Shown here: positions 1 through 64,000 of the stretch, piece by piece
Numbering within the stretch: the first letter of the stretch is position 1
Layout: each line of letters begins with the position of its first letter
Assembly (NCBI GenBank): GCA_022823625.1
Contig: JAJEHQ010000034.1
Span: forward strand, 1 to 64,000
Reading direction: 5' to 3'
Source of the DNA: Gammaproteobacteria bacterium
Lineage (GTDB): Bacteria > Pseudomonadota > Gammaproteobacteria > Arenicellales > JAJDZL01
DNA length: 64,000 bases
The notes under the pieces: model-generated
Told to the model about the DNA's origin: nothing
Seen by the model: only the letters and a program-made list of their open reading frames with translations
Databases searched by the model: none
Position numbers and translations under genes: made by a program

Positions 1-2
1 CA

Positions 3-125
3 ATTTCTCAGATAATCGATACCACACTGTTCGATAAAAAGCCTTTATATCAATTATTTACGGATTACGGATACAAAGAGCAACCGATTGAAGGACCTAA
101 ACAGTTGAATTTGTTCGATTATTAA
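3..125 (+). CDS. C-terminal end of a probable IS transposase (partial, cut by window start)
   Basis: An open frame runs in from the left edge and stops at 123-125, giving the last 40 residues of a protein that ends in QLNLFDY. The preceding stretch (TTLFDKKPLYQLFTD) together with a terminal NLF-aromatic motif resembles, from memory, the C-termini of IS4-type DDE transposases. This is recognition rather than a search result. A perfect 14-base palindrome follows four bases after the stop, where the end of an insertion sequence would be expected. The rest of the gene is outside the window, so its integrity cannot be judged. Confidence 0.4.
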   Translation: MSQIIDTTLFDKKPLYQLFTDYGYKEQPIEGPKQLNLFDY

Positions 126-128
126 GCG

Positions 129-142
129 GGACACTAGTGTCC
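129..142. repeat. Perfect 14-bp palindrome next to the transposase-like end
   Basis: GGACACTAGTGTCC equals its own reverse complement. It lies just after the stop codon of the transposase-like fragment and could be part of the terminal inverted repeat of that element. The other end of the element is outside the window, so this cannot be tested here. Confidence 0.45.
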
Positions 143-243
143 AGGTATACCAAGTTCCTTGAACTGAATAGGCATTCTGTACTACGGTTTGGCTTTTTAA
201 ATCGGATACGCATACCGCCAGCCTGCGATGCGTTTTACTGAGT

Positions 244-1200
244 TTAGCGACCCGCCTGAGTCCTGAACTGATCGAACTTATCAATTTTGGGGCTTAACCA
301 TTCCCCCGCAACCGATTCGAATCGCGTCGGCTGCACACCATAAGGTTCGGGCATGCTTTCTCCAACTGCGACGGTTGCCTGAAGTGACCGTAGGTTATCC
401 GGTGTCAAAGGTTTGCCAGGAGCAAACTGAGCGAAGCTTGCAAGGATATTGGACAATCCCGGGCTAAGTCCAACAATTTTGTGACGCATCCCTCCAAGTC
501 TATCAATCAGACTGACGAACTCTCGAAGTGTAAAGATTTCAGGGCCTGCAACGTCAAATCTCCCTTGGTCGGTAAATTTGACGTTGATTGCATGAGCAAT
601 ACACCGAACCACATCTCCGACATAGACGGGTTGTACTCGTACCTTCGGCAAAATAAGTGGGAAAAATACTGGACTCATCGACAGCATTTGGTGAAACATT
701 CTGGAAAATGAGTCTTCAGGTCCAAACACGATTGAAGGTCGAATAATCGTACACTCTAAGCCCTTTTCAATGAATGACTGAACTGCCTGTTCACCCTGAC
801 CGCGAGATTTGAGATACTGGCTGGGAGCATTGACGTCAGAACCTAACGCGCTGATGTTAACTAGCCTTCTCGCATTCCTTTGCAGACATGTTTCAGCTAT
901 TATCCCTGGAAGGCTCGCATGAATTTCGGCGAAGGTGTCGATTCGTGACTGATTCAGAATTCCAATCAGATTTACAATAGTGTCAGATTCACTGATTAAG
1001 CTGCCGATGTAATCGCTTGACAAATCGCCGGTTTCAACCATCTTCAGTGAGGGGACAACCAGTAGGCTTCGGTGTCGATGTGGATGCTTGGTAACAACAG
1101 TCATCGACCATCCGCTCCGCGATAAAGCATTAATCAGATGTGATCCAATAAATCCGGCGCCACCAAACAATACTGCGTGTTTTGAATGAGATAAAGGCAT
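244..1200 (-). CDS. NDUFA9-like NAD(P)-dependent epimerase/reductase family protein
   Basis: This 318-residue protein has an N-terminal Rossmann motif (GGAGFIGSHL, about residues 13-22). A conserved IVNLIGIL segment follows (about 95-102), then an ISALGSD stretch and a YLKSRGQGEQAV region that replaces the usual YxxxK of extended short-chain dehydrogenases. This pattern fits the complex I NDUFA9-like subfamily of atypical SDRs, whose bacterial members are often called epimerases without a proven substrate. It is encoded on the same strand as pyrE, 28 bases after it, and may be co-transcribed. The C-terminus is basic. The family call is good; the substrate is unknown. Confidence 0.75.
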   Translation of the reverse strand: MPLSHSKHAVLFGGAGFIGSHLINALSRSGWSMTVVTKHPHRHRSLLVVPSLKMVETGDLSSDYIGSLISESDTIVNLIGILNQSRIDTFAEIHASLPGIIAETCLQRNARRLVNISALGSDVNAPSQYLKSRGQGEQAVQSFIEKGLECTIIRPSIVFGPEDSFSRMFHQMLSMSPVFFPLILPKVRVQPVYVGDVVRCIAHAINVKFTDQGRFDVAGPEIFTLREFVSLIDRLGGMRHKIVGLSPGLSNILASFAQFAPGKPLTPDNLRSLQATVAVGESMPEPYGVQPTRFESVAGEWLSPKIDKFDQFRTQAGR

Positions 1201-1228
1201 GGGTGTCTAATATTTAATTCGAAATTAG

Positions 1229-1876
1229 TCAGTCAACTACAAACTGTGTGCCGTACGCTTTAAGCTGGTTTGAGGTGTTGTTCAACTCCTTCATATTATC
1301 TACAAATTCCAATAAATCGTTAAATGTAGCCAGCGACAGAACATCGACATCATACCTCTCCCGAACCTGCTGTACCGCAGACTGCTCGGAGTCGACACAT
1401 TTTTCCATTCGATCTAAAGAGATGACAACCGCCACGGGACGCGCACCTTGTTTTTGAATAATGTCGACTGCCTTGTCAACCGAGTGACCTGATGTGATGA
1501 CATCTTCGACGATGACAACATCACCAGACAGTGGTGCACCAACAATCCAGCCCAGTTCACCGTGGTCCTTTGCCTCTTTTCGGTCAAACGAAAATGAAAC
1601 CGAGCGGTTGTGCTTGTAATTTAGCGAAACTGCTGTGGCAGCGGCCAAGGGAATGCCTTTGTATGCCGGCCCGTACAACATGATCTCACTGTTGAATCGA
1701 TTGGCGATCGTATCGGCATAGAAGCCGCTTAACTTCATCAGGTCAGCGCCATTTGAGAAGCTACCAGTGTTTAAGAAATAAGGACTCGTTCGGCCAGAGT
1801 TAAGAACAAATTGACCAAACTTCAGCGCGCCACTGGTATAGGCAAATTTAAGAAACTCCTGTTGTCGAGTAGGCAT
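1229..1876 (-). CDS. pyrE: Orotate phosphoribosyltransferase
   Basis: PyrE joins orotate to PRPP to make orotidine 5'-phosphate, the penultimate step of UMP synthesis. The 215-residue protein has the usual length. It shows the N-terminal LKFGQFVLNSGR substrate segment (about 18-29), the AYKGIPLAAA loop, the catalytic DRKEAKDHGE lysine loop and the PRPP-binding motif VVIVEDVITSGHS (about 120-132). It appears complete. A second, damaged copy of its first third lies about 1.2 kb upstream of its start, at 3130-3302, in the same orientation. The NDUFA9-like gene follows it closely. Confidence 0.95.
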   Translation of the reverse strand: MPTRQQEFLKFAYTSGALKFGQFVLNSGRTSPYFLNTGSFSNGADLMKLSGFYADTIANRFNSEIMLYGPAYKGIPLAAATAVSLNYKHNRSVSFSFDRKEAKDHGELGWIVGAPLSGDVVIVEDVITSGHSVDKAVDIIQKQGARPVAVVISLDRMEKCVDSEQSAVQQVRERYDVDVLSLATFNDLLEFVDNMKELNNTSNQLKAYGTQFVVD

Positions 1877-2393
1877 TGTCTGATGGTACTAAGATGAATA
1901 AATACACTGAAAATTAAGGGTTTGCTCTGCTGTGAAATGTTGCCATATATGGTGATACTCCAAATTGTTGGACCATTTAGTGCCGGTGAAAACGACATTA
2001 GAGTTTATCGCAATCACCGTCGCTTGACACAAGAAAACTTGCAACATTCATTCGCATCAACCAGCTTATCTTTCTCAAATTGAATGCGGCGAACATATTG
2101 GTTCTGCCAATACTTTGCAGTAGATTGCAAAGGCTTCAAATGTAGACATAGATTCGCTAATTTGAGTTAATTTGACAATACATACTCAGCAAGAGTCAAT
2201 GTCAAGGATTCACGGAGTTGCTGAACTACGGAACTTAAGACCCTTGTTATGAACGAGATCGAGTTCATCTTTATACCCATGAGGATTCAAGTCATCATAT
2301 ATGATTGCACTACTGATAATTTTGACATTATCCTTACAAATATGTTATTATCAATGCCAATTTGATATTTGAAAGGATATTGTAGGAATTTTA
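1877..2393. other. Intergenic stretch between pyrE and the vapBC-like pair
   Basis: No plausible gene was found on either strand in these 517 bases. The last 100 bases are AT-rich and should hold the promoter of the toxin-antitoxin pair, since the antitoxin starts at 2394. The left part should hold the pyrE promoter reading the other way. I could not fix exact -35/-10 elements. Confidence 0.4.
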
Positions 2394-2630
2394 ATGATTA
2401 GTTCTGTAATTACATCAAAAGGACAAACAACCTTACCCAAGACTGTTCGAGAATCGCTTGGAGTTGTGCCTGGAGATCGCGTGCGATATGTTGTATTGGA
2501 CAACGGTGAAGTGAGAATAATCCCGATTCGTCCTCTTTCCCGGCTTTTTGGAATCTGTCAGTACGATGGACCAGCAGCAACAATTGAAGATATGAAACAG
2601 GCAATAGCAGATGGGGCGACTGGTAAGTGA
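2394..2630 (+). CDS. AbrB/MazE-fold antitoxin (VapB-like)
   Basis: A 78-residue protein with an N-terminal swapped-hairpin AbrB/SpoVT DNA-binding signature: ITSKGQTTLPKTVRESLGV (about 6-24) followed by GDRVRYVVLDNG. The C-terminal tail (about 45-78) would be the toxin-binding part. Antitoxins of this kind neutralise a PIN-domain toxin and repress their own promoter with it. The stop overlaps the start of the downstream PIN gene by four bases (GTGA), the usual layout of such a pair. The start is chosen because the AbrB motif begins directly after it. Confidence 0.85.
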   Translation: MISSVITSKGQTTLPKTVRESLGVVPGDRVRYVVLDNGEVRIIPIRPLSRLFGICQYDGPAATIEDMKQAIADGATGK

Positions 2631-3022
2631 TTGCACTTGACACAAATGTTCTCGTTCGCTATCTCGTGAACGATGACGCTCGCCAAGCACAATTGGCTCA
2701 TGATTTACTTGCGAACCTAACAGCTGATAACCCAGGTTTCATTTGCAGAGAGGTTGCCGTGGAGTTGTCATGGGTTCTTGAAAGGTATTACGGCTTTTCA
2801 CGCGATCAAATTGCATCTGTTTTCGAAGAACTTGTTGCTACCGCAGAACTTTATGTCGAAGTTGCCGAAGATGTAGTTCGAGCGGTGGATGGATACCGTC
2901 GAGGCGGAGCTGAGTTTTCGGACCGAATGATCGCAGCAGCTGCGGCGCGATTTGACAATGCCTTACTTTATACATTTGATAAGGAGGCTGCGCAGCTTGC
3001 CGGTGCAGTTCTGTTGAATTAG
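2627..3022 (+). CDS. PIN-domain ribonuclease toxin (VapC-like)
   Basis: The 131-residue protein has the acidic residues of a PIN RNase: Asp in LDTNVLVRYL (about 4-13), Glu in REVAVELSWVL (about 41-51), Asp in FSDRMIAAAA (about 97-106) and a final TFDKE (about 116-120). VapC toxins typically cut initiator tRNA or rRNA; the target here is unknown. It starts with GTG inside the antitoxin stop, so translation is probably coupled. The pair sits between pyrE and a degraded pyrE copy, which suggests it arrived or moved as a module. All catalytic positions are present, so it looks functional. Confidence 0.85.
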   Translation: MIALDTNVLVRYLVNDDARQAQLAHDLLANLTADNPGFICREVAVELSWVLERYYGFSRDQIASVFEELVATAELYVEVAEDVVRAVDGYRRGGAEFSDRMIAAAAARFDNALLYTFDKEAAQLAGAVLLN

Positions 3023-3129
3023 ATATGTAGCGTAACTACTGACTCCAAAGAATGACAATGTGCTTTTATCGGTATGCAAATTGGGATAGGATGAAAGAAT
3101 CGCTTGGGTGGGGCAAGTTCCATAACCTC

Positions 3130-3302
3130 GCGACAATGGTATAGAAACCGCTTAACTTCGTACGGTCAGCGCCATTTGAGAAGCTAACAGTGTTCAAGAA
3201 ACAAGGACTCGTTCGGCCGGAATTAAGAACAAATTGACCAAACTTCATAGCGCCACCGGTATAGGTAATTTCAAGAAACTTGTGTTGTCGAGTGGGTATG
3301 AC
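3130..3302 (-). pseudogene. Degraded second copy of the pyrE 5' end
   Basis: Read on the minus strand, this stretch is a close copy of the first 55-60 codons of pyrE, with MKFGQFVLNSGRTSPCFLNT corresponding to LKFGQFVLNSGRTSPYFLNT. Substitutions and a small deletion have accumulated. The position matching the pyrE ATG now reads ATA. Similarity fades near 3130 on one side and shortly beyond 3302 on the other, so only the 5' third of the gene and a little upstream sequence is present. It has the same orientation as the intact pyrE, with the toxin-antitoxin pair between them. It cannot make active enzyme. Confidence 0.85.
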
Positions 3303-3322
3303 TCGGTGGTACTGTGTGTTAA

Positions 3323-4017
3323 ATTAGTGCTTCGAAGTCAATTGGTCTGCTGTGTCGTCGGACACTGTCAACTGTTGTGAGTCGACGACTAAGACTCATT
3401 TCAGTTGAGTCAAATTTTTAGTTCGATTTTATATTCAGGCGTTTCCCATACTATTTTTTATCCAAGATGCCATAACTTAGACTGCTGAAGGCTATCGTGT
3501 TCTCTTGCATTGTTCTGATTGATTACGTCCATTTATCGCACGCTCAACTTTCATCTATCACTGCTGATATTTTCAATATGCAACACGTAATCTTTCAATA
3601 TGCAACAATAATTCTTTCAATTTGTTATATGTGCCACAAGTGCTGGAAATCAGCACATTGAGTTCGGTGAACGGCTACTGGAAACGGAGAATATTTTGGT
3701 CAGCGAGGTACTGGCGTATCCTGAAATCGGCCAGCAACAGTTTTCCCTACGTCCTACGTTTTACCGCACCAGTAGTCGACTCAACTCTATTTCAGCTACT
3801 TCGCAAACACCAATTAATATCTGAGAACAGATTTCAACAATTTACCAATAAACCGCCGACGTCAGGGAAATGTACTGGTCCCTAACAATGGAAAAAGGAT
3901 TTATACGTTGAAAAACAGGATAAATATCCTCTCCTAACTCCTTTCTTGAGCCCAGTATCTTTGATGATGGTGTTCCCGCATTGCTGGGTTGATGTCATTT
4001 AAGTCGATATGTAATGT
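3323..4017. other. Gene-poor stretch before the first DUF4143 ATPase
   Basis: I see no convincing gene here. An 87-codon open frame at 3622-3885 has no recognisable motif. Around 3630-3800 a second frame gives a more protein-like peptide (EFGERLLETENILVSEVLAY), which may be the remnant of an unidentified gene. The stretch also contains 22-bp direct repeats at 3571-3624. Confidence 0.4.
3571..3624. repeat. 22-bp direct repeats, two full units and a partial third
   Basis: TTTCAATATGCAACA recurs at 3571 and 3593, and a shorter third start (TTTCAAT) lies at 3615, giving a spacing of exactly 22 bases. Two helical turns between units would put bound proteins on the same DNA face, so an operator is possible. 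The number of units is too low for a CRISPR array or a clear iteron origin. Confidence 0.6.
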
Positions 4018-4041
4018 AAAATAGAAATTCTTTTCTATTTT
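4018..4041. promoter_or_regulatory. Perfect 10-4-10 inverted repeat just upstream of the DUF4143 ATPase
   Basis: AAAATAGAAA, a TTCT spacer and TTTCTATTTT form a perfect inverted repeat. It ends nine bases before the ATG at 4051, over the expected promoter/leader region. It may be an operator, or an RNA hairpin that limits translation. The pairs are mostly A-T, so operator DNA is the more likely reading. Confidence 0.45.
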
Positions 4042-4050
4042 GCAAATATT

Positions 4051-5196
4051 ATGATTTCGAGAAAGATTGCCCAGTTAGTGCAGGCCCGATTCAAGAAGTA
4101 TCCGGCTGTCGTTTTAGTTGGTCCTCGCCAATGTGGCAAAACAACGTTTGCTACATCACTCGGAGGGCTCTATTTCGATCTCGAGCAGGGAACAGAGAGA
4201 TTGAAGCTCGATGCAAGTTGGGACGAGGTTGTGGCTGGTGATAGTCTCGTTGTTTTGGATGAAGCCCAGTCATATCCGGAATTATTTCCACGTCTTCGAG
4301 GGACAATCGATCGTGATCGAAATAGAAATGGACGCTTTCTATTGTTGGGATCCATCTCGCCGGCACTTATGACTCAGGTTTCCGAATCACTTGCCGGACG
4401 CCTCTCTGTTCTCGAGTTGACTCCCTTTCTATTTTCTGAAATTCAGCACGACAATCGACTCAAGAAGCTTTGGCTGTACGGAGGATATCCAGACGGCGGA
4501 ATCCTCCTTGACGAACAATTCCCCGCCTGGCAACAGGACTACCTTAATTTACTGGCCCAGAGAGACCTTCCGAACTGGGGTATGGTGGTTCGTCCACAAA
4601 TAACTGACCGGCTTTTTCGAATGCTTGCAGCGACCCACGGACAAGAGTGGAATGCCAGTCGAATCGGATCAAGTTTGGGTCTTGCCTACCATACTGTCAA
4701 CAGATACCTTGACTATTTGGAGGGAGCTTTTCTGATTCGGCTACTACCAGCTTATCACACGAACATCCGGAAACGACTAATTAAGCGTGCCAAGGTATAC
4801 TGGCGCGATAGCGGATTGTTGCATTCGCTCTTGAACCTTCAAAACTCGGATAGCTTATTTGGTCACCCTAGTGTAGGGGCTAGTTGGGAAGGTTTTGTAA
4901 TTAGCCAGATACTATCCGAGTTGCAATCCTCAGGTCGCAGCTTCAATGCATATCATTTTCGTACCAGCGATCAGAAAGAACTTGATTTACTACTCGAAAT
5001 CGATTCACAATTGTGGGCCTTTGAAATCAAACTCACCTCAAGTCCCAGTTTGAAAGATTTGGAGCGGCTTAATCAGGTTGCAAGTCTAATCGGAGCTCAG
5101 AGGCGAGTTTTACTGTGCAATTCCACTGACCCAATATGCAACAGCAGTCAGATGATTTGCAACCTGGACACGTTTCTGAATTCTATTCAAGGTTAA
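4051..5196 (+). CDS. AAA ATPase of the DUF4143 family
   Basis: A 381-residue ATP-binding protein. Walker A is GPRQCGKTT (about 24-32) and Walker B is LVVLDEAQ (about 66-73), followed by a sensor-like LLLGSIS. A winged-helix-like middle section (LAYHTVNRYLDYLE) comes next. The C-terminal part carries a PD-(D/E)xK-like pattern, KELDLLLE then FEIKL (about 308-330), typical of DUF4143. The family is widespread in bacteria and archaea and often found in mobile regions; its biochemical role is unsettled. A perfect inverted repeat lies just upstream. A second, diverged member is at 9273-10487 on the other strand. The gene appears intact. Confidence 0.85.
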   Translation: MISRKIAQLVQARFKKYPAVVLVGPRQCGKTTFATSLGGLYFDLEQGTERLKLDASWDEVVAGDSLVVLDEAQSYPELFPRLRGTIDRDRNRNGRFLLLGSISPALMTQVSESLAGRLSVLELTPFLFSEIQHDNRLKKLWLYGGYPDGGILLDEQFPAWQQDYLNLLAQRDLPNWGMVVRPQITDRLFRMLAATHGQEWNASRIGSSLGLAYHTVNRYLDYLEGAFLIRLLPAYHTNIRKRLIKRAKVYWRDSGLLHSLLNLQNSDSLFGHPSVGASWEGFVISQILSELQSSGRSFNAYHFRTSDQKELDLLLEIDSQLWAFEIKLTSSPSLKDLERLNQVASLIGAQRRVLLCNSTDPICNSSQMICNLDTFLNSIQG

Positions 5197-5214
5197 ACCC
5201 TACTGAGTGATTCT

Positions 5215-5499
5215 GGTAATATTGCACAACATGCCAGACATCTCATCTTACCGTGGATTCGCATCGTATATTCTCACACAATGCGAGAAACGATTCATTC
5301 AGGACAAGGTGTGACGCTATGCGTTCCGGCCCGTGCTGCTGGAAACATTCTGCGAACTAGATATAGACAGACCAATCCCAGGTGTGCGGAAGAAAAGGAC
5401 CGTTTCAATGAACATGCGCTTCCGATCAAGAATATCTTGCCTAACCCTAAAAAATTCGACAGAAAATCCTCAAACTCTGAAACTGTCCCGCCGCAATAG
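5215..5499 (+). pseudogene. Remnant of a DUF4338 (DruA-like, transposon-associated) gene
   Basis: Three short segments in shifted frames line up in order with the C-terminal half of DUF4338 proteins. The first is HARHLILPWIRI (about 5229-5264). The second is a stretch containing RPVLLETFCELD (about 5320-5360), with a stop just before it. The third is EEKDRFNEHALPIKNI (about 5388-5436). Known family members contain ILPWV, RPVLLETF and GRGKKDR-HALPIK in this order. The piece between the second and third is too short, so there is an internal deletion as well as frameshifts. DUF4338 occurs in transposon-like elements and as DruA of Druantia defence; this copy is dead. Confidence 0.65.
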
Positions 5500-5513
5500 T
5501 GGGTCTGCACCGA

Positions 5514-7592
5514 TCATGCGAGAAAACCAATTGATCTAGCCCGGTCGGGCTTGGCATCGCATTCAGCACATAGCATCTCGGTCAGAAGTTCCTGATCATC
5601 CGATTGACCAACAATCGTAGACTTTCGGTGTACAACCGCGAAATCGCCAGGTGTAAGGTTGGTGAGATTCAAAACCCTCTCCGGAGGAGCGAATCCAAAG
5701 TAAGTTTGGAATGCCACCCTTATCTGCTCTGGCTTGAGGTAGTCAAGGGTGACCTTGAATACGAAGCGCCTAAGAGTCGCACTGTCAAGATGCTCACCAA
5801 AATTGGTGGTGCAAGCGAACGGCAGCTGATGGACTTCCATCCACGTCAGCATTTCGTTAACTTGGCTCACTTCCCATGATTTTTGAGCAAATTTTCTATC
5901 GTAGAGCAACGAATCAGCTTCGTCGAAAACAAGGAATGAATTTGTATTCTGTGCTTCTTTAAAGGCGTCGGCGATGTTTTTCTCTGTACCCCCAACCCAC
6001 GCGGAAAGTAAATCGGAAGTTCGCTTCTGCATTACCTCTAGCCCCATACGTTCAGCAAGATAACGGGCATAGGCGCTCTTACCCGTGCCAGGTGGTCCCT
6101 GCAGGCAGAGAGAAAATTTCAGCACACCGCTGTTCACAAGACTGTCGGCTAGTTTGACCGGACACGTGGTGGCTTGGATCAGTGTGGGATCAAACAGTTT
6201 CGGTACACCTTCGGGTGGCACTTCACACGATACCAACCTGGAAAGACTCTGCACTCCGGTTCGCACCGCGTCAATTCCTCCGCCAGCAATACTGGCAGCA
6301 GCGGTTGCACCGGCTGCTATACCGGGCGTTGCGGTGAATTCCCGTGCCAGTGCAAAAGCGTCTTCGGCGTCTGCTTCGATGCCATAGCGCTCAAGTTGCG
6401 TCTTCCATATTCTTGCTCTAACGGGCGTTGAGGGCGGACTCAGCTCTAGTGCGTACGACATACGACGCAACAGGGAACGGTCGACTGAACTGGTATCGTT
6501 AATGGTCCAAAGAGTCGGCGCAGGCGATCGCTCCAGCAACTGGTGCATGTAAACTTTGGAGCCTCCATTCTGTGAGTTGGAGGAGAATGACATCCCAAAG
6601 AATCTTAAACCAGTTCCATTTGTCAATAAATCGTCCATCTCATCGAATAGGATCAGTGAATTTCGGCTCTTTGCGAGAAGACGCTGAGTGAGCCGGAGTT
6701 CCTGCTGTCTCTCGCGACGGGTCATCTCGTCGCCTTCGTCATCCGATTCGCCGACACTATATAGAGTCACACCGAGTCGCTTGGCCAAAACCTTGCAGAA
6801 CTCAGTCTTGCCAGTTCCTGGTGGGCCGTACAAAAGTATGTTTACACCCGAAGCGGAGTTTTGAAGCGCACCTGCTATCAATCGTTCGATATGATCACGC
6901 CCCTTGCTTATGTGCTCGAAGTCTTCCCACTCAAGTTCACTCTCAGGTGCAACGTCAAGCAACAGACGGATCGCGTCGAAGCCGCTGTGATCAGAATCAG
7001 TAGTCAAGCGGCAAAGCCGAGACACAATGTCCACTTCTCCGTCGTCTCTGTCGATGGTAACAAGTCCTGAACTGATCAGTGGCGAATCGCTATGTAGGCG
7101 GCGCTGAACATCGCCCGGCGATAGATCAAGTAGAGTCGCAATTGCATATAAATTCAACATGACACTGTATCGTGTTCTTTCACGAAAAATATCATCAATC
7201 ATTCTCTCAATGACTGGTTGGGTAGAGTACCGCAGCAAGAGTTCCAGGATATCGACGTCGGTAGTCGAGAGGCAATTGGCTTGAGCCAGATTCTGAAGTC
7301 GCTTAGCGGTCAGATCACACTCAGTCGATTTCAATGCAGCACACTCGCTCTGCAAAACCTTTCGAACCATTCGTAGCTGGTCTTTTGTAGGCGTGTCGTC
7401 CAAAAAACGCGTAATACTGACTATATGAGGGAAAATTGTTTTGACACCATGTAAATGACGGTTGTCTCTATCAGTTATCCATTTGATCAGGCCCACAGCC
7501 TCGGAATCTCGGTGATTGAGCTTCACAGCCATGTTGGCGAGGTAGGTTGTTATGAGTTTTCTTTCGTAATTGCTTAGCATTAGATCTTCCAT
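5514..7592 (-). CDS. Tandem AAA ATPase of unknown function
   Basis: The 692-residue protein has a helical N-terminal region (about 1-240) without a recognised domain, then two AAA modules. Module 1 has Walker A GPPGTGKTE (about 256-264) and Walker B LILFDEMDDLL (about 313-323). Module 2 has Walker A GPPGTGKSA (about 499-507), the pore-like segment WVGGTEKNI (about 532-540) and Walker B FLVFDEADSLL. An Ala/Gly-rich linker (about 424-440) lies between them. Two complete nucleotide sites suggest a remodelling or unfolding machine, perhaps a hexamer, but I recognise no named family and no partner. It is alone on its strand, with a dead DUF4338 gene downstream and a gene-free stretch upstream. Confidence 0.8.
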   Translation of the reverse strand: MEDLMLSNYERKLITTYLANMAVKLNHRDSEAVGLIKWITDRDNRHLHGVKTIFPHIVSITRFLDDTPTKDQLRMVRKVLQSECAALKSTECDLTAKRLQNLAQANCLSTTDVDILELLLRYSTQPVIERMIDDIFRERTRYSVMLNLYAIATLLDLSPGDVQRRLHSDSPLISSGLVTIDRDDGEVDIVSRLCRLTTDSDHSGFDAIRLLLDVAPESELEWEDFEHISKGRDHIERLIAGALQNSASGVNILLYGPPGTGKTEFCKVLAKRLGVTLYSVGESDDEGDEMTRRERQQELRLTQRLLAKSRNSLILFDEMDDLLTNGTGLRFFGMSFSSNSQNGGSKVYMHQLLERSPAPTLWTINDTSSVDRSLLRRMSYALELSPPSTPVRARIWKTQLERYGIEADAEDAFALAREFTATPGIAAGATAAASIAGGGIDAVRTGVQSLSRLVSCEVPPEGVPKLFDPTLIQATTCPVKLADSLVNSGVLKFSLCLQGPPGTGKSAYARYLAERMGLEVMQKRTSDLLSAWVGGTEKNIADAFKEAQNTNSFLVFDEADSLLYDRKFAQKSWEVSQVNEMLTWMEVHQLPFACTTNFGEHLDSATLRRFVFKVTLDYLKPEQIRVAFQTYFGFAPPERVLNLTNLTPGDFAVVHRKSTIVGQSDDQELLTEMLCAECDAKPDRARSIGFLA

Positions 7593-8443
7593 CCACGGTA
7601 CAGTAATCAGCCGGTAAACAAGCGCTTCAGCTAGAGATGCTTAGAAATTCAAATCGTGCAGAACATTTCGAATCAGCTGACCGTAAGTGATCTCTACATC
7701 TTCTGACTGAACAAGTCTTGAATCTGAATTCACTCTTGCTTTTTTGTTGGCCGACAGCGATGGGTAACAAATTCGGGAAAGGTGAATTTTGACCAGCGAT
7801 GGCCACATCCGACAACACTCGATATACTAAATTCAACTCTTGTAAAAATCAATGAAAAGCAAACAAATATTCGATAACTCTTCATTAATACGACAGATAA
7901 TGACGCATTATAAATAACTCAGAGATTTAAATCGAAATTTGTGTAGTCGTTGGAGTTACTGACGTTCAGTGTCAATATTCGTTTGTCACTTTTCTTGCCC
8001 GACAACGGGTGTCACTGACGAGGTGAATTCAATTCATTGAACAGCCGCGCACCAGAATATTTCGACGTTAAAAATAGCATGGGAAACGCCTGGTGAAAAG
8101 CATAGATTTGACTGGTTGAAGATACAATGTCAGTATCTGCCACTATCCGATATATATAGGTGAATCAATGCCGACCGTATATCATCCACGTACGTGCTGC
8201 TGCGTACAGCAAATCACGCCGCGTGGACGATGGTTCAGACCGCTCACAAAGTCGCAGACCATCCGACAACAGCAAGTCGAAAGCCCGCCCAATGGCGATA
8301 CACCTCAACGAGCACGAGCGCCGACAGGTGGCCCGGCACTTCCATCCCCGCAATTGTCACCCGCGGTGCGGCGACCGTTGTGCGGTCCGATGACCGCCTC
8401 CCCTTTGCGCTAATTATCGCCTGCTTGACGAGACGGAGAAGCC
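7593..8443. other. Gene-free stretch; right part is GC-rich like the following SRPBCC gene
   Basis: The left half (7593 to about 8150) has the usual composition of the window and should hold the promoter of the tandem AAA gene. From about 8190 the sequence becomes visibly GC-rich. Short overlapping open frames there are open in several frames at once, as expected by chance in GC-rich DNA, and none shows a recognisable domain. This part may be 5' flanking DNA, or a broken neighbour, that arrived with the SRPBCC gene. Confidence 0.4.
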
Positions 8444-9085
8444 ATGGACCTGGATATCGAACGCCTCCTCCGCGCCGTGGAGCGCACAGTATCGTCACTG
8501 GAGCACGACGGACAGGCTGCTCGCGCGGTCACCCTCGCTCGAAGCTACGCGACGACAGTAGAGGATCTCTGGGACGCCGTGACGAGTGCGAAACGAATCC
8601 CACGCTGGTTCCTGCCAGTCAGCGGCCGCCTCGAACTTGGCGGTCGCTACCAATTGAAGGGAAACGCAGGTGGCACGATCACGCACTGCGAGCGTCCTTC
8701 GTATCTTGGGTTAACGTGGGAGTTTGGCGGTGAAGTGAGCTGGGTGGAGGCGCGTCTGCGTAGCGATGGTACCGGTCGCTCGCGCCTTACGATTTCGCAT
8801 ACCACGCTGGTGACTGATCACTGGCACAAGTTCGGTCCCGGTGCGGTCGGCGTAGGTTGGGAGATGGGCTTGCTGGGGATGGAACTGCATCTCACGCAGC
8901 CGAAAGAACCCAAGTTGGACGGGGCAACGTTCCACACGACTCGTGTCGGGAAGGCGCTTATCGTCGGAAGCAGCGCGGCGTGGGGCAGGGCGGCCGAGGC
9001 AGCGGGAACGGCCCCAGACGTTGCATGCGCAGCGGCGCAGCGTACTACGGCATTTTACACGGGCGACACGGTCGTGTCGGATTGA
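8444..9085 (+). CDS. SRPBCC (AHSA1/START-like) domain protein, probably horizontally acquired
   Basis: A 213-residue protein. After an N-terminal helix (about 1-30) comes the SRPBCC core: ARSYATTVEDLWDAVTSAKRIPRWFLP (given here as a position range, about 31-57), then GGRYQLKGNAGGTI and LGLTWEFGG. Later strands end in a long helix around GWEMGLLG. AHSA1-like proteins bind small hydrophobic molecules or act as co-chaperone-like stress proteins; many sit beside ArsR regulators, but none is visible here. The gene and about 250 bases upstream are clearly richer in G+C, with GC-ending codons unlike every neighbour, which points to transfer from a high-GC donor. The frame is intact from ATG to stop. 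Confidence 0.75.
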   Translation: MDLDIERLLRAVERTVSSLEHDGQAARAVTLARSYATTVEDLWDAVTSAKRIPRWFLPVSGRLELGGRYQLKGNAGGTITHCERPSYLGLTWEFGGEVSWVEARLRSDGTGRSRLTISHTTLVTDHWHKFGPGAVGVGWEMGLLGMELHLTQPKEPKLDGATFHTTRVGKALIVGSSAAWGRAAEAAGTAPDVACAAAQRTTAFYTGDTVVSD

Positions 9086-9272
9086 TGCACGTTTTCAGCC
9101 TGCTCCGAGACCCGGAGTGCTGCCAGTTGACCCGAGAAGTCGACTGACGACTGGGAGACCTTTGTCTTATAGAACCACCTGACTTGCGGCACTATGGCGA
9201 ATAGGTCAGGAAGGCGCAGGCTACAGAATTCGTAGCATTCCCTTCTAACGGAGGCTGTTAGCCGTCGACCAC

Positions 9273-10487
9273 CTAGATTTCTACGCTCTTGCCAGCTGAT
9301 TTGGTTTGGCGCGATGGATTCCACATCGAGTTCAGATCCCGCCAAGGAACCAAAGTGCCTTCTCTGTGTCGCTGAAATTGTTCTCCGCCGTAAACAACAA
9401 TAGTGTCAATTGATTGTGGTAATCCGTGAAAGTGCTTTTTCACCCGTTTCGCACGGCGTAGCAGAGAAGGTGATGGTGTAGAGGTAGATTTGGCTTCGAC
9501 AAGCAAAATAATTTGTGTTTGAGGAATGACGAGGTCGGCTTCCATGCCGTTATGGTCACGATAAAAATGTAATTCGTGCGGTAGTTCAGAGTTCAATTGA
9601 ATTTTTGTCAATTCAGCAGCAACCCAAGTCTCAAAAATCTGTCCGCGCAGTGGATGTGATCGAATTTGATCAGGTTCGTGAATGCCGAGTAGATAGCACA
9701 TCAGTCCTGTATCAAAAAAATAAAGCTTTGGCATTTTCACTATCCGTTTACGTGGATTGCCATGAAAAGCAAATACCCGAAACAGGATGAAACCAGCCTC
9801 TAATACTCCAATCCATTTTTTGACGGTAGGTTCCGAAATTCCACAATTACTTGCCAGATTCGAATACTTGAGCAAACTCCCACTGTGTCCTGCGCAGAGT
9901 TGGATAAATCGATGAAATGCCTCGTAGTTATCAATATTACGAACTTTACGAACGTCTCGTTCTAGATAGGTCTGAACATAATCGCCAAGCCATTTGCTCG
10001 GGTTTTGGGCTTCGTTGAAGATTCTTGGATATCCTCCAGTATAGAGTGCCTGTTCCAGATTTTTGGGATGGTTAGGAAAGTGTCTGAGCTCGTCCCAAGA
10101 TAGAGGATGCAATTGATGTAACGAAGTTCGCCCGGCCAAAGACTGGCTGACCTGCTCCAACAGAGCAAGATTTTGTGAGCCGGTTAGAATAAACCGGCCG
10201 CGTTGCGGATTTTCGTCGACAATAGCTTGGATGTAGGATAGCAGTTCTGGAGCGTATTGCACTTCATCAATGATGAGTCCGTCCTGAAATTGACTTAAAA
10301 ATTCCAGAGGGTCATTTATCGCATATTGCCGATGGTTGGGAATTTCAAGATTGACATAAGCATGACTTTTGAATACCTTTTTTACAATTGTGGTTTTCCC
10401 ACTCTGTCGAGGCCCGGTAATTGTCAGGACAGGGGAACGCACTGCAGCCTGACTCAGCTTTGGTTCCAAACGTCTGTCTACAATCAT
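9273..10487 (-). CDS. AAA ATPase of the DUF4143 family (second copy)
   Basis: A 404-residue relative of the protein at 4051-5196. Walker A is GPRQSGKTT (about 25-33) and Walker B is GLIIDEVQ (about 70-77). FILTGSQN (about 98-105) and the SLAGRTSLHQLHPLSWDEL segment follow. A winged-helix part (GISEPTVKKWIGVLE) and a C-terminal nuclease-like pattern, GMEADLVI then LLVEAKS (about 308-330), complete the DUF4143 architecture. The two copies differ too much to be a recent local duplication. An AT-rich leader (about 10490-10565) precedes the ATG. Function is unproven. Confidence 0.85.
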   Translation of the reverse strand: MIVDRRLEPKLSQAAVRSPVLTITGPRQSGKTTIVKKVFKSHAYVNLEIPNHRQYAINDPLEFLSQFQDGLIIDEVQYAPELLSYIQAIVDENPQRGRFILTGSQNLALLEQVSQSLAGRTSLHQLHPLSWDELRHFPNHPKNLEQALYTGGYPRIFNEAQNPSKWLGDYVQTYLERDVRKVRNIDNYEAFHRFIQLCAGHSGSLLKYSNLASNCGISEPTVKKWIGVLEAGFILFRVFAFHGNPRKRIVKMPKLYFFDTGLMCYLLGIHEPDQIRSHPLRGQIFETWVAAELTKIQLNSELPHELHFYRDHNGMEADLVIPQTQIILLVEAKSTSTPSPSLLRRAKRVKKHFHGLPQSIDTIVVYGGEQFQRHREGTLVPWRDLNSMWNPSRQTKSAGKSVEI

Positions 10488-11122
10488 TGGTCAGAAAGAA
10501 AATAGTAAATAATAAAATTAGATTTAAGATTATACTAAAATCTAAGTTTAAGAAAGATTTCTTCAAGTATGAAACACCATTGCCCAATTCACGTCGAAAT
10601 CGCGATTTGTTGTGCAGCCATGAGATTGCTGCTGGAGAGGGACAATGCACGTCAGTTTTATGCATTGAAAGCGAAACTTGAAAAGGTCATTCTGAATTTT
10701 GTGAAGCAAACTATGAGTTTGGACAGTTGCCCTGAGTTAGAATTCTCCAACAGCAAATTGTTGTTATGAATCAGCCAGCAAGATGGCTGATAACAGCATG
10801 TTTGCGCCAGTGCGTTACCAAGCCATACATTTCGTGTACTCATCTAACAACGCGATTGGTAAGTCCACATCGTTCAGTCCTCTATCCGGAGCAGATTCAA
10901 GCGATCCAACCAAAAATTAATGATAAACAAAAGTTCCTGCGCGAATATTTCTAGCATCGGGAAGCACAGTAGAAACAAGGTAAAATGTGTCAACGTTATT
11001 GACTTGAATATCATTCGGGTTGTCAAGTGCGATTGACTTCGTGAGTGCAATAACAAAAATTCCCATACTTTAGGATTTCACATCGCTGTATAGCACAACG
11101 GGATGCGCGCAGAGTCAATTTC
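10488..11122. other. Intergenic region before trpG; no gene seen
   Basis: The first 80 bases are AT-rich and probably hold the promoter of the leftward DUF4143 gene. The rest contains only short open frames (86, 66 and 62 codons) without recognisable motifs. No trpE sequence or Trp-rich leader peptide was found next to trpG. The trp promoter should lie in the last 100-150 bases, but no clear box could be assigned. Confidence 0.4.
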
Positions 11123-11701
11123 ATGCTTCTGTTGATTGACAACTACGATTCTTTCACTTACAACCTGGTTCAATATTTGGGCGAGTTGGGGCATCAGTCA
11201 ACTGTCGTTCGCAATGATGCTATTGAGGTTGATGAAATCGAGAACATGGCGCCGTCTGGCATCTTGATTTCACCAGGCCCCTGTACGCCGAATGAAGCGG
11301 GTATTTCGATCGCTGCAGTTGAGCGCTATTCAGGAAAACTACCCATCCTCGGTGTATGTTTGGGTCATCAAAGCATTTGCCAGGCTTTTGGCGGTGAAAT
11401 ATTGAGGGCCGACAAGGTGATGCACGGTAAGGTTTCCGACATCTATCACAGTTGCGAGGGCCTTTTTGACAATATTCAAAATCCGTTTACTGCGACTCGT
11501 TACCATTCACTGATTGCCCAGCGGAAAAGTTTGCCCGAATCGTTGGAAATTACCGCCTGGACAAGTGACGGTATCATAATGGGCGTAAAACATAGGCAGC
11601 ACCAAGTTTATGGTGTTCAATTTCATCCAGAATCTTTTTTAACGGACTGCGGCCACGATCTACTGCGGAATTTTCTAAAGGTGAGCAATCTTTCTGTATG
11701 A
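11123..11701 (+). CDS. trpG: Anthranilate/aminodeoxychorismate synthase glutamine amidotransferase subunit
   Basis: TrpG releases ammonia from glutamine for the chorismate-using partner TrpE (tryptophan) or PabB (folate). The 192-residue class I amidotransferase begins with LLIDNYDSFTYNLVQYLGELG. It carries ISPGPCTP (about 50-57), the catalytic Cys in GVCLGHQ (about 76-82), and the His-Glu pair in VQFHPESF (about 166-173). It lies 13 bases before trpD in a trpG-trpD-trpC cluster, as in Pseudomonas, but no trpE is adjacent. It may serve both pathways. Confidence 0.95.
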   Translation: MLLLIDNYDSFTYNLVQYLGELGHQSTVVRNDAIEVDEIENMAPSGILISPGPCTPNEAGISIAAVERYSGKLPILGVCLGHQSICQAFGGEILRADKVMHGKVSDIYHSCEGLFDNIQNPFTATRYHSLIAQRKSLPESLEITAWTSDGIIMGVKHRQHQVYGVQFHPESFLTDCGHDLLRNFLKVSNLSV

Positions 11702-11714
11702 GCGAAACAACAAC

Positions 11715-12734
11715 ATGATGGACATTCAGGGAGCCCTAAATCGAATTACCACCGGTCACAACTTGACTGGTGATGAAATGCTGGGCATCATGCGTCAGAT
11801 AATGACGGGTCAACTGACCGCATCACAAATTGGTGGTTTTTTGATTGGTCTTCGCATGAAGGGTGAGTCCATTGAAGAAATTACCGCTGCGGCGAATGTA
11901 ATGCGCGAACTGGTCACAAGCGTGCGGGTTGATGTGCCACACCTCATTGATGTTGTCGGCACAGGTGGCGATGGAACATCTTCATTCAATGTATCAACGG
12001 CTTCAGCATTCGTTGCCATAGCTGCAGGTGCACATGTTGCCAAGCACGGTAATCGCGCAGCCTCTAGCAAAAGTGGAAGCGCAGACTTGCTAGAGCATGC
12101 TGGAGCTCGAATTGATTTGACCGCCGATCAAATTGCCGAGTGTGTCAGGAAAACAGGATTTGGATTCATGTTAGCACCTGCTCACCATACGGCGATGAAA
12201 CACGCCATAGGGGCTAGAAGAGAACTCGGCGTTAGGACAATATTCAATGTTTTGGGTCCACTGACCAACCCTGCACATGTCAAAAGTGAGATGATGGGTG
12301 TCTTCAGTGCTGATTTGGTTGAACCTTTAGCGCACGTCCTGAAGAAATTGGGCTCGGAACACGTTATGGTCGTTCACTCTGATGATGGCATGGATGAAAT
12401 CAGTGTTGGGAGTTCAACCCAGGTAGCTGAACTGAAGAATGGTGAAGTAAAAACTTATTCGATCAACCCCGAACAGTTCGGTATTCCTTTGTATTCCTTG
12501 GATAATGTTGCCGTTTCAAATCCCGGTGAGAGCCTCGAAGTGATTCTTTCCGTATTTACAGGGGAAGAGTCTGCGGCGTCCGCGATTACAGTAATGAACG
12601 CTGGTGCGTCAATCTACGTTGCCGGACTTGCGGAAGATCTTGCTGGCGGGATCGGTCGTGCTCAGGAGTTGCTTCGATCCGGTGAAGTAGCTGCCAGGTT
12701 TGATCAATATGTGGAGTTCACAAACAGTTTTTAA
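11715..12734 (+). CDS. trpD: Anthranilate phosphoribosyltransferase
   Basis: TrpD transfers phosphoribose from PRPP to anthranilate. The 339-residue protein shows GGFLIGLRMKGES (about 35-47), the glycine-rich VVGTGGDGTSSFNVST PRPP site (about 79-94), HGNRAASSKSGSADLLE (about 107-123) and the conserved NVLGPLTNP (about 179-187). The length is typical. The frame begins ATGATG, so the start could be three bases later. One base separates its stop from the trpC start, implying coupled translation. Confidence 0.95.
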   Translation: MMDIQGALNRITTGHNLTGDEMLGIMRQIMTGQLTASQIGGFLIGLRMKGESIEEITAAANVMRELVTSVRVDVPHLIDVVGTGGDGTSSFNVSTASAFVAIAAGAHVAKHGNRAASSKSGSADLLEHAGARIDLTADQIAECVRKTGFGFMLAPAHHTAMKHAIGARRELGVRTIFNVLGPLTNPAHVKSEMMGVFSADLVEPLAHVLKKLGSEHVMVVHSDDGMDEISVGSSTQVAELKNGEVKTYSINPEQFGIPLYSLDNVAVSNPGESLEVILSVFTGEESAASAITVMNAGASIYVAGLAEDLAGGIGRAQELLRSGEVAARFDQYVEFTNSF

Positions 12735-12735
12735 A

Positions 12736-13572
12736 ATGTCCAGACCCTCGGATGTCCTAACGTCCATTGTTCAGCACAAGCGGCAGGAGATAGACGCCGT
12801 ACGGAAGACAGTTTCAATTGCTGAACTCACCGAACAAATCCAATCGCATGTCCCGAAACGGGGATTCGAAAGTCGCTTACGTGAACATATGGCAAGCGGA
12901 CGTTCCGGTATTATCGCCGAATCCAAGAAAGCATCTCCGAGCAAAGGTGTCATTCGTCCGGAATATGATGTTGCGCAAATCGCAAGGAGTTATGAGGAAG
13001 GTGGCGCAAGCTGTCTTTCAGTATTGACAGATCAAAAATTCTTTCAGGGATCCGCCGATCACCTTGCAAAGGCTAAGAAAAATTGCAACCTGCCAGTTTT
13101 GCGTAAGGATTTCATAATTGATGCGTCTCAGATCCTGGAGTCACATCTCATGGGTGCAGATTGCATTTTGTTGATTGTTGCTATTCTGGACCTCGCTGAG
13201 TTGCAGGACTTCGCAGCACAAGCGGTTGCACTGAATATGGATGTTCTCGTAGAGGTTCATTCCGAACAAGAGTTGGAACTTGCATTGCAGGTGAGTCATG
13301 GTATGCTGGGAATCAATAACCGCAATCTACGCACATTCGAGACCACACTTGATACCTCTATCAGGTTGAGCCGTCTGGTTCCCAAAGACCGCCTTGTTGT
13401 TGCCGAGAGTGGTATTAACAGTGCTGAAGACATTGAGTCCCTGAAGTCTGCCGGGATTGATGCTTTTCTTATCGGCGAGTCGTTTATGCGAGCCTCAAAC
13501 CCTGGAGCTGAACTTGGACGGATATTTCATGCTGAACGGTTGACCTACGAATCAGGAGCAGTTTTGAGATGA
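12736..13572 (+). CDS. trpC: Indole-3-glycerol phosphate synthase
   Basis: TrpC closes the indole ring. I place the start at the ATG at 12736 rather than an upstream in-frame ATG inside trpD, because MSRPSDVLTSIVQHKRQEI is the usual N-terminus. The product is then 278 residues, the family norm. Visible TIM-barrel motifs are IIAESKKASPSKG (catalytic Glu and Lys), LSVLTDQKFFQGS, VLRKDFIID, LGINNRNLRTF and VVAESGI. The stop overlaps the following OsmC-like gene by four bases. It is a monofunctional enzyme without a TrpF fusion. Confidence 0.95.
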   Translation: MSRPSDVLTSIVQHKRQEIDAVRKTVSIAELTEQIQSHVPKRGFESRLREHMASGRSGIIAESKKASPSKGVIRPEYDVAQIARSYEEGGASCLSVLTDQKFFQGSADHLAKAKKNCNLPVLRKDFIIDASQILESHLMGADCILLIVAILDLAELQDFAAQAVALNMDVLVEVHSEQELELALQVSHGMLGINNRNLRTFETTLDTSIRLSRLVPKDRLVVAESGINSAEDIESLKSAGIDAFLIGESFMRASNPGAELGRIFHAERLTYESGAVLR

Positions 13573-13982
13573 TGAACGGCAAAGTCGAACTGCTGGAGGG
13601 TGTCAACTTTCGTCTCACCTCAGGTACCGGTCACGTGACCACGTCAGATGGCCCAGCGGAAGAGGGTGGAAAAAATGCCGGTATGCGTCCAATGGAGATG
13701 GTGCTCCTCGGAATGGGTGGTTGCACTGCGTTCGATGTTGCGCAAATTCTTCGAAAACGACGTCGCGAGCCGGAACTTCTCGAAATTGACCTTCAAGCCG
13801 AGCGCGCACAAGAAGTTCCTAAGGTATTCACTCGGATTCATCTCCATTACCGTGTCAGGGGTGAGGGCATTACCGAGGCTGAAGTGAATCGGGCTATCAA
13901 GCTCTCGCTCGATAAATACTGCTCTGCAACGCGCATGTTGGCCGAAACGGCTGAAATCTCTTTTGATTTTCAGGTGCTTTGA
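13569..13982 (+). CDS. OsmC/YhfA-like family protein
   Basis: The 137-residue protein has the OsmC fold pattern: PMEMVLLGMGGCTAFDVA (about 41-58), with the conserved first Cys in GGCTAFD, and DKYCSATRML near the C-terminus with the second redox-type Cys (about 117). OsmC/Ohr-like proteins reduce organic peroxides with such a Cys pair; YhfA-type members are less well defined. It overlaps trpC by four bases, a placement common in gammaproteobacteria. Membership is clear, the substrate is not. Confidence 0.85.
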   Translation: MMNGKVELLEGVNFRLTSGTGHVTTSDGPAEEGGKNAGMRPMEMVLLGMGGCTAFDVAQILRKRRREPELLEIDLQAERAQEVPKVFTRIHLHYRVRGEGITEAEVNRAIKLSLDKYCSATRMLAETAEISFDFQVL

Positions 13983-14025
13983 TTATGGTTAGACGTAACC
14001 ATCCAACATAACAAGCGGTATCACC

Positions 14026-15105
14026 ATGCAGAATATTGTCAATTGGTTTCGTCGCCAACTGAATAATCCGCAAATTATTATCCTTGCGGTCATTCTGCTT
14101 GCCCTGTTTGCTCTCATCATTTTCGCTGGGAACTTGATGGCACCGGTTATCGCAAGCATCGTCATTGCGTACATACTGGAAGGCGCAGTCAAAATGTTCG
14201 AAGTGGTTAAGGTGCCGCGTTTGGGTGCGGTACTGATTGTACTTGGGTGCTTTGTCATTCTCTGCTTCGCGCTGATTTTTGGTATTTTGCCTTTGGTTAG
14301 TGCTCAGGCACTCCAACTGGCGAGTCAGATTCCTAGCTGGGTTGCTGATGTACAGACTGCACTGCTGCAATTGCCAGAACGATACCCAGATATCATTTCA
14401 GAAACGCAGGTTCGAAATTTCATCACCACAACGGCTCAGTTTGTGACCCAGTTGGGTCAGGAAATTGTGGTCGCATGGTCAGCTTCATCAGTTACCGGAA
14501 TCATATCGGTGGTCATTTATGTGATTCTGGTACCTATCATGGTGTTCTTCTTTTTGAAAGACAAAACCAAAATCACCGGTTGGTTTGTCAACTACCTGCC
14601 CGACAAAGATCACGGACTTACGATTACAGTCTGGCATAACGTCAATCGACAAATGTCAAATTACATTCGCGGTAAATTCTGGGAGATCTTGATCGTTGGA
14701 ACCGTAACTTATGTGACTTTTTCCATTTTCGGTCTTCAATACGCTGCGCTGCTGAGTGTGATTGTCGGGCTGTCCGTACTGATTCCATTTGTTGGTGCCG
14801 CGGTAGTTACCATTCCTGTGATCGCAGTGGCAGCTGTACAGTGGGGGTTCAGCCCCGAATTTGCATATCTGGTACTCGCCTACCTGATCATTCAGGTCCT
14901 GGATGGTAATGTACTTGTGCCGTTGATTTTCTCGGAGGTGAATGACCTTCATCCGGTTGCTATAGTGATAGCGGTCATTGTTTTTGGTGGTTTTTGGGGC
15001 GTATGGGGTGTGTTTTTTGCCATTCCGCTTGCGACTCTGGTGCAGGCGGTGCTCATTGCCTGGCCGCGATCTGAATTGGAATTCGAAGCCATTGAAAAGA
15101 AATAG
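14026..15105 (+). CDS. AI-2E family transporter / putative permease
   Basis: A 359-residue polytopic membrane protein. Hydrophobic segments lie near residues 17-55, 64-87, 150-177, 215-250, 255-280 and 300-345, about eight helices in total. Signature pieces of the family are VIPIMVFFFLKDK-like VPIMVFFFLKDK (about 167-178), LIPFVGAAVVTIP (about 252-264) and the C-terminal LHPVAIVIAVIVFGGFWGVWG. Members export autoinducer-2 or act as Na+/H+ antiporters; sequence alone does not decide. The cytoplasmic tail is short. The radical SAM gene begins two bases after its stop. Confidence 0.85.
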   Translation: MQNIVNWFRRQLNNPQIIILAVILLALFALIIFAGNLMAPVIASIVIAYILEGAVKMFEVVKVPRLGAVLIVLGCFVILCFALIFGILPLVSAQALQLASQIPSWVADVQTALLQLPERYPDIISETQVRNFITTTAQFVTQLGQEIVVAWSASSVTGIISVVIYVILVPIMVFFFLKDKTKITGWFVNYLPDKDHGLTITVWHNVNRQMSNYIRGKFWEILIVGTVTYVTFSIFGLQYAALLSVIVGLSVLIPFVGAAVVTIPVIAVAAVQWGFSPEFAYLVLAYLIIQVLDGNVLVPLIFSEVNDLHPVAIVIAVIVFGGFWGVWGVFFAIPLATLVQAVLIAWPRSELEFEAIEKK

Positions 15106-15106
15106 C

Positions 15107-16171
15107 ATGCAACCGGTACGAATTAAAGGAAGAGGCATCAATTCCAATAATACGGGTCGATTTGAGGAGTGGACCCGGAGTGAATTTGACGATGGCTGGT
15201 ATGCTGAACCGTTGCCGCCGCTGTGTACTCAAGTCGAAGTCGATTCTGCCCGTAGCGTCATTGCGCGAAACAAATCCCCAGATCTGCCATTTGACCGTTC
15301 AATCAACATGTACCGGGGTTGTGAGCATGGCTGTAGCTATTGTTATGCCCGTCCGAGTCATACCTACCTTGGCTTGTCCGCGGGTCTTGACTTTGAGACG
15401 CGGTTGTTTGCGAAATTGGATGTAGCCACGCAATTGCGTAGAGAATTGGACGCCCCTTCCTATCGTTGTAAGTCGATTGCTCTCGGTGCGAATACCGATC
15501 CATATCAGCCTATTGAAAAACAGTATCAGTTAACACGGCAAATTCTGGAGGTGTTGTTGGAATACCGACACCCGTTGACGATTACAACAAAATCGGCATC
15601 ATTGGTTCGGGATATTGACCTTTTGGCTGAACTCGCGCGATTGAACCTGCTCGTGGTAAATTTTTCGATCACATCTTTGGATTCAAAGCTGTCGCGATTG
15701 ATGGAACCTCGTGCAAGCGCACCGCACAGCCGCCTGAAGGCGGTTTCTCAACTGACCTCAAATGGTATTCCTGTTACAATATTCTTCGCACCGGTGATAC
15801 CTGGGTTGAATGAACACGAGCTGGAATCAATTTTGGAAATGAGTGCAAACGCCGGTGCACGTCGAGCCGAGTGGACAATGGTGCGACTCTCCCATGAGGT
15901 AAGGGAACTGTTTCAGCAATGGCTGACACAGGCATTTCCGGACAAAAAAGCCAAAGTTATGAGTCTGATTCGCCAGGTACGCGGAGGCCGGGAGAACAGC
16001 ACTGAATTTTTCGAACGAATGCGCGGGACGGGTCCGATCGCAGACCTCATCCAGCATCGGTTTGAGGTTGCAGCAAGAAAATACGGGTTGGACCGTGAGC
16101 CGCTTGAATTAGATTTAACCCAATTCCGACAGAATCCGACTGCCGCCAGGCAGGTATCTATTTTTGACTAA
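15107..16171 (+). CDS. PA0069-family (SplB-like) radical SAM protein
   Basis: The ATG at 15107 is preferred over an upstream in-frame start inside the permease gene, giving 354 residues and the typical N-terminus MQPVRIKGRG. The [4Fe-4S] cluster motif is CEHGCSYCYARPSH (Cys spacing 3 and 2, about residues 64-77), followed by SIALGANTDPYQPIE and an LTITTKSASLVRDIDLL strand. It belongs to the Rv2578c/PA0069 branch related to spore photoproduct lyase. The reaction in non-spore-formers is unknown. It is probably co-transcribed with the permease. Confidence 0.85.
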   Translation: MQPVRIKGRGINSNNTGRFEEWTRSEFDDGWYAEPLPPLCTQVEVDSARSVIARNKSPDLPFDRSINMYRGCEHGCSYCYARPSHTYLGLSAGLDFETRLFAKLDVATQLRRELDAPSYRCKSIALGANTDPYQPIEKQYQLTRQILEVLLEYRHPLTITTKSASLVRDIDLLAELARLNLLVVNFSITSLDSKLSRLMEPRASAPHSRLKAVSQLTSNGIPVTIFFAPVIPGLNEHELESILEMSANAGARRAEWTMVRLSHEVRELFQQWLTQAFPDKKAKVMSLIRQVRGGRENSTEFFERMRGTGPIADLIQHRFEVAARKYGLDREPLELDLTQFRQNPTAARQVSIFD

Positions 16172-16205
16172 ATCCTACAGAGCTTAGAAATTAAGGAAAT
16201 GAAGG

Positions 16206-17489
16206 ATGGCTTCTGAAAGACAATCGCAGCCGTTAGCGATGACGGCATCTGAAACTGCGACCAAATCATCAACAGTTCCATCGTCGATTGACCGTACATT
16301 GGTAGAAAAGTTGGTGCGAATTGCTGGCAACCCGCCAATTGACATTCAGTTGTGGGATGGTTCGAAGTGTGTGTATGAAGATGGTCCGGCACGGAATACG
16401 ATGGAGTTCAAGAACCGGTCGGCGTTTTACGATGTACTGAAGAGTCGCGAAATCGGATTCGGCGATCGCTACAGCGATGGTTCCATTGAAGTTCATGGTG
16501 ATCTCGTTGAATTTCTGTGCGAAATCTATGAATCACAGCGCAAAGCGAATCAGAATCAGAGCTTCCAGTTAAAACTGCTCGGCAACCTGACCAGAAAGAA
16601 GGCGAAGGACAATACCCTAGACGGTTCAAAGTCGAACATTCATCACCATTACGACCTCGGCAACGAATTCTACACCTTGTGGCTGGACCGCGAGGCGATG
16701 CAGTATACCTGTGCTTATTTCGCACGCCCAGACTACTCAATTGAACAGGCCCAGGCTGCAAAAATGGAACACGTTTGTAGAAAACTGATGTTGAAACCCG
16801 GTCAATCTGTAGTCGAGGCCGGTTGTGGCTGGGGCGGACTCGCACGTTATATGGCCAGAAATTATGGTGTGAAGGTCAAATCCTACAACATTTCTCATGA
16901 ACAGATCGTTTATGCACAAGAGCGTGCTCAAATTGAAGGGCTGAGCGATCAGGTCGAGTATATCGAAGACGACTATCGCAACATATCAGGAGAATTCGAT
17001 GTATTCGTTTCGGTAGGAATGCTGGAGCATGTCGGCAAACAGAATTACCAGGTGCTTGGGTCTGTCGTTGACCGATGTTTGTCAAAAGATGGAATGGCAT
17101 TGGTTCACTCGATTGGTCGAAACGTACCTGAATTAATGAGTGCTTGGATTGAGAAACGAATTTTTCCAGGCGCTTACCCTCCAACCATTCGCGAGATGAT
17201 GGATATTGTCGAACCTTGCAATTTCTCGGTGCTTGATATCGAAAACCTGCGCTTGCATTACGCTGAGACACTGCGACACTGGCTTGCCCGCTATAACGAG
17301 AATGAAGATAAGGTGAGAAGCATGTTTGATGAGCAGTTTGTCCGAGCCTGGCGACTGTATCTTTCAGGTTCAATTGCTGCTTTCCTTGTGGGTTCATTGC
17401 AACTGTTTCAGATGGTGTTCACCCGTGGGTCAAACAATGACGTTCCAAGAACGCGTGAGCATCTGTATCCGATGTCAGATCAAATATGA
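16206..17489 (+). CDS. cfa: Cyclopropane-fatty-acyl-phospholipid synthase family protein
   Basis: The enzyme adds a SAM-derived methylene across double bonds of membrane phospholipid acyl chains. The 427-residue protein has an N-terminal lipid-binding part (about 40-130). The SAM domain opens with HHHYDLGNEFYTLWLD-like residues (about 145-160) and MQYTCAYF. The SAM motif VVEAGCGWGGLARYMA is at about 202-217. ISVGMLEHVGKQNY-type FVSVGMLEHVGKQNY and FPGAYPPTI follow. The length is somewhat above E. coli Cfa (about 380) because of an extra N-terminal tail. The stop overlaps the MazG-like gene by four bases. Confidence 0.9.
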   Translation: MASERQSQPLAMTASETATKSSTVPSSIDRTLVEKLVRIAGNPPIDIQLWDGSKCVYEDGPARNTMEFKNRSAFYDVLKSREIGFGDRYSDGSIEVHGDLVEFLCEIYESQRKANQNQSFQLKLLGNLTRKKAKDNTLDGSKSNIHHHYDLGNEFYTLWLDREAMQYTCAYFARPDYSIEQAQAAKMEHVCRKLMLKPGQSVVEAGCGWGGLARYMARNYGVKVKSYNISHEQIVYAQERAQIEGLSDQVEYIEDDYRNISGEFDVFVSVGMLEHVGKQNYQVLGSVVDRCLSKDGMALVHSIGRNVPELMSAWIEKRIFPGAYPPTIREMMDIVEPCNFSVLDIENLRLHYAETLRHWLARYNENEDKVRSMFDEQFVRAWRLYLSGSIAAFLVGSLQLFQMVFTRGSNNDVPRTREHLYPMSDQI

Positions 17490-17863
17490 ATGATGCAGGT
17501 CGTAACGGTCGCGAGGAACTCGATGAACTTGTTAGGCAGATTCGAGAATTTGTTGATGAGCGGGACTGGGAACAGTTTCACTCACCAAAAAATTTGGCCA
17601 TGGCGCTGGTGGTCGAGGCTGCCGAACTGGTTGAGATTTTTCAGTGGATGACAGAGGAAGACAGTTCCGAATTGAATGATCGCGATCGGCGAAGGGCCGC
17701 CGAAGAAATTGCTGACGTTATGACTTACCTGATTCGTATTTCAGACCGGCTAAATATTGATCTGTTGAATGCGGTGGAACTAAAGCTCGCTGCCACGCGA
17801 CAAAAATATCCGGCCGAACTAGTGCGTGGTAGTTCCCAAAAGTATTCCGAATACAAGTCTTGA
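17486..17863 (+). CDS. MazG-like nucleotide pyrophosphohydrolase
   Basis: A 125-residue single-domain all-alpha NTP pyrophosphohydrolase. The metal-binding pattern ExxE...ExxD is seen as VVEAAELVEIFQWM (about 47-60) and EEIADVMTYLIRIS (about 72-85). N-terminal RDWEQFHSPKNLAMAL is the usual substrate-side helix. Such proteins hydrolyse dNTPs or modified nucleotides as house-cleaning enzymes. It overlaps both neighbours by four bases, so cfa, this gene and the DUF2007 gene probably form one operon. Confidence 0.9.
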   Translation: MNDAGRNGREELDELVRQIREFVDERDWEQFHSPKNLAMALVVEAAELVEIFQWMTEEDSSELNDRDRRRAAEEIADVMTYLIRISDRLNIDLLNAVELKLAATRQKYPAELVRGSSQKYSEYKS

Positions 17864-18177
17864 GACGGGTATACATCGCCGAGAATCTGGCTGACGCACA
17901 TCTTGTCAGCAATCTGATTCAAAGTCACGACATTGAAACGCATGTGTTCAATGAATTCTCACATGGTGCTCTCGGCGAATTGCCGTTTACGCATACCTGG
18001 CCAGAGGTTTGGGTCAAAAATGATCGCGATGAGTCTCGGGCACTCGAAATCGTGGAAACCCGCGAAATCAAACCGTATACCTCCGAGGAGTACATCTGCG
18101 AAAACTGCGAGCAGCCAAATCCAGCGAACTTTGACATCTGCTGGAATTGTTCTTCCAGTCTGAAGCAGACGGATTGA
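17860..18177 (+). CDS. DUF2007-type protein with C-terminal zinc ribbon
   Basis: A 105-residue protein that begins with TTG inside the upstream stop (TTGA overlap). The N-terminal part (VYIAENLADAHLVSNLIQSHDIETHV) matches the DUF2007 signal-transducing-like fold. The C-terminus has two CxxC pairs, CENC and CWNC, about 13 residues apart (about 81-100), which should bind one zinc. The role is unknown; the operon position beside a MazG-like enzyme is the only hint. Confidence 0.75.
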   Translation: MRRVYIAENLADAHLVSNLIQSHDIETHVFNEFSHGALGELPFTHTWPEVWVKNDRDESRALEIVETREIKPYTSEEYICENCEQPNPANFDICWNCSSSLKQTD

Positions 18178-18208
18178 ATGAGTCAGGTGTTCTTCAGTCC
18201 AATCGAGT

Positions 18209-20476
18209 TTGAATTTGGCTTCCCGGTCCAGGAAACGTAAATCAGGAATTTTAAAGACAGTCCTGATTCGCATGATCATGTGGGTCGTCGGGTTAGGGTT
18301 AGTAGGTGGAATTGCACTCTTTTTGTGGATCGATCACACGGTTCAGCAACGATTCTACAACCGACTGTGGGATATTCCAGTTCACATTTATGGCAGTTCG
18401 TTTGAAATTTTCCCTGGACTCAGCATCTCGGTAACCCACCTTGAGGAAAGACTGCTTGCGCTTGGATATCGACGAGTTGACAGGGTTCAGGAAATCGGTG
18501 AGTTCAATTCAGCCTCAACATCTATTGACCTGGTAACCCGGCCGTTCGAGTTCTGGGACGGTCCTCAGCCGCCGCGCGATGTGCATGTTCGATTCAATGA
18601 TGGAATTGTGGAGTCGGTGATTGATCGCAGGACGGGTGCGTCGGTCAATTTTTTTAGACTTAAGCCACATCTGATTGGCAGTCTGTCCCAAAGCCAGCAC
18701 CAGGATCGTTTCCTTGTACGACTGGAAGAAATGCCTCCTCTACTGCTTGAAACGCTGATTTCGGTCGAAGACCGTCGATTTGTCAGTCATTGGGGCGTTG
18801 ACGCTTGGGCGATCCTGCGCGCGGCTTGGTCCAACCTTCGAGCCGGAAAGATTGTACAGGGAGGCAGTACCTTAACTCAGCAGCTGGTAAAGAACGTTTT
18901 CGGTCGGAATGATCGTACCTATGAGCGAAAACTTCTGGAAGCGGCGACTGCGCTGGTGCTCGAATATCGCCTCGACAAACGTCAGATTCTTCAAGCCTAC
19001 TGCAACGAAGTCTACTTGGGACAGGATGGGAAGAGGGCAATTCACGGGTTCGGTTTAGGCAGCCAGCATTTTTTTGGGCGACCAGTTGGAGAGCTCAATC
19101 CAAATGAAATCGCTCAACTCGTGGGGATGATCAAAGCACCGACCTCCTACAATCCAGTGAGGCATCCAGAATCAGCCAAGAAGCGTCGAGCAGTGGTATT
19201 AAACGTCATGAAGGAAAGCCAACTGATCAGCGATGCTCAATATCAACAGTTTGTTGGAAAAGACTTAAAACTGCGGTCGAGTCAGGCACGACAGCGTCAG
19301 GCCTACTCTTCGTTTATCGATGTTGTTTTCCGACAATTGTCTGACCGTCTGGATGATGCCGATTTGAAAAGTAGTGCTCTGTCTGTCTTTACAACCATGG
19401 ATATTCAAATTCAGCGGGCAGCCGAACTTGCACTTTCGGAAGAGTTGGCGAAAATCGAAAAAAGCAAAGGATTGCCTGACAATTCACTAGAAGGTGGAAT
19501 CGTGGTTCTTCGCCCGGATTCAGGGGAAATTTTTGCAGTCGTTGGCAGCAGGAATGCGTCTGTTGGAACTTTCAACCGGGCAATCAATGCGCGTCGTCCT
19601 GTTGGTTCTCTTTTGAAACCGTTCATTTATCTCAGTGCGTTTCTGAACAGCGATGAATGGACACTTGGATCAGTCATTTCAGACCGGCCAGTGACCTACA
19701 GGGTAAAAGGGGGTCAAGACTGGTCGCCAAATAATTTTGATGATGAATTTATCGGCGATATTACGATTCTTGATGCGCTCGCACAGTCACGAAACATTCC
19801 CGCGGTCAAAGTTGGCATGCAGGTTGGTGTTAAACAGGTAGCTGAAACAGTGCGCAAATTGGGTGCGGATGTTGCATCCCCGGTTTATCCGGCAATGTTG
19901 CTCGGTGCTCTGGAACTTTCTCCGATGGAAGTTGCACGAATCTATCAGGTTCTTGCAAATTTTGGCTACCAGGCAGAATTCAGAACCATCTCTGCAATTA
20001 CTGCCAGCGCTCGTGCAATTGGCAGAACCAAGGCTTCGGCAGTGAAGGCGGTTCTACCGAGAAGCGAAGTCTATCTTGCATTGTTCGGCATGCAAGAGGC
20101 AGTTCGAAATGGAACCGGCAAAGGTCTGCTAAACACATTCAGCCCGAATCTGAAGCTCGCTGGTAAGACTGGTACAACCGATGATTTCAGAGACAGCTGG
20201 TTCGTTGGTCTTTCGGGAAATTTACTCGGTGTGGTCTGGATTGGTCGAGACGACAATAAGCCGACCGGCTTGACCGGGGCTTCCGGTGCCATGCGTGTTT
20301 GGGCGTCGATGATGAAGCGAGTAAATCTGCAAGCTTTGCACTTGCCCTCAACTGAGAATATTCAGTTAGTCAATATAGATAAGAACAACGGACTAAGGGC
20401 GGCAAGCGGATGCGGGAGAGTGGGCCGTGTTCCATTTCTCGCGGGTACGGTGCCCCGAAAATTTTCAAGCTGCTGA
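18209..20476 (+). CDS. mrcB: Bifunctional penicillin-binding protein 1b
   Basis: PBP1b polymerises and cross-links peptidoglycan. The frame begins with TTG, and no nearby upstream ATG exists in frame. After a basic N-terminus one transmembrane helix follows (about 18-41), then a UB2H-like domain (about 60-150, the LpoB-binding part in E. coli). The glycosyltransferase contains catalytic Glu187 in SVEDRRFVSHWGVD and GGSTLTQQLVKN (about 218-229). The transpeptidase has SLLK (Ser466, Lys469), SRN (526-528) and KTGT (652-655). All catalytic motifs are intact. At 755 residues it is close to the usual length. Confidence 0.95.
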   Translation: MNLASRSRKRKSGILKTVLIRMIMWVVGLGLVGGIALFLWIDHTVQQRFYNRLWDIPVHIYGSSFEIFPGLSISVTHLEERLLALGYRRVDRVQEIGEFNSASTSIDLVTRPFEFWDGPQPPRDVHVRFNDGIVESVIDRRTGASVNFFRLKPHLIGSLSQSQHQDRFLVRLEEMPPLLLETLISVEDRRFVSHWGVDAWAILRAAWSNLRAGKIVQGGSTLTQQLVKNVFGRNDRTYERKLLEAATALVLEYRLDKRQILQAYCNEVYLGQDGKRAIHGFGLGSQHFFGRPVGELNPNEIAQLVGMIKAPTSYNPVRHPESAKKRRAVVLNVMKESQLISDAQYQQFVGKDLKLRSSQARQRQAYSSFIDVVFRQLSDRLDDADLKSSALSVFTTMDIQIQRAAELALSEELAKIEKSKGLPDNSLEGGIVVLRPDSGEIFAVVGSRNASVGTFNRAINARRPVGSLLKPFIYLSAFLNSDEWTLGSVISDRPVTYRVKGGQDWSPNNFDDEFIGDITILDALAQSRNIPAVKVGMQVGVKQVAETVRKLGADVASPVYPAMLLGALELSPMEVARIYQVLANFGYQAEFRTISAITASARAIGRTKASAVKAVLPRSEVYLALFGMQEAVRNGTGKGLLNTFSPNLKLAGKTGTTDDFRDSWFVGLSGNLLGVVWIGRDDNKPTGLTGASGAMRVWASMMKRVNLQALHLPSTENIQLVNIDKNNGLRAASGCGRVGRVPFLAGTVPRKFSSC

Positions 20477-20630
20477 TTGGCGCGGCGCACTATTAAAGAC
20501 TGTCACTCTGACTTTCAATGCATTGACTATGGTTAAAACAACAATAGATGGGTTGGTAAAAACGACAAGCATTCAATACCAAGACCAATATACTTCAAAC
20601 AACAGGAGTCAATCTTTGGGGATCTAGGTT

Positions 20631-21578
20631 ATGAGACAACTGTTCGTAACTTTTGCGCTGGCAGGAACACTCAGTATACCGTCACTTGTTTTTGCCGAAG
20701 CGACTTGGTACGGCACGTTGCGCGCCGGGGTTGAATCGTCGGACGGCAACATTGCCGTCAAGGACGGCGATTCGCACTGGGGCATCATGGGATCGGCCGA
20801 AGCCGGTGAAGGACTCACCGTGGTGTATCGGTTCGAGCACGGAATCAGCACCGAAAATGCGAGTCAGCCTGACGGCCGTCTTTCATATGTCGGACTCTCC
20901 GGTGGATTTGGAACGCTGACAGTGGGTCGGATCTGGAATGCAGCCTACAATGCGGTGGGCGTAATTACGGACAATTCAATGCATTATGGTGATTCAGAAA
21001 CCACCTATCGGCATGGTCCTGCAATTTCTTACGCGTTTTCGAACGATCTGTTTAGTCTGCAATTTGACGCGCTCTATGGTGGCGAAGAAGGATTACATAC
21101 GGATCCAGACAACGACCTTCAATCAGTTGAATTCGGTCTGAGTGTCAATGTTGGAGAAATTGGTAAGGTTGCAGTCGCATACACAGACGACAAGTATTAT
21201 CGGTATCCTCCTGCATTCAATGTAGGCGGCACTTGGAGAAACAAATTATATTTCACTGCAGCAGAAGTCACTGTGAGCGATCTGACGGTTTACGCTGGCA
21301 CCAGAAAACTGACCGGGTATGATACCAGTAGTGAGCAATTGGGCATGATACAGCCGCAAAAAACCAAGTTTTTTGGATTCCGTGGCGGACTAGGTGATAC
21401 TGGCATTAAATACTTGTTTCAGTATCGAGATGTCACAGGTACCCCCGCTCTTCCACAACCTTGGGTGTTTGGCTTGAGTAAGAGTCTCGGTGGCGGTGCA
21501 AGCATTAACTTTGAGCATGCAAATAATGACACATTGGGTGCGAATGAAAGCCGGGTGAATTTAACAGTTGATTTTTAG
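20631..21578 (+). CDS. Gram-negative outer-membrane porin
   Basis: A 315-residue protein with a signal peptide (cleavage expected after VFA, about residue 22). The mature part begins EATWYGTLRAGVE, the typical first beta strand of general porins. Further porin features are SHWGIMGSAEAGEGLTVVYRFEHG-type strands (about 45-68), LSYVGLSGGFGTLTVGR and a C-terminal strand ending in aromatic Phe (VNLTVDF), the BAM recognition signal. Alternating hydrophobic strands run throughout. It is probably a 16-stranded trimeric diffusion channel. It stands alone, with a leader of about 150 bases and no clear operon partner. Confidence 0.9.
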   Translation: MRQLFVTFALAGTLSIPSLVFAEATWYGTLRAGVESSDGNIAVKDGDSHWGIMGSAEAGEGLTVVYRFEHGISTENASQPDGRLSYVGLSGGFGTLTVGRIWNAAYNAVGVITDNSMHYGDSETTYRHGPAISYAFSNDLFSLQFDALYGGEEGLHTDPDNDLQSVEFGLSVNVGEIGKVAVAYTDDKYYRYPPAFNVGGTWRNKLYFTAAEVTVSDLTVYAGTRKLTGYDTSSEQLGMIQPQKTKFFGFRGGLGDTGIKYLFQYRDVTGTPALPQPWVFGLSKSLGGGASINFEHANNDTLGANESRVNLTVDF

Positions 21579-22115
21579 TGGAGTGGCGAATTGGTCCTGA
21601 TAACAATAGGTCTATCAGCACCGTCGTACGCATGTTTGGCACTACTTTGGAAATCAATTGTGTCAATCTGAAACTTTCTCAAAGCCCAACAGTTTCATCA
21701 GTTCCGCGTCGGATTGGATGTGGTTTGCATCGTGCAGACGGTACTTATCTTATGCAACTGCAAGGAAAAGTATCGAACAGGGTACTGCAAGCATAGTTGC
21801 TTTCCGCTGCTGACATTACTTGATCAGTTAACTCAGCAATCTCAAGTCGTCAAGCGTCGTCTCATGGCAGCCCCGCAAGGGGTACTTGAGTTGAGTTCGC
21901 ATGGCGGTGATTCTACGTGAATATCCCAAGCCACCGACTGTTACGGTGCACTCTATATTACGTCCTGTGAGCTAACCTGCTGCATGAGGAACCGAATTCG
22001 ACACAGTTATGCACATCCGGTTCTGTGAGAATCAGGCGCATTGATATCCCCAACTACTCGGTGTGCTGATTTATCCTCTAGGACCGTTGCACAATCCAAT
22101 AAAATTTGTCTGGTT
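21579..22115. other. Intergenic region between porin and leuS with a possible group II intron remnant
   Basis: No gene is visible in 537 bases. From about 21860 to 22035 the sequence has features that remind me of the RNA part of bacterial group II introns just upstream of their reverse transcriptase gene: a GAGCTAACC stretch, then GAACCG, a loop and CGGTTCTGTGAGA, where GAACCG and CGGTTC pair perfectly. No reverse transcriptase, domain V or intron ends were found, so at most this is a remnant. The leuS promoter should lie in the last part. Confidence 0.3.
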
Positions 22116-24605
22116 ATGATTCGTGAATATGATCCATCCCAAATTGAGTCTCTAGCACAGGAATACTGGGAGCAAAACCAGAGTTTTCATGTAGTCGAAG
22201 ATCCGGACCGGGAAAAATTCTACTGCCTATCCATGTTTCCGTACCCATCGGGTGCACTTCACATGGGACATGTGCGCAACTATTCAATTGGTGATGCAAT
22301 GAGCCGGTATCAGCGGATGCTGGGCAAGAACGTACTGCAGCCAATGGGATGGGATGCATTCGGTCTTCCCGCCGAAAATGCCGCAATTGCCAAGAACGTT
22401 CCCGCGGCAAAGTGGACGTACGAAAACATCGAATACATGAAGCGACAGTTGAATCGGCTTGGTTTTGGTTACGACTGGTCGCGCGAGCTTGCCACTTGCA
22501 AGCCGGAATATTACCGTTGGGAACAGTGGTTTTTCACCAGACTCATTGAAAAGGGTTTGGCTTATCGCAAAATGGCAGTGGTCAACTGGGACCCTGTTGA
22601 ACAGACCGTTTTGGCAAACGAACAGGTTGATGCAACTGGCAGGGGCTGGCGTTCTGGTGCACTGGTTGAAAAACTAGAAATTCCTCAGTGGTTCATCCGT
22701 ATCACTGCCTACGCCGAAGAGTTGCTGAACGAAATTGATCATTTACCCGGTTGGCCCGAATCAGTTAAGACCATGCAGCGTAACTGGATTGGTCGATCTG
22801 AAGGAGTGGAGTTCGATCTACCAGTTGAAGGTGATAACCCACCGCTAAGAGTGTTTACAACCCGTCCGGATACACTAATGGGAATTACTTATGCTGCGAT
22901 CGCTCCAGAGTACCCGTTGGCAAGGCATTATGCGAAATCCGATCCGGATCTCGCACAATTCATTGAGTCCTGCAAGAAGATCAGCACTTCAGAAGCAGCC
23001 CTGGAAACCATGGAGAAAGTTGGACTAAAACTGCCAGTTCGGGCGATCCATCCGGTTACGGGCAAAAAGATGCCGATATTTGTGGCGAATTTCGTTCTCA
23101 TCACTTACGGAACCGGTGCCATTATGGCAGTGCCAGGTCACGATCAGCGCGACTGGGAGTTTGCGCACAAATTTGGAATTGACATTCGTAAGGTTGTGCG
23201 TCCGGCAGACGGTGACGTTGATCTTTCGCAAGGCGCTTACGTCAGTAAAGTCAATACCGTTTCGTGTAATTCAGGTGAGTTTGACGGACTTGATTTTGAA
23301 GCTTGTTTCAATGCAACTGCTGACTACCTGACAGAAAATGCTGCCGGGAAACGCACCATCAATTACCGTTTGCGAGACTGGGGTGTTTCGCGTCAGCGAT
23401 ACTGGGGATGTCCAGTGCCCGTGATTTACGACAGTGACAACACTATTCATCCCGTACCAGATGATCAACTCCCGGTTGTATTGCCGGAAGATGTCGAATT
23501 TCAGGGGGTTAAATCTCCGATACGCGATGATCCGGAATTCACTAACACAACAGTACCCAACACCAATAATCCTGGCCGGCGAGAGACCGATACATTTGAT
23601 ACATTTGTTGAGTCGTCCTGGTATTTTGCACGATTCTGCTGTCCAGGCGCTGTTGCCAAACTAGACGAACGTGCAAATTACTGGCTGCCGGTTGATCACT
23701 ACATCGGTGGTATCGAACATGCGGTATTACATCTGCTCTACGCTCGTCTGTATCACAAGCTGATGCGGGATTTTGGCTTAGTTGATTCGGATGAACCCTT
23801 TACTAATCTGCTCACACAGGGCATGGTGCTCAAAGATGGTTCCAAAATGTCCAAGTCGGTTGGCAATGTGGTTGACCCTCAGGATATGATCGATCAATTT
23901 GGTGCGGATTCAGTGCGATTGTTCATACTGTTCGCTTCACCACCTCGTCAGACTCTCGAATGGAATGATGAAGCTCTTGCGGGTGCTTCCCGATTTCTCA
24001 ATCGAGTGTGGAAACTGGTAATCGGTTTTGAAGACGTAGTTCGCCAGGAATATCTGGGGCAGCCAGAATTCAAGCTTGATCAGTTCGGATGGGCAGCAGA
24101 CATTTCCGATCGAGACACCAAGAACTTGCGTTTGCAGACACACTCACTATTACAGCGAATCTGTCACGATTTTGAACGGCATCATTACAACACCGCAATC
24201 GCTGCCTGCATGGAACTTTGTAATGACGTTTCCCGGTATGCCACAAATCACCGAAATGTGAACACTGATGCCATCGTCGAGGCTATATTGGTATTGGTTC
24301 GGGTGCTGGCACCAATTGTGCCCCATATCTGCCACATCATGTGGTTGCAGATGGGAGCGCAATACCCGGTAATTGACGCTGCCTGGCCAAAGGTTGATGA
24401 GTTTGCACTGATTCAGGATTCGATCATACTACCCGTACAGGTGAACGGCAAACTGCGAGGCCAAATTGAGGTCAGTGTCAATGCAACTCGGGAAGAGGTT
24501 TCGGCATCCGCGCTTGAATTGCCCGGTGTTCAGCGTTATGTAGACGGGAAGGCGGTTAGAAAGTTGATTTACGTGCCTGAAAAAATGGTCAGTTTAGTGG
24601 TATGA
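22116..24605 (+). CDS. leuS: Leucyl-tRNA synthetase
   Basis: LeuRS charges tRNA-Leu and edits mischarged products. I use the ATG at 22116 (MIREYDPSQIESLAQEYW), which matches the family N-terminus, not the longer frame from 22041; this gives 829 residues. The class I signature HIGH appears as HMGH in PYPSGALHMGHVRNY (about 40-54), and KMSKS in DGSKMSKSVGN (about 585-595). The CP1 editing domain lies around 225-410, with the conserved TRPDTLMGITY. The stop overlaps lptE by four bases (ATGA). Confidence 0.97.
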   Translation: MIREYDPSQIESLAQEYWEQNQSFHVVEDPDREKFYCLSMFPYPSGALHMGHVRNYSIGDAMSRYQRMLGKNVLQPMGWDAFGLPAENAAIAKNVPAAKWTYENIEYMKRQLNRLGFGYDWSRELATCKPEYYRWEQWFFTRLIEKGLAYRKMAVVNWDPVEQTVLANEQVDATGRGWRSGALVEKLEIPQWFIRITAYAEELLNEIDHLPGWPESVKTMQRNWIGRSEGVEFDLPVEGDNPPLRVFTTRPDTLMGITYAAIAPEYPLARHYAKSDPDLAQFIESCKKISTSEAALETMEKVGLKLPVRAIHPVTGKKMPIFVANFVLITYGTGAIMAVPGHDQRDWEFAHKFGIDIRKVVRPADGDVDLSQGAYVSKVNTVSCNSGEFDGLDFEACFNATADYLTENAAGKRTINYRLRDWGVSRQRYWGCPVPVIYDSDNTIHPVPDDQLPVVLPEDVEFQGVKSPIRDDPEFTNTTVPNTNNPGRRETDTFDTFVESSWYFARFCCPGAVAKLDERANYWLPVDHYIGGIEHAVLHLLYARLYHKLMRDFGLVDSDEPFTNLLTQGMVLKDGSKMSKSVGNVVDPQDMIDQFGADSVRLFILFASPPRQTLEWNDEALAGASRFLNRVWKLVIGFEDVVRQEYLGQPEFKLDQFGWAADISDRDTKNLRLQTHSLLQRICHDFERHHYNTAIAACMELCNDVSRYATNHRNVNTDAIVEAILVLVRVLAPIVPHICHIMWLQMGAQYPVIDAAWPKVDEFALIQDSIILPVQVNGKLRGQIEVSVNATREEVSASALELPGVQRYVDGKAVRKLIYVPEKMVSLVV

Positions 24606-25111
24606 CTCATTCATTGAAATTGAGCTTTGGGGTGTTGTTTCTATCCTTTGCATTAGTTGGGTGCGGCTTTCAGTTGCGCGGCACAGAGTCTGCGATGAGT
24701 TTGCCCGAACCCTATGCTGTGCAGGTGAAGTCATCCTACCCGCGATTAAATCAACTGTTTGAACAGGAACTTAACTGGCAGGGATACACGGTAGTCCGCG
24801 CCAATCCTGACTACTTGATTCAAGTGCAGAATGAATATACAACAATGTATGAGTTCTCGTTCAACACAGAGTTTGATCAGCCTTTCAAACAGTTGTACTA
24901 TCGATTGACGTACACCATTTCTGACTCCCAGGGCGAAATCATTACCGATTTACCAGAATTGGAATTGAAAAATGATTTTTTCAATCCATCAGGCAGTTAT
25001 CTGCAGCAGGCTGTAGCAGAAGATGTAGCGCTGGATCAAATCCGTAAGAAAGCTGCCCGAGAGATTGGAAATATTCTGCGACTGAAAATTGCCAATCGGA
25101 CAGGAGGTTAG
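24602..25111 (+). CDS. lptE: LPS-assembly lipoprotein LptE
   Basis: LptE plugs the LptD barrel and helps place lipopolysaccharide in the outer leaflet. The 169-residue precursor has a lipoprotein signal ending in LVGCGFQLRG (lipid-bearing Cys about residue 21), followed by the typical GFxLRG start of LptE. Remaining strands (YRLTYTISDSQG) fit the family. The position between leuS and holA is the classic gammaproteobacterial location and supports the call despite low family conservation. Translation is probably coupled to leuS. Confidence 0.92.
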   Translation: MTHSLKLSFGVLFLSFALVGCGFQLRGTESAMSLPEPYAVQVKSSYPRLNQLFEQELNWQGYTVVRANPDYLIQVQNEYTTMYEFSFNTEFDQPFKQLYYRLTYTISDSQGEIITDLPELELKNDFFNPSGSYLQQAVAEDVALDQIRKKAAREIGNILRLKIANRTGG

Positions 25112-25125
25112 GTCTAAAACTGACA

Positions 25126-26151
25126 ATGCAACTCACGCGTGAAGAACTGTGGCGTCGAAATGACATTGATCTACGCTACTTGATATACGGCAAAGAGTTG
25201 TATCTCGTCGAACGATGTGTGCAGATAATTCGCGAGCGGGCGAAAAATAACGACTATTTGGAACGCATTTCCCTGACTGTCACCCATGACTTTCAATGGG
25301 AGACATTCGTCGATCAAATTGCACAACTTGATCTGTTTGGTTCCAGAAAACTCGTTGAGTTGCGATTGCCCCCAAGCGGGAGGCCCGGTGCACAGGGCGG
25401 AAAGGTATTATCTGAATGCCTCAATGCTCCGAGTGAAGATAACATCGTTGTTGTGATCGCAGGTGCGCTTGAATCTTCCATCAAGAAATCGGCCTGGTTC
25501 AAGGCGTGGAACGCCAAGGCAGTGATTGTCGACAATCCTGAAATGTATCGAGACGAATTTCGCGGTTGGATCAGAAATTCTCTGAATCGCGGCAAGGTCG
25601 CTTACGAACCGGATATCGTTGCCAGGTTAAGCTATTACTTCGAAGGAAATATGCTTGCTGCAGCCAATGAAATTCGAAAGTTGGTAGCCGGCAACGATGG
25701 ATCACGAATTACAGTCGATGAGATTGATCGAATCGTTGCCGATCAAGCTCGATTCAATGTATTTTCATTTGCCGATAGCTGTCTGGCGGGCAATTCAGCC
25801 CGAGCCCTGCGACAACTGACCGTGCTGAAGAACGAGGGCACCGAGCCAGTCCTGGTCTTGTGGACGATAACACGAGAGTTGAGAACAGTCCACCGAATTG
25901 CTTTCGCAGTTGCGAATGAATTGCAGACTGATGCTATATTCAGTAAACTGAGAATATGGAGATCACGTCAGAAGGTGATACAACAGGCCGCGAGAAGACT
26001 CGAGGTCAACGGCAGTGCGGTTATTATGCGACGGCTGGCAAGAGCAGACAGAATTTTGAAAGGGCGCGAGTCCGCCCAAGCAGGCAACATTTGGGATGAA
26101 TTTGAGAATATTGTTCTGCATATTTGCGGGATAGCTAAGGGAGTCATTTAA
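25126..26151 (+). CDS. holA: DNA polymerase III delta subunit
   Basis: HolA is the clamp-loader subunit that opens the beta sliding clamp. The 341-residue protein shows LIYGKELYLVERCVQIIRERA (about 19-39, given as the ATPase-like first motif), LDLFGSRKLVELRLP (about 67-81, the beta-binding region), YYFEGNMLAAANEIRKL (about 167-183) and a C-terminal collar domain. Length and order after lptE are as in E. coli. Fourteen bases separate it from lptE. Confidence 0.93.
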   Translation: MQLTREELWRRNDIDLRYLIYGKELYLVERCVQIIRERAKNNDYLERISLTVTHDFQWETFVDQIAQLDLFGSRKLVELRLPPSGRPGAQGGKVLSECLNAPSEDNIVVVIAGALESSIKKSAWFKAWNAKAVIVDNPEMYRDEFRGWIRNSLNRGKVAYEPDIVARLSYYFEGNMLAAANEIRKLVAGNDGSRITVDEIDRIVADQARFNVFSFADSCLAGNSARALRQLTVLKNEGTEPVLVLWTITRELRTVHRIAFAVANELQTDAIFSKLRIWRSRQKVIQQAARRLEVNGSAVIMRRLARADRILKGRESAQAGNIWDEFENIVLHICGIAKGVI

Positions 26152-26154
26152 ACT

Positions 26155-27435
26155 ATGGGAACACAGACACAGCAGGTGTTTGATATCGCTACCTATGTTG
26201 GGCAAGTAGCGGCAGATGCGCGTGCGGCATCGCGCCAAGTTGCGCGATCGACGACAGCTCAAAGAAATCAGGCACTTCTGGCAACGGCTGACAAAATTCA
26301 ATCGTCGCGTGAAAAGATACAACAGGCCAATCGGACTGATCTTGATTTGGGACGAAAATCGGGACTTTCAGGTGCAATGCTTGACCGTCTTGAACTCACC
26401 AATGCACGAATTGAACTGATGGCTCAGGGCCTTCGCGAAATTGCTGAACTTCCAGATCCAGTTGGTGAAATATCTGAAGTAATTCAACGACCTTCCGGAA
26501 TTCGAGTCGGGCGCATGCGAGTACCCTTGGGGGTAATTGGCATCATCTACGAATCGCGGCCCAGTGTTACTGCCGAAGCAGGGGGGTTATGTCTCAAGTC
26601 CGGAAACGCGGTAATTCTGCGAGGCGGCTCGGAAGCGTTCAACTCCAATATTTCGATTGTTAAGTGTTTGCAGCACGGTCTTGACAGCGCCGGATTAAGT
26701 ACCGATGTCATTCAATTTATTGAATCAACGGACCGTAGCGCGATTGATTCCATGATCAGCATGGAAGACTGTGTTGATGTCATTGTCCCGCGTGGCGGCA
26801 AAGGACTGATAGAAAGAATATCCTCTCAATCGCGCATCCCTGTCATTAAACATCTTGACGGTGTTTGTCATGTATATGTTGACGACGATGCCTGTCTGGA
26901 AAAAGCAATGGCGATCGTCATGAATTCCAAGACACATCGGTATGGAGTGTGCAACGCGGCGGAAACGTTACTCGTTGGACGCAATATTGCCCAAAAGTTT
27001 CTACCGGATGTTGCCGCAGTGCTGCAAGCGAAAGGCGTGGAACTTAGGGGATGTGAACGCAGTCGAAACATTTACCCTGAGATGCTCATAGCAGTTGAAG
27101 ACGATTGGTATGAAGAATACCTGGCACCAATTTTGGCGATTCGAGTCGTCGACAATTTGGATCAGGCCATGGACCATATTGAGCAATATGGGTCCGAGCA
27201 TACCGATAGCATTGTTACTCAGAATTTATCGCATGCAGACCGCTTTTTGCGAGAGGTTAATTCGAGTTCGGTGATGGTGAATGCTTCGACACGGTTTGCG
27301 GACGGATTTGAATACGGTTTGGGTGCGGAAATCGGGATCAGCACCAACAAATTGCATGCTCGCGGGCCTGTTGGTCTGGAAGGACTGACCATGCAAAAGT
27401 ATGTGATTTTTGGTGATGGCACCGTGCGAGTGTAG
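26155..27435 (+). CDS. proA: Gamma-glutamyl phosphate reductase
   Basis: ProA reduces gamma-glutamyl phosphate to glutamate semialdehyde in proline synthesis. The 426-residue aldehyde-dehydrogenase-fold protein carries [17 protein letters not shown] (about 123-139), [29 protein letters not shown] (about 210-221), [12 protein letters not shown] and the catalytic Cys in [11 protein letters not shown] (about 261-271). It starts three bases after holA. Its place between holA and nadD is seen in several gammaproteobacteria. No proB is in the window. Confidence 0.96.
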
Positions 27436-27482
27436 CCCTGTCTTTACTGAATTGTTGAATTTAACCGAAGTGGAGAGTTGAC

Positions 27483-28127
27483 ATGAAACCAATTGGGGTA
27501 TTTGGCGGAACATTTGATCCGATTCATATCGGACACATCTATCCAATACTTGACGTATGTGAAATTACCGGGATCGATGAGGTTCGCTACATTCCCAACG
27601 CGCGCCCTGGGCATCGTCCCACGCCGCGTACTGACCCGAATCATCGTTGGAACATGACGGTTTTGGCTCTGGAAGATTATCCGCAACTGGTTGCAGATGA
27701 TCGGGAGATTAAGCGGCCAGGAAAGTCTTTCATGGTGCCGACGCTTCGCTCCCTGCGTACAGAAAATCCCTTTCGACCGCTATGTCTGATTCTTGGGATG
27801 GATGCCTTTTTACAAATCAGGAACTGGTACTGGTGGGCAGATGTGTTAAGGTTGTCGAATATTATTGTGATGAATCGACCTGGTGCGAAAATTCCCAATG
27901 TACTCCCCGTTTGGTGGGAGCAGGCTCTTCAGACTCAGAACCGGATACTTTATGAGCGTCTTGCGGGAAATATCGTACATGTTGACGTTTCATTCATTGA
28001 TGTGTCAGCGACTCGACTCAGGGTCAGTATGTCACGTGGGGATGAGAGTCCAGAGGGACTACCCGAATCAGTCGCTCAATACATTGCTCAGCATCAAATC
28101 TATACTGCTCAAGGAGTTGCTGCCTAG
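27483..28127 (+). CDS. nadD: Nicotinate-nucleotide adenylyltransferase
   Basis: NadD makes deamido-NAD from nicotinate mononucleotide and ATP. The 214-residue protein begins GVFGGTFDPIHIGHI, holding the nucleotidyltransferase motif GGTFDPIHxGH (about 8-18), and has FILGMDAF-like LILGMDAFLQI (about 100-110) and the C-terminal VSATRLR equivalent of SxTxxR (about 174-180). Length is normal. The next gene, rsfS, starts with TTG directly after the stop, as in the common nadD-rsfS pair. Confidence 0.95.
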   Translation: MKPIGVFGGTFDPIHIGHIYPILDVCEITGIDEVRYIPNARPGHRPTPRTDPNHRWNMTVLALEDYPQLVADDREIKRPGKSFMVPTLRSLRTENPFRPLCLILGMDAFLQIRNWYWWADVLRLSNIIVMNRPGAKIPNVLPVWWEQALQTQNRILYERLAGNIVHVDVSFIDVSATRLRVSMSRGDESPEGLPESVAQYIAQHQIYTAQGVAA

Positions 28128-28493
28128 TTGGAGTCCGATCAAATTCTGCAGCCGATTGTTGATTCAATTGAAGAGGCAAAAGGGCTGAACGTTCAGATTC
28201 TCGATGTTCGAGAACTGACTGATGTAACCGACCACATGGTCGTAGTTTCTGGCACATCTGTTCGACATGTCAAATCTATAATGAAGACAATCGTAGAGCG
28301 ATTGACGGAATTTGGTTGCAAGCCGAATGGTGTAGAAGGTGAGCAACACTCACAGTGGATTCTGCTTGACTATAGCAGTGTTATTGTCCACGTGATGTTG
28401 GCGGAAACACGCGATTTTTACGATCTTGAAAGACTTTGGGACCGCACCTTAAAAAATTCGGTTGACGCGCTGGACGAAAAGGCGTTGGGTTGA
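28128..28493 (+). CDS. rsfS: Ribosomal silencing factor RsfS
   Basis: RsfS binds ribosomal protein L14 and blocks subunit joining when nutrients are low. The 121-residue protein contains TDHMVVVSGTSVRHVKSI (about 31-48), GVEGEQHSQWILLDYSSVIVHVM (about 65-87) and DFYDLERLW (about 92-100). The start is TTG, directly adjoining the nadD stop. In many relatives rlmH follows; here maf follows instead, only 35 bases downstream. Confidence 0.93.
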   Translation: MESDQILQPIVDSIEEAKGLNVQILDVRELTDVTDHMVVVSGTSVRHVKSIMKTIVERLTEFGCKPNGVEGEQHSQWILLDYSSVIVHVMLAETRDFYDLERLWDRTLKNSVDALDEKALG

Positions 28494-28528
28494 ATTTCGA
28501 GGAATTGGACCGACCTTGGTAACTGGCC

Positions 28529-29197
28529 GTGGCACTGAAAACCCCTCGGGTGTTTCTGGCGTCTAGCTCACCGCAGCGATATCGCTTGCTGCAGGCAATG
28601 GAGTTGGATTTTTCAGTCATATCTCCTGATATTGATGAAACACCCAAGAACGATGAAAGTCCAAGTAACTATGTCTTGCGTCTTGCGGTGCAAAAGTCGG
28701 CTGATGCGGTTCAGATGGCGCCTCAATCTTCATTGGAAAGAATTTTCGTTGGTGCGGATACTTGTGTCAGTATTGATGAACACAAACTCGGTAAACCAGA
28801 AAATCTGGCGGAAGCCCGTCAAATGCTGGAGCTGTTATCCGGTCAAATTCATCAAGTTTACTCAGCTGTTTCGGTGACCAATTGTCGGATTACCCGATGC
28901 GTAGTTGCTGTCAGTGAGGTTGAGTTTAATCATCTGACTGAGACCCAAATCCAGTCGTATCTGGCGAGCGGAGAATCCGAAAACCGAGCGGGTGCCTATG
29001 CCATTCAAGGGCGGGCCGTAGCATTCGTAAAGAGGGTTGTCGGATCGTTAACATCAGTAATCGGAATGCCGGTCAAAGAAACGGCAGAATTGCTTGAACT
29101 TGCAGGTGTTTCTGTCCCGTCATACGCCAGCGTTGCTGGAAATGTACTTGCCGAGTTTCAGTTCGAGCACTATTGGCCAGATGATTACTACATCTAA
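28529..29197 (+). CDS. maf: Maf family nucleotide pyrophosphatase
   Basis: Maf-like enzymes hydrolyse non-canonical or dTTP/UTP nucleotides to monophosphates. The 222-residue protein starts with GTG and shows FLASSSPQRYRLLQAM (about 9-24, the SSSxxR substrate loop), VGADTCVSID (about 72-81, catalytic Asp), the LGKPENLAEARQML stretch (about 86-99) and GRAVAFVKRVVGS (about 159-171). It is about 25 residues longer than E. coli YhdE at the C-terminus. It precedes the yhdP-like gene, as in many gammaproteobacteria, but without the usual rng between them. Confidence 0.9.
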   Translation: MALKTPRVFLASSSPQRYRLLQAMELDFSVISPDIDETPKNDESPSNYVLRLAVQKSADAVQMAPQSSLERIFVGADTCVSIDEHKLGKPENLAEARQMLELLSGQIHQVYSAVSVTNCRITRCVVAVSEVEFNHLTETQIQSYLASGESENRAGAYAIQGRAVAFVKRVVGSLTSVIGMPVKETAELLELAGVSVPSYASVAGNVLAEFQFEHYWPDDYYI

Positions 29198-29270
29198 GTA
29201 AGTCAAGGAAAAAACGAAGTTCTCTGATCCAACATCCGGGCCACTTTCCCCAGATCAGGCAAAACAATCT

Positions 29271-32200
29271 ATGTTCATTAAGCTATTCAGAATAGGAAGT
29301 CGCATTCTTGCCTGGTTGAGTGCCGTGGTACTTTTGCTGATATTGTTCGCAGTACTGCTTCTAACCAATCTGAATTCATTTACCCCATCGTTAATTGAGT
29401 ATGTAGCAGCCACACAGGGTACCGACCTGAAACTTGGGTTTGTTCGTGCTGGCTGGGTTGACCAGAACGCGGTCATTAGAATCGATGAGTTGGAAATTGA
29501 ACGAGAAACACGAAAGGAGTTAATTGAACTGACAGCTGACCAGGTTGAAGTTCAGATTTCTCTGCCATGGTTTGGACAGAACTGGGAAATCAAAAAATTC
29601 GAGATTGTCAAACCCAAGGTCACGACGCATCGCTTTGAAACAAAAGACACTCAGCCTCTTCAAACTCAGTTCGACTTCAACGAAACTGGAATGTTACCGG
29701 CGGGGTTGGGGTATTTGTCATCAGTGAGGCAAGTTAATGTCGAAGATGGTGAATACGAGTTCAGGTTTGACAGAAGTGCTAATCCGGTCGACTTCTCAGG
29801 TGGATTCTCAGTCGAAGGGCAAAGTGCGCAGGATTTGAGCTTTGTGTCCGTCAATATGACGTCAAACGAGCATTCTGAAATGCTTGTTACCTTGAATATT
29901 GCTAAATCCAAGCGAGAGAATGGTCAGGAAGAAACAGATTTAGAACTCATCGCAAAGTCAGCTGAAATAGCCCGACTGGCACCTATATTTGGCAATATAC
30001 CCAGAATTTCAGCACTTAACCTGGCAAGCCTTGATACCAGAATTAATGCCAGTGCTGATGCACACTGGATTGGTAATGAACTTGAATCGATTAACTTTTC
30101 CCTTGAGGCACGTGATCCACGTCTGAGTGGGACAATAGCTGACACAAATGGTTTGAATTTCGTGGCAGATGGCAAAATGAAATTCGACAGTTCTGGCACT
30201 CCTCGTGTTGATGTTGACTTCGCATTGGAGTCACTGGACTTCAGAGCTGCCTTGGATCAGATTCCAGGTGCATTTACTCCAAAATTCTATAAACATGCAA
30301 ATGAACGAATCGACTCCCTTTGGTTAACTGAGATGCGGGGTAAATTCAGTGGCACACCAGATGACTTTCGTAAGGAAGGAGATTGGCAGCTAAACGCTGA
30401 TGCGAGTCTTACAAACATCACCTACAGGTTTGGTGAGAAGTGGCCGGCACTTAAAAATGGAGCTGGTAACGTAAATGTGAGCGGCAAAAGAGTTGTCGTA
30501 ACCGGTACTAGTGGATCAATCTATGGGTACCCGCTTGAGAGCTTGGAAGCAAGAATCGAAAATATAGCAATTGCCGATCCCATCATGAATGTTGGTGCCA
30601 GAGTTGACTTACCCCTCAAAGCTGCAATTGACCTGTTTGGTAAGGATGGCATTGTGTCCCCAGGCAAATTGAACTGGATTGCCGGTGGCGAGGGTGAAGG
30701 TAATGTAATTGTGGCTATAGATGTTCCGCTGAGGAGAGGGAAAGAGTTTGATGTGGTAGGGGATATCAAATTCGTTGACGCAGAATTGGCAACTGCCTTT
30801 GGTGTTGATGTAACAGACACTACGGGTCATCTGATATTTGGTCGCTATGGTATTACATCTGGCGATGTATCTGGACAGATGCTGGGTGGTCCATTCAATT
30901 CTCGGTTTAAAGGCTCAGGTATCACCGGAAACTTTACTGCTACAGGACAAGCCTCGGGTCTGGCAAAGCCAGATGCGTTGGATGTGGTTTTGGGAAAACC
31001 GGTGGCGAGCCGATTGTCCGGCAAGCTGGATTGGAAAGCGGACTTTGTATTTGCTTCAAACCGAAATGAAATCAAAATTTCATCTTCACTTAAAGATGTC
31101 ATTTCAACGTTGCCTGAACCGGTACGTAAAGGCGCAGGCATTGAAATGCCTCTAAATGTCGGGATACAGACCAAGGGCAAAATAGAACGAAAAATTGACG
31201 TGAGTTTGGGACCGGCTGCAAAAGCATCTCTTGTGGCGATTCTCAAAGATAAAAAGTGGACAACACAATCCGGAACAGTTTCAGTGGGACTTCCGCTACC
31301 GAAGGGAACGGGTACAAGCGGGATTCTTCCCGTCGGAGAAGGCGCATCAGGAATCGTATTAAGTGTGAATCTCCCGCAACTGGATTATGATGCCTGGTCA
31401 AAGATGCGCATAGAGAGTGAGGATCGCGGTGAGTTCGAAATATCCAGCGCGTTAAACCGTATCTTTATCAAAGCGAATGAACTGACAATCCCGGGTGGAT
31501 ATGAACTGCGAAATGCAGGTGTTGTGGCTGAGAAAAAGCCAACGCATTGGGAAGTAGAACTTTCATCAGACTCGATCACGGGGAATGCTCAATACAAGAG
31601 CACAGAATTCATACATGAAGGTGAATCCGCTTTTCTGAATATCGATCTTTCGAAGTGTCACGTTGATCCTTCAGGAAAAAAGAAAACGTCTAAACCCACC
31701 GACCCAGCCAAACTACCCGAGATACAGTTTCGATGCGCGGATACCCGGTATGGTCAATATCGATTAGGTGAAAGTGCTATCGATGGTCGACCAGAAGCAA
31801 AAAGCTGGCGTATCTCCCGCGCCAGTTTCAATAAGCCACATTTCACGCTTCAGGCGAATGGAGATTGGTATTATGACCAAACTTCCAAACTTGCTTTCAA
31901 ACTAAACTCATTAGACTTTGGATTGACACTGGAAGATTTTGGCTATCCCGACCGCATTAGTCGCGGAAATACAAAACTATCCGGTGAACTTGAATGGAAT
32001 GCTGCACTCACCCGATGGGATACCAAATTAGTTGATGGAAGTGTCGAGTTTAATTCCCAGGCGGGATCGATTTTGAACAAGAGTACAAGTGACGATGCCC
32101 TTAAACTTATTGGCGCACTTAACTACGATATTCTTTTCCGAAAGTTCTCTCACGATATTACTGACGTATTGGTTGAAGATGGAATTTTGTACGAGAAGAT

Positions 32201-32510
32201 GACAGGTACAGCCAAATTGGAAAAAGGGGTTTTTGACGTGGAAGGAATATATTTGGAGGGACCAACGATGTCAATGGTCATGACCGGTACCTCTGACTGG
32301 AACACTAGGCAGCATCAAATCACAATGGGAGTAGAGCCACAAATTAGAAATTCATTAACCACATTGGCAGCGGTGCTGATTAATCCAATGACAGGTGCTT
32401 TGGTTTATGTTGGCGGCAAACTCGCCGAAGAGATGGATATCAGATTCTTTTACCGATATGATATTACCGGGCCATGGGACAATCCTGTTGTCAAACCGAA
32501 AGGCTCCTAG
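29271..32510 (+). CDS. yhdP: YhdP/AsmA-like inner-membrane-anchored protein (DUF3971)
   Basis: YhdP and its relatives TamB and YdbH form periplasm-spanning hydrophobic grooves that carry phospholipids to the outer membrane. The 1079-residue protein has one N-terminal transmembrane helix (about 11-35). A long beta-rich body with repeated amphipathic strands and few cysteines follows. Near the C-terminus an AsmA-like segment contains LKLIGALNYD and the MTGTAKLEKGVFDVEGIYLEGPT region (about 940-1030). It is shorter than E. coli YhdP (about 1266). The neighbourhood maf - yhdP - nitrilase - tldD is the conserved context of this gene. Confidence 0.85.
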   Translation: MFIKLFRIGSRILAWLSAVVLLLILFAVLLLTNLNSFTPSLIEYVAATQGTDLKLGFVRAGWVDQNAVIRIDELEIERETRKELIELTADQVEVQISLPWFGQNWEIKKFEIVKPKVTTHRFETKDTQPLQTQFDFNETGMLPAGLGYLSSVRQVNVEDGEYEFRFDRSANPVDFSGGFSVEGQSAQDLSFVSVNMTSNEHSEMLVTLNIAKSKRENGQEETDLELIAKSAEIARLAPIFGNIPRISALNLASLDTRINASADAHWIGNELESINFSLEARDPRLSGTIADTNGLNFVADGKMKFDSSGTPRVDVDFALESLDFRAALDQIPGAFTPKFYKHANERIDSLWLTEMRGKFSGTPDDFRKEGDWQLNADASLTNITYRFGEKWPALKNGAGNVNVSGKRVVVTGTSGSIYGYPLESLEARIENIAIADPIMNVGARVDLPLKAAIDLFGKDGIVSPGKLNWIAGGEGEGNVIVAIDVPLRRGKEFDVVGDIKFVDAELATAFGVDVTDTTGHLIFGRYGITSGDVSGQMLGGPFNSRFKGSGITGNFTATGQASGLAKPDALDVVLGKPVASRLSGKLDWKADFVFASNRNEIKISSSLKDVISTLPEPVRKGAGIEMPLNVGIQTKGKIERKIDVSLGPAAKASLVAILKDKKWTTQSGTVSVGLPLPKGTGTSGILPVGEGASGIVLSVNLPQLDYDAWSKMRIESEDRGEFEISSALNRIFIKANELTIPGGYELRNAGVVAEKKPTHWEVELSSDSITGNAQYKSTEFIHEGESAFLNIDLSKCHVDPSGKKKTSKPTDPAKLPEIQFRCADTRYGQYRLGESAIDGRPEAKSWRISRASFNKPHFTLQANGDWYYDQTSKLAFKLNSLDFGLTLEDFGYPDRISRGNTKLSGELEWNAALTRWDTKLVDGSVEFNSQAGSILNKSTSDDALKLIGALNYDILFRKFSHDITDVLVEDGILYEKMTGTAKLEKGVFDVEGIYLEGPTMSMVMTGTSDWNTRQHQITMGVEPQIRNSLTTLAAVLINPMTGALVYVGGKLAEEMDIRFFYRYDITGPWDNPVVKPKGS

Positions 32511-32557
32511 TGAATGCGGGTGCTTTCATTCGTCAATTTCAACCGAACAGATGTGTT

Positions 32558-32914
32558 ATGAGTCGACGAATTCAGAGAATCTTTTTATCAGTATTGGCAC
32601 TTTATACGCTGTCAGGTGTCACTATTGCAGATATTGAAGTTCAGATAGCGCACTACGAATGGCCACAAAACTCCTCGGTAGATGATGTTCTTCAAATACC
32701 ACAGTTCAGATCAGCACTTGCTCATTACGATGAATTGGAAAACGCACAGCTGATCATCCGGTATCCCGGGGGTGACGAGGGCAACTCCTGGGCAATTGCC
32801 CTTCGGAATTCCCTAGTCAGTCTCGGCATTCCACAATCTGACATACTACTCGAACCCGCTTCTGGAATCCCTGAAACAATTGTCCTTATTGTTACTGCAT
32901 TGAGCGATTACTGA
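32558..32914 (+). CDS. Small exported protein of unknown function
   Basis: From the ATG at 32558 (MSRRIQRI) the product is 118 residues with a signal peptide ending near TIADIEV. The mature part includes AQLIIRYPGGDEGNSWAIAL and SLGIPQSDILLEPASG, which resembles the helix-strand stretch of OmpA-C-like domains (the R.YPGG...LV..GI....I....G rhythm), without the full domain. An upstream in-frame ATG inside the yhdP-like gene would add 28 residues and hide the signal peptide, so it is disfavoured. The stop shares a base with the following nitrilase ATG, so it is probably co-expressed with it. Confidence 0.65.
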   Translation: MSRRIQRIFLSVLALYTLSGVTIADIEVQIAHYEWPQNSSVDDVLQIPQFRSALAHYDELENAQLIIRYPGGDEGNSWAIALRNSLVSLGIPQSDILLEPASGIPETIVLIVTALSDY

Positions 32915-33708
32915 TGCCGCGAATTGCTGCGATTCAATTGAATGCTGGGGCAGACATCAGTAAAAATCTCAGTTTAACGCGAGATCTGGTTGCTCAGGCA
33001 TGTGAAGAAGGAGCGGTTCTGGCTGCTCTACCGGAATGTTTTGCCTTAATGGCGGCCGATGATCAGCAGCGGCTTCAATTTGCTGAACCTGAGAGTACGC
33101 CCGGGCTAGTACAGAATTTTCTGTCTGATTTAGCAAAGGAAATGGGAATCTGGATTCTCGCAGCCGGTGTTTTTGTTCGCAGCCGGCAATTGAATATGGT
33201 TAGAAATGCAAGCTTTCTGTTTGATGATCGTGGGATATGCGTCTGCCGATATGACAAGATTCATCTGTTTAACGTAAATTTATCGAACGGAGAGCGTTAT
33301 TCAGAATCTAGCTACACAGAACCGGGTACAGAAATCGTGATTCAGGACACACCTGTTGGCACGTGTGGACTAACCAATTGTTACGACGTCAGGTTTCCGT
33401 CACTTTACAAACAATTGGCGGAAAACGGAGCATCCTGGTTTGCAGTTCCATCCGCATTTGCCTATACCACTGGCAAGGATCACTGGGAGGTTTTACTAAG
33501 AGCTCGTGCGATAGAGAATCACGCATATGTTGTTGCGCCTGCACAGTGGGGCCGCCACCCCGGTGATAGACAAACTTATGGACATTCAATGATTGTTGAC
33601 CCTTGGGGTGAAATCATTGCCTGTCAGACCAAAGGCAACGGCGTAATTTTTGGTGAAGTAGAAATTGATCGCGTCAACTCGATTCGCAGACGCTTCATGG
33701 ATACTTAA
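32914..33708 (+). CDS. Nitrilase-superfamily amidohydrolase (Nit-like)
   Basis: The 264-residue protein has the full Glu-Lys-Cys triad: Glu41 in ALPECFAL, Lys115 in YDKIHLFNV and Cys156 in LTNCYDVRFPSLY. Its best fit is the Nit1/YafV-like branch, which hydrolyses deaminated glutathione or omega-amides. The family usually has VCYD; here Asn precedes the catalytic Cys. ARAIENHAYVVAPAQWGRH (about 195-213) is typical of this branch. It overlaps the exported small protein gene by one base and lies upstream of tldD, as commonly observed. Confidence 0.88.
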   Translation: MPRIAAIQLNAGADISKNLSLTRDLVAQACEEGAVLAALPECFALMAADDQQRLQFAEPESTPGLVQNFLSDLAKEMGIWILAAGVFVRSRQLNMVRNASFLFDDRGICVCRYDKIHLFNVNLSNGERYSESSYTEPGTEIVIQDTPVGTCGLTNCYDVRFPSLYKQLAENGASWFAVPSAFAYTTGKDHWEVLLRARAIENHAYVVAPAQWGRHPGDRQTYGHSMIVDPWGEIIACQTKGNGVIFGEVEIDRVNSIRRRFMDT

Positions 33709-33955
33709 GAATGATTTCTTTCGATGTGAAAAGCAATTCGACTACAGGGTTGGCAACGCACCTTTTTGAAAGGCAAGTCCTTGTGAGGAGATACGCAGTG
33801 AGTTCGCGTTGCTATAATCATAAATACTCGTCTTGCAGTTCATACCGATGCTGTTAACTGCTTTAATTTCGTGTTGTTTCCGCTTTCATTACGTCTAGAT
33901 GACTTGGGACAGTATTGTCAGTGGTTAGTGAGTTGACTCCAGATAGAAGGACCTA

Positions 33956-35407
33956 ATGATGGAAAATTACATTGAAATCGCCCGTAAAACTTTGCTTAAC
34001 CCTGCTGAGGTCAGTGATCGAGAGCTGGATCAATTGTTGGGAAAGATGATCGGTAAATCAATTGATTATGCGGATGTTTACTTTCAGTATTCGCGAAGTG
34101 AAAACTGGTCTCTGGAAGAGGGTATCGTTAAGTCCGGCGCCTATTCGGTTGATAAGGGCGTGGGACTGCGCGCAGTCAGTGGTGAAAAAACAGGCTTTGC
34201 TTTTTCTGATGACTTGAGTCTGGAAGCCTTGACCCACGCAGCCCAGTCAGCTCGCGGGATTGCACAAGGAATCGGCTCTGGAAGATCTGGGCTTTTGGGC
34301 AAAGGCAGCACACAGGTTCCAGTGCGTTACTCAGGCGACAACCCCCTACAGAGTCTTGATGAAGATGCGAAAATTTCACTTTTGGAGCGCGTTGAACAGG
34401 AGGCTCGCAAGCAAGACCCCCGCGTCAAGGAAGTGATGGTCAATCTGGCCGGTGAGCATAACGTAGTCATGATCGTCGGGCACGATGGAACGATCTGTGC
34501 GGATGTGCGCCCGCTGATCCGTCTGAATGTTACGGTTGTTGCAGAACAGAATGGACGGCGTGAGCGAGGCAGTTTTGGAGGTGGTTCCAGACAGTCCTAT
34601 GAATTCTTCCAGCAGGACGAACGCGCACTAAACTACGCGCGGGAAGCTGTTCGACAGGCTCTCACAAATCTAGAGTCAGTGGATGGTCCAGCTGGAACTA
34701 TGACGGTTGTATTAGGACCTGGATGGCCTGGAATTTTGCTTCATGAAGCCATTGGGCATGGGTTGGAAGGCGATTTCAATCGGAAGGGAACATCCGCATT
34801 TTCCGGGCGAATTGGTGAGAAGGTAGCGTCTGATCTGTGCACAATCGTGGACGATGGTACGATCGAAAACCGTAGGGGATCACTCAGTGTTGATGATGAG
34901 GGGACTCAATCCCAAAATACTGTATTGATCGAAAACGGAATACTGAAAGGGTACATGCAAGATTTGACCAATGCACGTCTGATGGGACAGTCTCCTACTG
35001 GTAACGGTCGCCGTCAGTCGTTTGCGCATTTGCCGATGCCAAGAATGACAAATACCTACATGTTGTCTGGTGAATCAGAACATGATGAGATTATTGAATC
35101 AGTTAACAACGGACTCTATGCCGTCCAATTTGGCGGAGGTCAGGTCGATATTACCTCGGGAAACTTCGTATTTTCTGCAACTGAAGCCTACAAAATTGAA
35201 AATGGCAAAGTAACCCAACCTGTAAAGGGTGCCACACTCATCGGTAATGGACCAGATGTGCTGACTCGGGTTTCAATGGTCGGAAACAATCTGGAGTTGG
35301 ATTCCGGCATTGGTACATGCGGTAAAGATGGACAACTGGTTCCAGTTGGAGTTGGCCAGCCTACGCTGCGGCTGGATGAAATAACAGTCGGTGGCGTGGT
35401 CGTTTAG
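33956..35407 (+). CDS. tldD: Metalloprotease TldD
   Basis: TldD, with PmbA (TldE), forms a heterodimeric zinc protease that matures microcins and degrades unfolded peptides. The 483-residue protein carries the zinc motif HEAIGH (263-268) followed by GLEGDFNRKG, which is the mark of TldD rather than of TldE. N-terminal segments SLEEGIVKSGAYSVDKGVGLRAV and GTMTVVLGPGWPGILL fit the family. A 247-base gap upstream suggests its own promoter. pmbA follows after 13 bases, so both subunits are made together. Confidence 0.95.
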   Translation: MMENYIEIARKTLLNPAEVSDRELDQLLGKMIGKSIDYADVYFQYSRSENWSLEEGIVKSGAYSVDKGVGLRAVSGEKTGFAFSDDLSLEALTHAAQSARGIAQGIGSGRSGLLGKGSTQVPVRYSGDNPLQSLDEDAKISLLERVEQEARKQDPRVKEVMVNLAGEHNVVMIVGHDGTICADVRPLIRLNVTVVAEQNGRRERGSFGGGSRQSYEFFQQDERALNYAREAVRQALTNLESVDGPAGTMTVVLGPGWPGILLHEAIGHGLEGDFNRKGTSAFSGRIGEKVASDLCTIVDDGTIENRRGSLSVDDEGTQSQNTVLIENGILKGYMQDLTNARLMGQSPTGNGRRQSFAHLPMPRMTNTYMLSGESEHDEIIESVNNGLYAVQFGGGQVDITSGNFVFSATEAYKIENGKVTQPVKGATLIGNGPDVLTRVSMVGNNLELDSGIGTCGKDGQLVPVGVGQPTLRLDEITVGGVVV

Positions 35408-35420
35408 GGTTGGTGTAACT

Positions 35421-36773
35421 ATGCAAGCAAGATCAATCATTCAAGATTCGGGTTCGGCAAATCCTGACCTGGCTAATGCGGTAGTTTATGCCTTGGAATT
35501 CGCTAAGCGCATGGGGACAAGTGGGGCGGTTGCTGGAGTATCTCGAACCTCAGGTTATGATTTAACTGTCAGGATGGGTGAACTTGAAACCATCGAGCAC
35601 CAAAATGGTGGCGGCCTTGGAATAACTGTATTTATGGGATTACGAAAGGGTAGCAGTTCCACATCAGATTTTGACCGGCAAGCGATAGAAGACACAGTTC
35701 GCGCTGCTGCAAGTATTGCTAAATACACTGCAGAAGATTCGTGTAACGGATTGCCACCAAAAGATCGTCTGGTCAGTGAGACAGCAGACTTGGAACTCGA
35801 TTTGCCGTGGCAGATTGATCGTGACCAGGCTCTGGAGATAGCGCTCTCCTGTGAGGAGACAGCGCTTTCAAGTGACTCAAGAATTGTAAATTCTGAAGGA
35901 GCATCAATCGGCACCTCGATTCAGGACTCAGCTTTTGGAAACAGTGATGGGTTGCTGGTTGCTGGACGAAAAACACGCCACAGCATTGTATGTAGTGTTA
36001 TTGGTCAAACCGATTCGGGAATGCAGACCGATTATTGGTTTAGTGCATCTCGAGATCCAGGTGCACTGGATTCTCCCCAATCCATCGGTGCTATGGCAGC
36101 ACGTCGGACTCTTCGTCGGCTTGATGCCCGTAAAATCAAAACATGTTCAGTTCCCGTATTGTTTGAGGCGCCTACTGCCGGCAGTCTGCTCAAGAACTTT
36201 GTTGGTGCAATTAGTGGCGGAGCGCTGTATCGCAAAGCCAGTTTTCTTCTTGATAGTCTGGGACAGCAGATATTTCCTGAAAAGACCCGTATTCACGAGC
36301 AACCACATCTGAAGCGCGGCATTGGTAGCGCAGTGTGTGATGACGAAGGCGTTGCGACCGAAACTTGTGATATTGTGACGGATGGAGTGCTACAAAAATA
36401 CCTGCTTTCTAGCTATTCGGCGCGTAAATTAGGCCTCGAAACGACTGGAAATGCTGGTGGCACATTCAATCTAACCATTGATCCAGGAGACCGGGATTTT
36501 GATGAAATGGTAAAGTTGATGAATAAGGGTTTATTGGTAACGCATACCATGGGCTTTGGCATCAACCAGGTGACGGGCGATTATTCTCAAGGTGCTAGTG
36601 GATTCTGGGTGGAAAATGGAGAGATTCAATTCCCAGTAGAAGAGGTAACGATCGCGGGAAATTTACGAGACATGTTTCGTTCATTGGTCGAGGTTGGAAA
36701 TGATGTCGATTATCGTACTGGAGTTCGAACAGGTTCGATACTGTTGAGCAACATGGCAGTTGCTGGTGAATGA
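35421..36773 (+). CDS. pmbA: Metalloprotease regulator PmbA/TldE
   Basis: PmbA is the non-zinc partner of TldD. I choose the ATG at 35421 over an upstream GTG that overlaps tldD, giving 450 residues, the normal size. Features include LTVRMGELETIEHQNGGGLGITVFMG (about 47-72), FEAPTAGSLLKNFVGAISGGALYRKASFL (about 232-260), where TldD would have its HExxxH, and the C-terminal IAGNLRDMF with TGSILLSNMAVAG. No zinc motif is present, as expected. Genes for the two subunits are separated in E. coli but adjacent here. Confidence 0.93.
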   Translation: MQARSIIQDSGSANPDLANAVVYALEFAKRMGTSGAVAGVSRTSGYDLTVRMGELETIEHQNGGGLGITVFMGLRKGSSSTSDFDRQAIEDTVRAAASIAKYTAEDSCNGLPPKDRLVSETADLELDLPWQIDRDQALEIALSCEETALSSDSRIVNSEGASIGTSIQDSAFGNSDGLLVAGRKTRHSIVCSVIGQTDSGMQTDYWFSASRDPGALDSPQSIGAMAARRTLRRLDARKIKTCSVPVLFEAPTAGSLLKNFVGAISGGALYRKASFLLDSLGQQIFPEKTRIHEQPHLKRGIGSAVCDDEGVATETCDIVTDGVLQKYLLSSYSARKLGLETTGNAGGTFNLTIDPGDRDFDEMVKLMNKGLLVTHTMGFGINQVTGDYSQGASGFWVENGEIQFPVEEVTIAGNLRDMFRSLVEVGNDVDYRTGVRTGSILLSNMAVAGE

Positions 36774-37039
36774 TCCGAGACCAAGTTATTGTTTCGGAAA
36801 ATTTCAACTGAGCGGTTGAGTGGACTTAATCATCTATATATAATTTCCACGCTGATCTGGTATAGATTCTCCCCCTATCCAATCTAATGGCACAAGACCC
36901 TGAAATTTTTTCAGGTATGCGTTTGAATTTAGAAACTCCATCAAGCCAAATCTTCGCGCAGTAACTGTATTGATACTTGATTTCAATTCTAGCGACACTA
37001 TTTGAATAGGATCGATTGCGCAAAACTGACTCAACGAAA

Positions 37040-37369
37040 ATGCCAATATTCGAATACATTTGTTCAGCCTGCAATTACGAATTTGAAACTCTTCAGGGAA
37101 TCAAAGAAAATCCTCTGACTGATTGCCCAGTTTGTCTGGAAAGCAGTCTGCAGAAAAAGCTGTCGGCCGCAGCGTTTCATTTGAAGGGTACTGGTTGGTA
37201 CGAAACCGACTTCAAAAATTCAGGCAAATCAGATGATAAGTCCAAAAAGTCGTCAGACGAAGAGCAAACATCCAAAGCCGACGCCAGCGACTCCGACGCA
37301 AAGAAGACTGAGCCTCCCCAAAAGTCAGAATCTGAGAAAAGTAAGGTCGCCACGCCCGCTGCAACCTGA
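37040..37369 (+). CDS. FmdB-family zinc-ribbon regulatory-like protein
   Basis: The ATG at 37040 (MPIFEYICSACNYEFE) fits the family start. The product is 109 residues. The N-terminal CxxC (CSAC, about 8-11) and second CxxC (CPVC, about 30-33) form a zinc ribbon, followed by the typical KLSAAAFHLKGTGWYETDF (about 40-58). The C-terminal half is a low-complexity Lys/Ser/Asp/Glu tail, also common in this family. FmdB proteins are widely found upstream of aspS in gammaproteobacteria, and that is the arrangement here. The molecular role is not established. Confidence 0.88.
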   Translation: MPIFEYICSACNYEFETLQGIKENPLTDCPVCLESSLQKKLSAAAFHLKGTGWYETDFKNSGKSDDKSKKSSDEEQTSKADASDSDAKKTEPPQKSESEKSKVATPAAT

Positions 37370-37395
37370 CACTACACTGACCATTGAATACTAGT

Positions 37396-39195
37396 ATGCG
37401 CACTCACCTGTGTGCCTCGCTTGGTGAGAGTCACATTGACACCGATGTTATTGTTACCGGCTGGACCAACAGTCGACGGGACCACGGTGGTTTAATCTTT
37501 ATCGACCTTCGCGACCATAGTGGAATTGTTCAGGTCGTCGTTAGTCCTGAGCAAGCAGAAAGTTTCGCGCGTGCCGAGTCCGTCCGCAACGAGTACGTAC
37601 TTCAAGTATCAGGCAAGGTTAGTCAGCGTCCGGAAGGCACTGAAAATTCTGCTCTGCCGACCGGCACAGTCGAAGTTGTCGCAGACGAATTAGAGATTCT
37701 GAACAAGTCTGAACAACTGCCGTTTCAGATTGATGATGACGATGTAAATGAAACAGTGCGTCTGAAATATCGATATCTTGATCTCAGACGTTCCAGAATG
37801 CAGGGCAATCTGCGATTGAGACATGCTTTGGTTCGTACGATTCGCACGTTCCTGGAGGAGCGGGATTTTACCGAGATTGAAACCCCAATGCTGACTCGAT
37901 CAACACCGGAAGGGGCGAGGGACTATCTGGTGCCGAGCCGCATACATACTGGCTCCTTCTATGCGATGCCGCAATCGCCCCAGATGTTCAAACAGATTCT
38001 GGTGATCTCAGGTTTCGAGCGATATTATCAGATTGTAAGGTGCTTCAGGGATGAAGACCTTCGAGCAGACCGACAGCCGGAATTCACCCAATTGGATCTG
38101 GAAATGGCTTTTGTCGAAGAATCAGACATCATGCGATTGATGGAAGATCTCTATCGTCTGGTTTTCCGCAAAGTATCCGGTTTCGAACTGCCTTCAAAGT
38201 TTCCAGTGCTCACCTATGCCGATGCCATGAGTCGCTTTGGTTCCGACCGACCCGATTTACGCAATCCGCTCGAACTGACAGATCTTACCAAAGCCATGAA
38301 GAGTGAAGAGTTTAAAGTCTTCAATCGGGCGGCCAATCTCAAGGATGGGTGTGTAGCGGCACTCAGAGTACCAGAAGGTGTGTCGTTGACTCGTCAGAAA
38401 ATTGATGCTTATACCGACTTTGTCGCACAATTCGGAGCAAAGGGACTTGCCTATATCAAGGTCAATAATCCGGTTCAGGGACGGGACGGATTGCAGTCTC
38501 CAATTCTCAAGTTTCTTTCCGATTCAGCAATCGATACCATCATCAGTGATTGTCAACTTCAAGCCAATGACATCGTTTTCTTTGGTGCAGATCATCAATC
38601 GACAGTCTATGCCGCCTTGGGTGCGCTTAGAAATCGTATTGGCGCAGACTTTGAAATCATTGAAGAAGGTTGGAAACCAGTTTGGATTTTAGATTTCCCA
38701 TTGGTTGAATACGACGATGATGCTGGCCGTTGGCAAGCTTTGCATCATCCATTTACTGCACCAAAAGAGGACGCGTTTGATCTGATTGAAGAAGATCCTG
38801 GAGCAGTTCTTTCGCGCGCCTATGATCTGGTATTAAACGGAGTCGAAATTGGCGGCGGTTCCATTCGAAATCATCGGTTTGATATTCAGCATCGAATTTT
38901 CCGCATGTTGGGGCTGTCCGATGAGAGCATCAATGAAAAATTCGGTTTTTTGCTAACCGCACTGACTTCCGGTGCACCGCCCCATGGTGGGATAGCATTT
39001 GGAATTGATCGTATCGCAGCTTTGCTGGCGGGAGAAACTTCCATTCGGGATGTGATTGCTTTTCCAAAAACTCAAAGAGCCTATTGTCCACTCACCGATG
39101 CACCAAACGCAATTGCTCAGGACCAGTTGGATGAACTTGAGCTTCGCATAAAACCGACCGCTCAGAGCATCGCTGGCGCTAAAACCAAAGCCTAG
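37396..39195 (+). CDS. aspS: Aspartyl-tRNA synthetase
   Basis: AspRS charges tRNA-Asp (possibly also tRNA-Asn in organisms lacking AsnRS). The ATG at 37396 (MRTHLCASLGE) is preferred to an upstream TTG; the product is 599 residues. The OB-fold anticodon domain holds GWTNSRRDHGGLIFIDLRD (about 25-43). Class II motif 2 is visible as CFRDEDLRADRQPEFTQLD (about 220-238), a bacterial GAD insertion follows (about 290-410), and motif 3 is GIAFGIDRIAALL (about 534-546). The tail with RDVIAFPKTQRAYCPLTDAP is typical of the bacterial type. Confidence 0.97.
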   Translation: MRTHLCASLGESHIDTDVIVTGWTNSRRDHGGLIFIDLRDHSGIVQVVVSPEQAESFARAESVRNEYVLQVSGKVSQRPEGTENSALPTGTVEVVADELEILNKSEQLPFQIDDDDVNETVRLKYRYLDLRRSRMQGNLRLRHALVRTIRTFLEERDFTEIETPMLTRSTPEGARDYLVPSRIHTGSFYAMPQSPQMFKQILVISGFERYYQIVRCFRDEDLRADRQPEFTQLDLEMAFVEESDIMRLMEDLYRLVFRKVSGFELPSKFPVLTYADAMSRFGSDRPDLRNPLELTDLTKAMKSEEFKVFNRAANLKDGCVAALRVPEGVSLTRQKIDAYTDFVAQFGAKGLAYIKVNNPVQGRDGLQSPILKFLSDSAIDTIISDCQLQANDIVFFGADHQSTVYAALGALRNRIGADFEIIEEGWKPVWILDFPLVEYDDDAGRWQALHHPFTAPKEDAFDLIEEDPGAVLSRAYDLVLNGVEIGGGSIRNHRFDIQHRIFRMLGLSDESINEKFGFLLTALTSGAPPHGGIAFGIDRIAALLAGETSIRDVIAFPKTQRAYCPLTDAPNAIAQDQLDELELRIKPTAQSIAGAKTKA

Positions 39196-39215
39196 TCAAT
39201 TCTCAGGGGTGAGTT

Positions 39216-39677
39216 TTGCCTTCCGACTCACAACTCCAGTTCAAACGTCCGGAATCGATACTGCTTGTCATCCATACATTGACTCATCAGGTTCTGCTGC
39301 TGAAACGCATTCGAGCTCCTGCCTACTGGCAATCTGTAACAGGTAGCATTCGCTGGTCCGGTGAAACGGCGGTTGAAGCTGCTATTCGAGAACTGAAGGA
39401 AGAAACTGGAATTTCGACCAACGCCGGCAAATTAAAGGACTTGAAGCGTCGTTTTAGATTTGTTATTCCCCCATCAATGCGGGCGCGATTTGGACCTGGA
39501 GTTACCAGAAATCTCGAACATGTATTTTCGCTCTGTCTACCGGAGCCTGGTCCGGTTGTACTCAAACCCGACGAACACAGCGCTTGTTGCTGGGTTGATT
39601 TTAAAATGGCCGACAGTATGGTGTGGTCGTGGACAAATCGTGAGGCTATTCGCATGGTCCGCGAAATGAGCAACTGA
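39216..39677 (+). CDS. nudB: Dihydroneopterin triphosphate diphosphatase (NUDIX)
   Basis: NudB removes pyrophosphate from dihydroneopterin triphosphate in folate synthesis. The 153-residue protein starts with TTG. It has FKRPESILLVIHT, SVTGSIRWSGETAVEAAIRELKEETG containing the Nudix box (GX5EX7REUXEEXGU, about 42-66), and the C-terminal HSACCWVDF-like stretch. In its usual place between aspS and yebC it supports the NudB assignment over a generic Nudix call. The order is broken immediately downstream by the nirK-nirV remnants. Confidence 0.9.
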   Translation: MPSDSQLQFKRPESILLVIHTLTHQVLLLKRIRAPAYWQSVTGSIRWSGETAVEAAIRELKEETGISTNAGKLKDLKRRFRFVIPPSMRARFGPGVTRNLEHVFSLCLPEPGPVVLKPDEHSACCWVDFKMADSMVWSWTNREAIRMVREMSN

Positions 39678-39961
39678 GCCTGTCATTCGGCGTTTTCTAA
39701 GGTGGTAAATTTGTGTAACGAAGATTTTCTTCTGTATTCAAAGGCAAAATATGCCATTGATCGCGCTTGAATGCATATTCTGGTCCGCTATAGTAGGAGC
39801 TACGATTTACTTTGTTCAAATCGAACCACCGAGGTCGGCAAGAGGCAGCAAACGCTAAGGAAACTTGTTTGGTGATTTGAGGCTGGAAGCTGCAAAATTC
39901 GGATTCAAGAATTCAAATTAGAACTCAACAGTCTGTCAGTTGGACAGCTAGAGTAGTGCCG

Positions 39962-40801
39962 CTATCCGGAATAGATCGAAGAGGATTTGGAAATAAGTCC
40001 AAAAATTTCTGATTCTAAGGGCTCATCGAGCACAACTCGAAAACCGATGTTTGGAGGCGCAAATCCAATGGAACAGCCTCCTATCGGTACATATCGCACA
40101 ATTTCAGGTTGATAAGTTATATGTTTACCTGCCAGCACGCGAATCCCTCGACATTGATCGGTTGTTTCCTTAAGATGTTCCTCGTTCAGATTGAAGCCGC
40201 AGGTTTCTGTCCGCTCCCAAACATTTCCATCAAGATCCGCTATACCGGAGTTTGCAATTCCGAATTAACCGACAGGTTTGGTTGCATTTTCCGGCCTAGT
40301 TGAAAAGTAAGCATACTGGTTCGCCCATTCCATTCTTGGATCGTCAAACAATTTATTTGCTTTCGTCTGCAAAAACTCCGCCGAAATGCTTCTCCATTCA
40401 CTCGCTTTGGGTAGTCGAAACTGATAGCCGGTTTGATTCGATATCCACTTCAAATACTGCTGTGCATCCAACCAGCTGACCCCCGACACAGGATGATCTG
40501 ATTGAGTATATGGGTATTTTGGCGGCAAATGCTCGCACGCGCCATCAACAACACAATGCTCCCATTCACCACGCGTTACCTCATACTTTGCAATTGCAAC
40601 TTTTCGCAGCTCATCACCATTGGGGTGACTATCAGTTTCAACAACAACCAATTCAGGGAAGACGTCACCACCAGACGAAACCTCTAACTCAACGGAATTC
40701 GCTCTGTTAGAATTCCAACGCTCTACGGAATATCCTAGCGAACCGAGTAGAAGGCCGACAGAAACAAAAAGAACTATCGTAACAATTTTCTTTTGCTTCA
40801 C
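39962..40801 (-). pseudogene. nirV: NirV-like formylglycine-generating-enzyme-fold gene with an in-frame stop
   Basis: The intact upper part (40801 down to 40268) encodes an N-terminal membrane/signal segment and a SUMF1-fold start: KYEVTRGEWEHCV, HPVSGVSWLDAQQYLKWIS and FRLPKASEWR. An in-frame TAA at 40265-40267 follows PVG. Past it, the same frame stays open for 100 codons to a stop at 39962-39964 and encodes the rest of the domain: GIADLDGNVWERTETC, CRGIRVLAGKH and the terminal NIGFRVVLDE. The lesion is therefore one nonsense codon inside an otherwise aligned domain. NirV is the usual neighbour of nirK in denitrifiers, and nirK lies directly upstream. The remaining N-terminal piece lacks the core and is unlikely to work. 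Confidence 0.85.
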
Positions 40802-40839
40802 AAGTCCTTAATTCTGGTGGTCACAGTCTCCCGAACAAC

Positions 40840-41963
40840 CTATGCTGTAGTAGCGGTAGGGGCTTGAACCTGTTTCATGAGGCCGTCATCCCAATCGCCT
40901 TCAACAACCACATGTGATGCCGCACCTAGTTGAACAGCCTCAATCAGATTATGGTTGAGGTAGACATAGATGCCAGGTTGGCGAAAAGTGTATAAAGCCG
41001 CGCCAGCGGAACCGCCGCGAATAAACCATGTTTCAAGTCCAGTCGTCGGATCATCAGTAAAGGATCCAGTCTCCCAGACATAATCACCGTGTCCACCAAT
41101 CAAGTGTGGTCGTGAATCCCTATTGGCCTGGGCGTGAATGAACAATGCAGTTTTTCCAACAGCAGATTTGAGAGCGTTGTCACCAGTGAGTGCACCAACT
41201 TTGCCGTTTAAGACTACATGAGTTGGAATCAGACCAGCCATAAGCGGCAGCACTTCCCCTAAATTGGCACCAGGACTTGGATACTTTTTATAGTTTCCGG
41301 CATCGTCTTTCGGAATGTAGTAATCCTGTTCACCAATATAGAAAATCTGATCATAGGAAAGGCGATTGCCATCCTTGTCTTTCAAGCCGTCACGAGGCAA
41401 CACCATGCAGGCTCCGTTCATACCGTGTACAACATGATATGGAATCATTACACCACTGGAAGCACATGGGTCAATGTACCTCCTCCCAGTGCACCGGTCG
41501 ATGCATGAAAGTCGATATTGTGTTCCAAAACACTTTCTTTGGGGTTGATCAGCGTTAACTCAACAAAATCCCCTTCATGGCAGATAATTAGTGGCCCGGG
41601 GACTGTACCGTTAAAAGTCATTGCCCAGACTTCGGTGCCGTTGTTGTCGATTTCCATGCGAACTTCTGGAGTTGTCATGGTAACCTCAACAACCTTCGGG
41701 CCACCGCTCGCAACTTGCTCATGTTCCGGTGCGAAAGGAGGTGCTACAAGTTCCTGCTTCACCCGTGGAAGAGCAGCGATCTCTTCTTCGCTCATAGAAG
41801 CATGTAGTGGATTACCCTGAGTGTTATCCGCGGTGCCATAGGCGTAAGCATTGTTACTGGCAACAGCTAGTGCACCTACACCTAGTGCTGCCGAAGTAGG
41901 CAGCATTGTCGACATCTTTAAGAAATCTCTACGGTCGTAACCGTCATTCATTTGATTGTCCAT
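40840..41963 (-). pseudogene. nirK: Copper nitrite reductase, inactivated by an internal frameshifting deletion
   Basis: NirK reduces nitrite to nitric oxide in the periplasm. The 5' part (41963-41448, 171 codons) has a Tat signal (RRDFLK) and the first cupredoxin domain with [15 protein letters not shown], holding one type 1 and one type 2 copper His (148 and 153). It shifts out of frame after LTHVLP. The 3' part resumes in another frame with [12 protein letters not shown] and continues through [13 protein letters not shown] and YLNHNLIEA to a normal C-terminus. The segment between, about 20-25 residues in relatives and containing the adjacent His-Cys copper ligands (YHCAP), is missing. Deletion plus frameshift make the gene non-functional. 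nirV follows on the same strand. Confidence 0.9.
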
Positions 41964-42975
41964 AATTCCCTCCGTGAGAATTGAAAATCAGTAGTACTAA
42001 CCAAATAGTAGTCAGTAGCCCATAGGACAGATAGTAGTGTTTTTGATTTTAAAAAATGAGATAAAAACGAAATTATTGATCTAACTTCTTGAAAATAAAC
42101 CAATATTCTACTATCACGAATTACTTTTTCAGTTTCTGAAATTCATTTTAACATAGGTGTTGAAAAATATAAATTTCCTATTGTTTTGGGTCAATTCCGT
42201 CGGACCGATTACGACACGAAATCAAAAGAACATACGTCTAAACACCTAAATGTGTACTGGGACAGGGGCATGGTAAACAGTCGCCTGAATCAGCCAACTG
42301 GATAGCTGAGATTCCCAACAACGGCGAATGAGTCTAGACTCGATTACGTCGATGTACTCTAACAGCCAGGTGCGGAAAATTCCCTAGAAGGCACCCGGTA
42401 AGTAGCGGATCCTATTAACTATAACAATATTAGCTGTTGGTAACTGTCGGTAGACTTATTCGGCTTTAGTGACCGTACGCCGAGGAAGTGACAATTTGCG
42501 AGAAAACATAATTCTGTGCGATAGCACTCTTGTGAGTAGTAGTGACTTCGATACTATTGCAATCACTAGAACTGGTCAATTTCGGTATCAAGCATCTCCT
42601 TTTGTCGAATAAAGACAAAAAATTAATTGATTTATGAGTAGCTATAGATACTATCACTTTCTACGCATAAATACCAATTTGTAGTCAATTTTGGTGTGTT
42701 AAAATCAGTTCAAAATATAGTGAAGATTCAGCTCGAAAGTTTTGTCTTGGTCGCTACGAGGACATTCATAACCGTTCGACCAGCATTGATGCTTGAGTGC
42801 TTCAAGGTAGCTCTACTGGTCGGAATAGGTATTGCACCAGGAAATAAAAGAAGTGAGCTTCCATTGCATTAGAATATACCTTATGTGTTTGTTATTTAAT
42901 ATTTATTTCTATGTTTATCTATAATATAGGCTGAAATATATACAGAGGCATATTCTTCTATTCTCTTCAGAATCT
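41964..42975. other. Gene-free kilobase between nirK remnant and yebC
   Basis: No open frame here resembles a gene; the longest has 63-117 codons and no motif. The sequence next to nirK (42000-42180) is AT-rich and should contain the old nirK promoter. I looked for a symmetric FNR/NNR box (TTGAT-N4-ATCAA) and saw only a half-site-like TTGATCTAA near 42075. The part near yebC (42880-42975) is AT-rich and likely carries the yebC promoter. Confidence 0.4.
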
Positions 42976-43704
42976 ATGGCCGGCCACAGTAAATGGGCGA
43001 ATATCCGGTTTCGAAAAGCCGCACAGGATAACCGACGCGGTAAACTGTTCTCCAAACTCATCAGAGAAATTACGGTTGCCGCTCGAACCGGTACCCCTGA
43101 ACCGGATGGCAATCCGAGTCTGCGCGCCGCAATAGACAAAGCGCTGGCTGCGAATATGAGCCGCGATGTGATTAACCGGGCGGTTCAGCGAGGCTCTGGT
43201 GAGACCGGTGGAGAAGGGTTCCAGGATGTCGTCTATGAAGGTTATGGGCCAGGCGGTGTTGCCTTTCTCATTGAGTGCTCGACAGACAATCGAAATCGTA
43301 CTGTGAGTGAAGTACGGCACGCTTTATCGAAGCATGGTGGAAACCTCGGTACTGAGGGTTCTGTTTCTTACATGTTTAACAGGGTTGGTTTGATACAGTT
43401 TGCGGATGGTGGAGATGAAGATGAAATTGTCGAGGTTGTCATATCTGCAGGCGCTGAGGACATAGATATTCTGGATGACGGTCGGGTCATGGTAACGACA
43501 CCAGCTGAAACATTCTTTGACGTTGTGAAGTCAGTCAAAGAGCATGGTCTTGAATACGAGGAGGCTGGAATTGAGCAACGCCCTTCAGTATCAACTGAGA
43601 TAGATGAACAGCTGTCAGAGCGGATTCTCAATCTGGTAGGCGCCATTGAGGATCTAGACGATGTGCGCGATGTCTATACCAACGCATCATTCAGTTCGGA
43701 TTGA
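42976..43704 (+). CDS. yebC: YebC/PmpR family protein
   Basis: The 242-residue protein begins MAGHSKWANIRFRKAAQD, the hallmark of YebC. It also has FSKLIREITVAAR, GYGPGGVAFLIECSTDNRNRT (about 91-111) and FNRVGLI. YebC_I proteins were described as DNA-binding regulators (PmpR), and recent work links the family to relief of ribosome stalling at proline-rich motifs. The gene heads the yebC-ruvC-ruvA-ruvB run, three bases before ruvC. An AT-rich leader suggests the operon promoter is directly upstream. Confidence 0.95.
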   Translation: MAGHSKWANIRFRKAAQDNRRGKLFSKLIREITVAARTGTPEPDGNPSLRAAIDKALAANMSRDVINRAVQRGSGETGGEGFQDVVYEGYGPGGVAFLIECSTDNRNRTVSEVRHALSKHGGNLGTEGSVSYMFNRVGLIQFADGGDEDEIVEVVISAGAEDIDILDDGRVMVTTPAETFFDVVKSVKEHGLEYEEAGIEQRPSVSTEIDEQLSERILNLVGAIEDLDDVRDVYTNASFSSD

Positions 43705-43707
43705 ATT

Positions 43708-44244
43708 GTGCTGAAGATTCTGGGTATTGATCCTGGTTCGAGAGTTACCGGCTTTGGTCTGATCGAATGCGACGCCAACCGGATTCGTTACCTTGATAGC
43801 GGTGTCATTCGGCTGAACGAAGGCGATTTGCCAGAAAGGTTGCTTCGTATTTATGAGGGTATATCAGCGGTTATTGATCAGCATCGGCCAACCATAGCTG
43901 CCATCGAAAAAGTCTTTGTTTCGATCAATCCGCAATCGGCACTGAAAATCGGACATGCCCGCGGCAGTGCAATCTGCGCCTGCGCTGCAAACAAACTGAC
44001 AGTATCAGAATATGCCGCCCGCGAGATTAAACAGTCCGTGACTGGAATTGGTTCAGCCGATAAAGATCAGGTCAAGTACATGGTTCAGATGCTGCTTCAG
44101 CTTGAAGATATTCAGACTCGGGATGAGTCAGATGCCTTGGCTGTGGCTATTACTCACTACCAGCGCATTCCGATGTTGGATTCAATTCAAGATTCTCATC
44201 ACCGAATTTCGCCTTCAGAATTCGTTCCACCAGTTACCAGTTAA
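43708..44244 (+). CDS. ruvC: Holliday junction resolvase RuvC
   Basis: RuvC cuts Holliday junctions symmetrically. The 178-residue protein starts with GTG and carries the four acidic catalytic residues in their usual settings: Asp in ILGIDPGSRVTGFG (about 3-16), Glu in AAIEKVFV (about 64-71), and the acidic pair in the C-terminal RDESDALAVAITHY (about 133-146). The GHARGSAI helix (about 83-90) contacts DNA. It follows yebC directly and is 14 bases from ruvA. Confidence 0.95.
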   Translation: MLKILGIDPGSRVTGFGLIECDANRIRYLDSGVIRLNEGDLPERLLRIYEGISAVIDQHRPTIAAIEKVFVSINPQSALKIGHARGSAICACAANKLTVSEYAAREIKQSVTGIGSADKDQVKYMVQMLLQLEDIQTRDESDALAVAITHYQRIPMLDSIQDSHHRISPSEFVPPVTS

Positions 44245-44258
44245 AGCGGTCTGAAATC

Positions 44259-44861
44259 GTGATTGGGTACTTGCGAGGGACAGTTCAGCAAAGAAGGGAG
44301 TCGTCTTTGGTACTTGAGTGCAACGGAGTTGGCTATGAAATTTTGGTACCTAAGAACATGCAGCATCAACTCTCTGATGCTGAGGATTCTGTGGTGCTGC
44401 ATACGCATCTAAATGTACGACCGGAGTCCCAAAATCTTTACGGGTTTCTGACAGTTGCCGAACGTGATATGTTTCGAATTTTGATTAACATTAGTAGTAT
44501 CGGTCCGAGCATCGCTTTGAACATACTATCAGAGATGCAAATCTCTGATTTGGTCGCCTGCGTAAAGCTGGAAGATACCAAACCGCTTCAGAAGGTACCG
44601 CGGCTTGGGAAGGCTACAGCAGCTAAATTGTTGATTGAGCTATCAAGCAAAATTCATCATGTTGCTGAAGTTGCCCAGACCAATATCCCAGGAAATACGA
44701 CAACGGGAAGTTATCTTGACGATGCTAGAGAAGCCCTGGTTGTTATGGGATTTTCCAATAGAGAAGCCCGCAGCGCTGTGGCAGCAGTTCGGGACCAGGC
44801 TGAAACGGCTGAACATGCCATTCGGTTAGCCTTGGGAATTCTGGGTTCTACTGGCACATGA
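44259..44861 (+). CDS. ruvA: Holliday junction branch migration protein RuvA
   Basis: RuvA tetramers hold the junction and load RuvB. The 200-residue protein begins MIGYLRGTV with a GTG start and has [11 protein letters not shown] (about 20-30), [16 protein letters not shown] (about 48-63) and helix-hairpin-helix pieces [14 protein letters not shown] and [15 protein letters not shown]. The C-terminal domain III (about 155-200), which touches RuvB, is present. The stop overlaps the ruvB ATG by four bases. Confidence 0.95.
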
Positions 44862-45889
44862 ACAACGAATCTCGTTTCATTTCGCCAGATCAGGTAAGTT
44901 CAGAAGAACAGGTGTTTGATAACAGCTTGCGTCCAAAGACTCTGGATGAATTTGTCGGACAGCGCAAAACACGTGAGCAGTTGCAGATTTTTTTTGAAGC
45001 CGCAAAAAAAAGGCAGGAACCACTGGATCATGTTTTGCTGTTTGGTCCGCCGGGTCTAGGTAAAACTACACTGGCTCACATTATTTCAAACGAAATGGAT
45101 GTCGAGCTGGCACAAACTTCAGGTCCGGTGCTTGAGCGGCAGGGAGATGTTGCGGCAATGCTCACCCGCCTCAATTTTGGCTCAGTCCTCTTCATTGATG
45201 AGATCCATCGGCTCAATCCTGTAGTCGAGGAAGTGCTTTATCCCGCGATGGAAGACAACAAGATTGATATTGTGATCGGACAAGGTCCCGCAGCAAAAAC
45301 CATCCAGTTGCCGATTAAACCGTTTACTCTGGTTGGTGCCACGACTCGAACGGGGTTATTGACGTCACCACTTCGAGATCGGTTTGGAATCGTACACCGG
45401 CTTGACTATTACGATGTCAGTGAGTTGACAAAAATTGTCCGACGGTCTGCAGATATTTTGTCAGTGAAAGCGGACGAATCAGGGATAGAAGCAATTGCCG
45501 AATGCTCGCGCGGAACACCCAGAATCGCCAATCGACTGCTGCGTAGGGTGCGCGACTATGCCGAGGTTAAGGGTTCGGGTACTATTGATCGAGAAATCGC
45601 TCAGTTTGCATTGGAAATGTTAGAGGTTGACACTTGCGGACTGGATGTTCTGGATCGCAAGTACTTGCAGATTTTGATTGAAAATTATCAGGGCGGACCT
45701 GCAGGACTGGAAACTCTGTCCGCTGCGCTCAGCGAGGATCGCGGGACAATTGAAGATGTCATCGAACCTTATCTACTACAACAAGGATTCATTCAGCGCA
45801 CGCCAAGGGGTCGAAAGGTCACACAGAAAGCGTGGCGACATCTGCGAGTCGAACCAGATAAAGCAAATGAACAGTCGGCACTTATCTAG
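44858..45889 (+). CDS. ruvB: Holliday junction branch migration helicase RuvB
   Basis: RuvB is the hexameric AAA motor for branch migration. The 343-residue protein shows [12 protein letters not shown] (about 26-37), Walker [15 protein letters not shown] (about 63-76), Walker [13 protein letters not shown] (about 109-120), sensor [10 protein letters not shown] and the arginine finger region [15 protein letters not shown]. The C-terminal winged helix ends with [16 protein letters not shown]. Every motif is intact. Confidence 0.97.
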
Positions 45890-45930
45890 ATGGCAATAAA
45901 TGGAGTTTAGTAAAATTTTTAACAACTTGG

Positions 45931-46344
45931 GTGATTAATTTGTCCCAAAAGGCGTTTAATTCCAAGTATCGGGTTTACTTTGAGGATACAGATGCTGGCG
46001 GGGTGGTTTATCACGCAAATTATCTGAGATTTATGGAGCGTGCAAGATCAGACTGGCTGGCAAGTGTTGGCTGTCTACCACAACAGCCCAAAGACCGGTG
46101 GGGAGTCATTTTTGCTGTGCGCTCTGTTAGTCTGGAATTTTTCAAACCTGCACGCCTCGGAGATCTGTTGCGAGTTACCGTTGAGCCTGATTCAGTGCGG
46201 GGAGCCAGCATTACTGTGTTTCAAAGGATCACCGATGAGGCAGACGTCATACTGGTACAAGCAAAATTCCGAATTGCCTGCATAGATAAATCAAAATTTA
46301 GAGTCCAAAGGATGCCGGAAGAGCTAAGGAGAATGTTAAGTTAA
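45931..46344 (+). CDS. ybgC: YbgC acyl-CoA thioesterase of the Tol-Pal operon
   Basis: YbgC is a hotdog-fold thioesterase acting on short acyl-CoA or acyl-ACP, encoded at the head of tol-pal operons. The 137-residue protein has a GTG start and the core motif YFEDTDAGGVVYHANYLRFMERAR (about 16-39), with catalytic Asp in DTDAGG. It is separated from ruvB by 41 bases, and its stop overlaps the tolQ ATG. Links to phospholipid metabolism have been shown for relatives; the physiological substrate is unresolved. Confidence 0.93.
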   Translation: MINLSQKAFNSKYRVYFEDTDAGGVVYHANYLRFMERARSDWLASVGCLPQQPKDRWGVIFAVRSVSLEFFKPARLGDLLRVTVEPDSVRGASITVFQRITDEADVILVQAKFRIACIDKSKFRVQRMPEELRRMLS

Positions 46345-47060
46345 TGGAAACCTCAATCGAACTTGTTCCCACACAAGAAACACTGTCATTCATTGAGTTG
46401 ATCACTAATGCAAGTTTGCTGGTGCAAATTGTCATGGCAATTTTGGTGATTGCATCAATGGTTTCCTGGAGCATGATTTTTTACAAATGGTTTACGCTCA
46501 AACATTGGACCAACATTGCCAGGGAGTTTGAAGGTGAGTTTTGGAGTGTCGGTGATTTAAGCTCGCTTTACTACGACTGGGAACAGCGAAACCGCGATGT
46601 CGGATCGATCGCAGAAATATTTCTTGAAGGCTATCGTGAACTCAGCCGGCTTCTGACTCGCAGAAACATCGATCGTGCTGACATCGTTGACGGAGTACAC
46701 CGTTCTATGGGGGTGGCGCTCAATAGGGCTGAAGAGAGTGTCAATTCCAACCTCTCATTTCTGGCTACCGTTGGTTCAACCAGTCCGTACATCGGTCTGT
46801 TTGGCACTGTATGGGGCATCATGAATTCGTTCCGTGCGCTCGGAACACTTCAAACTACAACCATTGCAGCAGTTGCTCCCGGAATCGCAGAAGCACTGAT
46901 TGCGACGGCGATGGGTTTGGCGGCAGCGATTCCAGCAGTGATTGCCTATAACAGGTTTTCCTATCAGGCGGACCGACTGCTCGGTCAGTACGAAACATTC
47001 GCTGAAGAATTCTTAAGTGTCGTGAACAGACAGTACGCAATCAGGCAGACTCTATCATGA
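46344..47060 (+). CDS. tolQ: Tol-Pal system proton channel subunit TolQ
   Basis: TolQ forms the inner-membrane channel with TolR that uses the proton-motive force to drive TolA during outer-membrane constriction. The 238-residue protein has three transmembrane helices (about 27-50, 143-165 and 180-200). The ExbB/TolQ core FLATVGSTSPYIGLFGTVWGIMNSF (about 138-162) and PGIAEALIATAMGLAAAIPAVIAYN (about 175-199) are present with the conserved Thr/Gly pore positions. It overlaps ybgC and tolR by one and four bases. Confidence 0.96.
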   Translation: METSIELVPTQETLSFIELITNASLLVQIVMAILVIASMVSWSMIFYKWFTLKHWTNIAREFEGEFWSVGDLSSLYYDWEQRNRDVGSIAEIFLEGYRELSRLLTRRNIDRADIVDGVHRSMGVALNRAEESVNSNLSFLATVGSTSPYIGLFGTVWGIMNSFRALGTLQTTTIAAVAPGIAEALIATAMGLAAAIPAVIAYNRFSYQADRLLGQYETFAEEFLSVVNRQYAIRQTLS

Positions 47061-47485
47061 AAAAAATCAGCAAACGCCAAAAACACCGTCAAATGAACGA
47101 GATTAATGTGGTTCCCTACATTGATGTGATGCTTGTGTTGCTAGTCATTTTTATGGTGACGGCACCTTTGCTGACCGAAGGTGTAAAGGTAGATCTGCCT
47201 CAGGCAAAGGCAAAGCCGATTCAGTCATCCGAAAGCATTCCATTTGTGGTTCATGTAACCGCGGACGGCGAGTACTATGTCAATCAGGACAAAGAGCAGC
47301 CGGTAGCACTCAATTCCATCAAACTCAGGGCTGCAGCGATACTTCGCTCAAAGCCTGCCACACCTTTTCTGGTGCGCGGAGATGTCAATGTTGATTTTGA
47401 TTCAGTTGTTCAGGCGATGGTTGCCTTGCAGGCTGCTGGCGTCGATGACATCGGTCTCGTGACAAGAAATCCTACTGAAAATTGA
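47057..47485 (+). CDS. tolR: Tol-Pal system protein TolR
   Basis: The 142-residue protein has one transmembrane helix with the proton-carrying Asp in NVVPYIDVMLVLLVIFMVTAPLL (about 15-37; Asp about 22). The periplasmic part (about 45-142) contains a beta-rich domain ending in QAMVALQAAGVDDIGLVT. It binds peptidoglycan when activated, with TolQ and TolA as partners. It overlaps tolQ by four bases and precedes tolA by seven. Confidence 0.95.
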   Translation: MKKISKRQKHRQMNEINVVPYIDVMLVLLVIFMVTAPLLTEGVKVDLPQAKAKPIQSSESIPFVVHVTADGEYYVNQDKEQPVALNSIKLRAAAILRSKPATPFLVRGDVNVDFDSVVQAMVALQAAGVDDIGLVTRNPTEN

Positions 47486-47492
47486 CACGGTA

Positions 47493-49058
47493 GTGCGAAG
47501 AAGAAGATCCAATAATTTCGTTTTTCAGTCAGTATTGCTGGCACTATTGGTTCATACTGCAGTAGTTTTGGCAATCGGTGTAAGTATTATTTTGCGGCCA
47601 GAATTTGATTCAGGAGCTTTGGTTGAGTTAGAGACACCCGTGAATGCTCGTGCGGTGAACGAAGCTGATGTAATCGAAGAATTAGAACGCATGCAGTTGG
47701 AGGAAGAGAAAGAGCGTCTAGAGCAGCAAGAGCAACAGAAGCAAATGGAGTTGGCACTTGAAAAGCAGCGTGAAGCCGAGCGTCTTACCCAGGAAGAACA
47801 GGAAAAACTGGAACAGATGGAGACCGAGCGACTAGCTCAGGAAGAGGAACTTCGTTTGGTCGAGGAACAGAAACGTTTGGCTCAAGCCGAGATTGAGGCT
47901 GCTGAACAGAGACGCTTGGAAGAACAGAGCCGAATAGAAGAAGCCGATGCTTTACGGCTTCAACGGGAAGAGGAACTGAGGCAGGCAGAGGAACTAAAGC
48001 GCCTAGCACAAGCCGAGATCGAAGCGACGGAACAAAAACTACTGGAGGAACAGCGTCGGCTAGAGCAAATGGAAGCAGAGCGATTAGCTCAGGAAGAGGA
48101 ACTTCGTCTGGTCGAGGAACAGAAACGTCTGGCTCAAGCGGAGATTGAGGCTGCCGAGCAGAGACGCTTGGAAGAACAGCGTCGGCTAGATGAAGCAGAA
48201 GCTTTACGACGTCAACAAGAAGAAGAACTAAAGCAGAAAGAGGAACAGAGTCGCCTGGCACAATCCGAGATTGAAGCGGCAGAACAAAAGAAATTAGAAG
48301 AGCAGCGGCTCATGGCAGAGGCAGAAGCCAAGCGGCTTCAGCAGGAAGAAGAACTGAAACAGGCCGAAAAGCGTAGAGAATTGGCACAGGCGGAAGCAGA
48401 AGAGGTCGAGAAAAAACGCCTGGAGGAACAACGTCGATTAGAAGAAGCTGAAGCCCTACGACGCCAGCAAGAAGAGGAAAAGCAGAGGCTTGAAGATGAA
48501 ATTGCCGCCGCAAAGCAACTCGCATTGCAGCAGCAGGAACAAGAACGCGAGGAACTCAGAAAACAAAAAGAAATTGAACAGAAACAGGAGCAGGAACGTC
48601 AGCGACTAGCTGCAGAAAAGAAGCAAAAGGAACTTGAAGAAAAAGCAAGACTTGCAAAGCAAAAGGAGCAGCAAAAACAGGCCGAGTTGGCTGAGCAATT
48701 ACGAAAGCAGCAGGAAGCAGAGTTGAAGCGCCAGCAGGAGCAGGAGCGTGTAGAGCGTTTGACAAGGCGCGCCACCACTGAATTTGCCAAGTACATTCCT
48801 CAAATCAAGAATAAAGTTACTCAGAATTGGATTGAACAGACGAATTGGGGCGATCTCAGAGCAACCGTCACAATCAGAGTAAATCCCAAGGGCGAAGTTA
48901 TGTTTGTCGAGGTCTTAGACTCAAGTGGTTCAGTCGCCTATGATCGTTCAGTTACAACTGCAGTGCGGAAAGCATCGCCTCTTCCTATTCCTAGAGATCC
49001 TGAAATTTATGCGCTCATCAAAGAATTCAATTTTAGTTTTGGCGGAAAATCTGGTTGA
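47493..49058 (+). CDS. tolA: Tol-Pal system protein TolA with a long repeat-rich coiled coil
   Basis: TolA spans the periplasm and links the TolQR motor to TolB and Pal. The 521-residue protein starts with GTG. It has one transmembrane helix (about 12-34), a very long charged Glu/Gln/Lys/Arg coiled coil (about 60-430) and a globular C-terminal domain (about 435-521) with VTQNWIEQTNW and VTIRVNPKGEVMFVEVLDSSG. Within the coil, five copies of a 42-residue unit run from about 128 to 337. It is longer than E. coli TolA (421), mainly because of these repeats. Confidence 0.95.
   Translation: MRRRRSNNFVFQSVLLALLVHTAVVLAIGVSIILRPEFDSGALVELETPVNARAVNEADVIEELERMQLEEEKERLEQQEQQKQMELALEKQREAERLTQEEQEKLEQMETERLAQEEELRLVEEQKRLAQAEIEAAEQRRLEEQSRIEEADALRLQREEELRQAEELKRLAQAEIEATEQKLLEEQRRLEQMEAERLAQEEELRLVEEQKRLAQAEIEAAEQRRLEEQRRLDEAEALRRQQEEELKQKEEQSRLAQSEIEAAEQKKLEEQRLMAEAEAKRLQQEEELKQAEKRRELAQAEAEEVEKKRLEEQRRLEEAEALRRQQEEEKQRLEDEIAAAKQLALQQQEQEREELRKQKEIEQKQEQERQRLAAEKKQKELEEKARLAKQKEQQKQAELAEQLRKQQEAELKRQQEQERVERLTRRATTEFAKYIPQIKNKVTQNWIEQTNWGDLRATVTIRVNPKGEVMFVEVLDSSGSVAYDRSVTTAVRKASPLPIPRDPEIYALIKEFNFSFGGKSG
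47874..48503 (+). repeat. Five 126-bp coding repeats inside tolA
   Basis: Units of 42 codons begin with RLAQAEIEAAEQ or a close variant at about residues 128, 170, 212, 254 and 296; the last unit is the most diverged (ELAQAEAEEVEK). A 42-residue period equals six heptads, so the coiled-coil register is kept across each unit. DNA identity between units is visible, with RLAQAEIEAAEQRRLEEQ conserved in units one and three, suggesting amplification by unequal recombination. Confidence 0.8.
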
Positions 49059-49060
49059 TC

Positions 49061-50461
49061 ATGAGAAAAACGCTTTTTTGTCTATTGACACTGTTGGGTT
49101 TATCGCTGAACTCAAATGTCGCCTTGTCGGCGATCACCATTGAAATTGAAGAAGGTGTTGAGCGTGGAGTTCCTATTGCCAATGTGCCAATTGGTGACGA
49201 AGATAAAGAAGACCTGCAATTCTCGGTGATCACCATTGAAATTGAAGAAGGCGTCGAGCGTGGAGTTCCTATTGCAATTGTGCCATTTGGTGGTGAAGTT
49301 AAAGAAGATCTGCAATTTTCGCTAGAAGAGGTGATTCGGAATGATCTTTACAGAACCGGAAAATTTGATCCAATTCCTATAGATCAGTATCCGAGTCACC
49401 CGACATCTTCTGATTCGGTAGTCTTTTCTGACTGGCAACTAATCGAGGCCGATCTGGTGTTGATTGGTAGAGTGGAACCGGATGAAGCAAAACCCGATCA
49501 TTACCGGATCATCACCCGTCTCTATGACTCCTTTGAACAGAAACAGGTCTTTGGTGTACAGTTCATCATCTCTGCGGACAAGTTTCGACAGATTGCACAT
49601 CGAATCGCAAACAGCGTCTTCGAGAAAGTGACAGATCAAGAAAGTTCGTTTGACACCAAGATTTTGTATACGACGTCCAATTCAAACTCAAATGGCGGTA
49701 GTGCGGAGCACGCGCTATATATTGCGGACTATGATGGTTACAATCCACAGACTATTTTGCGCACCGAGCGTCCTATCCTGTCACCGGTATGGTCTCCAGA
49801 TGGTACAAAAATAGCATATGCAGAATTGTTTGTGGGATATTCCCTGATTTACATTCAGGAAGTGGCGACGGGCGAGCGAACTTCAATTGCTGCCCCAAAC
49901 GGATACAACAGTGCTCCAAGTTGGTCCCCTGACGGTGAAAGGCTCGCGTTCTCACATTCCAACGAAGGAAATTTTGAAATTTATATTTATTCCATTGACG
50001 AACAGAGGTTGACGCAAGTTACGGATCACCATCAAATCGACACTGAACCATCATGGCGACCAGATGGCAAAAGATTGGTGTTTACGTCAAACCGAGGCAT
50101 AACACCCCAAATTTATGAAGCACCTCCGAGACGAAAGGCGCGGGCGAAACGGGTTGACATTGACGGTCGGTCAAATTCCGGTGCAAGTTATTCTCCAACA
50201 GGTGAACAGTTGGTCGTGATTACTGATCAGGGAATCGGTAAACAAGTTGGTATTTATGACTTCTCGGCTGAGACCACCCGTGTCATTTCCTCAACAACTC
50301 TGGATGATTCAGCTAAATTTTCACCACACGGAGATATGGTGATACATGTCGTCGAGGGCTCCAAAAGATATATTAAAATACTATCACCCGATGGACGAGT
50401 CGCAACTCGTGTTCCTGTCGTCGAAGGACAAGTCAAGCAGGTAGATTGGGCCAGCTTTTAG
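49061..50461 (+). CDS. tolB: Tol-Pal system beta-propeller protein TolB with duplicated N-terminal segment
   Basis: TolB is the periplasmic propeller that binds Pal and, via its N-terminus, TolA. I use the ATG at 49061; a TTG two codons earlier overlaps tolA. A signal peptide (to about residue 24, LSA) precedes ITIEIEEGVERGVPIA, the equivalent of the E. coli TolA-contacting strand and linker. This segment occurs twice in tandem, 32 residues apart, and only the second copy leads into LEEVIRNDLYRTGKFDPIP, the normal domain. The six-bladed propeller follows, with repeated WSPDG blades (about 244-440). At 466 residues it is about 35 longer than E. coli TolB, and the duplication accounts for this. 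Confidence 0.95.
   Translation: MRKTLFCLLTLLGLSLNSNVALSAITIEIEEGVERGVPIANVPIGDEDKEDLQFSVITIEIEEGVERGVPIAIVPFGGEVKEDLQFSLEEVIRNDLYRTGKFDPIPIDQYPSHPTSSDSVVFSDWQLIEADLVLIGRVEPDEAKPDHYRIITRLYDSFEQKQVFGVQFIISADKFRQIAHRIANSVFEKVTDQESSFDTKILYTTSNSNSNGGSAEHALYIADYDGYNPQTILRTERPILSPVWSPDGTKIAYAELFVGYSLIYIQEVATGERTSIAAPNGYNSAPSWSPDGERLAFSHSNEGNFEIYIYSIDEQRLTQVTDHHQIDTEPSWRPDGKRLVFTSNRGITPQIYEAPPRRKARAKRVDIDGRSNSGASYSPTGEQLVVITDQGIGKQVGIYDFSAETTRVISSTTLDDSAKFSPHGDMVIHVVEGSKRYIKILSPDGRVATRVPVVEGQVKQVDWASF
49133..49324 (+). repeat. Tandem 96-bp in-frame duplication in the tolB 5' end
   Basis: Unit 1 (49133-49228) encodes ITIEIEEGVERGVPIANVPI and on to QFSV. Unit 2 (49229-49324) encodes ITIEIEEGVERGVPIAIVPF and on to QFSL. 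The first 16 codons give identical residues and the ends (KEDLQFS) are identical; differences cluster in the middle (GDED versus GGEV). The nucleotide match is strong but includes silent changes, so the duplication is not an assembly stutter of identical sequence. Confidence 0.93.
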
Positions 50462-50495
50462 TTAACTTCAATTCTTTCACTCAGAGGAAAACCAC

Positions 50496-51041
50496 ATGTA
50501 CGCGTTGGTGCGATTCATAGCAGTCATTTTCGTTTCACTGGCATTTCTTTCGGCTTGTGCAAAAGATCCGGACTCATCCATGACAGCAGTTGATGATGCT
50601 CCTGAGTCTTCAGAAGCGTCAGATACATCCGGCTCACAAGATGAATCAAATTTGATTGAGATGGAACTCGCAAATCAATCCGGAGAAGAGGTTGAGAATT
50701 TGCTGGCTCACACGGCTGTTTATTTCGGATTCGATGAAGCAACCGTTACCGAAAGGGCTCGCCAAATCGTTAAGGCACACGCTGAAGCTTTAGTGGCAAA
50801 TCCAACTGTGATGTTGAATCTCGCAGGCCACGCGGACGAGCGGGGAACGCATGAATATAACTTAGCTTTAGGTGAACAGAGGGCCAATGCGATTAGTGCG
50901 CTTTTCCAGGAACTTGGTGTTGAAGCTTCTAGAATAACGACGGTTTCATTCGGTGAGGAACTACCCGCAGTAGAAGGTTCCGATGAAGAAAGTTGGGCGT
51001 TGAATCGGCGGGTAGAAATTGCTCACGATTTAGTTCAATAG
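50496..51041 (+). CDS. pal: Peptidoglycan-associated lipoprotein Pal
   Basis: Pal anchors the outer membrane to peptidoglycan and is relocated by TolB. The 181-residue precursor has a lipobox LSAC (Cys about 21), an acidic Ser/Asp/Glu-rich linker (about 25-70), then the OmpA-like domain: VYFGFDEATV (about 76-85), NLAGHADERGTHEYNLALGEQRANAI (about 109-134) with the meso-DAP-binding Asp and Arg, and LNRRVEIAH at the end. The usual GYGEE-P is replaced by SFGEELP. Complete and typical in size. Confidence 0.96.
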   Translation: MYALVRFIAVIFVSLAFLSACAKDPDSSMTAVDDAPESSEASDTSGSQDESNLIEMELANQSGEEVENLLAHTAVYFGFDEATVTERARQIVKAHAEALVANPTVMLNLAGHADERGTHEYNLALGEQRANAISALFQELGVEASRITTVSFGEELPAVEGSDEESWALNRRVEIAHDLVQ

Positions 51042-51073
51042 TAGCAGAGAAATGGGATTGAAACTCATCTGAC

Positions 51074-51940
51074 GTGGCCATCTTTCATTCAATTCAATCC
51101 GGTCTTGCGCCATGTGCGCTCGCTGTAGCAGCACTTGTAACCGGGTGTACGGCACCCGCTACATCGACTGTTGGCTCCTCATCCGCGGGCACAAGTTCTG
51201 CTCAAAGTTCATCGGCTGTTAGCACTGAAGAAGTGGCGCCACAGACGATGCTGGCACAGGTTCAAGCACTTTCTGAAGAGGTGCGGACCTTGCGAGATCA
51301 GGTGGAGGGGTTGGAAATCGAACTGGATGATACCAAACAGCGCCAGAAAGATCTTTACGATGACCTCGACGCCAGATTGCGTAAATTTGAGCGGACTGGA
51401 TCGGGCAGTAACGTTAGCACAGATCAAACCGATGGTGTAGAACCTTCATCTGATGAAACAGCACCTTCCGGTGAGTCGGATGCGGTCTCTGAAGAAGGTG
51501 AAGGTTCCGCTGTAGCAACACTACCAGAATCGGTCCCAGACGTCGACCCTGAAGTAATACGCGAAGTCTACGACACTGGATTTCGCGCGCTAAAGCAGGG
51601 CAAGTATGAAGATGCGATCTCTGAGTTTACCGCTTTGGTCGAGAATTATCCACAAAGCGAGTTGGTTGATGATGCTCTTTACTGGATCGCTGAGGCCAAC
51701 TACGTTACCAAGAAACATGATGTAGCATTGCAGGGATTCGAGCAGATAATCAGAGATTATCCAGACAATCGGCGTGCGGCTGAAGCGATGCTTAAGATCG
51801 CGATTATCTATGCAGATCAAGAAAACTACGAACAGGCCGAAAGCTATTTGTTGGAAGTGATGGAGCGCTATCCGGCCAGTCGTTCCGCATTTAACGCCAA
51901 TCGTAGACTCAATAAGCTGAAGCGAGACGGCAAGCTTTAG
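51074..51940 (+). CDS. cpoB: Cell division coordinator CpoB (YbgF), with a lipobox-like signal
   Basis: CpoB links PBP1b activity to Tol-driven constriction. The 288-residue protein starts with GTG. The signal region ends in LVTGC, a possible lipobox, followed by a Ser/Ala/Thr-rich linker. A coiled coil comes next (about 60-100, VQALSEEVRTLRDQVEGLEIELDD region), then an acidic linker (about 110-155) and TPR repeats (about 165-288: YDTGFRALKQGKYEDAI, EANYVTKKHDVALQ). E. coli CpoB is a soluble periplasmic protein, so the Cys here is unusual. The gene closes the tol-pal operon. Its partner enzyme PBP1b is encoded at 18209-20476. Confidence 0.92.
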   Translation: MAIFHSIQSGLAPCALAVAALVTGCTAPATSTVGSSSAGTSSAQSSSAVSTEEVAPQTMLAQVQALSEEVRTLRDQVEGLEIELDDTKQRQKDLYDDLDARLRKFERTGSGSNVSTDQTDGVEPSSDETAPSGESDAVSEEGEGSAVATLPESVPDVDPEVIREVYDTGFRALKQGKYEDAISEFTALVENYPQSELVDDALYWIAEANYVTKKHDVALQGFEQIIRDYPDNRRAAEAMLKIAIIYADQENYEQAESYLLEVMERYPASRSAFNANRRLNKLKRDGKL

Positions 51941-52058
51941 TCGTTATCGATCACGTTTTCAGTTCCCAATAATTTCGGTTTTCTGTGGGTTCTAAGAGGT
52001 TGTTTCAGACCTCAATCTACAGTTAGGATCAACCCCTATTGGTACCTGTAGATCAGGC

Positions 52059-52087
52059 TGGTCAAATTCAACAACTCAGTTTGACCA
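52059..52087. terminator. Hairpin between converging cpoB and liv operon
   Basis: TGGTCAAA (52059-52066) and TTTGACCA (52080-52087) form a perfect 8-bp stem with a 13-base loop, midway between the convergent cpoB and leftward ABC transporter operon. There is no strong T-run on either strand, so bidirectional termination is a guess from position. Confidence 0.35.
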
Positions 52088-52124
52088 TTGAAGCTGCAGC
52101 CATGACTTGGCGGCGAATATTCTG

Positions 52125-52832
52125 TTAGATACCGATATAGCGCTGCTGTAGTTTCTGATCTGATCGCAATTCTTCAGAATCTCCACTCCACACAACGTAA
52201 CCCTTTTCAACGATGTAGTGTCGGTCGCCGATTCGAAGCAGGGAATCAAGGTGCTTGTCAATCAGTAATATTGATTGATGATTGTCTTTCAATTGGGAGA
52301 TACTCTCCCAAATCTGAGCGCGTAAGAGAGGGGAAAGCCCCTCAGTCGCTTCATCTAGCAGCAGTAGTTTTGGATTCGTCATCAGTGCTCTGCCAATTGA
52401 AAGCATTTGTTGTTCGCCCCCGGAGATTCTCCCACCTTTAATTTTTGCTCGCGGTTCCAACGCAGGAAATAAAGCCATGACCTTATCAACAGTCCATGGG
52501 TTATCTAGTTCATTCTTGTTGTGTGCCGTTGCGATAAGATTTTCCATTACGCTGAGATTGGGGAATATGTGTCGTCCCTCCGGTGCCAATCCAACCCCCG
52601 CGTTTGCAACCCGGTATGCGGGCCATCTAGTGATTTCTTTTCCCTCAAAATGAATCGAACCGTTGGCTGGTTTGACGAGCCCCATAATCGAGCGAATCGT
52701 GGTCGTTTTACCCATCCCATTTCGCCCAAGCAGGGTGACTACCTCTCCCTGATTAATTTGAATGCTGATGCCAAACAACGCCTGAGTTTGACCATAGAAC
52801 GCTTCAATATTGTTGACTGACAATATCGGCAT
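52125..52832 (-). CDS. livF: Branched-chain amino acid type ABC transporter ATPase (LivF-like)
   Basis: A 235-residue ATPase, taken from the ATG at 52832 that begins MPILSVNNIEAFYGQTQAL; a longer frame overlaps the preceding gene and is not needed. Walker A is GRNGMGKTTT, the signature ISGGEQQMLSIGRAL, Walker B LLLLDEATEGLSP (DEA where most have DEP), with the switch His in LLIDKHLDSLL (DKHL rather than EHL/EQN). It powers the importer with the preceding LivG-, LivM- and LivH-like genes. It is the last gene of this leftward operon. Confidence 0.9.
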   Translation of the reverse strand: MPILSVNNIEAFYGQTQALFGISIQINQGEVVTLLGRNGMGKTTTIRSIMGLVKPANGSIHFEGKEITRWPAYRVANAGVGLAPEGRHIFPNLSVMENLIATAHNKNELDNPWTVDKVMALFPALEPRAKIKGGRISGGEQQMLSIGRALMTNPKLLLLDEATEGLSPLLRAQIWESISQLKDNHQSILLIDKHLDSLLRIGDRHYIVEKGYVVWSGDSEELRSDQKLQQRYIGI

Positions 52833-52833
52833 G

Positions 52834-53580
52834 CTAGTCAACTCCCAGATAGGCACTGCGTACCATCGCATCTGCCCGAATTTCATCAGGCGTCCCACTG
52901 GCGATCAGACGGCCGTAAACCATGACCGATATTCGGTCGGCCAGGGTAAAGACCGCATCCATGTCGTGTTCGATAACCAGAATCGTAAACTTTCGCTTGA
53001 GTCCCTTTAGGAAATCGACAATTTTGACTGAATCCATTCGTCCCATCCCGGCAAGTGGTTCATCAAGTATCAATAACTTTGGATCCATTGCCAGAGCAAT
53101 GGCCAATTCCAGCTGCCGTTGTTCTCCGTGTGCCAAGTCTGCGGAAGTGGTATCGCGCAACTCTCCCATGCCGATGGATTCCAGAACTTCGACTGCCCGG
53201 TCTTGAATCTTTTCTTCGGATGACACGGGTCTCCACATATTGTAGCTGTGTCCAAAATGTGCCTGAATGGCGAGCGCAACATTCTCCTGACAGGTAAACT
53301 CTCGAAGAATTGATGTGATCTGAAATGATCGAGCGATTCCCATGAGAGAACGGGCAGGTGCTTTCATATGGGAAATAGGTGTGCCGTCAAATTCAATTTC
53401 TCCCGAATCACTCGGTAGAATTCCAGAAATCTGTGAGATCATGGTGGTCTTCCCAGCGCCGTTTGGACCGATCAATGCATGAATCTCACCGCGCTCAACA
53501 TCTAGACTGACATGGTCTGTTGCACATACCCCACCGAAAGACTTGTTGAGATCAGTAATTCTGAGTAGAACGTTATTCAT
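52834..53580 (-). CDS. livG: Branched-chain amino acid type ABC transporter ATPase (LivG-like)
   Basis: The start at 53580 (MNNVLLRITDLNKSFGG) is chosen over an upstream in-frame ATG inside livM; 248 residues result. Walker A is GPNGAGKTT, the signature reads ADLAHGEQRQLELAIAL (HGEQR in place of SGGQQ, common in this subfamily), and Walker B LLILDEPLAGMG is followed by VIEHDMDAV. The ATG lies eight bases inside the livM stop region, so translation is coupled. The LivF-like partner starts one base after its stop. Confidence 0.92.
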   Translation of the reverse strand: MNNVLLRITDLNKSFGGVCATDHVSLDVERGEIHALIGPNGAGKTTMISQISGILPSDSGEIEFDGTPISHMKAPARSLMGIARSFQITSILREFTCQENVALAIQAHFGHSYNMWRPVSSEEKIQDRAVEVLESIGMGELRDTTSADLAHGEQRQLELAIALAMDPKLLILDEPLAGMGRMDSVKIVDFLKGLKRKFTILVIEHDMDAVFTLADRISVMVYGRLIASGTPDEIRADAMVRSAYLGVD

Positions 53581-54538
53581 TGCCAGACCTCTTGATACTA
53601 AGCAGCCCATCAATCCCTCGTGGCGAAAGTAGCACCACCAAAATCAAGAACGGCCCAAAAATCAAATGCCAGTGTTCAGTAATTCGGGAGAAAAACTCCG
53701 AGAGTAACCAGAATACCAAGGCACCGGTTACAGGTCCGAGAATGCTGGCCATTCCACCCAAAACCACCATGAATATTAACTCACCCGAACGAGTCCAGTG
53801 CATGATATCGGGGCTAACAAACTTTTCTACATTCGCGCTGAGAACACCGCCCAAGGCACACATGACGCCGGCAATAACGAAGCAGACGAGTCGGTATCTG
53901 AAAGTTGAATAGCCAAGCACTTCCATACGGGTCTCATTGGATTTTGTTCCGCGAATGACGTAACCAAATCGCGATCGAATCAGGCGGTGAGAAAAGTACA
54001 GACAGGCAATCATAACCAAGAAAATCAAATAATAGCGCTGGATCGGGTTATCCATACTGATCAGATTTGTTCCAAAATCGCTGCGGTCGTAAATGATTAG
54101 TCCGTCGTCGCTGCCATATTCTTCGATACTGATTGAAAGAAAGTACACCATCTGCGTGAGAGCCATCGTAATCATGATGAAGTAAACTCCACGCGTTCTC
54201 AAACTGATTCCGCCGAAAATAAGCGCAATGAACGCTGCAACGGCGATTGCTGTAACCAGTTGAAGATAGAAATTGTAGATATCGTAGTAGGCGAAAATAC
54301 CCACTGTGTAGGCACCAATTCCGAGATACAGAGAATGCCCAAAACTGATCATGCCCCCATACCCAAGAATCAGATTGAGGCTGATGGCCGCGATAGCCCA
54401 TATCATCAACCGGGAGAACAGGTTGATGTAATAGGGCTGATCTAAGATTCCCGCCGCTATTGGCGCAAGTGCACAGGTACCAATCACCAGGCAGGCGAGT
54501 ATGGTACGGCGTTTTTGCAGGGAGTTCAGTAAGCGCAT
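53573..54538 (-). CDS. livM: Branched-chain amino acid type ABC transporter permease (LivM-like)
   Basis: A 321-residue inner-membrane permease with about eight to ten hydrophobic helices. Typical LivM pieces are AISLNLILGYGGMISFGHSLYLGIGAY (about 52-78), RGVYFIMITMALTQMVYF (about 116-133) and VLGGMASILGPVTGALVFWLL (about 265-285). It pairs with the LivH-like permease encoded 18 bases upstream to form the channel of a HAAT-family importer. Substrate cannot be read from the sequence. Confidence 0.9.
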   Translation of the reverse strand: MRLLNSLQKRRTILACLVIGTCALAPIAAGILDQPYYINLFSRLMIWAIAAISLNLILGYGGMISFGHSLYLGIGAYTVGIFAYYDIYNFYLQLVTAIAVAAFIALIFGGISLRTRGVYFIMITMALTQMVYFLSISIEEYGSDDGLIIYDRSDFGTNLISMDNPIQRYYLIFLVMIACLYFSHRLIRSRFGYVIRGTKSNETRMEVLGYSTFRYRLVCFVIAGVMCALGGVLSANVEKFVSPDIMHWTRSGELIFMVVLGGMASILGPVTGALVFWLLSEFFSRITEHWHLIFGPFLILVVLLSPRGIDGLLSIKRSGNE

Positions 54539-54556
54539 AAAGTCCCGGACGATTGT

Positions 54557-55480
54557 TTATCGTGTTTGAGAGCCAAAAAGGCCCTGCGGTTTGAAAAACA
54601 GAACACAGGTCATGAAGATATAGATCAGCATAGAAGAGATGGCTGGTGCCGCGGCCTCTGCAGCATTGACAGGAATAAAGATTGCCAACAGCACGTCCAA
54701 AAATGAACGGCCAAGTGTATCAATCAGTCCAGTGATCAATGCTGCGATCAGACTGCCCCGGACAGAACCGATTCCGCCGATGACAATGACAACGAAAGCA
54801 ATAATGATGATCTGCTCACCCATCCCGGAATTTGCACCCAAAATTGGAGCCATCAGGATACCGGCCAACGCACCCAGTGCAGTTCCAAGGCCAAATACGA
54901 GGGTGAAAAGCAGTCGAATGTTGGTGCCAAGCGCATAGATCATAGTGCGGTCAGCGGCACCGGCACGAATTAGCATGCCTAAACGGGTTTTGGCAACCAA
55001 AATGTACATGCCAATAGCAACGATTATTCCCGCACCAATAATCATCAGTCGATAAACTGAGTATTCGATGCCGAAGAGAAGGGGCACAGTGAAGTTTAGG
55101 TAGTCAGGGAATGGAACGGATAACCCGTCGAGTGGCCAGACAACCTGGACCAATTCATTGAATAATAGAATGAGTCCAAAGGTTGCCAACACCTGATCTA
55201 AGTGGTGTCGTTGGTAAAGAGTCCTAAGGGTCGATATTTCGACAATGATTCCAATTCCTGCTACAAGTGGAACCGCCAGTAATATTGCGAGGATAAACGA
55301 CCCAGTCCACAAGAAGATTGTGGCTCCGACAAACGCACCAAGCATGTACATGGAACCATGGGCCAGATTCACCAGATCCATAATTCCAAATGTCAGGGTT
55401 AGTCCGGCAGCAAGCAGAAATAGCAGCATGCCGAACTGAAGGCCGTTCAGCGTCTGTTCAATGAGTAACGCCCACTCCAA
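54557..55480 (-). CDS. livH: Branched-chain amino acid type ABC transporter permease (LivH-like)
   Basis: A 307-residue permease with LNGLQFGMLLFLLAAGLTLTFGIMDLVNLAHGSMYMLGAF (about 10-50, shown as a position range) and the VIVIGGIGSVRGSLIAALITGLIDTLG region (about 212-238), the LivH marks. About eight helices are visible. It is the first gene after a 290-base gap containing three hairpins that separates it from the substrate-binding protein gene. Confidence 0.9.
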   Translation of the reverse strand: MEWALLIEQTLNGLQFGMLLFLLAAGLTLTFGIMDLVNLAHGSMYMLGAFVGATIFLWTGSFILAILLAVPLVAGIGIIVEISTLRTLYQRHHLDQVLATFGLILLFNELVQVVWPLDGLSVPFPDYLNFTVPLLFGIEYSVYRLMIIGAGIIVAIGMYILVAKTRLGMLIRAGAADRTMIYALGTNIRLLFTLVFGLGTALGALAGILMAPILGANSGMGEQIIIIAFVVIVIGGIGSVRGSLIAALITGLIDTLGRSFLDVLLAIFIPVNAAEAAAPAISSMLIYIFMTCVLFFKPQGLFGSQTR

Positions 55481-55623
55481 TTCAGTGTCCTCAGGTTTTG
55501 TTTGCTTTGGATCTGCTAACGATGCTCGGACCGATTATGGGTGACTTTTTTTACTCTCAAGAATGTGAAACCGCGCCCCGTAGATCACGACAATTCAATT
55601 TGGGTTGAACTTCAAGGGAACTG

Positions 55624-55750
55624 AAATTCACACCATGAGAGTGAATTTATGACTAAACGAATTGTGTGAGACTCCTAAATGGAGTCTCACACACTAAGTC
55701 ATACGATTTGTTATTCTGTGAAATGAATAATTGACAATTCCACAGAATAA
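55624..55750 (-). promoter_or_regulatory. Three inverted repeats between the binding-protein gene and livH
   Basis: Perfect stems are: AAATTCAC/GTGAATTT (55624-55631 with 55641-55648); a strong 13-bp stem with a 5-base loop (55663-55675 with 55681-55693); and TTATTCTGTG/CACAGAATAA (55711-55720 with 55741-55750). In the leftward transcript they follow the binding-protein gene and precede livH. Stems in this position often stabilise the upstream message or end part of the transcripts, giving an excess of binding protein. No clear U-run follows the strong stem, so protection or processing is as likely as termination. Confidence 0.6.
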
Positions 55751-55770
55751 ACGTCAAGCCAGTTAGTCGA

Positions 55771-56949
55771 TCACATAGAGCATTCGCTAGCGTATACGTC
55801 CTGGTGCATGTTCAAAACTGTTTCGCGCACCGATGTTGTCCATCTGCCGTCGCTGTCTTCAACCACTTCGCGGCTATAGAAGTTCTGAATTGGAAAGTGA
55901 TTTGGTCCCATTGTGAACTCTCCACGCACTGAGTCAAAATCGGCTTTTTGCAGCGCCGCTCGCAATCCGTCGACATTGCTCATATCACCGCCAACAGCTT
56001 CAACCGCACTCTTGATGTACATCACAGCGTCATAGCTTTGTGCAGCATAAAAACTTGGGTACTTGTCATACTTTGCTTTGAAGGCATCAACAAACTTCTT
56101 GTTTGCAGCATTATCCAGATCAGGCGCCCAGAATTGAGTCATGGTTGTCCCGAGAACACCTGACATTTCTGCTTGCTGAAATCGCGGTAAACTGATGGAG
56201 TCGACGGTAAACACGGTATACAGGTCAACTTGGCCAGACAGTCCAGATTGTTGATATTGTTTGATGAATGCAGGACCGTGCTTGCCAGGATAGAACACAA
56301 ACACACCATCCGGATTTGCGGCCTTCACCTTAGATAGTTCGGCTGCCCAGTCAATTTGATCCGGCCACTTGGTCATGTCTTCACCGACAATCTCGCCTGT
56401 AAATGTTCGTTTTACACCGGCAACCATATTCTTGCCAGCTGCGTAAAGTGGGGCGATGACATATAGTGAATCGACACCGCGCTGATTCAGGACTTCGCCC
56501 ATTGCCATGGGAGTCTGGTCGTTCTGCCAGGAGATGCTGAAGAAATTCTCATGACAGCCTTTACCCGCTAGCTGTGATGGACCTGCATTTGCGCTGATCA
56601 GAATTTTTCCAGCATCGAGCACTGTGGTTGCGGATGCTAGTAGCACGTGCGACCAGATATAGCCAAAGACGATGTCGACTTTATCTTGAGTGACCAGACG
56701 TTCTGTTGCCTGCTTGCCTTTTTGAGGATTAAACTCATCGTCGCCATAAACGACTTCAACATCCACTGGTCCCATTTTGTGGCCAATGTGTTCCAGTGCC
56801 AGCTCTACGGCATCTCTCATGTCATTACCGATGACTGCTGCTGGAGTGGTCAGTGTCGTTACAAACCCGAGCTTAACAGTAGCAGAAAAGGCATTCGGCG
56901 CAACCAGCATCAAACACATTGCAATGACTAGGGTAATTTTCGATTTCAT
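55771..56949 (-). CDS. Periplasmic substrate-binding protein of the Liv-type transporter
   Basis: A 392-residue Peripla_BP_6-type protein. The signal peptide ends near NAFSA (about residue 23) and the mature part begins TVKLGFVTTLTTPAAVIG. Later motifs include DAVELALEHIG, EVVYGDDEFNPQKGKQATERLV, NFFSISWQNDQTPMAMGE and FYAAQSYDAVMYIKSAVE. The family binds branched-chain amino acids, amides, urea or aromatic acids; the ligand here is not evident. It is the first gene of the leftward liv operon, separated from the permeases by hairpins. Confidence 0.9.
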   Translation of the reverse strand: MKSKITLVIAMCLMLVAPNAFSATVKLGFVTTLTTPAAVIGNDMRDAVELALEHIGHKMGPVDVEVVYGDDEFNPQKGKQATERLVTQDKVDIVFGYIWSHVLLASATTVLDAGKILISANAGPSQLAGKGCHENFFSISWQNDQTPMAMGEVLNQRGVDSLYVIAPLYAAGKNMVAGVKRTFTGEIVGEDMTKWPDQIDWAAELSKVKAANPDGVFVFYPGKHGPAFIKQYQQSGLSGQVDLYTVFTVDSISLPRFQQAEMSGVLGTTMTQFWAPDLDNAANKKFVDAFKAKYDKYPSFYAAQSYDAVMYIKSAVEAVGGDMSNVDGLRAALQKADFDSVRGEFTMGPNHFPIQNFYSREVVEDSDGRWTTSVRETVLNMHQDVYASECSM

Positions 56950-57262
56950 TTTTCAGATTCCAGTTAATTTCGTTGATATAGATTAATTTCCAGATTGCTT
57001 TACCCCGCTAGGGTGCAGTAAGTTATTGTACTCAATCGTATCCTAACTTGAGAGTTATGGAAGCCTTGCAAATTCAGAGTCAAATTCATGCAAGTTCAGA
57101 TTTGACAGATATTGAGCGGAGCTTTAGCGGTGGAACTGCCCCTTGGTTCTTCGATACCGGTGCACGACACTAGAAAAATAATTGTCCGTGGAACTAATTC
57201 GCTCAAAATTGAATCGTGCATCTGCTGCAATGAACAGATTTAATCGATGTTAATCTTTAGAA
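56950..57262. other. Intergenic region between queG and the binding-protein gene
   Basis: Both flanking genes point left: queG ends at 57263 and the binding-protein gene starts at 56949. No gene is seen in 313 bases. The promoter of the liv operon should lie in the left part (about 56960-57050). I saw no obvious regulator-binding palindrome. Confidence 0.4.
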
Positions 57263-58324
57263 TCAGTTCAAATGTTGTTCGAGGGCCCATTGAACATGCT
57301 CTCGTACTAGATCTGACTCATGGTATTGACGTGTCTTGAGTGCTCGAATCGATGCATTAGAGGGTTTTGAGTTTCCCAGTGCGACTGCAATATTTCTTAG
57401 CCATCGATCATAGCCGAGGCGACGAATGGCTGAATTTTGAGTTTTTTCGAGAAACTCAATTTTTGACCACATGAACAATTTGCTCAGTTGGCTTGAATCC
57501 AAACCATGTCTGACTCGAAAGCCTGGTTCATCAGAAACTGAAGCGAATCGATTCCAAGGGCAGACTACCTGGCAGTCGTCGCACCCAAATATTCGATTCC
57601 CGATTGCACGTCGATACTGAATTGGAATGGAACCTTTGAGTTCAATCGTTAGATAGGAAATGCATTTTCGCGCATCGACAACATAGGGCTCTACGATGGC
57701 TTGAGTGGGGCAGATATTGATGCAGGCAGAGCAAACACCGCAGTGATCTTTCTCCGGTTGGTCCACAGGTAACGGTAAATCAGTGTATAGCTCACCCAAG
57801 AAAAACCAGGAGCCTGCTTTCCGATTCAATAGGTTGGAGTGCTTACCGATCCAACCTAGTCCAGCTTTCTGGGCGATTGGTTTTTCCATCACGGGTGCGC
57901 TGTCAGCAAATGCACGGTAGCCGAATTCTCCTACTTCATCTTGAATTCGATAAGCGAGTTTCTGTAGCTTTTTTCGAATCAGTTTGTGGTAGTCGGTACC
58001 GGTCGCATATCGAGAAATGAATCCTAACGCTGGATCATCTAACGATTCATTGATGTCTTTCGCATCAGCAGGCCAATAGTCCATACGGGCAGAAATTATT
58101 CTAACCGTACCCGGAATCAGTAGTTCTGCACGAGTTCGCTTATTTCCATGTTTGCCCATGTAGTCAAGTTCACCATGCAGCCCCTTGTCAAGCCATTGAT
58201 TTAGATGGTTTTCAGCTTGTGTGAGATCCGTATCGGCGATACCAACCTGTTGAAAACCAAGTTCTCTACCCCAGAGCTTGATGGAATTTGCAAGTTTTCC
58301 CAAGTTGATTTCGGTAGATTGCAT
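57263..58324 (-). CDS. queG: Epoxyqueuosine reductase
   Basis: QueG converts epoxyqueuosine to queuosine in tRNA with cobalamin and iron-sulfur clusters. The 353-residue protein has ELGFQQVGIADTDL, the FADSAPVMEKPIAQKAGLGWIGKHSNL region (about 141-168) containing the catalytic Asp, and two cluster motifs CGVCSACINICPTQA (about 196-210) and CDDCQVVCPWN (about 250-260). HEAT-like C-terminal helices are present. Length is normal. It is not near other queuosine genes here. Confidence 0.95.
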   Translation of the reverse strand: MQSTEINLGKLANSIKLWGRELGFQQVGIADTDLTQAENHLNQWLDKGLHGELDYMGKHGNKRTRAELLIPGTVRIISARMDYWPADAKDINESLDDPALGFISRYATGTDYHKLIRKKLQKLAYRIQDEVGEFGYRAFADSAPVMEKPIAQKAGLGWIGKHSNLLNRKAGSWFFLGELYTDLPLPVDQPEKDHCGVCSACINICPTQAIVEPYVVDARKCISYLTIELKGSIPIQYRRAIGNRIFGCDDCQVVCPWNRFASVSDEPGFRVRHGLDSSQLSKLFMWSKIEFLEKTQNSAIRRLGYDRWLRNIAVALGNSKPSNASIRALKTRQYHESDLVREHVQWALEQHLN

Positions 58325-58461
58325 GGTACGCTATACTGACTATGTAAAGCCTTTTCCTGGCGAAAGTCAATCGACTGGTGAACCCATTGAAAAGGGGAGC
58401 AGTCAATTACTATACTATCAAGCAACGTACCAAGATGAAAAAGGTTGGTATCGAAATCCGA

Positions 58462-58966
58462 AAATAGAAAAAGCGGATATTGCCTTGCCGGTTGTTACGA
58501 ACTATTGATGATGTGCTGTATGACTTTTGCGTTTGAAACAGCCAAATATGGTGATCCGGAAATTCAGTTCTCTGGCGTGTCGCCGACAGTGGTAATGCAG
58601 TGGATTGTTGGATTTCGAAGAGAGCGTGTACTTTTGTATTCGGGCGATATTATTGACACAGAAGAAGCGCTGCGAATCGGATTGGTGAACCAGGTTGTGC
58701 CAGACGACGAGCTTGAGGATAAGACAATGCGTTATGCACGACGGGTTGTAACTGTTGACCAGGTCGCGGTTTAGATGATGAGAACCTGCATCAATTTTAC
58801 CGCGGAGAATACATGCTTCGTCTAGCTGATTCAGTACGGGGTCCACAATGGTGCGATCGTTGAAGCAACTGAAACGGAAAGCTATGTGAAATTCAGGGAG
58901 ATCACAGAACGCGAGGGATAGACCGCCGCCATCTGCTAGCGCGAAGCACAGTTTCGGTAGAAATTT
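58462..58966 (+). pseudogene. Enoyl-CoA hydratase/isomerase (crotonase) gene remnant
   Basis: A stretch beginning GYCLAGCYEL (normally GYCLGGG-EL) continues through AKYGDPEIQFSG and SGDIIDTEEALRIGLVNQVV, the second half of a crotonase with its oxyanion-hole glycine helix, to a stop at 58772-58774. Further downstream, in another frame, TETESYVKFREITEREG followed by stop codons and REAQF match a crotonase C-terminus. The N-terminal third is absent and the 3' part is frameshifted and has stops, so the gene is dead. It precedes the second liv operon, as acyl-CoA enzymes often do in aromatic or branched-acid degradation clusters. Confidence 0.85.
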
Positions 58967-59009
58967 CTGTACGTTGGCTGCGTGACTTCACAAGGAAAAG
59001 CCCGTTGTC

Positions 59010-59801
59010 ATGACAAATATTCTCGAAGTTGACAATGTTACCAAGTATTTCGGTGCATTTCGGGCGATCAATTCCTGTAGTCTCCAGGTAACCGCAGGCA
59101 CAATTTCCGGTTTAATCGGCCCCAACGGCGCCGGAAAATCAACCATGTTCAATATTGTGGCGGGTGTTCACCTGCCGGATTCCGGTACGGTGACTTTGAA
59201 CAGCACCGATGTAACCGGTCTTCCTGCTCACCGGATGTTTCACTACGGCTTGCTGAGAACCTTTCAGATTCCACACGAGTTTTCGAATGTCCGGGTGATC
59301 AACAATCTACTGATGGTTCCACCGAACCAGTCTGGTGAAAACCTGGTTACTGCACTGTTTCGGCCATCAGCATTCAAACCTCAGGAAGAGAATATGAGGC
59401 AGAAAGCATTGGAAATTCTTGAATTTATTGGCCTGTCACACGTCAAGTATGAACTCGCTGGTAACTTGTCAGGTGGGCAGAAAAAACTTCTGGAATTGGG
59501 AAGGACACTCATGGTGGATCCAAAGATCGTCCTCCTGGATGAATTGGGTGCGGGGGTGAATAGAACGCTACTCAGTACATTGGCGGACAACATCAAGAAA
59601 CTGAATGAAGAACTCAAAATGACATTCTTCATCATAGAGCACAACATGGAGTTCATTTCCCGCCTTTGTCATGATGTTTCGGTTATGGTCGAAGGTGAAA
59701 TGGTTACCAACGGTAGTCCCGAACAGGTACTCAACGATCCGCAGGTCGTTGAGGCCTATTTTGGTGGCGGCAAACGTGTTCAGACTTCTCAGCCGGGTTG
59801 A
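59010..59801 (+). CDS. Branched-chain amino acid type ABC transporter ATPase (LivG-like, second system)
   Basis: A 263-residue ATPase with Walker A GPNGAGKSTM (about 37-46), FQIPHEFSNVRVINNLL in the Q-loop region, the signature NLSGGQKKLLELGRTL (about 152-167) and Walker B IVLLDELGAGVNR (about 173-185). Here DEL replaces the usual DEP; Glu is kept. The H-loop is FIIEHNMEFI. It is the first gene of a rightward operon (G, F, H, M) whose members lie 3-15 bases apart. The crotonase remnant is just upstream. Confidence 0.92.
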   Translation: MTNILEVDNVTKYFGAFRAINSCSLQVTAGTISGLIGPNGAGKSTMFNIVAGVHLPDSGTVTLNSTDVTGLPAHRMFHYGLLRTFQIPHEFSNVRVINNLLMVPPNQSGENLVTALFRPSAFKPQEENMRQKALEILEFIGLSHVKYELAGNLSGGQKKLLELGRTLMVDPKIVLLDELGAGVNRTLLSTLADNIKKLNEELKMTFFIIEHNMEFISRLCHDVSVMVEGEMVTNGSPEQVLNDPQVVEAYFGGGKRVQTSQPG

Positions 59802-59804
59802 TTT

Positions 59805-60506
59805 ATGCTGATTCAGGCCAGCAATATGGTTTCTGGATACGGTGGTGAACCGATTCTTCAGGGTGTTGATATTGCGCTGGAAGCAGGAAGGATTGGCGTA
59901 ATTGTTGGTCCCAATGGCGCAGGTAAATCGACCGCACTCAAGAGTCTGTTTGGACTGATTAGCCTTGATCAGGGCCGCGTACTTTTTGATGGCACTGACA
60001 TCACTCTGGTCGCACCGGACAAACGGGTTGGACTCGGCATCGGCTACGTGCCGCAGGAAATGAATATCTTTCCTTCCCTCACTGTTCAGGAGAATCTCGA
60101 AATGGGAGCGATCATTCGGGATGATGATTTTTCACATGTCATTGATCAGACGTTCGAAATATTTCCGCCACTCAAGGACAAGCGGTATAGCGAAGCCGGC
60201 CAACTGTCTGGCGGGCAACGTCAGATGGTTGCGATTGGTCGAGCATTGATGGTTGAACCGCGCTTATTGTTGCTTGATGAGCCCACTGTTGGTCTTTCGC
60301 CAGCATTTGTGCAGGACATCATCGAACGAATTACTTCGATTGCCCGATCCGGGGTGGGTATCTTGGTCGTGGAACAGAATGCCCGCCGCGCATTGGAAAT
60401 CGCTGATACTGGTTTCGTACTGGCCGGTGGAAAGAACTTGTACACGGATACGGGTGAGAATCTACTGAATGATCCGGAAGTTGCCCGTAGTTTTTTGGGT
60501 GGATAG
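59805..60506 (+). CDS. Branched-chain amino acid type ABC transporter ATPase (LivF-like, second system)
   Basis: A 233-residue ATPase: Walker A GPNGAGKSTA (about 36-45), the signature GQLSGGQRQMVAIGRAL (about 133-149), Walker B LLLLDEPTVGLSP (about 155-167) and VVEQNARRALEIAD. All catalytic residues are conventional, unlike the LivF-like protein of the first system. It starts three bases after the LivG-like gene and ends eight bases before the LivH-like permease. Confidence 0.93.
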   Translation: MLIQASNMVSGYGGEPILQGVDIALEAGRIGVIVGPNGAGKSTALKSLFGLISLDQGRVLFDGTDITLVAPDKRVGLGIGYVPQEMNIFPSLTVQENLEMGAIIRDDDFSHVIDQTFEIFPPLKDKRYSEAGQLSGGQRQMVAIGRALMVEPRLLLLDEPTVGLSPAFVQDIIERITSIARSGVGILVVEQNARRALEIADTGFVLAGGKNLYTDTGENLLNDPEVARSFLGG

Positions 60507-60514
60507 GACCGCCG

Positions 60515-61519
60515 ATGAATGAACTGATTTTCTTCATCAACAAAGTAATTATTTCCGGCACGATCATCGGCTGCATTTACGCGCTGGGAGCAGTCGGCGC
60601 CACCCTGGTGTTCGGGATTCTGAGATTCGCCAATTTTGCACACGCTGATATGATGACGGTTGGTGCATTCGTTGCGCTTGTTTTCGTCTCCTGGTTTCCA
60701 GGTGCCGGATCTGTAGTCGGCCTGCCAACCGGTTTTGTCATGTTGCCGGTAGCAATGGTCTTTGTTGCGATCATGTCTGTCGCACTCGACCGGATGTTTT
60801 ATCGACCTTTGCGTGAACGCAATGTCAAGCCCATATTGTTGCTTGTTGCCTCAATCGGAGTCATGCTGATGATTCAGGGACTGGTGAGACTGTTCGCGGG
60901 GACCGCACCAAGACATTTCTTCAGCGCTGAAAAAAAGGATATTTTTCGTATTGAACTGCCATTTGAGCTTTCCACGCGCGACATTGTCATTACTGAACCC
61001 CAAATATTGCTGATCATTACAACGATCGTTTGTATTTTCTGTCTGCATCGATTTCTTACCGGTACCCGCCTCGGAAAGGCTATGAGAGCCATGTCGGACA
61101 ATCCTGACCTGGCGCTAATCACTGGGATTAATACCGACAGGGTAGTCAGTGCAACTTGGATGATTGCTGGCACTCTGGCAGCTGCAGGTGGTGTATTGCT
61201 ATCGCTCGACGTCATTTTGAAACCGGATTTGAGCTTCAATCTCTTACTACCAATCTTTGCGGCTGCGATTGTTGGTGGCGTTGGCCGACCCTATGGTGCT
61301 ATCGCAGGCGGGCTGCTCGTTGGGTTTACAGAATCGCTGGCAATTTTCAATTGGTCAATTTTACTGAGGCCACTTGCACCATACATTCCAGACTGGGTGG
61401 AAATACCCTCAAAACTGGCATTTGTTCCAACTGAATACAAGATTGTGGTGCCTTTCGTGATTCTTATCGTAGTGCTGATCTGGCGGCCGACCGGAATATT
61501 CCGCGGACAGGTTTTATAG
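60515..61519 (+). CDS. Branched-chain amino acid type ABC transporter permease (LivH-like, second system)
   Basis: A 334-residue permease with GCIYALGAVGATLVFGILRFANFAHADMMTVGAF (about 19-52) and FAAAIVGGVGRPYGAIAGGLLVGFTESLA (about 248-276), both classic LivH segments. About eight to nine helices are visible. It is the third gene of the second liv operon and carries the EAA-like cytoplasmic loop around GKAMRAMSDNPDLALITGI (about 188-206). Confidence 0.92.
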   Translation: MNELIFFINKVIISGTIIGCIYALGAVGATLVFGILRFANFAHADMMTVGAFVALVFVSWFPGAGSVVGLPTGFVMLPVAMVFVAIMSVALDRMFYRPLRERNVKPILLLVASIGVMLMIQGLVRLFAGTAPRHFFSAEKKDIFRIELPFELSTRDIVITEPQILLIITTIVCIFCLHRFLTGTRLGKAMRAMSDNPDLALITGINTDRVVSATWMIAGTLAAAGGVLLSLDVILKPDLSFNLLLPIFAAAIVGGVGRPYGAIAGGLLVGFTESLAIFNWSILLRPLAPYIPDWVEIPSKLAFVPTEYKIVVPFVILIVVLIWRPTGIFRGQVL

Positions 61520-61534
61520 TGCGGGTTTCCTGAC

Positions 61535-62806
61535 ATGAATCGCTACCAGAGAGAAATCATCTTGTTTTCGATCGCTTTAGTTGCGATTCTCGTCATCCTG
61601 ATCGGTTTTGGCGAAGCCTATACGACTCGATTGATGGTGGAAATTGCTTGTCATGCGGTGCTGGCACTTGGACTGACGATTCAGTGGGGTTACGCGGGTG
61701 TTTTCAATGCTGGTGTAATGGGATTCATGGCAGTTGGCGCGTTTGTCACAATGCTTTTCAGTTTTTCAATCAATGATGAGTTCTGGAGTTCTGAAGGACC
61801 GGGTGCTCTTGCGGGTTTGGGTGTTCAAATATTGTTGTTGACTATTTTTATTGCCGCATTGACTCAGCTACATCGATTCGGGATCAGTCAAAGGATAAAA
61901 ACAGCCTGTCTGCTGACAGCTCTAATCATCGCTTTTTTCGTTTTTAACAATGCAGTTGAACCGGTTGCTCGAGTCATTGAAAGTCAGGCGGGATTCATCG
62001 GTGGATTTGGATTACCGGTCATTGTTGGCTGGATTGCCGGGGGAATTACTGCGGCGATTGTTGCCTATGGAATTGGCAAGGCGTGCCTTGGTCTCAGAAG
62101 CGATTACCTGGCTATCGCGACGTTGGGTTTTGCAGAAATCATTAAAGCAATACTGAAGAATGCCGACTGGTTGACCCGAGGAACCCTGACCGTGTCTCCA
62201 TTGCCTTGGCCGGTACCGACTCCGAATGACATTGGCTTTGTGCTGGCTCGTTCCGCTTACCTGAGCCTGATGGCGGTGATTGTTGTCGCTATGTTTCTTT
62301 TACTGCAAAGAGCCTATCACGCACCTTGGGGACGAATGATGAGAGCGATTCGCGACAATGAAGTGGCGGCTGCAGCGATGGGGAAGGATGTCAATTTCAG
62401 ACGTCTGGAGATATTCGTTCTGGGTTCCGGTTTGATCGGTATCGGTGGCGCTGCGCTGACTACATTTGGCAGAATATTTGATCCGGCTGGGTTTCACCCG
62501 TTGAAGAACACTTTTGTTATCTGGGTGATGGTACTTGTTGGTGGCGCGGGTAGCAACCTAGGTGCGATTTTCGGTGCGACAGCCATTTACATCATTTGGA
62601 CAATGTCAGAACCGTTGACGCTGTTTGTCTTCGATGTGGTTGCAAATTACGGGACTGAGTGGTTCAACTGGGAGCCACCTGCAGATTTGGCAGCAAGGGC
62701 ACTGCAGACACGGGTGTTTCTTATTGGTCTCACCATCACAATTGCACTTCGATATGTTCCTCACGGACTGATACCTGAGGATGCAAGGAGGTTGAGGTCA
62801 GTATGA
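61535..62806 (+). CDS. Branched-chain amino acid type ABC transporter permease (LivM-like, second system)
   Basis: A 423-residue permease, longer than the LivM of the first system (321) because of extra hydrophobic sequence near residues 70-150. Marks of the family are ALGLTIQWGYAGVFNAGVMGFMAVGAFV (about 44-71), SDYLAIATLGFAEIIKAIL (about 189-207) and the FVIWVMVLVGGAGSNLGAIFGAT region (about 324-346). It ends the operon; no substrate-binding protein gene follows before the next gene on the opposite strand. Confidence 0.92.
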   Translation: MNRYQREIILFSIALVAILVILIGFGEAYTTRLMVEIACHAVLALGLTIQWGYAGVFNAGVMGFMAVGAFVTMLFSFSINDEFWSSEGPGALAGLGVQILLLTIFIAALTQLHRFGISQRIKTACLLTALIIAFFVFNNAVEPVARVIESQAGFIGGFGLPVIVGWIAGGITAAIVAYGIGKACLGLRSDYLAIATLGFAEIIKAILKNADWLTRGTLTVSPLPWPVPTPNDIGFVLARSAYLSLMAVIVVAMFLLLQRAYHAPWGRMMRAIRDNEVAAAAMGKDVNFRRLEIFVLGSGLIGIGGAALTTFGRIFDPAGFHPLKNTFVIWVMVLVGGAGSNLGAIFGATAIYIIWTMSEPLTLFVFDVVANYGTEWFNWEPPADLAARALQTRVFLIGLTITIALRYVPHGLIPEDARRLRSV

Positions 62807-63099
62807 TCATCTTGGGGAGAAAGGCAACCGGAATATGACAGCAAAATAGTTATTTGTTTCAGCGAATGGGTGCAGCCAGAATCTAGTGTTCTGCGGAAAA
62901 TTGTTGCTCATCCTCAGAGAATTCGGAGGACATATTGAAATATTGTGCAGAAGTATTTCTTTTCGGTAGGTAATGGCTTCTACATCGAGAGTAAGCATGA
63001 TCTAACGATATTGCGAGAAGCCAGTAATAAACTATATGTTTTTTTATCCAATGCGAGAATGGGAAAATATCCACCGTATAGTCGATTTCATTTGGTTTT

Positions 63100-64000
63100 T
63101 CAATAGCGGTCAAGCAAAAGCCCCGATTTCGTTCCAAAATCAATTGACGCAGCTTTGCATGTCGTTTCCAATTGCTTAAGTTTTTTCTTCGAATCTGTGT
63201 ATGTATGAATATACATCCCGTTAGATAAACGTTCAGCCCGTTTTCTGTGACTTTGTGTGATATCCATTTTGTCTCTGTATATGAACTTAATCTGTTGAAG
63301 TCGATCCTGCGGAACATGCCTCACTAACTCGTTCATTATTTCTCGGTACGCTGCTGTGAGATGATTCACTTCGTGTTTTTCGTTGAACAACCAATAAGTT
63401 ACTTTATTTTCTCTGCTTTTTGTTTTGTCTGTCGATTTCAAATTTACCTGTAGATGCGCTTTCTTGAACACGTTGCTTCTACGTTTTGCTGAGTCTTTTG
63501 ATCTGAGATTTGCATCAACCGGATCAGGTTGAGAAGTCATACAAGTTAAAAATTTTTCCACATCTTGAAGTCTTGGTGGTATTCCTGATAGCCTAGATGT
63601 CTCTTCAATAATCAAGTCCACAATTCTTGCGTCTTCTCCTGTTGTCAGATTGGTCCAAGCCTCACTAATTTTTGACTTAGCTAATTCTTGATTCTTCTTT
63701 TCCTTGCTAATTTGTGTTGCAAACTCAAATGACTTGCCAGACGATATATTCTCAAATGACATAAATTGTCGGAGCGCCTCAGATGTTTCTACAACATCAC
63801 TGTGCAAAAGATCAATTGTTCGGACTAATCGTTCTTGCATACTGCCATGGCTCATTGGTAAATACACTCGCCATTCTTTTCCATCAGTTAATATTGCGAG
63901 TGCTACTCCAGTAATGAATGCATACTCAAACAATTGGTCATCAGCATCCACTTTACCTACAGCCTTCACTTCGATAATCAAGTTTGGTGCTTCGCTGTGT
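63100..64000 (-). CDS. Restriction-type (HsdR N-terminal-like) nuclease domain protein, 5' end outside window
   Basis: The frame enters from the right edge and is read leftward; residues before IIEVKAVGK are partly visible (EAPNL). The IEVKA motif followed by DDQLFEYAFITGVALAILTDGKEWRVYLP is typical of the PD-(D/E)xK domain of type I restriction HsdR-N-like proteins, where Glu and Lys of EVK are catalytic. The middle part is charged and helical. The C-terminal SNGMYIHTYTDSKKKLKQL resembles a small domain often found at the end of such stand-alone proteins. No methylase or specificity gene is visible, so it may be an orphan. AT-rich composition sets it apart from the liv genes. Confidence 0.65.
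   Translation of the reverse strand, partial: HSEAPNLIIEVKAVGKVDADDQLFEYAFITGVALAILTDGKEWRVYLPMSHGSMQERLVRTIDLLHSDVVETSEALRQFMSFENISSGKSFEFATQISKEKKNQELAKSKISEAWTNLTTGEDARIVDLIIEETSRLSGIPPRLQDVEKFLTCMTSQPDPVDANLRSKDSAKRRSNVFKKAHLQVNLKSTDKTKSRENKVTYWLFNEKHEVNHLTAAYREIMNELVRHVPQDRLQQIKFIYRDKMDITQSHRKRAERLSNGMYIHTYTDSKKKLKQLETTCKAASIDFGTKSGLLLDRY

Follow-up and report, generated by a model that had tools for sequence, protein, structure and literature searches.

Lineage-specific tandem duplication of the TolA-box region of a gammaproteobacterial TolB suggests a preserved second TolA box

Does a TolB protein whose N-terminal, TolA-contacting segment has been duplicated offer TolA a second binding strand, or is the additional copy an idle passenger? 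This question is raised by the tolB gene in a 64,000-nucleotide stretch of DNA (the window; assembly GCA_022823625.1, contig JAJEHQ010000034.1, positions 1 to 64,000). The evidence base for the doubled TolB is this one genome of one uncultured gammaproteobacterium. TolB is a periplasmic protein, and the motor protein TolA holds on to it in keeping the outer membrane stable. In E. coli, the TolA-binding site of TolB comprises the first 12 residues of the mature protein (residues 22-33). This TolA box is disordered in free TolB, forms a parallel beta strand on the C-terminal domain of TolA, and is tucked between the TolB domains when TolB is bound to Pal; a ternary complex has also been described (PMC7066135, PMC7391070). 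Ile25, Val26, and Ile27 are the key residues of the box, and the Kd of the TolA-TolB complex is about 40 µM in E. coli and 40-200 µM depending on the species (PMC7066135, PMC7391070). The TolA box has been published for the TolB proteins of E. coli and P. aeruginosa (PMC7066135).

The gene occupies positions 49061-50461 (forward strand, as all features below unless stated otherwise) and encodes 466 amino acids, with the ATG at 49061 as the likely start rather than the upstream TTG in the list of open reading frames. The protein begins with the signal peptide MRKTLFCLLTLLGLSLNSNVALS(A). Pfam searches revealed a TolB_N domain (PF04052, E = 2e-26) and a PD40 beta-propeller (PF07676, E = 3.6e-26), and the TolB chains of the PDB matched at E values of about 1e-74. 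The gene is flanked by tolA and a pal-like gene within a tol-pal operon, with TolQ-, TolR-, and TolA-like open reading frames upstream and a Pal-like lipoprotein and a CpoB-like open reading frame downstream; TolA was identified by Pfam, the TolQ-, TolR-, Pal-, and CpoB-like neighbours by inspection only. On the Pfam and PDB sequence matches and the position between tolA and the pal-like gene, we identify the gene as tolB. It has its operon place, the TolB_N domain, and the beta-propeller in common with canonical TolB (E. coli, PDB 2W8B; P. aeruginosa TolA-TolB peptide, PDB 6S3W). Canonical TolB, however, has one TolA box in its native position, whereas the window's TolB carries an extra tandem unit of 32 residues in front, with its TolA-box sequence intact.

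The repeat consists of two direct, in-frame copies of 96 nt (32 codons) with a start-to-start spacing of 96 nt, and 85 of the 96 positions are identical (89%), with no indels. Tandem Repeats Finder likewise reported an indel-free repeat at 49127-49321 with a period of 96 and 2.0 copies. In 300 codon-shuffled versions of tolB, by comparison, the best match over all the in-frame lags tested was 50/96 or lower. Copy 1 (LSAITIEIEEGVERGVPIANVPIGDEDKEDLQ) lies at 49124-49219 and copy 2 (FSVITIEIEEGVERGVPIAIVPFGGEVKEDLQ) at 49220-49315. Copy 2 is in the native position and is the match to the single box of canonical TolB; the Pfam TolB_N alignment starts at residue 58 and that of PDB TolB at residue 56. 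A sequence-only reading of this DNA had already recognised the tandem duplication but placed it at 49133-49324; it is the same repeat in a shifted phase, and the full footprint, including a third TTTTCG-type end, is 49124-49321.

According to the alignment, each 32-residue unit comprises the TolA box (ITIEIEEGVERG), then VPIA, and then the first strand of the N-terminal domain (D1), which reads IVPF in copy 2. The two boxes, at 49133-49168 and 49229-49264, were assigned by family conservation and by comparison with the published box (PMC7066135). The box of copy 1 aligns with residues 23-34 of E. coli TolB, where the published box covers residues 22-33 (PMC7066135). As the sequence-only reading had noted, the peptide ITIEIEEGVERGVPIA, i.e., the TolA box and the residues next to it, is the same in both copies, and the differences between the copies are a mix of silent and replacement changes. 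The second halves are NVPIGDEDKEDLQFSV in copy 1 (49181-49228), a decayed D1 strand and presumed linker set apart from both copy 2 and the sister species by four replacements, and IVPFGGEVKEDLQFSL in copy 2 (49277-49324), an intact first strand of the N-terminal domain. Thus, the description of the unit as a TolA-contacting module holds insofar as both copies keep the family-defining box residues, but the module also includes the first D1 strand, and copy 1 is preserved in its box half only.

To which lineages does the doubled N-terminus extend? The nearest relative examined, a sister species (G005, L031), has one copy, and its TolB is 92% identical over the shared part. One copy is also present in the next relative (G002, L032; 63% identical TolB) and in each of three further congeners. 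Every other TolB open reading frame that we read was single-copy (61 reading frames, the window's own among them, with 56 distinct box regions). Surveys covered about 650 genomes (80 from relatives, 370 from the class, and 199 from the phylum), and no doubled N-terminus turned up elsewhere among the listed hits, to which this rarity applies, the class and phylum surveys being listed in part. With one exception, all listed hits started at query residue 44 or later, so that a single copy aligned; the exception (G587, query residue 15) proved to be single-copy when read. In the TolB of that genome (L062), about 20 residues separate the signal peptide from the single TolA box, which amounts to an extended N-terminus without duplication. 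In another genome of the phylum survey (G512), two full-length TolB-like matches (E = 1.7e-76 and 2.2e-56) suggest a tolB paralogue. A search of viral contigs yielded no extra TolB for the alignment used in structure prediction. We conclude from these comparisons that the duplication is lineage-specific and derived, and has been seen so far in one species only.

The single unit of the sister is bounded by TTTTCG at both ends. The 32-residue unit of the window begins two residues upstream of the likely cleavage site of the single-copy relative. In the window, TTGTCG (49124-49129), the first descendant of the microhomology, stands at the start of copy 1, TTCTCG (49220-49225) at the junction between the copies, and TTTTCG (49316-49321) at the 3' end of the duplicated unit, which is the expected trace of a duplication at a 6-bp repeat. 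The probable site of origin is this TTTTCG direct repeat on either side of the sister's single unit, and slippage or recombination between the two TTTTCG motifs would have doubled the 96-nt unit in frame. Since the copies agree with each other and differ from the sister in six codon states (codons 5, 14, 17, 26, 28, and 31), the event postdates the split of the two species. The dS between the copies is about 0.26, close to the 0.27 of the gene body against the sister; being based on 32 codons, this value tells us only that the duplication is not fresh, as had been supposed.

The two copies have met different fates. In codons 4-19, they differ by three silent and no nonsynonymous changes. In codons 20-32, there are four nonsynonymous differences, and in each of them copy 1 is the copy that changed: I to N, F to I, G to D, and V to D. 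Two of these fall at family positions that are I/V/A and an invariant F in 56 of 56 distinct sequences. As a consequence, the D1 signature [IVA]-V-P-F is retained as IVPF in copy 2 and replaced by NVPI in copy 1, in which the hydropathy of the second half has dropped from 0.08 to -1.06. Two more replacements in copy 1, F to L and V to A, lie where it borders the signal peptide. Copy 2 differs from the sister by two replacements (D to E and N to K), and because both are common to copy 1, copy 2 has acquired no replacement of its own since the duplication. Its box, with no nonsynonymous change in codons 4-19, is unchanged at the protein level since the duplication and since the split from the sister.

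Both copies match the family consensus x-[LVFI]-T-I-E-I-x-x-G that follows the signal peptide in the 56 distinct sequences compared. Copy 1 keeps the fixed or nearly fixed box positions (I, I/V, and G) and the adjacent P, I, and A. The equivalents of E. coli Ile25 and Ile27 are Ile in both copies, and that of Val26 is Glu in both, as in 48 of the 56 family sequences. Copy 1 has lost the sequence signature of the domain strand and retained that of the TolA box. The contrast between box half and D1 half gave a Fisher p value of 0.029 (0.067 without the ambiguous codon 19), resting on six to seven changes and on a division into halves that was picked after the data were seen. The chance of no replacement in the copy 1 box was 0.016-0.085, depending on the assumptions. 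Values of about 0.02-0.09 are weak, suggestive evidence that selection has preserved the box of copy 1. Recent gene conversion as the origin of the identical box peptides is disfavoured by the three silent differences between the box halves.

Our preferred explanation is that copy 1 adds to the native box another TolA box, tethered by a degenerating linker and placed about 32 residues further out; we regard this as an evenly balanced call. Copy 2, which by position and conservation occupies the ancestral place, would continue the ancestral work as TolA box and first strand. Copy 1, with its intact box sequence, would form the new mature N-terminus, and its D1 half, which no longer bears the strand signature and is now more acidic and more hydrophilic, may serve as a flexible linker. 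In mature TolB, TolA would thus find two alternative strands for beta-augmentation, and the outer strand would lie farther from the body by about 32 residues. In an AlphaFold2 prediction for mature TolB, run on three sequences, almost all of the first 113 residues had pLDDT values under 50, a confidence too low to bear on strand placement or disorder at the N-terminus. With one box tucked away by Pal, the other might stay free, so that TolA could catch the TolB-Pal complex more readily and the Pal-controlled switch would be loosened; alternatively, the second box may improve the chance of capture for a weakly binding strand. That the two boxes compete and escape the Pal on/off switch, giving the Tol motor a bivalent or always-available handle, is a tentative and rather unlikely extension.

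The TolA of the same operon (47493-49058, assigned by Pfam) combines 42-residue coiled-coil repeats with a C-terminal domain to which the boxes would bind. Its central domain (47792-48421) shows several such repeats of 42 aa (126 nt) with a higher-order period of 84 aa. An antisense open reading frame of 158 aa runs across them on the reverse strand (47785-48261) and is most likely a by-product of the repeated codons. As to the TolA protein: In repeat pattern and in length it does not differ from the TolA of the single-copy sister, so the TolA expansion is older than the TolB duplication, and the proposed coupling of the two was rejected. The TolA of the next relative, L032, is shorter.

A serious rival is neutral retention, according to which the function rests entirely with copy 2 while copy 1 drifts, its box being intact through too few mutations. 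The small number of changes, the borderline p values, and the confinement to a single lineage, with no recurrence among the listed survey hits, are all in line with this view. Moreover, we observed no sign that TolA has co-adapted to the doubled TolB, its C-terminal domain being almost identical in the single-copy sister. Against this, the box of copy 1 has collected silent changes and no replacement, while the adjoining half has collected four, and by dS the copies have diverged about as far as the gene body has from the sister. Adjacent repeats of about 100 bp are readily lost through slippage, and the long retention of this one mildly hints at a cost of loss. We consider neutral retention possible though not probable. 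A hand-over, in which the role of TolA box has passed to copy 1 and the copy 2 box is a mere spacer before the D1 strand, would leave TolB with one box on a longer tether. Copy 1 does stand at the free N-terminus like a canonical TolA box, with an extension of 32 residues; the box of copy 2 has, however, been equally conserved as protein, which makes a hand-over improbable.

An assembly artefact, either strain variants fused into a repeat or a bubble assembled wrongly, is very improbable. The assembly is a draft of 44 contigs, and single-copy relatives had been named beforehand as a sign of artefact. The relatives are indeed single-copy, but this marks the duplication as derived and not as artefactual: the copies have states in common that the sister lacks, and some changes in copy 1 are absent from all 56 single-copy boxes. 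Among these are N and I at the positions that are I/V/A and F in every one of the 56 sequences, and a working single-copy allele is an unlikely source of them. In addition, the copies differ at 11 of 96 sites, are exactly in frame, and lie far from both ends of a 116-kb contig.

Signal peptidase I generally requires suitable residues at -3 and -1 and a certain distance from the hydrophobic segment. Judged by the -3/-1 rule and the sequence, the signal peptide (49061-49129) is expected to be cleaved just before copy 1, at ALS/A or LSA/I (slash, cleavage); the corresponding sites are AFS/V in the sister and AFA/V in a congener. At 49130-49132, the Val at the expected cleavage site of the sister and of copy 2 is Ala in copy 1, and ALSA thus contains two sites acceptable under the rule. 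Cleavage after copy 1 (QFS/V), which would leave an ordinary mature TolB and had been named as a possible refutation, is hardly credible: the duplicated unit does include the FS/V of the ancestral site, but Gln instead of Ala stands at -3 and the hydrophobic segment lies 32 residues upstream, whereas ALS/A or LSA/I is at normal distance.

A literature search of incomplete coverage yielded no relevant paper on an N-terminal duplication of TolB. The partners of another motor protein likewise use a short, disordered N-terminal strand and parallel beta-augmentation (PMC7066135); there the motor protein is a different one and the cases discussed are without tandem repetition, whereas the TolB box is doubled here. 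In the translocation of colicin B through FepA, two TonB boxes serve one motor system, as two boxes would here, but they reside on two different proteins, while in the window's TolB both lie in one chain by duplication (PMC8546555).

By its sequence, the locus is a genuine lineage-specific doubling of a well-understood functional peptide. TolA and TolB touch through a weak strand that bears force, and Pal is believed to control whether this strand is exposed. Two tandem strands in a natural TolB would be an evolved test of whether the Pal switch and a single valency are needed, and assays of force and septal recruitment could use the doubled protein as it stands. Should copy 1 prove idle, the case would rather reveal how much change is tolerated at the N-terminus of a conserved envelope protein.
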